Of a DNA stretch of 14,307 bases, positions 1-14,307 are shown piece by piece. The notes below the pieces were generated by a model. That model ran no database searches. It had not been told where the DNA came from and saw only the letters and a program-made list of their open reading frames with translations. The stretch spans positions 1 to 14,307 of the forward strand of contig JAMCQY010000431.1 of assembly GCA_023381945.1 (NCBI GenBank), in the 5' to 3' direction. Both the position numbers and the translations under genes were made by a program. The stretch comes from Deltaproteobacteria bacterium. GTDB lineage: Bacteria > Desulfobacterota > Desulfobaccia > Desulfobaccales > 0-14-0-80-60-11. Positions within the stretch are counted from its first letter, which is position 1; each line of letters begins with the position of its first letter.

Positions 1-234
1 CCCGGCCCGGAGTAACTTGGAGCGCGGCTTGCCGTCTACATAGCGCCGGTAATCCTTATCGGGATCAAAGGGTTGGAAATCTTTGCCCTCACGCTTTTTT
101 AAAAACTGATCGAAAAGCTTTTTCCAGGCGGCGGCGTGGAGCGCCGCGGTTTTGGTGATGACGCCGTCCAGGTCGAAAATAACTGCATCGTAAGAGCATT
201 TCGAAATGATGAAATGGGGATTTTTTTCAGACAA
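1..234 (-). CDS. HAD-family hydrolase, beta-phosphoglucomutase type (5' part only, runs off the left edge)
   Basis: Only the first 78 codons are in the window. Residues around 18-25 read AVIFDLDGV, the HAD motif I with the nucleophile Asp and the +2 acid Asp. This is followed by T-K-T-A-x-x-H-A-A-A-W-K-x-L-F-D and then by P-F-D-P-D-K-D-Y-R-R-Y-V-D-G-K-P-R. That order is characteristic of beta-phosphoglucomutase-like HADs often linked to GH65 disaccharide phosphorylases (family knowledge), which isomerise beta-glucose 1-phosphate to glucose 6-phosphate. I chose a TTG start at 234-232 because an in-frame TGA lies upstream and an AGG lies 6 nt before it; no ATG fits. After GKPR the family normally continues aromatic-(D/E)-G-V-x-S-F-L, but here it reads S-K-L-L-R-A-G. 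That switch coincides with a 19-bp sequence repeated at 327-345, so the gene may be broken or chimeric at the window edge. The family call is fairly sure; the start and intactness are uncertain. Confidence 0.75.
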   Translation of the reverse strand, partial: MSEKNPHFIISKCSYDAVIFDLDGVITKTAALHAAAWKKLFDQFLKKREGKDFQPFDPDKDYRRYVDGKPRSKLLRAG

Positions 235-326
235 AGCCGACCTCGCAAGCCTTTGGTAGGAGCCGAATTGGAAACGGCAATTTTCTCATAATCAATTAAT
301 CATTGACAGACTTTTTGTCTATCTGC

Positions 327-345
327 CCCGGCCCGGAGTAACTTG
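327..345. repeat. 19-bp direct repeat, second copy of bases 1-19
   Basis: Bases 327-345 are identical to bases 1-19 (CCCGGCCCGGAGTAACTTG), 326 bp apart and in the same orientation. The first copy starts at the window edge, so its true length is unknown. It sits exactly where the HAD reading frame stops resembling its family. It could mark a duplication, an insertion footprint or an assembly join. Confidence 0.7.
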
Positions 346-401
346 AAATTAGCCTTTCCCGTCACTAAATTGAGATAAATCTTCGCTGCCTGGAGGTAGT
401 C

Positions 402-707
402 ATGCGAATGCTTCTGAAGGTCAAGTTTCCTCATGAGAAGTTCAACGAAGCAGTCAGAGACGGGACTGTTGGTCCGAAAATGAGCCGTATCCTGGAAAGC
501 GTCAAACCCGAGGCTGTTTATTTTACCGAGCATAATGGCCAGCGCGGTGCGATTCTGATTGTTGATTTGAGCGACCCGTCTAAGGTTCCAGCCTTGGCTG
601 AACCCTGGTTTCTTACCTTTAATGCTGATGTGGAATTTCACCCGGTAATGACGCCGGAGGATCTTCAAAAGTCCGGCCTGGAGGAGTTAGGAAAAACCTG
701 GAGATAA
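402..707 (+). CDS. small conserved hypothetical protein (101 aa, cytoplasmic)
   Basis: A 101-residue protein without signal peptide or membrane segment. It has a compact alternating strand/helix pattern: a start of LLKVKFPHEKFN, a central GAILIVDLSDPSKVPALAEP, then WFLTFNADVEFHPVM, and an end of TPEDLQKSGLEELGKTW. The composition and the clear amphipathic elements look like a real ferredoxin-like-fold domain of the DUF3303 kind; similar ~100-aa proteins are sometimes labelled panthothenate synthetase without support. I cannot assign a function. The start at 402 is supported by GGAGG at 392-396, five bases upstream; an ATG two codons later (408) is also possible. The gene stands alone on the plus strand and ends 57 bp before a strong hairpin terminator. 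A long open frame on the opposite strand (300-668) is judged a shadow. Confidence 0.82.
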   Translation: MRMLLKVKFPHEKFNEAVRDGTVGPKMSRILESVKPEAVYFTEHNGQRGAILIVDLSDPSKVPALAEPWFLTFNADVEFHPVMTPEDLQKSGLEELGKTWR

Positions 708-764
708 ACGGAGGTATTCCAGGCAGAGTGCGTGGATTATTACGGAGAAGATTTATAGAGCTTA

Positions 765-792
765 AAGAAGGCGGCCCAATGGCCGCCTTCTT
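765..792 (+). terminator. rho-independent terminator after the 402-707 gene
   Basis: A perfect 12-bp stem, AAGAAGGCGGCC (765-776) with GGCCGCCTTCTT (781-792), closes a CAAT loop. The U-tract is short (the TTCTTGGTT region), so termination strength is inferred from the stem. The hairpin is symmetric and could also end transcripts from the other side. Confidence 0.78.
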
Positions 793-816
793 GGTTCTCG
801 GGTATCGAGGAGATAC

Positions 817-1000
817 TATAGTGTTTGCCAAAAGTTTCTTCTGGTGGCTGGCTTTTCAAATCCCCCTAAATCCCCCTTTTTCAAAGGGGGACTTTTAAAG
901 GAATTCCACTGAGTTCCCCCCTTTGAAAAAGGGGGAATAGGGGGGATTTTGAGAAGTTGCGTACACAATATTTAGGAAAAACCTTTTGGCAATTGCTATA
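817..1000. mobile_element. MITE-like palindromic element, 184 bp, no coding capacity
   Basis: The ends are terminal inverted repeats: TATAGTGTTTGCCAAAAG (817-834) and, read on the other strand from 1000 to 983, TATAGCAATTGCCAAAAG, with 15 of 18 bases matching. Inside lies a second inverted repeat, roughly 855-892 against 912-952, built from C-runs and G-runs around TTTTTCAAAG, so nearly the whole unit can fold back on itself. It encodes no protein. TA-rich ends fit TA-target transposons of the IS630/Tc1 kind (family knowledge), but no parent transposase is present. C-rich/G-rich palindromes of this style are common dispersed intergenic repeats. Confidence 0.65.
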
Positions 1001-1015
1001 AATTGTTGAATTAGA

Positions 1016-1037
1016 GCACAGGCTGGAAAGCCTGTGC
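1016..1037 (-). terminator. hairpin downstream of the PEP-synthase-like gene
   Basis: A perfect 9-bp stem, GCACAGGCT (1016-1024) with AGCCTGTGC (1029-1037), encloses a 4-nt loop. It begins 23 bp past the stop codon of the minus-strand gene at 1061, so it is well placed as its terminator, but only a weak T-rich stretch follows. Hairpins of this sequence type are also dispersed repeats in many genomes, so terminator is the likelier but not the only reading. Confidence 0.5.
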
Positions 1038-1060
1038 CACCTGAAAACTCGGAACTGCCT

Positions 1061-3625
1061 TTAACTTGCGGTTTCCTCCGGGCGTAGGCACTTCAGACTG
1101 TAGTCTTCCTTTTTGAAGGCCTGGAGGCAGCGGTCCAGGATATTATCAGAGGACAAAGCCAGGTCGAGTTGGCGGCAAAAGGCCATCAGCAGGCCCGCCA
1201 ACTCCAGGGTCTGCTCGGTTTCGAGCAGCGACAGTTTCACCAGGCGGCCCTGCACCAGGTCGCCCTTGGCCTGGGCCTTGAAGCCCAATTCATCCAGGAT
1301 CTGCTTGAGCAGGCGGGCCCGGCGCTCCCGACGCTCGATGGCGGCGGCCCCGCCCTTGAATTGAAAGCTGATGTAGTTGTCGTTGCGCTCTTCGGAGATA
1401 TAGGCGTCCATCATGCCGAAGTGGTAGCCCAGCCGCGAGTTGAAATTGAGATAATTGCCGGTGATGATGGCGAAGCTCTTGCCGCCCAGCCCGCGTTCGC
1501 CCTTGTTCATGTCGTACATGGTGTTGGCGAAGACGGAGATGAAGCCCTTGAGGTCCGGAGCCACCTGGCCGGCCCAGCTTACTCCGGGGTGATGAAAGCC
1601 GCGCAGCAGGGCCTTAAAGGGCCGGGAGGTGATGTCGTCTTCGGTCACCTGTTCCTGGCCGCTGACCCTGAGTCCGCCCCCAAGGTCGAGCACATAGAGA
1701 TTCAGGGGCAAATCGGTGACCAGGCGGGCCACGCGGCTGGACTCCACCGCCCTCTCCACGTCCCGGCTGAACATGGCGTCCATGGCCTTTTCGTGGCAGA
1801 AGCGGGTGATGTCGTGCAGCGTCTGGCAGTTGCCGGCCTGGAAATCCGGGTCCTCGGGTTCGAGCAGGCTCAGGGGAGAGGCCAGCCTGAGAACTCGCCG
1901 CAGTTTTTGAAAGACCGGGGAATTGCGCAAATCACCATCGGTTTCAGGCTGGCGGTCCAGGAGTTCGGTGACGATGCCCGGATAGACCCGGGCGGCGTCG
2001 GCGTCCACCGTGACGATCTGGCCGGGATGCAGCACCCGGGTGGCGCCGCCCACGTCCACCAGGGTGGGAATACGGAATTCCCGGGCCAGGATGGTCATGT
2101 GATCCGTAGGGCTGCCCACTTCGGTGAGGATGGCGGCGATCCGGTCCATGGCCAGGACCAGACGGGCCGAGGGCTGGCGGGCCACCACCACGGCGCCGGG
2201 AGGGATGCCGTCCACGTCTTCGTCATAAAGAAAATGATGGACCCGCCCGGCCACGGCGCCGCCCACCGCCCGGACGCCGAAGGTCAAGAGCGGCGGCACG
2301 GTCGGTTCCGCCGGACGCTCCCGAGTGGCCGGGGCAGCAAAATTGGGGGTGCAAACCCGGAGAGGCCGGGACTGGAGGATGACGATATTGCCGGCCTCGC
2401 CCACGGTCCATTCGATATCCTGGGGCCCGCCGAAGTGTTCTTCCAGCATCAGGGCGATTTCCGCCAGGGTGCGCGCCTGGACGTCGGTGAGGGAGGGAGC
2501 CGAGGCCTTTTTGGCCTGGAGTTTCACCGAAGCTACGCCGCCGTCGGGACGGCAGGCCAGGGCCACGGTTTTTTCCAGCACCCGCCGCTGCTTGATGGCA
2601 TGGCCCTTATCGCGGGAAATGACGTAGAGATCCGGGGAGATGGTGCCGTCGACGGCGTACTTCCCCAGGCCCCAGACGGAGCTGATTAAGACGCTGTCGG
2701 CTTCGGGGGCGTGGGGGTCGATGGAGAACATGACGCCGCTGGCCTTGGCCGGGACCATGGTGAGGACGCCCACCGCCATGGGGAGCTGGTCGATGGAAAA
2801 TTCCTGATATTTCCAATAGAAGATGGCCCGGGAAGTAAATTTGCTGGCGACGATTTCCTTATAGTGGTCCGGGAGCCGCGCGGCGTCGACGTTGAGCAGG
2901 GTGGCGAATTGACCGGCAAAGGAAAATTCAGTGTCTTCGCCCACCGCACTGGAGCGCACCGCCAGCCAGGGGGTGGGCAGGGATTTGGCCGCCTGCGTGA
3001 TGGCCTGCTCCAACTCCGCGGGCAAAGGCGCCCGGCGGATCAAGTCCTGGATCTCCTGGCTCTCCAATTCCAGGCTCTCCAGGTCGTGAATAGGGGCCTG
3101 GGCCAGTCTTTCTTCCAGTTCGCCGGAGAGTCCGGCCTCTTCCAAAAAGAATTTATAGGCCGCGGCAGTGACGGCAAAACCCTGGGGCACCGGCAGGCCC
3201 ACACGATTGCCGATCTCCCCCAGGTTGGCCATCTTGCTGCCCACGGCCGGAGCCAGATCCTGGTTTAAGGCCGACAAGGGCAGAATGAAAGGAGTTTCCG
3301 GGATAGTGGGGACTGCGGCCAATTCCTGGCGGATGTCTTCACCCAGGCGCCGGCAGATGGGAGCCAGTTCCGGGTAGCGGCCCCCGGTGAGCAGATTGAG
3401 TTCGGCGACCATCCCCGAAACGCTGGCCAGCAGGCGGTCCGACTGGGTTTCCAAATAGCCGGTGTCAAAGAGGAAGTCGCCGGAGAGCTTCTCCTCCATG
3501 TCGGCCATGGTTTCCAGAGCCTGGTTGTTTTCGGTCAACAGGCGGCGAAAATGGTCGAACTGCTCCTGCAGGCGGGTCGCCTCGTCTACTTCCTCTTTAA
3601 GGAACCGTCGCAGGAATTTAAACAC
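1061..3625 (-). CDS. PEP-synthase-like phosphotransferase with atypical C-terminal domain
   Basis: About 855 residues, probably cytoplasmic. Residues 1-120 are a helical, probably coiled-coil extension. Residues ~125-425 form a PPDK/PEP-synthase ATP-grasp domain: RSSAVGED (225-232), SGVMFSIDP (297-305), QDIEWT (403-408) and ILQSRP (417-422). Residues ~450-550 form the mobile phosphohistidine domain with TDHMTILAREFRIPTLV, where His510 would be the phosphorylated residue. PEP synthase and PPDK then carry a TIM barrel that binds PEP/pyruvate; here residues ~560-855 show none of its usual signatures but a different domain with GHxHx-poor motifs such as YVLDLGGGLRVSG (645-657), NYISFQFKGGAAA (751-763) and a helical tail. 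The ATP half-reaction looks intact; the phosphate acceptor is unknown. The start is probably GTG at 3625, six bases after GGAG; TTG at 3628 is the alternative. It follows the kinase and regulator genes at an 89-92 bp gap, so an operon is likely. Confidence 0.85.
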   Translation of the reverse strand: MFKFLRRFLKEEVDEATRLQEQFDHFRRLLTENNQALETMADMEEKLSGDFLFDTGYLETQSDRLLASVSGMVAELNLLTGGRYPELAPICRRLGEDIRQELAAVPTIPETPFILPLSALNQDLAPAVGSKMANLGEIGNRVGLPVPQGFAVTAAAYKFFLEEAGLSGELEERLAQAPIHDLESLELESQEIQDLIRRAPLPAELEQAITQAAKSLPTPWLAVRSSAVGEDTEFSFAGQFATLLNVDAARLPDHYKEIVASKFTSRAIFYWKYQEFSIDQLPMAVGVLTMVPAKASGVMFSIDPHAPEADSVLISSVWGLGKYAVDGTISPDLYVISRDKGHAIKQRRVLEKTVALACRPDGGVASVKLQAKKASAPSLTDVQARTLAEIALMLEEHFGGPQDIEWTVGEAGNIVILQSRPLRVCTPNFAAPATRERPAEPTVPPLLTFGVRAVGGAVAGRVHHFLYDEDVDGIPPGAVVVARQPSARLVLAMDRIAAILTEVGSPTDHMTILAREFRIPTLVDVGGATRVLHPGQIVTVDADAARVYPGIVTELLDRQPETDGDLRNSPVFQKLRRVLRLASPLSLLEPEDPDFQAGNCQTLHDITRFCHEKAMDAMFSRDVERAVESSRVARLVTDLPLNLYVLDLGGGLRVSGQEQVTEDDITSRPFKALLRGFHHPGVSWAGQVAPDLKGFISVFANTMYDMNKGERGLGGKSFAIITGNYLNFNSRLGYHFGMMDAYISEERNDNYISFQFKGGAAAIERRERRARLLKQILDELGFKAQAKGDLVQGRLVKLSLLETEQTLELAGLLMAFCRQLDLALSSDNILDRCLQAFKKEDYSLKCLRPEETAS

Positions 3626-3707
3626 CAAAGTCTCCGATAGTCCTTTAGCAGTCTATAGGGCGCGCCGTGCATGCCGAACCGGCGGCCACAGGCTGCCCGT
3701 CTATAGT

Positions 3708-3721
3708 TGATCACTGATCAC
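3708..3721. repeat. tandem 7-bp repeat across the stop codon of the response regulator
   Basis: Two head-to-tail copies of TGATCAC (3708-3714 and 3715-3721). The second copy contains the TGA stop of the minus-strand receiver gene (3720-3718). The same spacer holds a separate 8-bp direct repeat, GTCTATAG, at 3651-3658 and 3699-3706. Confidence 0.6.
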
Positions 3722-4122
3722 TGCTTTCTCAAGGCTGCCAGTTCCCCTTGCATCCTTTTCCATTCCAGAGCCCGGCGGATGGTGATCAGAATGGTCTCCT
3801 TGCGAAAGGGCTTGGTAATGAAATCATAGGCTCCCTTCTGGATGGCTTCCTCAGCGGTTTCGATGGTGCCGTAGGCGGTGATGATGATGATGGGCAGGTT
3901 CTGATTGATCTTTTTCACAATGTCGATCAGATCCATGCCGTCCACCAGGGGCATCTTCAGATCGGTGATCACCAGGTCGTAATGGTCCTCTTGGAGCATT
4001 TTGCCCACTTCGAGGGGATTGTTAGTGGTGTTCACTTCATACCCCGTCTTATCCATCAGGATGGTCCTCAGCAACCTGAGCATATTGGGTTCGTCGTCCA
4101 CCACTAAAATACGTTCCGGCAT
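3718..4122 (-). CDS. receiver-only response regulator (134 aa)
   Basis: A single CheY-like receiver domain with nothing after it except a short helix. The acidic pair is D9-D10 (ILVVDDEPN), the phospho-acceptor is D54 (VITDLKMP), the switch threonine is T82 (IITAYGT) and the conserved lysine is K104 (FITKPF). The sequence is closest in style to receivers of NtrC-type activators, but the AAA+ and DNA-binding domains are absent, and the gene ends cleanly at 134 residues with no open downstream remnant. Such single-domain regulators act by protein contact or phosphorelay (family knowledge). AGGAGG lies six bases before the ATG at 4122. It lies 81 bp after the histidine kinase gene and ahead of the PEP-synthase-like gene; the kinase is its presumed partner, and the PEP-synthase-like protein is a possible target (inference). 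Confidence 0.93.
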   Translation of the reverse strand: MPERILVVDDEPNMLRLLRTILMDKTGYEVNTTNNPLEVGKMLQEDHYDLVITDLKMPLVDGMDLIDIVKKINQNLPIIIITAYGTIETAEEAIQKGAYDFITKPFRKETILITIRRALEWKRMQGELAALRKQ

Positions 4123-4147
4123 AACTTCCTCCTGGAAGGATAAAAAA

Positions 4148-4170
4148 GTTCAAGGTTCAAGGTTCAAGGT
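4148..4170. repeat. tandem 7-bp repeat, three copies, between kinase and regulator genes
   Basis: Three head-to-tail copies of GTTCAAG (4148-4154, 4155-4161, 4162-4168) plus two further bases. They fill part of the 81-bp spacer just upstream of the regulator's ribosome-binding site. Such simple arrays are usually slippage products. Confidence 0.65.
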
Positions 4171-4203
4171 ATTTAGTGAATTAGTGGGCAGCGCCCGCCT
4201 ACA

Positions 4204-6519
4204 CTAATTACTGCTCACTGCTTGCTGCTCACTGCTTGCCGTCTCCGCGGTCTCCGAATCTGCGGCGATGGGCAGATAAACGGTGAAGGTGGTCCCGTGT
4301 TTTTCGGGATATTCGTCAGCCGGAAAGGTGGTGAAGATGATGTTGCCGCCGAACTTGGTGATGATGCCGTAGCTCGTGGACAGGCCCAGGCCGGTGCCTT
4401 CGCCGGTCTTCTTGGTGGTGAAGAAGGGATCGAAGATCTTGGTCTGGGCCTCCCGGGGAATGCCGTTGCCGGTATCGCTGAACTCGATGGCCAGGCGGTT
4501 GCCGTCGGGGACCTTTTGGGTCGCCACCTTGAGGACGCCGCCGCCCTTCATGGCATCCCGGGCATTATTAATCAGGTTGATGAAAACCTGCTGCAGTTCC
4601 GAGGGGTCGCAAGCAGCCATGGGAAGGCCGGGGGCGAGGCTGCTGTCCAGGCGAATCTTTTTGGTCAACAGGGTATTTTTCACCACCGCCAGAGTCTTTT
4701 CCAGGAGATGGTTGATGTCAGCCCGGGTTTCGGTGCGTTCCGGGGCCCGGGCGAAGGTCAGGAGATTTTCCACGATCTTTTTGCAGCGCAGGCCCTCTTC
4801 CTCGATGACCTTCAGGGTGGCGTTGATTTCGGGCAAATCTTCAGTCTGCCCCAACAGGTGCTCGGTGAACCCCAGGATCACGGTCATGGGATTGTTGATT
4901 TCGTGGGCCACGCCGGCGGCCAAGGTGCCGATGGAGGCCAGCTTCTCCATATTGATCAAGCGGTCTTCAATGGACTTGCGGCCGGTGATATTGCGGGAAA
5001 TGATCTCAAAAGCAAAGATCTGCCCCTGCTCGTCCTTGATGCCCACTATGCTGGTGGAGAACCAGAAATCCTGGTCACCGATAGACACTTGGTGGCGCAT
5101 GGAGCGGACTTTGCCGGCGGCCTGCATCTCCCGTAGCCAGTCCATGTGGAACTCGGCGGATTTTTTGGTAAAAATGTCGTAAAGCGTACGGCCGATAAAA
5201 TCTTCGGGGTGTCCTCCCAGCAGGGCCTCGGCAGGCTGGCTCTGGGGCAGGCCTGCCAGAGCCCGGGAGAAGAGGTCGGCGGCAAAACGGTTGATTGAGA
5301 GAATGCGGCCTTGATTGTCAACGGTGTAGATGAGGTCGGCGGCATTTTCCACCAGGCCTTGATACCGGGCCTCGGACTTCTGCAATTTCACCTTCTGACG
5401 GTTGACCTCCTCCTCCAACTGTTCGGAGAACTGGCGCTCATAACGAAAATTCAACATAAAGATGGTGCCGGAGAGGACCACCAGGCCGATGATCACCTGC
5501 ATGAAAAACTGGCGCATATAGAGGGAGTGAATTACCCCTTCAACTTCGCTGGCCGGGGCCGCCACCGCCACCGACCAGGAGGGCTCGGGGTTGTCGCTCT
5601 TCACGTAAGCGGGGTCCCCCAGCTTCACCGGGGAGTAGGCGATGAGTTTTTGAATCTCGCCGGCCATACCGCGGTGCCAGCCGGAGATATAGGTGCCCCA
5701 GCCCTCTTTACCGGTCAGCATCTTTTCACGTTGGATCTGGTTAATGGCGTCGAAAGAGATGGCCGGCATGCGCGCCTTGCGCACGGTGAAGGCATTTTTG
5801 CCGATAAAATCCCGTTCCGGGTGGGCTAGAAAGACGCCCTGATTGTCCATGATCCAGGCATAGCCAGTCTTGCCGCTGCGTATATCCTGGGTAAATTTGC
5901 TGGCCAGATGATGAGCGTCGATATAAAAGGCCAGGACGCCGGCAAACTTACCCGAAGGATGGGGATGGCTCTCATCCACCGAAACCTCATAAGTAGGTAC
6001 GGCCATCACCGTGATCAGGCGGCCTGGGAAATTGGGAACCCGGGTTGACACCGGGCTGACATAGACCTGACCTTTGTTTTCAGGTTTAGCAGCCCATTCC
6101 AGAAAGGGGGCATCTTTGAAATTGCCGGTGGTAATGTGTTCCAGACCCCGGCTGTCCACCAGATAGGCTCGCCGGCCATCGGCGTCCATGCGAAGGATCT
6201 CGACCAGGCCTTCCTCCCGGACGCTGGCCAGGGTGGCCCGCATGCGGTTGGCCCAGGTGAGGGGCTCCAGGTATTGGATCGACGGGGAGAAATTGAGAGT
6301 GCTTAGCTCCCGCTTTAAGAAATTGATGTCCTGCTCCAGAAGACCGGCGGTGTGCTTGGCCAACACCAATTGCTGCTGATTGAAATCTTCCTTAACGATC
6401 TCCCGCATCTGGCCGGCGGATTTCAACCCCAAATAGATGCTGGTGCCCAGGAGGGCAAGGTTCACCGCCAGGAGAATTGCCAGGACGTAGTGGGAAACCA
6501 GAAAAGGGAAGCGCCGCAT
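4204..6519 (-). CDS. dCache-PAS sensor histidine kinase (771 aa, inner membrane)
   Basis: Membrane segment 1 is at residues ~10-32. A periplasmic region of ~300 residues (about 35-332) has dCache character, for example TGYAWIMDNQGVFLAHPERDFIGKN (split here as residues 218-242). Membrane segment 2 is at ~337-357 and is followed by a coiled-coil linker. A PAS domain spans ~385-510 (LVENAADLIYTVDNQGRIL). The HisKA helix carries the phosphorylated His539 in AAGVAHEINNPMTVILG. The HATPase domain shows the N box (NLINNARDA, 648-656), G1 (DTGNGI, 682-687), F box (FDPFFTTK) and G2 (GTGLGLS, 708-714). All catalytic motifs are intact. Cache domains usually bind small molecules such as amino or organic acids; the ligand here is unknown. 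The last ~12 residues are encoded by a 14-bp tandem repeat and look non-conserved. It is first in a likely operon with the receiver gene and the PEP-synthase-like gene. A GAGG lies 11 bases before the ATG, a rather long spacing. Confidence 0.94.
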   Translation of the reverse strand: MRRFPFLVSHYVLAILLAVNLALLGTSIYLGLKSAGQMREIVKEDFNQQQLVLAKHTAGLLEQDINFLKRELSTLNFSPSIQYLEPLTWANRMRATLASVREEGLVEILRMDADGRRAYLVDSRGLEHITTGNFKDAPFLEWAAKPENKGQVYVSPVSTRVPNFPGRLITVMAVPTYEVSVDESHPHPSGKFAGVLAFYIDAHHLASKFTQDIRSGKTGYAWIMDNQGVFLAHPERDFIGKNAFTVRKARMPAISFDAINQIQREKMLTGKEGWGTYISGWHRGMAGEIQKLIAYSPVKLGDPAYVKSDNPEPSWSVAVAAPASEVEGVIHSLYMRQFFMQVIIGLVVLSGTIFMLNFRYERQFSEQLEEEVNRQKVKLQKSEARYQGLVENAADLIYTVDNQGRILSINRFAADLFSRALAGLPQSQPAEALLGGHPEDFIGRTLYDIFTKKSAEFHMDWLREMQAAGKVRSMRHQVSIGDQDFWFSTSIVGIKDEQGQIFAFEIISRNITGRKSIEDRLINMEKLASIGTLAAGVAHEINNPMTVILGFTEHLLGQTEDLPEINATLKVIEEEGLRCKKIVENLLTFARAPERTETRADINHLLEKTLAVVKNTLLTKKIRLDSSLAPGLPMAACDPSELQQVFINLINNARDAMKGGGVLKVATQKVPDGNRLAIEFSDTGNGIPREAQTKIFDPFFTTKKTGEGTGLGLSTSYGIITKFGGNIIFTTFPADEYPEKHGTTFTVYLPIAADSETAETASSEQQAVSSN
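4211..4238. repeat. 14-bp tandem duplication encoding the kinase C-terminal tail
   Basis: Two exact head-to-tail copies of CTGCTCACTGCTTG (4211-4224 and 4225-4238) overlap the last codons of the kinase gene. The unit is not a multiple of three, so a change in copy number would change the tail's frame and its stop codon but leave the HATPase domain intact. Confidence 0.7.
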
Positions 6520-6631
6520 GGGACGGTCAACCTCAAATTTTAAACTTTATACTTTAATTAAAGCACAACCGCGCCTGATAATCCAGTCAACTGCCATTTT
6601 TAGCAAGATACTGTTTACGTTTATTATTTTC

Positions 6632-6648
6632 GCGACTTGGCGACTTGG
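6632..6648. repeat. 8-bp tandem duplication upstream of the kinase gene
   Basis: GCGACTTG occurs twice in a row (6632-6639, 6640-6647), followed by one more G. It lies in the 290-bp spacer between the stress-protein gene and the kinase gene. The rest of that spacer is AT-rich near the kinase start, and I see no convincing promoter in it. Confidence 0.5.
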
Positions 6649-6746
6649 ATTAGATGATTCTCCTTTCCAGGCTTCCGCCGATACCTTAGGGAAAAGTCAC
6701 ATCGATGAGCATATTTCGTTTCACATTAGTGCAAGCTGACCTCTTT

Positions 6747-6779
6747 GAAAAAGAGCGGCTCCCCTTGGAGGAGAGCCGC
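6747..6779 (-). terminator. rho-independent terminator of the TauE/stress-protein unit
   Basis: Read on the minus strand, GCGGCTC (6779-6773) pairs with GAGCCGC (6761-6755) and is followed directly by the T-rich run TCTTTTTC (6754-6747). It begins about 30 bp past the stop codon of the universal stress protein gene. It separates this unit from the kinase operon. Confidence 0.82.
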
Positions 6780-6809
6780 CGGGTTAGGGGGAATGAACAG
6801 TACGGCAAA

Positions 6810-7223
6810 TCAGCTTTTGACCACCAGCACCGAACAAGGGGAGTAAGTCACCACTTTGGAGGCGGTGCTGCCCAGAAAAGACGAGGTCTTGCCGGCCAGG
6901 CCGCGACTGCCTATAACGATGAGGTCGATCTTTTCATCTTTGGCGACCCGGACGATCTCCTCGGCCGGCGAAGGCCCGGTGGCCAACAGGACCTGGGCGA
7001 TAGTGCCGCATTTCTGCGCCACATCTTTGGCTTTCTTCAGGGCGGAATCCGCCTGAGCCTTCATCTTGTCGGCAATGTACCTGCCCTCTTCCAGCTCCGG
7101 CAGTTCGATACCAACCGACATCAGGGTCAGGGCTGAGGAAGGTTGAGACTTAGCCAAGTCGCAGGCGTATTCCACGGCCTTCATGGAGTATTCTGAGCCA
7201 TCCACAGGCACCAGCATCTTCAT
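6810..7223 (-). CDS. universal stress protein, UspA family (137 aa)
   Basis: A single Usp domain, at the family's usual length. It begins MKMLVPVDGSEYSMKAVEYA, with the conserved Asp8 that contacts the adenine ring in ATP-binding members. It ends with G105-x2-G108-x9-G118-S119, the full ATP-binding signature of the MJ0577-like subgroup, followed by a VVTYSPCSVLVVK strand. ATP binding is therefore likely. Its ATG overlaps the TGA of the TauE gene (the sequence ATGA at 7223-7220), and GAGG lies seven bases upstream inside the TauE gene, so translation is probably coupled. Usp proteins encoded next to membrane transporters often modulate them (family knowledge); a role in controlling this permease is inference. 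Confidence 0.95.
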   Translation of the reverse strand: MKMLVPVDGSEYSMKAVEYACDLAKSQPSSALTLMSVGIELPELEEGRYIADKMKAQADSALKKAKDVAQKCGTIAQVLLATGPSPAEEIVRVAKDEKIDLIVIGSRGLAGKTSSFLGSTASKVVTYSPCSVLVVKS

Positions 7224-8251
7224 GGCTGCACCTCTTTCACGGAATAGGCGGCCTTCTCAGCCTGCTCCTTCTTGAAGCCGTTCCACAGCTTGACCATGAT
7301 GACTACGCACATTCCCAGGGCAGCGCTCATCACCAGCCAAGCAGCGGCGGTGTTCATTTGGAATTGTTTCAGGGCAACCGAAGAACCTGCCAGGATGATC
7401 ATGATGGCGAAGAGCAGGCGGATGCCGTAGCCCCGGATGTATTTGACTGCGGTGACGCCGACCTGGGCCCCGATGGCCGCGCCGATTAACATCAAGACAG
7501 CGGCGACGATTTCGACGCGAGCCTTAACCCCATAAGTGAAGCAGCCATAAGCCCCGGAAAAGAGGACCGAGAACAGATCGGTGCCCACCGCAATGGCCGT
7601 GGGGCAGCCGATGAGGTAAATCAAGGCGGGCATGCGGATGAAGCCGCCGCCGACGCCCAGGAGACCGGAGAGCCAACCCGTAAAGAGAAATACCCCGCAC
7701 ACCGTCCACAGGGAAATGGTGATCCCCGAGGCCGGAAAATGGATCATGGGCGGAATGTTCCAGGACTTTTTAGCAGGTGGAGTCACCCCGGACCGCGCCG
7801 CCGCTGCTACTTTGGCGGCCTGGGCTGCCGCCCGCTTATCTTTGGTCATGTAGTCATAAAGCATATAAATGCCCAGACCGAAAAGCAGGAACATGTATAA
7901 ATAACGCACCACCGGTCCGGCTATGCCCAACTTGGTCAGCCACATGACATTCTGGGCGCCGATCTCCACCCCGACGACCGAACCGGCGATGGACAGCAGT
8001 CCCAACTTCATGTCCACGTTGCCCATTTTGCGATGTTTGGCGGTGGCCACGATGGATTTGCCGAAGATATGAGCCAGATCGGTGCCGATGGCATAGGCCA
8101 TGGGGAATCCGAATATGTTTAGGGCCGGGGTCACCACCCAGGCGCCGCCGACTCCGAAGAAGCCTCCCAGGACGCCCACAGAAAAACCGATGGCAATAAG
8201 AATGAGGGCGTTGAATTGCATGTCGGCGATGGGCAGATAAATATCAAACAT
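7220..8251 (-). CDS. TauE/SafE-family permease (343 aa, inner membrane)
   Basis: A polytopic membrane protein with two similar halves, as in the sulfite/organosulfonate exporter family (former DUF81). The first half carries GGFFGVGGAWVVTPALN then YAIGTDLAHIF (29-63); the second carries SGLLGVGGGFIRMPALI then IAVGTDLFSVLF (195-231). About eight membrane helices can be traced. Between the halves, residues ~136-165 form a positively charged, alanine-rich cytoplasmic loop, longer than in minimal family members. Members export sulfite, sulfoacetate or related anions (family knowledge); the substrate here is unknown, though a sulfur anion would suit a sulfur-cycling anaerobe. AGGAG lies nine bases before the ATG at 8251. 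The 94-aa membrane gene ends 22 bp upstream, and the stress protein gene overlaps its stop codon. Confidence 0.93.
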   Translation of the reverse strand: MFDIYLPIADMQFNALILIAIGFSVGVLGGFFGVGGAWVVTPALNIFGFPMAYAIGTDLAHIFGKSIVATAKHRKMGNVDMKLGLLSIAGSVVGVEIGAQNVMWLTKLGIAGPVVRYLYMFLLFGLGIYMLYDYMTKDKRAAAQAAKVAAAARSGVTPPAKKSWNIPPMIHFPASGITISLWTVCGVFLFTGWLSGLLGVGGGFIRMPALIYLIGCPTAIAVGTDLFSVLFSGAYGCFTYGVKARVEIVAAVLMLIGAAIGAQVGVTAVKYIRGYGIRLLFAIMIILAGSSVALKQFQMNTAAAWLVMSAALGMCVVIMVKLWNGFKKEQAEKAAYSVKEVQP

Positions 8252-8273
8252 GGCGCTGTTCTCCTATCCCGTT

Positions 8274-8558
8274 TTATTCGTGGTGCTCGATCTTGTGGAC
8301 TTCCATGCCGATCATCTTCAAGATGACGTCGGTGACCAGGGCGATGGCGAAACCCAAAAGTCCCATCAGCACCGTGACGATGGTAGCATAAACCCAGAGG
8401 TTGTCGTTGTACCACTGGGCGAAGAAATAGTTGAAGCCACTCAGTTTCGACAGGTCGACTTTCTTTTCCAGCAGCTCTGCCTTTTCTGAGGCGGCCCAGA
8501 CCAGGGCTGGCACGCCCAGCAACAATAAGTTAAGGATGATTGCCGAAATCTTCTTCAC
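8274..8558 (-). CDS. small membrane protein of the TauE unit (94 aa)
   Basis: Residues 1-22 (MKKISAIILNLLLLGVPALVWA then a small-residue site) look like a signal peptide or first membrane helix. A polar stretch with KVDLSKLSGFNYFFAQWYNDN follows, and a second helix spans ~52-77 (LWVYATIVTVLMGLLGFAIALVTD, residues 54-77). The tail is His/Glu-rich (HKIEHHE). No enzymatic motif is visible. The start is GTG at 8558-8556, chosen because GGGAGGTGA lies six bases before it and the hydrophobic stretch begins immediately. It is the first gene after the sigma-54 promoter and lies 22 bp ahead of the permease gene, so it may be a permease subunit or assembly factor (inference). I recognise no named family. 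Confidence 0.85.
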   Translation of the reverse strand: MKKISAIILNLLLLGVPALVWAASEKAELLEKKVDLSKLSGFNYFFAQWYNDNLWVYATIVTVLMGLLGFAIALVTDVILKMIGMEVHKIEHHE

Positions 8559-8639
8559 TGTTGTTCACCTCCCTCGGAAATTTCACTGTTTCAAAAACCC
8601 GGGAAGGCGCACTTCCAGGGTTGGGTTCTTACCTATATT

Positions 8640-8655
8640 GGCAATGCCCGTGCCA
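8640..8655 (-). promoter_or_regulatory. sigma-54 (-24/-12) promoter for the TauE unit
   Basis: Read on the minus strand from 8655 downward, the bases are TGGCACG-GGCA-TTGC, an exact fit to the core consensus TGGCACG-N4-TTGC, with both the invariant -24 GG and the -12 GC. Transcription would start near 8629, leaving a leader of about 70 nt before the GTG at 8558. Sigma-54 promoters need an ATP-dependent activator; none is encoded in the window. Confidence 0.82.
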
Positions 8656-8760
8656 AGGCCGCGGCGAAACTGGCGGTGGGATAACTATCTGTAACTTCGA
8701 GGTATCTATCTGGCATGGGAATTTCTGTCCCGCCCGGGTAAGAATTTCTCTGTCAGGATT

Positions 8761-8777
8761 TTTTACAAGTTGTAAAA
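8761..8777. promoter_or_regulatory. 17-bp palindrome, candidate activator-binding site for the sigma-54 promoter
   Basis: TTTTACAA (8761-8768) and TTGTAAAA (8770-8777) flank one central base. The dyad continues imperfectly outward (TCTCTGTC on the left, GACACTGAGA on the right). The site lies about 106 bp upstream of the -24 element, within the distance usual for enhancer sites of sigma-54 activators (established knowledge). The role as operator is inferred. Confidence 0.6.
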
Positions 8778-9037
8778 CCGACACTGAGATATTTTTGGCA
8801 GCAGCAACTCGGGAAAAGATCAAGATTCAACCCAAAAACTGGGTGAGATGGCCGTGGTTCGGGGTTTTTCGGAGAGAATGTCCTGGAGGTGGAAAATCTG
8901 ACAGGAAACCCTTTTATTTATGCTGGCATGGCTCCAGGGTTTCGTTGGATGAGACTGCCGCCTCGGGTTCAGACATGGTAAAGAGGAGTTCATCCTGCTC
9001 GTTTATACCGGCACATGAACTCAAAGTCCTCCCCTTT
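8778..9037. other. intergenic stretch without a gene
   Basis: With the promoter and palindrome, this completes the 479-bp gap 8559-9037. I find no plausible gene. Two overlapping stem options are present: CCTGGAG (8882-8888) with CTCCAGG (8932-8938), and AAACCC (8906-8911) with GGGTTT (8937-8942). They share two bases, so they exclude each other or form a pseudoknot-like layout. No clear terminator for the 9038 gene is seen. Confidence 0.5.
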
Positions 9038-9655
9038 TCAGAAGGGTGATTGGGCAATCAGCTTCTTGCCGGTGTATTCGGCCACGTCGGCCAGGCCGTC
9101 CAGGGGCATAAAAAGGCTGGCGTTCGCGGCAAAGAGGCAGGTTACGGAAGCGGGAAAATCCTCGTCCGCCAGATTGAAGATATAGTAAAGGGGAATCCGG
9201 GGCAGGGGCCACAGTGTGAAGGAAAAATCACCGCTCAGGGCGTCATGGTTAATCTGCCCGGAGAACATCGAGACGAGCAGGTCCCGGTGGGCCTGTATGG
9301 CGTTGACGTGGGGAACCAGTATCTGCTCGGCATTGGCGGCAAAGGCCGCCTGGTAAGGCATGCTGTTCGGCAGATCCTTAAAGGCTTTGAGGGGCTGCAA
9401 TTGGACCGGCAAATCGGGCACGCGGCTGGCATACATGGCGATGAGCAGGCCTTCCGGGCCGGAGGCTGATTTCCCCGAAAGCAAAATATCGGCCGGGGTC
9501 AAAGTGCAGTCCTCACCAAAGGCTTGGAAGCGGAGGCCGTCGCGGCCGGATTGGGCTGGCAGACAGGCGGCCAGGTCTTCTTCGGACCTGGCCCAGGCCT
9601 GCGCTAAATATTCGTTTCTGATCTGGAGATAGGCTTGGCTCATCATAGTCCCCAT
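9038..9655 (-). CDS. DUF3786-like protein (205 aa or slightly shorter)
   Basis: A soluble protein matching my knowledge of DUF3786, a domain found mainly in strict anaerobes. Visible hallmarks are the central LxxFKDLPNSMPYQAAF (89-105), a run of helices with HVNAI, then SGDFSFTLWPLPRIPLYYIF (141-160), the acidic ADEDFPASVTCLF (163-175), and a final helix-rich part with MPLDGLADVAEYTGKKLI. The biochemical role of the family is unknown; members often lie near corrinoid or one-carbon genes. No Cys cluster or membrane segment is present. The start is uncertain: the ATG at 9655 has only a distant GAGG, while GGGGA lies five bases before the ATG at 9643 (residue 5), which I find at least as likely. 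The PurN-like gene ends 135 bp upstream and may be co-transcribed. Confidence 0.85.
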   Translation of the reverse strand: MGTMMSQAYLQIRNEYLAQAWARSEEDLAACLPAQSGRDGLRFQAFGEDCTLTPADILLSGKSASGPEGLLIAMYASRVPDLPVQLQPLKAFKDLPNSMPYQAAFAANAEQILVPHVNAIQAHRDLLVSMFSGQINHDALSGDFSFTLWPLPRIPLYYIFNLADEDFPASVTCLFAANASLFMPLDGLADVAEYTGKKLIAQSPF

Positions 9656-9790
9656 CTTGGAGAATACACCTCGAATTGAGATGGCAGCATATCACAATTT
9701 TAGCGGGAAATCGGCGAAGAACTTATAATTGATTTCGGATGCAGAAAACCGTGGGAAAGACGTATCTGTTGCATGTAATACCTTTCTAGA

Positions 9791-10459
9791 TTACTTTGCT
9801 TCCGGCATCAGCAGGCCTTGCAGCTCTGCGGTCTCATACACCACTTCTGCGCCGACCAGCCTCACCTGTTCCTGCACGACGTAGTTTAGCACCCGGGACT
9901 GCCATTCGTGTTCGACACGGTTGACCCTGGCCGCCAAGGTTTCCGGGGTATCCTCCGGCTCAATTGGCACGGGCAGCGCGAAAAATACCGGACCCCGGTC
10001 GTATTTCTCGTCGACAAAGTGCATGGTGACCGCGCTGTGGGTAATCTCCCCGCGGTGATAGGCTGCCATCACCGTTTCGTGAACATGGTGTCCGTAAAGT
10101 TTCGGCCCGCCAAACCGGGGCAAAGGACCGGGATGGATATTAATCGTCCGCGCCGGGTCAAGGCCTGCCACCAGTTTCAGCCAGCCGGAGAGCATGACAT
10201 AATCAGCGTTGAAATACTTGACAAAGTTTTGATAGCCCCGGGCCAGGTAAGGACCAACCCAATATTGGGCGGGTATTCCGAGAGCTTTGGCCTTCTGCCA
10301 AACACCGCCGCCAAAATGGTTGGTGATGACTGCACAAATCCAGGCACCTAAAATTGGCGGCCCGGTCCGCGCCGCCCTTGCCATGGTCTCAAATCCAGAG
10401 CCGCCGCCGGTTTTGGTCCCGGAAGCAAAAACCAGAATATTTGGCTTAGTCTTTGCCAT
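9791..10459 (-). CDS. PurN-like formyltransferase (222 aa)
   Basis: Formyltransferase fold of the phosphoribosylglycinamide formyltransferase group, which moves a formyl group from 10-formyltetrahydrofolate to an amine (in purine synthesis, GAR to FGAR). The catalytic triad of the family is present: N107 and H109 in TINIHPGPLPRFGG, and D154 in VDEKYDRGPVF. The C-terminal helix motif EDTPETLAARVNRVEHEW also fits. The N-terminal loop reads FASGTKTGGGSGFETM, longer and more glycine-rich than in classical PurN, which marks a divergent branch; the substrate may therefore not be GAR. I chose the ATG at 10459 because ILVFASG is the first strand of the domain and AAGG lies nine bases upstream. The frame stays open to 10594, but the extra 45 residues have no family counterpart, and their first in-frame alternative ATG (10486) lies in a palindrome. 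It is followed by the DUF3786-like gene. Confidence 0.88.
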   Translation of the reverse strand: MAKTKPNILVFASGTKTGGGSGFETMARAARTGPPILGAWICAVITNHFGGGVWQKAKALGIPAQYWVGPYLARGYQNFVKYFNADYVMLSGWLKLVAGLDPARTINIHPGPLPRFGGPKLYGHHVHETVMAAYHRGEITHSAVTMHFVDEKYDRGPVFFALPVPIEPEDTPETLAARVNRVEHEWQSRVLNYVVQEQVRLVGAEVVYETAELQGLLMPEAK

Positions 10460-10475
10460 AACCCCATCCCTTTTC

Positions 10476-10581
10476 GGCTTATTCATAAGCCATCGCCCTG
10501 ATAAGAGCAAGGCCTCCGGTTCATAATTTTTTTTAGGGATTGAGGGGCATTCGCCCTTCAAGCCGTCCAAGTCCGGAGGCC
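10476..10581 (-). promoter_or_regulatory. structured leader upstream of the PurN-like gene
   Basis: Three potential stems in the ~120 nt before the start codon. Outer stem: GGCCTCCGG (10581-10573) with CCGGAGGCC (10519-10511), nine perfect pairs. Inside it is an 8-pair hairpin, TGAAGGGC (10560-10553) with GCCCCTCA (10548-10541), one G-U pair, closing a GAAT loop, followed by an A8 run. Third, next to the gene, is GGCTTAT (10491... read as its complement) at 10476-10482 with 10485-10491, which encloses an ATG. It does not match a riboswitch class I can recall, including the ZTP motif. It could be a regulatory RNA leader or simply coincidental palindromes. Confidence 0.4.
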
Positions 10582-10594
10582 GTCGCAATGCCAT

Positions 10595-11020
10595 CTAATT
10601 ATAAAAGATGGCAATTTGATGGCTTTTTATACCTAAGCACACAATGGCTAAATTTGTTAAGGACGATTGACCGGGATTATTCGAGTTTGGACATGGGGTT
10701 TAAACCGGTTTCAGGGACCTGACTGGGGGGACTCCTAATAATTCTTATTACGGAAGCCTAATCCTTTTGTCAACTTCCTGATAGCAAAGATTTTCCTGCA
10801 GATAGTCCCCCTAAAAATTTGGAAAGGTCAATCTACTTTTTTTTTGTACATTTCAGGTCCTTAAGGGCGGAAATACTTTTTGCAACCTGCGCCAATCGAA
10901 GTTGAAGTTATGGCCGGCAAAAGAGCCTTCCGGATAATGCACTTCTGGGAACCACCACTATCTAACCTCACGTCCTCAGGCACATTTCAGGACTTCATGC
11001 CTCGAATTTTTAAAGATACA
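10595..11020. other. intergenic stretch, possible decayed sequence
   Basis: No intact gene is visible. GATGGC-type half-sites occur several times at 10592-10624. An 8-bp inverted repeat, GGGGGACT (10726-10733) with AGTCCCCC (10804-10811), spans 86 bp. ACATTTCAGG occurs twice in the same direction (near 10848 and 10982). A short protein-like minus-strand frame (10853-10957) lies between those two copies. No convincing promoter was found. Confidence 0.45.
10853..10957 (-). pseudogene. possible remnant of a protein-coding gene (34 codons)
   Basis: Between an in-frame TAG and a TGA the minus strand reads WWFPEVHYPEGSFAGHNF... ending RRLQKVFPPLRT. This has the composition of a real protein (aromatic residues, HYPEGSFAGHNF) rather than random GC-rich frame noise, but there is no start codon or ribosome-binding site, and upstream frames are stopped. 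I cannot name a family. It may be the tail of a decayed gene; chance is not excluded. Confidence 0.2.
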
Positions 11021-11126
11021 GCATAGATCGCACTAGGCAAAATTGCTAGTCTATGCTTATCAAAAATATCAATGCAGTTGATATATTTCGTTAATAACGA
11101 ATCATTATTTTATTGGAAATATCAAC
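11021..11126. repeat. cluster of palindromes in the AT-rich upstream region of the deacetylase gene
   Basis: GCATAG (11021-11026) with CTATGC (11051-11056) enclose ACTAG/CTAGT arms around CAAAATTG (11032-11050). ATATCAA (11066-11072) and TTGATAT (11078-11084) form a perfect dyad, and a third ATATCAA copy is at 11119-11125. TTCGTTA-A-TAACGAA (11087-11101) is a perfect 15-bp palindrome. The next ~220 bp up to the start codon are also AT-rich and hold no further gene. Operators or a horizontally acquired promoter region are possible. Confidence 0.5.
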
Positions 11127-11346
11127 CTTTTTCATTAGCCATAAAGAAACATCCGTTATCATTAATTAGGTACAAAAGCCCAATTGCACCTTTATAACGT
11201 TGTATTATTTTATGATTGAAATGAAATTTGGGCCTCAATTGATTAGCGAGAAAGAGATCGCTTTACATTTTTTGTGTGAAAGAAAGGATGTCTTTTTGCT
11301 CGGAGAAAGGATGCGAATTCTAGAAAAAATAGGAGGTTTTACCATC

Positions 11347-13980
11347 ATGCAACTCAGGTTCTTCTTCAAAATCATGGTACTTTTCGTCTTGTTTGCCGCG
11401 TTTTCCACCACGGCGCAAAGCGCTCAACCATGGCCAGGAGTAACTATTGTCTTTGATGATGGCTATTCATCGTTGAATAGCCTCGCGCGCCCGTTGTTCA
11501 AGAGCAATAATATAGTAGCCACGACGTGTCCTGTCGTAGGTTCGATCGGCGCCTCTGGGATGGTCACCTGGGACGGCCTGCGGGATCTGAAGTCAGATGG
11601 CTGGGAAATTGGCAGTCATAGCTTGACGCATCCCGACCTCACCACCCTCACCCCCTCCCAGTTGGACAACGAATTGAGCCAGTCTAAGTCTCTTCTGGAA
11701 ACCAACCTGAGTATCCAAGTTCATACTTTTGCTATTCCCTTAGGGGCCTACGACCAAAAAGTGCTAAGCGCCATCGCTCAATATTACAACTTCGCGCGCA
11801 ATGTCAATGTCCCTTTTAGTAACAACCCTCTGCCACCCATCCCTTATACGGTAAACTGCCTTGAAATTCTCGGCTCTACCACTCCGCAGCAAGTAGAAGA
11901 TTGGATCGAGGCCGCCCGGATTAAGGGAGACTGGGTTGTACTCACTTTCCACGAAATTATCCAGGGCGATTCCGATCCCCAACTTGATTATTCTTATGGA
12001 ACTAATCAACTTACAACGATCCTGCAGTATATCCAGACTAAGGGTTATCCCACCCCGACCTTTACCAGCGTCTTCAAACAATTTCCTCCCACGGCCAATG
12101 CCGGAGCGAACCAGACGGTGAATCTCGGAGCTACAGCGACTCTGAATGGGGATGCCAGTTCTGATCCCTGCGCCCAATCTCCCCTGACCTTTGCCTGGAA
12201 TTTTAAATCCAAGCCGGCCGAAAGCGGCGTCACTCTCAGCGGCGCCAATACCGTCAACCCTTCTTTTACCCCGGACAAGGAGGGAGATTATGTAGTGCAA
12301 TTACAGGTTACCAACAGCCTGGGAGTTATGAGCCAGGCGGCCACGGTCACCGTTAGCACCAGCGCGCCGAGCAATTCTCCGCCGGTGGCCAATGCCGGCT
12401 CCGCCCAAACCGTGGCACTGGGTGCCCTGGTCACCCTGGACGGCTCCCTCAGTTCCGACCCCGACGGGAATCCCATAACCTATGCCTGGAGTATCACCTC
12501 CAAACCGGATGGCAGCACTGCCGTTCTTTCAGACGCCACCCTGGTGAAACCCTCTTTTACCGCTGACAAGGACGGCAATTATGTGCTGCAATTGATGGTC
12601 ACTGACTCTAATGCCGCGGCCAGCACTCCGGCCACCGTCATCATCAGCACCCGCAATTCCGCCCCGGTGGCCAATGCCGGTCCCGACCAAACGTCGCGTC
12701 ACGGCGCTACCATCACCCTGGATGGCTCCCGCAGTTTCGACCCCGACGCTGATTCCATAAACGCTATCTGGAGCTTTACTTACAAACCGGCGGGAAGCAC
12801 TGCGGTTCTCAATAACATAACCTACGGGAACCCTAGCTTTACGGTTGATAAGGCTGGAATCTATGTGGTGCAGTTAATCGCCACTGATCCAAAAGGTGCG
12901 GTCAGCACCCCGGACACCGTCACCATCGTCTCCCAAAATTCTCCCCCGGTGGCCAATGCCGGTCCCCCACAAACAGTGACTAAGGGGGCTGTTGTCACCC
13001 TGGACGGCTCCGGCAGTTCCGACCCCGATGGTGACTCCTTAACCTATGCCTGGACGTTCACCTCCAAACCGACGGGGAGCACGGCAACCCTCTCGGACCC
13101 CACCGCCGCGAAACCCACTTTTGCAGCCGATAAAACCGGAAATTATGTGGCGCAGCTGATCGTCACTGATTCTCTTGGCGCCGTCAGCGGTCAGGCCAAT
13201 GTCACCATCACCTCCAACCTCAGCGGCAATTACCGGCTCTTCTGGCGGAACGGCGCGACGGGCCAAAATGCCTTCTGGAACATGAATGGCGTGACTCTGA
13301 CCGGGACTGCCATGCTGCCCAGCGTCGACGCCGCTTCGGGCTGGCAGGTTTTGGGGGTTGGCGACTTCAACGGTGACGGTGAGCGCGACCTTCTCTGGCG
13401 GAACGGCTTGTCGGGCCAAAATGCCGTCTGGTACATGAACGGGGGGACTCTGACCGGTTCTGCGCTCCTGCCTAGCCTGCCCCCCAATTCGGGCTGGCAA
13501 ATTGTGGGAGTTGCTGACTTCAATGGGGACAACAAGCCTGACATCCTTTGGCGGCACGCTTCGGGCCAAAACGCCGTCTGGTATATGAATGGAGTGACTC
13601 TGACGGGAACTGCATCCCTGCCCAGTGTCGACCCCGCCTCGGGCTGGCAGATTGTAGGAGTCGCCGACTTCAACGCTGACGGTAAGCCCGACCTCTTGTG
13701 GCGGAACGGCTTGACGGGCCAAAATGCCCTCTGGTACATGAACGGGGTGACTCTGACCGGGACCGCCTTCCTGCCTAGCCTACCCCCCAATTCGGGCTGG
13801 CAGATTGTCGGAGTCGCCGATTTCAATGGTGACGGTAAGCCCGACCTCTTGTGGCGGAACAGCCTGTCGGGCCAAAATGGCTTCTGGTACATGGATGGCG
13901 TGACTCTTTCCGGGTCTGCCTTCATAACCAGCCTCGACGCCGCCTCCGGTTGGGTGATCCAGGGACGAACCACTGAGTGA
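11347..13980 (+). CDS. secreted NodB polysaccharide deacetylase with PKD-like and WYMNG/FG-GAP-like repeats (877 aa)
   Basis: A signal peptide (MQLRFFFKIMVLFVLFAAFS then TTAQSA, cleavage near residue 26) is followed by a NodB domain (~30-245). Motif 1 is FDDGY with D37/D38, motif 2 is H91-x3-H95 (GSHSLTHPDL), the motif 3 counterpart is AIPLGAYD (129-136), and motif 5 is LTFHEI with H202. The metal triad Asp-His-His is complete, so hydrolysis of N- or O-acetyl groups on a polysaccharide is plausible. Four PKD-like domains follow (from residues 247, 345, 439, 533), each starting PPVANAG-type and containing SSDPDG and a YAW strand. The C-terminus (629-877) holds five ~51-residue units with LLWRN, SGQNAVWYMNG, SGWQIVGVADFNGDGKPD. 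No membrane anchor or sorting signal is visible, so secretion or surface adhesion is inferred. The start at 11347 is chosen because it directly precedes the signal peptide and AGGAGG lies ten bases upstream; the frame stays open to 11200 without meaning. Confidence 0.92.
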   Translation: MQLRFFFKIMVLFVLFAAFSTTAQSAQPWPGVTIVFDDGYSSLNSLARPLFKSNNIVATTCPVVGSIGASGMVTWDGLRDLKSDGWEIGSHSLTHPDLTTLTPSQLDNELSQSKSLLETNLSIQVHTFAIPLGAYDQKVLSAIAQYYNFARNVNVPFSNNPLPPIPYTVNCLEILGSTTPQQVEDWIEAARIKGDWVVLTFHEIIQGDSDPQLDYSYGTNQLTTILQYIQTKGYPTPTFTSVFKQFPPTANAGANQTVNLGATATLNGDASSDPCAQSPLTFAWNFKSKPAESGVTLSGANTVNPSFTPDKEGDYVVQLQVTNSLGVMSQAATVTVSTSAPSNSPPVANAGSAQTVALGALVTLDGSLSSDPDGNPITYAWSITSKPDGSTAVLSDATLVKPSFTADKDGNYVLQLMVTDSNAAASTPATVIISTRNSAPVANAGPDQTSRHGATITLDGSRSFDPDADSINAIWSFTYKPAGSTAVLNNITYGNPSFTVDKAGIYVVQLIATDPKGAVSTPDTVTIVSQNSPPVANAGPPQTVTKGAVVTLDGSGSSDPDGDSLTYAWTFTSKPTGSTATLSDPTAAKPTFAADKTGNYVAQLIVTDSLGAVSGQANVTITSNLSGNYRLFWRNGATGQNAFWNMNGVTLTGTAMLPSVDAASGWQVLGVGDFNGDGERDLLWRNGLSGQNAVWYMNGGTLTGSALLPSLPPNSGWQIVGVADFNGDNKPDILWRHASGQNAVWYMNGVTLTGTASLPSVDPASGWQIVGVADFNADGKPDLLWRNGLTGQNALWYMNGVTLTGTAFLPSLPPNSGWQIVGVADFNGDGKPDLLWRNSLSGQNGFWYMDGVTLSGSAFITSLDAASGWVIQGRTTE
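12085..13215 (+). repeat. four tandem PKD-like domain repeats inside the deacetylase gene
   Basis: Units begin at 12085, 12379, 12661 and 12943, i.e. 294, 282 and 282 bp apart. Each encodes ANAG...QTV, a VTLDGS-type strand, SSDPDGD, YAW, SKP.GSTA, PSFTADK.G.YV.QL.VTD. The first unit is most divergent: it has SSDPCAQSPL where the others have SDPDG-like Asp-rich loops. Confidence 0.85.
13237..13977 (+). repeat. five near-identical ~153-bp repeats encoding a propeller-like domain
   Basis: Units start with the (L/I/F)WR codons at about 13237, 13390, 13543, 13693 and 13846, spacing 153, 153, 150 and 153 bp. The third unit lacks one codon (RHASGQN instead of RNGLSGQN). Units 1, 3 and 5 carry S(V/L)D(A/P)ASGW, while units 2 and 4 carry SLPPNSGW, an alternating pattern. 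Four linkers keep a Ca-binding-like DFN(G/A)D(G/N)x(R/P)D loop. Confidence 0.88.
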
Positions 13981-14005
13981 GGAAAACCGGATTTGCGTGT
14001 TCTGG

Positions 14006-14041
14006 GCAGCGACTCCGTTGGATTCTCAATGGAGTCGCTGC
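14006..14041 (+). terminator. rho-independent terminator of the deacetylase gene
   Basis: GCAGCGACTCC (14006-14016) pairs perfectly with GGAGTCGCTGC (14031-14041). Four more pairs (one G-U) can extend the stem inward, leaving a 6-nt loop. A short TTTG follows. It begins 25 bp after the stop codon. Confidence 0.8.
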
Positions 14042-14307
14042 TTTGTGCAGTCATATCGAATGCCTGGGCAACTTCCAATTGCGGAAAGTCACACTCTGAT
14101 TCATACTCACCCAAAAAAAAGGGCTTAAGCCGGATGACCTAAACCCTGTCTAAGTATTTCAACTTAATTGGTGCCTGGGGCAGGGCAATCGCATGTATAT
14201 TTGGCATGGAATATGATCCGATCGAAATTGCCGGGATTATAACGAATTGACTTGATAAAAGTAACTGTCTGGAATAGTTAAATAATTCTAGACTTTTACT
14301 AGATTTT
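14042..14307. other. gene-free right end of the window
   Basis: No open frame here looks like a protein. On the minus strand GGCTTAAGCC (near 14122-14131) is followed by a run of eight T, a weak terminator-like arrangement for a gene beyond the edge. The last ~100 bp are AT-rich, as expected for a promoter region. Confidence 0.4.
14247..14275 (+). promoter_or_regulatory. candidate sigma-70 promoter pointing out of the window
   Basis: TTGACT (14247-14252) and TGGAAT (14270-14275) are 17 bp apart. The -35 box matches five of six consensus bases and the -10 box four of six. It lies in an AT-rich tract and would serve a gene to the right of the window; this is not confirmed by any visible start codon. 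Confidence 0.3.

Follow-up and report, generated by a model that had tools for sequence, protein, structure and literature searches.

The window, meaning the whole 14,307-nucleotide stretch of DNA that was analysed, contains six co-directional genes encoding a DVU0150-like protein, a TauE transporter, a universal stress protein (Usp), a histidine kinase, a receiver-only regulator and a PEP-synthase-like protein. The same six-gene order is repeated in loci L001, L009, L010, L011 and L012. The features are as follows.

1061..3628, minus strand: four-domain PEP-synthase-like protein, 855 codons when counted from TTG 3628; GTG 3625 is the likelier start
3305..3628, minus strand: helical N-domain, residues 1-108 (AlphaFold helices 15-46, 55-79 and 87-103)
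2339..3250, minus strand: ATP-grasp domain (PPDK_N), residues 127-430 (Pfam, 6e-86; structural match to 2ols and 5hv1)
1997..2206, minus strand: swivelling phospho-His domain (PEP-utilizers), residues 475-544 (Pfam, 8e-19)
2099..2101, minus strand: codon of His510, the putative phosphorylated residue, its role assigned by homology
1070..1951, minus strand: alpha+beta C-domain, residues about 560-853 (AlphaFold model), undescribed and without a sequence match of its own
1790..1816, minus strand: HDxxRxxHE motif, residues 605-613, whose conservation tracks a sound kinase core
1421..1429, minus strand: GYH, residues 734-736, with G734 and H736 retained in core-less proteins too
3718..4122, minus strand: receiver-only response regulator, 134 aa (Pfam Response_reg)
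4204..6519, minus strand: sensor histidine kinase with dCache, PAS, HisKA and HATPase_c domains
6754..6780, minus strand: terminator-like hairpin between the Usp and histidine kinase genes, 12 pairs (8 G-C) with a T-rich tail
6810..7223, minus strand: Usp, overlapping the transporter gene by 4 bases
7220..8251, minus strand: TauE/SafE-type (TSUP) transporter
8274..8558, minus strand: small DVU0150-like protein, below the family cut-off (50.5 against 70 bits)

Twelve terminator-like sites were counted in the region against 10.5 expected in shuffles, and the hairpin at 6754..6780 has the longest stem of these; it perhaps splits the gene run into two transcripts. The module is flanked by genes for a DUF3303 protein (402-707, plus strand) and a DUF3786 protein (9038-9655, minus strand). 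Elsewhere in the window, 9791-10594 (minus strand) encodes a formyltransferase fold that is weakly PurN-like (71.8 bits against a cut-off of 150.1) with a longer N-terminal part, and 11200-13980 (plus strand) a polysaccharide deacetylase with PKD-type and FG-GAP-like repeats, which is probably a surface or secreted protein.

The reading frame of the PEP-synthase-like protein (1061-3628, minus strand) is intact and encodes 855 amino acids when counted from TTG 3628. However, an alignment of 52 family members has a consensus (MFKFLRRFLKEE...) that starts one codon later, and the spacing from GGAG is 6 nt for GTG 3625 as against 3 nt for TTG 3628. For these two reasons GTG 3625 is preferred as the start, and the real length is likelier 854 amino acids. 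RNA folding upstream of the start was not notable (z -1.3). A chance open reading frame is ruled out, since residues 545-855 are matched by 898 of 7994 scored candidates (E up to 0.001) and residues of the protein are identical in all 80 aligned relatives.

The ATP-grasp catalytic residues K132, R225, E231, D232, E406, Q419 and R421 are identical in 80/80 aligned relatives. His510 is conserved in all 80 aligned full-length relatives and in 448/448 proteins of a wider set, and R516 and E517 are likewise identical in the 80, while position 404 is variable (D in 63, E in 17). The intact engine named in the original prediction is thereby borne out, and its motifs RSSAVGED, QDIEWT and QSRP and the phospho-His segment TDHMTILAREFRIP lie where that prediction had placed them. 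By structure search the phospho-His domain aligns to the carrier domains of PPDK, enzyme I and pyruvate kinase. Three relatives (P0245, P0248 and P0252) carry two phospho-His domains in tandem, with the His kept in both.

The N-terminal extension had been called helical and unusual. The first part stands, as about 105 N-terminal residues are helical in the AlphaFold model, but the extension is no one-off: across 13 genomes, a C-domain place is found no more than 2.6 kb from 84 of the 85 N-domain places. Conversely, 83 of 87 C-domain places in the same genomes have an N-domain place within that distance, with core-less genes accounting for two of the four that do not.

Beyond the phospho-His domain, known sequence families run out. 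The last Pfam match in the window protein ends at residue 544, the best NCBIfam PEP synthase stretches stop at residue 556, and other matches from the core side also stop early (2ols from the PDB at 571, one NCBIfam match at 588). Residues 572-855 are without a match in Pfam, NCBIfam or the PDB sequences, so that the C-terminal domain is as unfamiliar as had been proposed. The proposed lack of a pyruvate barrel was also upheld. PEP-utilizers_C was absent from the window protein in a Pfam scan at E up to 0.001, aligning the C-domain profile with hhalign to six barrel-bearing PEP-synthase-like proteins gave a probability of 0.1%, and in the profile comparison with such proteins the alignment was confined to the core. 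In the AlphaFold model the C-domain has four consecutive strands without a beta-alpha repeat, a secondary structure unlike that of a barrel. Barrel matches occur at 31 places and in 13/13 genomes, all on other genes and each more than 3 kb from the nearest C-domain place.

When a C-domain profile of 25 rows was compared with PDB sequences, the lowest E was only 0.025; the hits to UPF0166, UCH-L5 and ornithine decarboxylase (E 0.025-1.3) are weak and were judged to be chance, as were the Pfam matches among 25 C-domain members, where any one family matched at most one member. Modelling the C-domain alone on 7 close sequences gave a result of low quality (pLDDT 47.6), which was set aside. Fold searches with the whole model were taken up by residues 111-562 and are silent for or against a known fold of the C-domain. 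Invariant C-domain positions (80/80) are H605, D606, R609, H612, E613, P670, G677 and G734, and further H736, F757, G759, G760, R770, Q820 and D822.

Among characterized systems, enzyme I of the PTS shares with the family a phospho-His domain. It is charged by PEP via its barrel and is not known to contain an ATP-grasp domain. PEP synthase (pyruvate, water dikinase; TIGR01418, 2ols) is the best NCBIfam match and the first row of the fold searches, and it shares both the order of ATP-grasp and phospho-His domains and the catalytic residues. However, it carries the PEP/pyruvate barrel, whereas the family lacks the barrel and has an added N-domain and a different C-domain. The window protein falls short of the PEP synthase cut-offs (314.6 against 739.75 bits for TIGR01418, 322.6 against 598 for NF005057) as well as those of pyruvate phosphate dikinase (TIGR01828, 34 against 843.45) and rifampin phosphotransferase (NF041857, 225.7 against 999; NF000283, 165.5 against 1700).

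Rifampin phosphotransferase (RPH; 5hv1, 5fbs) resembles the family in combining an ATP-grasp and a swivelling His domain with an acceptor domain other than that of PEP synthase. Its order is ATP-grasp, acceptor and C-terminal His domain, whereas that of the family is ATP-grasp, His domain and C-domain; the His domain of one family member matches positions 789-861 of the 864 in an RPH model. Known relatives with a swapped acceptor domain are described in excerpts of PMC12167813 and PMC4844700. The two-component dikinases HpeHI, CreHI and PpsAB likewise pair ATP-grasp and a His carrier with a non-pyruvate acceptor, yet, as excerpted in PMC12167813, they are built of two polypeptides with an RPH-like substrate domain, while the family is a single chain, and they have Met at the regulatory Thr of PEP synthase, where 318 of 448 family proteins have Thr (position 508). 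VadK (Rv1127c), according to the available portions of PMC13400623, is a PPDK relative without a pyruvate domain that autophosphorylates its own His and has a regulatory role. It consists of the ATP-binding and His domains alone and is linked to the methylcitrate cycle, and those portions describe nothing like the N- and C-domains of the family. A truncated dikinase of the VadK type stops after the phospho-His domain; the family continues for about 300 further conserved residues. Its N- and C-domains, copy number and core-less forms set the family apart from VadK, RPH and HpeHI.

In a sample drawn within one phylum, 146 of 395 genomes contained the C-domain. All 18 close genomes that gave loci hold 4-10 C-domain matches each, fragments among them. 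Twenty loci from named genomes bear the titles Deltaproteobacteria, Syntrophobacterales, Syntrophales, Desulfobaccales or Desulfobacca, and the nearest matches of the window protein that name an organism are Desulfobaccales. Carriage on plasmids was rejected, a plasmid collection having given no C-domain match. A role in antiphage defence was rejected, as PADLOC returned 0 families for the window protein and for the core-less protein of L136; the window's receiver-only regulator gave one weak PADLOC match (19.2 bits). A literature search of open-licence papers found no description of, and no experiment on, any member of the C-domain family, and a term search of PMC13101534 found nothing on it.

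Some members are longer or clustered. Forms of about 1060 amino acids, with some 200 extra C-terminal residues, are found in L042 (3876-7055, plus strand), L037 (5571-8729, plus strand), L046 (7333-10509, minus strand) and L047 (7573-10752, minus strand); the extra residues of L042, the one of the four that was scanned, have no Pfam match. L098 (5823-13791, plus strand) holds a tandem array of three members, of which the central one has a decayed ATP-grasp domain.

A census gave 507 C-domain entries, counting loci and proteins with duplicates included. Of these, 429 are uncut and have the N-domain, ATP-grasp, His domain and C-domain, while the end of a locus truncates 53; a further 14, which include database fragments and split frames, have no recognised N-domain. 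Eleven entries lack both ATP-grasp and His domain; they represent six distinct proteins of about 400 amino acids, their duplicates, and a 169-aa open reading frame with a partial C-domain (L114/L138) that was excluded from the core-less count. The original prediction had proposed to test whether the C-domain also occurs alone or fused elsewhere; it occurs without the kinase core in the six proteins below, four of them with a detectable N-domain. Three further members have a decayed ATP-grasp but retain the His domain. These core-less and decayed forms of the family are a new observation of this analysis.

L011, 1190-2401, minus strand: core-less, 404 aa, N-domain and C-domain scores
L136, 6954-8183, plus strand: core-less, 410 aa, N-domain and C-domain scores
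L137, 1446-2681, minus strand: core-less, 412 aa, N-domain and C-domain scores
L039, 7577-8746, minus strand: core-less, 390 aa, N-domain and C-domain scores
L096, 5667-6890, minus strand: core-less, 408 aa, C-domain score alone
L132, 1474-2667, minus strand: core-less, 398 aa, C-domain score alone
L098, 8819-11200: decayed ATP-grasp, His domain retained
L134, 5882-7921: decayed ATP-grasp, His domain retained
L135, 5479-7512: decayed ATP-grasp, His domain retained

In a tree of the C-domain the core-less forms fall in at least two lineages. In one of these, decayed and core-less forms group with support of 100/100, which suggests that the core was lost stepwise there. All three decayed forms keep H510, so some other source might charge their His domain.

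Loss or decay of the core is mostly accompanied by loss of one C-domain motif. With a sound core defined as one that misses at most one of eight catalytic residues (444 of 447 distinct core-bearing proteins), HDxxRxxHE is intact in 436/444 core-sound, 0/3 decayed and 1/6 core-less proteins, although the 447 share kinship and the counts are not independent events. In the core-less proteins H605 is retained in one of six and R609 in two, while P670, G677, G734, H736, N751, G759, G760, R767, R770, D790, R795, Q820 and D822 are retained in all six. Because the motif is mostly lost while these other positions are kept, we infer that HDxxRxxHE works together with the phosphate-carrying core and that the remaining invariants serve the fold or another function. 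Against this link, the core-less protein of L136 keeps the motif, the only one of the six to do so. To judge from these conservation patterns, the C-domain is probably more than an acceptor site, since it is found without the kinase core and with its other invariants kept.

The gene surroundings were compared for 68 distinct copies, taken from fetched loci chosen by match score or by hand. Within four genes of a copy, 41 had a histidine kinase, 29 a TauE transporter, 22 a Usp, 13 a DVU0150-like protein and 7 a DASS-type transporter; a receiver of at most 170 amino acids was present within four genes of 37 and immediately adjoined 30. The corresponding numbers for 59 control genes at a distance of eight genes or more were 11 for histidine kinases, 13 for TauE, 5 for Usp, 7 for DVU0150-like, 5 for DASS-type and 5 for receivers. 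In a per-gene test against 122 genes at least seven places off in the same loci, a small control drawn from module-rich loci, histidine kinases alone were significant (p 0.012), and receivers (p 0.089), TauE (0.20) and Usp (0.27) were not. Some copies adjoin other genes, such as the 1053-aa form in L037, which lies beside three matches to antiporter/NADH-dehydrogenase-like subunits.

Genome-wide counts were made in nine genomes after this weak per-gene control, with expectations that presume an even spread of genes. Thirty of 86 TauE-type genes have a C-domain place no more than 4 kb away, against 1.55 expected; the 86, from 94 matches, are those that pass the cut-off in the nine genomes, four other genomes not being included. 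Among the listed ones (all but a few) of 163 matches to the window's regulator, 29 relatives are receiver-only (open frame at most 205 aa), and 25 of these 29 are at most 4 kb from a C-domain place, against 0.53 expected. The C-domain places number 69 of 71 matches, the two omitted being the second piece of a split gene and a 39-residue fragment; 27 of the 69 are within 4 kb of a listed receiver-only regulator and 42 are not. Two receiver-only regulators closely related to that of the window (G017:C39:10064 and G007:C97:6647) lie a few kb from TauE genes and away from C-domain places. All five core-less genes whose surroundings could be seen (L011, L039, L096, L136 and L137) have a TauE gene within 1.1 kb, and the one in L136 also neighbours DVU0150-like and Usp genes. 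In D. vulgaris, DVU0150-DVU0146 is a listed transport target of the regulator DVU0151 (excerpt of PMC4641369). TSUP proteins occur in all 44 sulfate reducers surveyed in PMC5840216, the excerpts of which call their functions not predictable.

Our tentative reading, which we favour at somewhat less than even confidence, is that a family member is a regulatory, ATP-driven His phosphotransfer protein of the dikinase type, of PEP synthase origin, belonging to a transport module. The ATP-grasp domain would use ATP to phosphorylate His510, as in its homologues, and the swivelling domain would ferry the phosphate to a site of onward transfer within the C-domain that may be formed or lined by His605, Asp606, Arg609, His612 and Glu613. 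The N- and C-domains would form a body for docking with or sensing a partner in the membrane transport module, made up of a TauE/TSUP or DASS transporter, Usp and the small protein. The sensor kinase and receiver-only response regulator would stand over the module, and phosphotransfer would set its activity. This reading is argued for by the invariant catalytic residues, by the missing barrel in genomes whose barrels are on other genes, by the tie between HDxxRxxHE and a sound core, by the 4-10 C-domain matches per genome, which exceed the needs of one metabolic step, by the transporter neighbourhood that core-less proteins retain, and by the clustering of TauE genes and listed receivers around C-domain places; VadK gives a precedent for a barrel-less PPDK relative in regulation (available portions of PMC13400623). 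Weighing against it are the per-gene control, significant for histidine kinases alone, the listed receiver within 4 kb at only 27 of the 69 C-domain places, the copies that adjoin other genes and the motif kept in the core-less protein of L136. That HDxxRxxHE hardly varies among paralogues whose transporters differ could also be explained by a single small-molecule acceptor shared by all.

Such an acceptor was the substance of the original prediction, in which the protein phosphorylates something other than pyruvate and the C-domain is the new acceptor-binding module. In the manner of RPH or HpeHI, the C-domain would bind a metabolite, perhaps the cargo of the neighbouring transporter, which takes phosphate from His510. 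We regard this as possible but rather unlikely. It accords with the intact engine, with the adjoining transporter genes, with the exchange of acceptor domains among known relatives (in excerpts of PMC12167813 and PMC4844700), and with HDxxRxxHE being tied to a sound core, as an acceptor site should be, which is indirect support for the acceptor role. The same motif recurs nearly unchanged, though, among the 4-10 matches of a genome, with different transporters beside them, C-domain proteins exist without the kinase core, and the receivers, histidine kinases, TauE/DASS transporters and Usp nearby fit regulation equally or better. As the whole story, neither the acceptor role nor a new metabolic substrate is supported: the observation behind the original prediction is confirmed and its interpretation partly supported.

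The protein could instead add a further tier to the two-component system next to it, the receiver Asp exchanging phosphate with His510 or with the histidines of the C-domain. The proximity of 25 of the 29 listed receiver-only regulators to C-domain places, the small receiver immediately adjoining 30 of 68 copies and the tandem phospho-His domains of three relatives are in keeping with this, but with 42 of 69 C-domain places lacking a listed receiver-only regulator within 4 kb we consider it improbable. An ordinary PEP synthase with its pyruvate site in a divergent barrel, the name that public pipelines give many members and the top NCBIfam match, is scarcely credible and was rejected on account of the missed cut-offs and best stretches ending at 556, the missing PEP-utilizers_C, the core-limited profile alignment, the four successive strands without a beta-alpha repeat and the separate barrel-bearing genes of these genomes.

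Going beyond the favoured regulatory reading, the family may represent a new signalling machine, in which PEP synthase was turned into an ATP-charged His phosphotransfer regulator and multiplied in relatives of sulfate reducers, the copies being wired to a sensor kinase, a receiver-only regulator and a transporter of anion type; core-less copies would serve as partners without power of their own or as decoys. This wider proposal is speculative, and we hold it doubtful. Should the regulatory reading be right, a large group of anaerobes would have recruited an engine of central metabolism to control a transport module, arriving by a second route where VadK did. The C-domain region is present in at least 898 database proteins, many of which are labelled pyruvate, water dikinase, and metabolic models would mistake them for gluconeogenic enzymes. 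Nature has in effect run an experiment with the core-less and decayed forms, which indicates the residues to test first.
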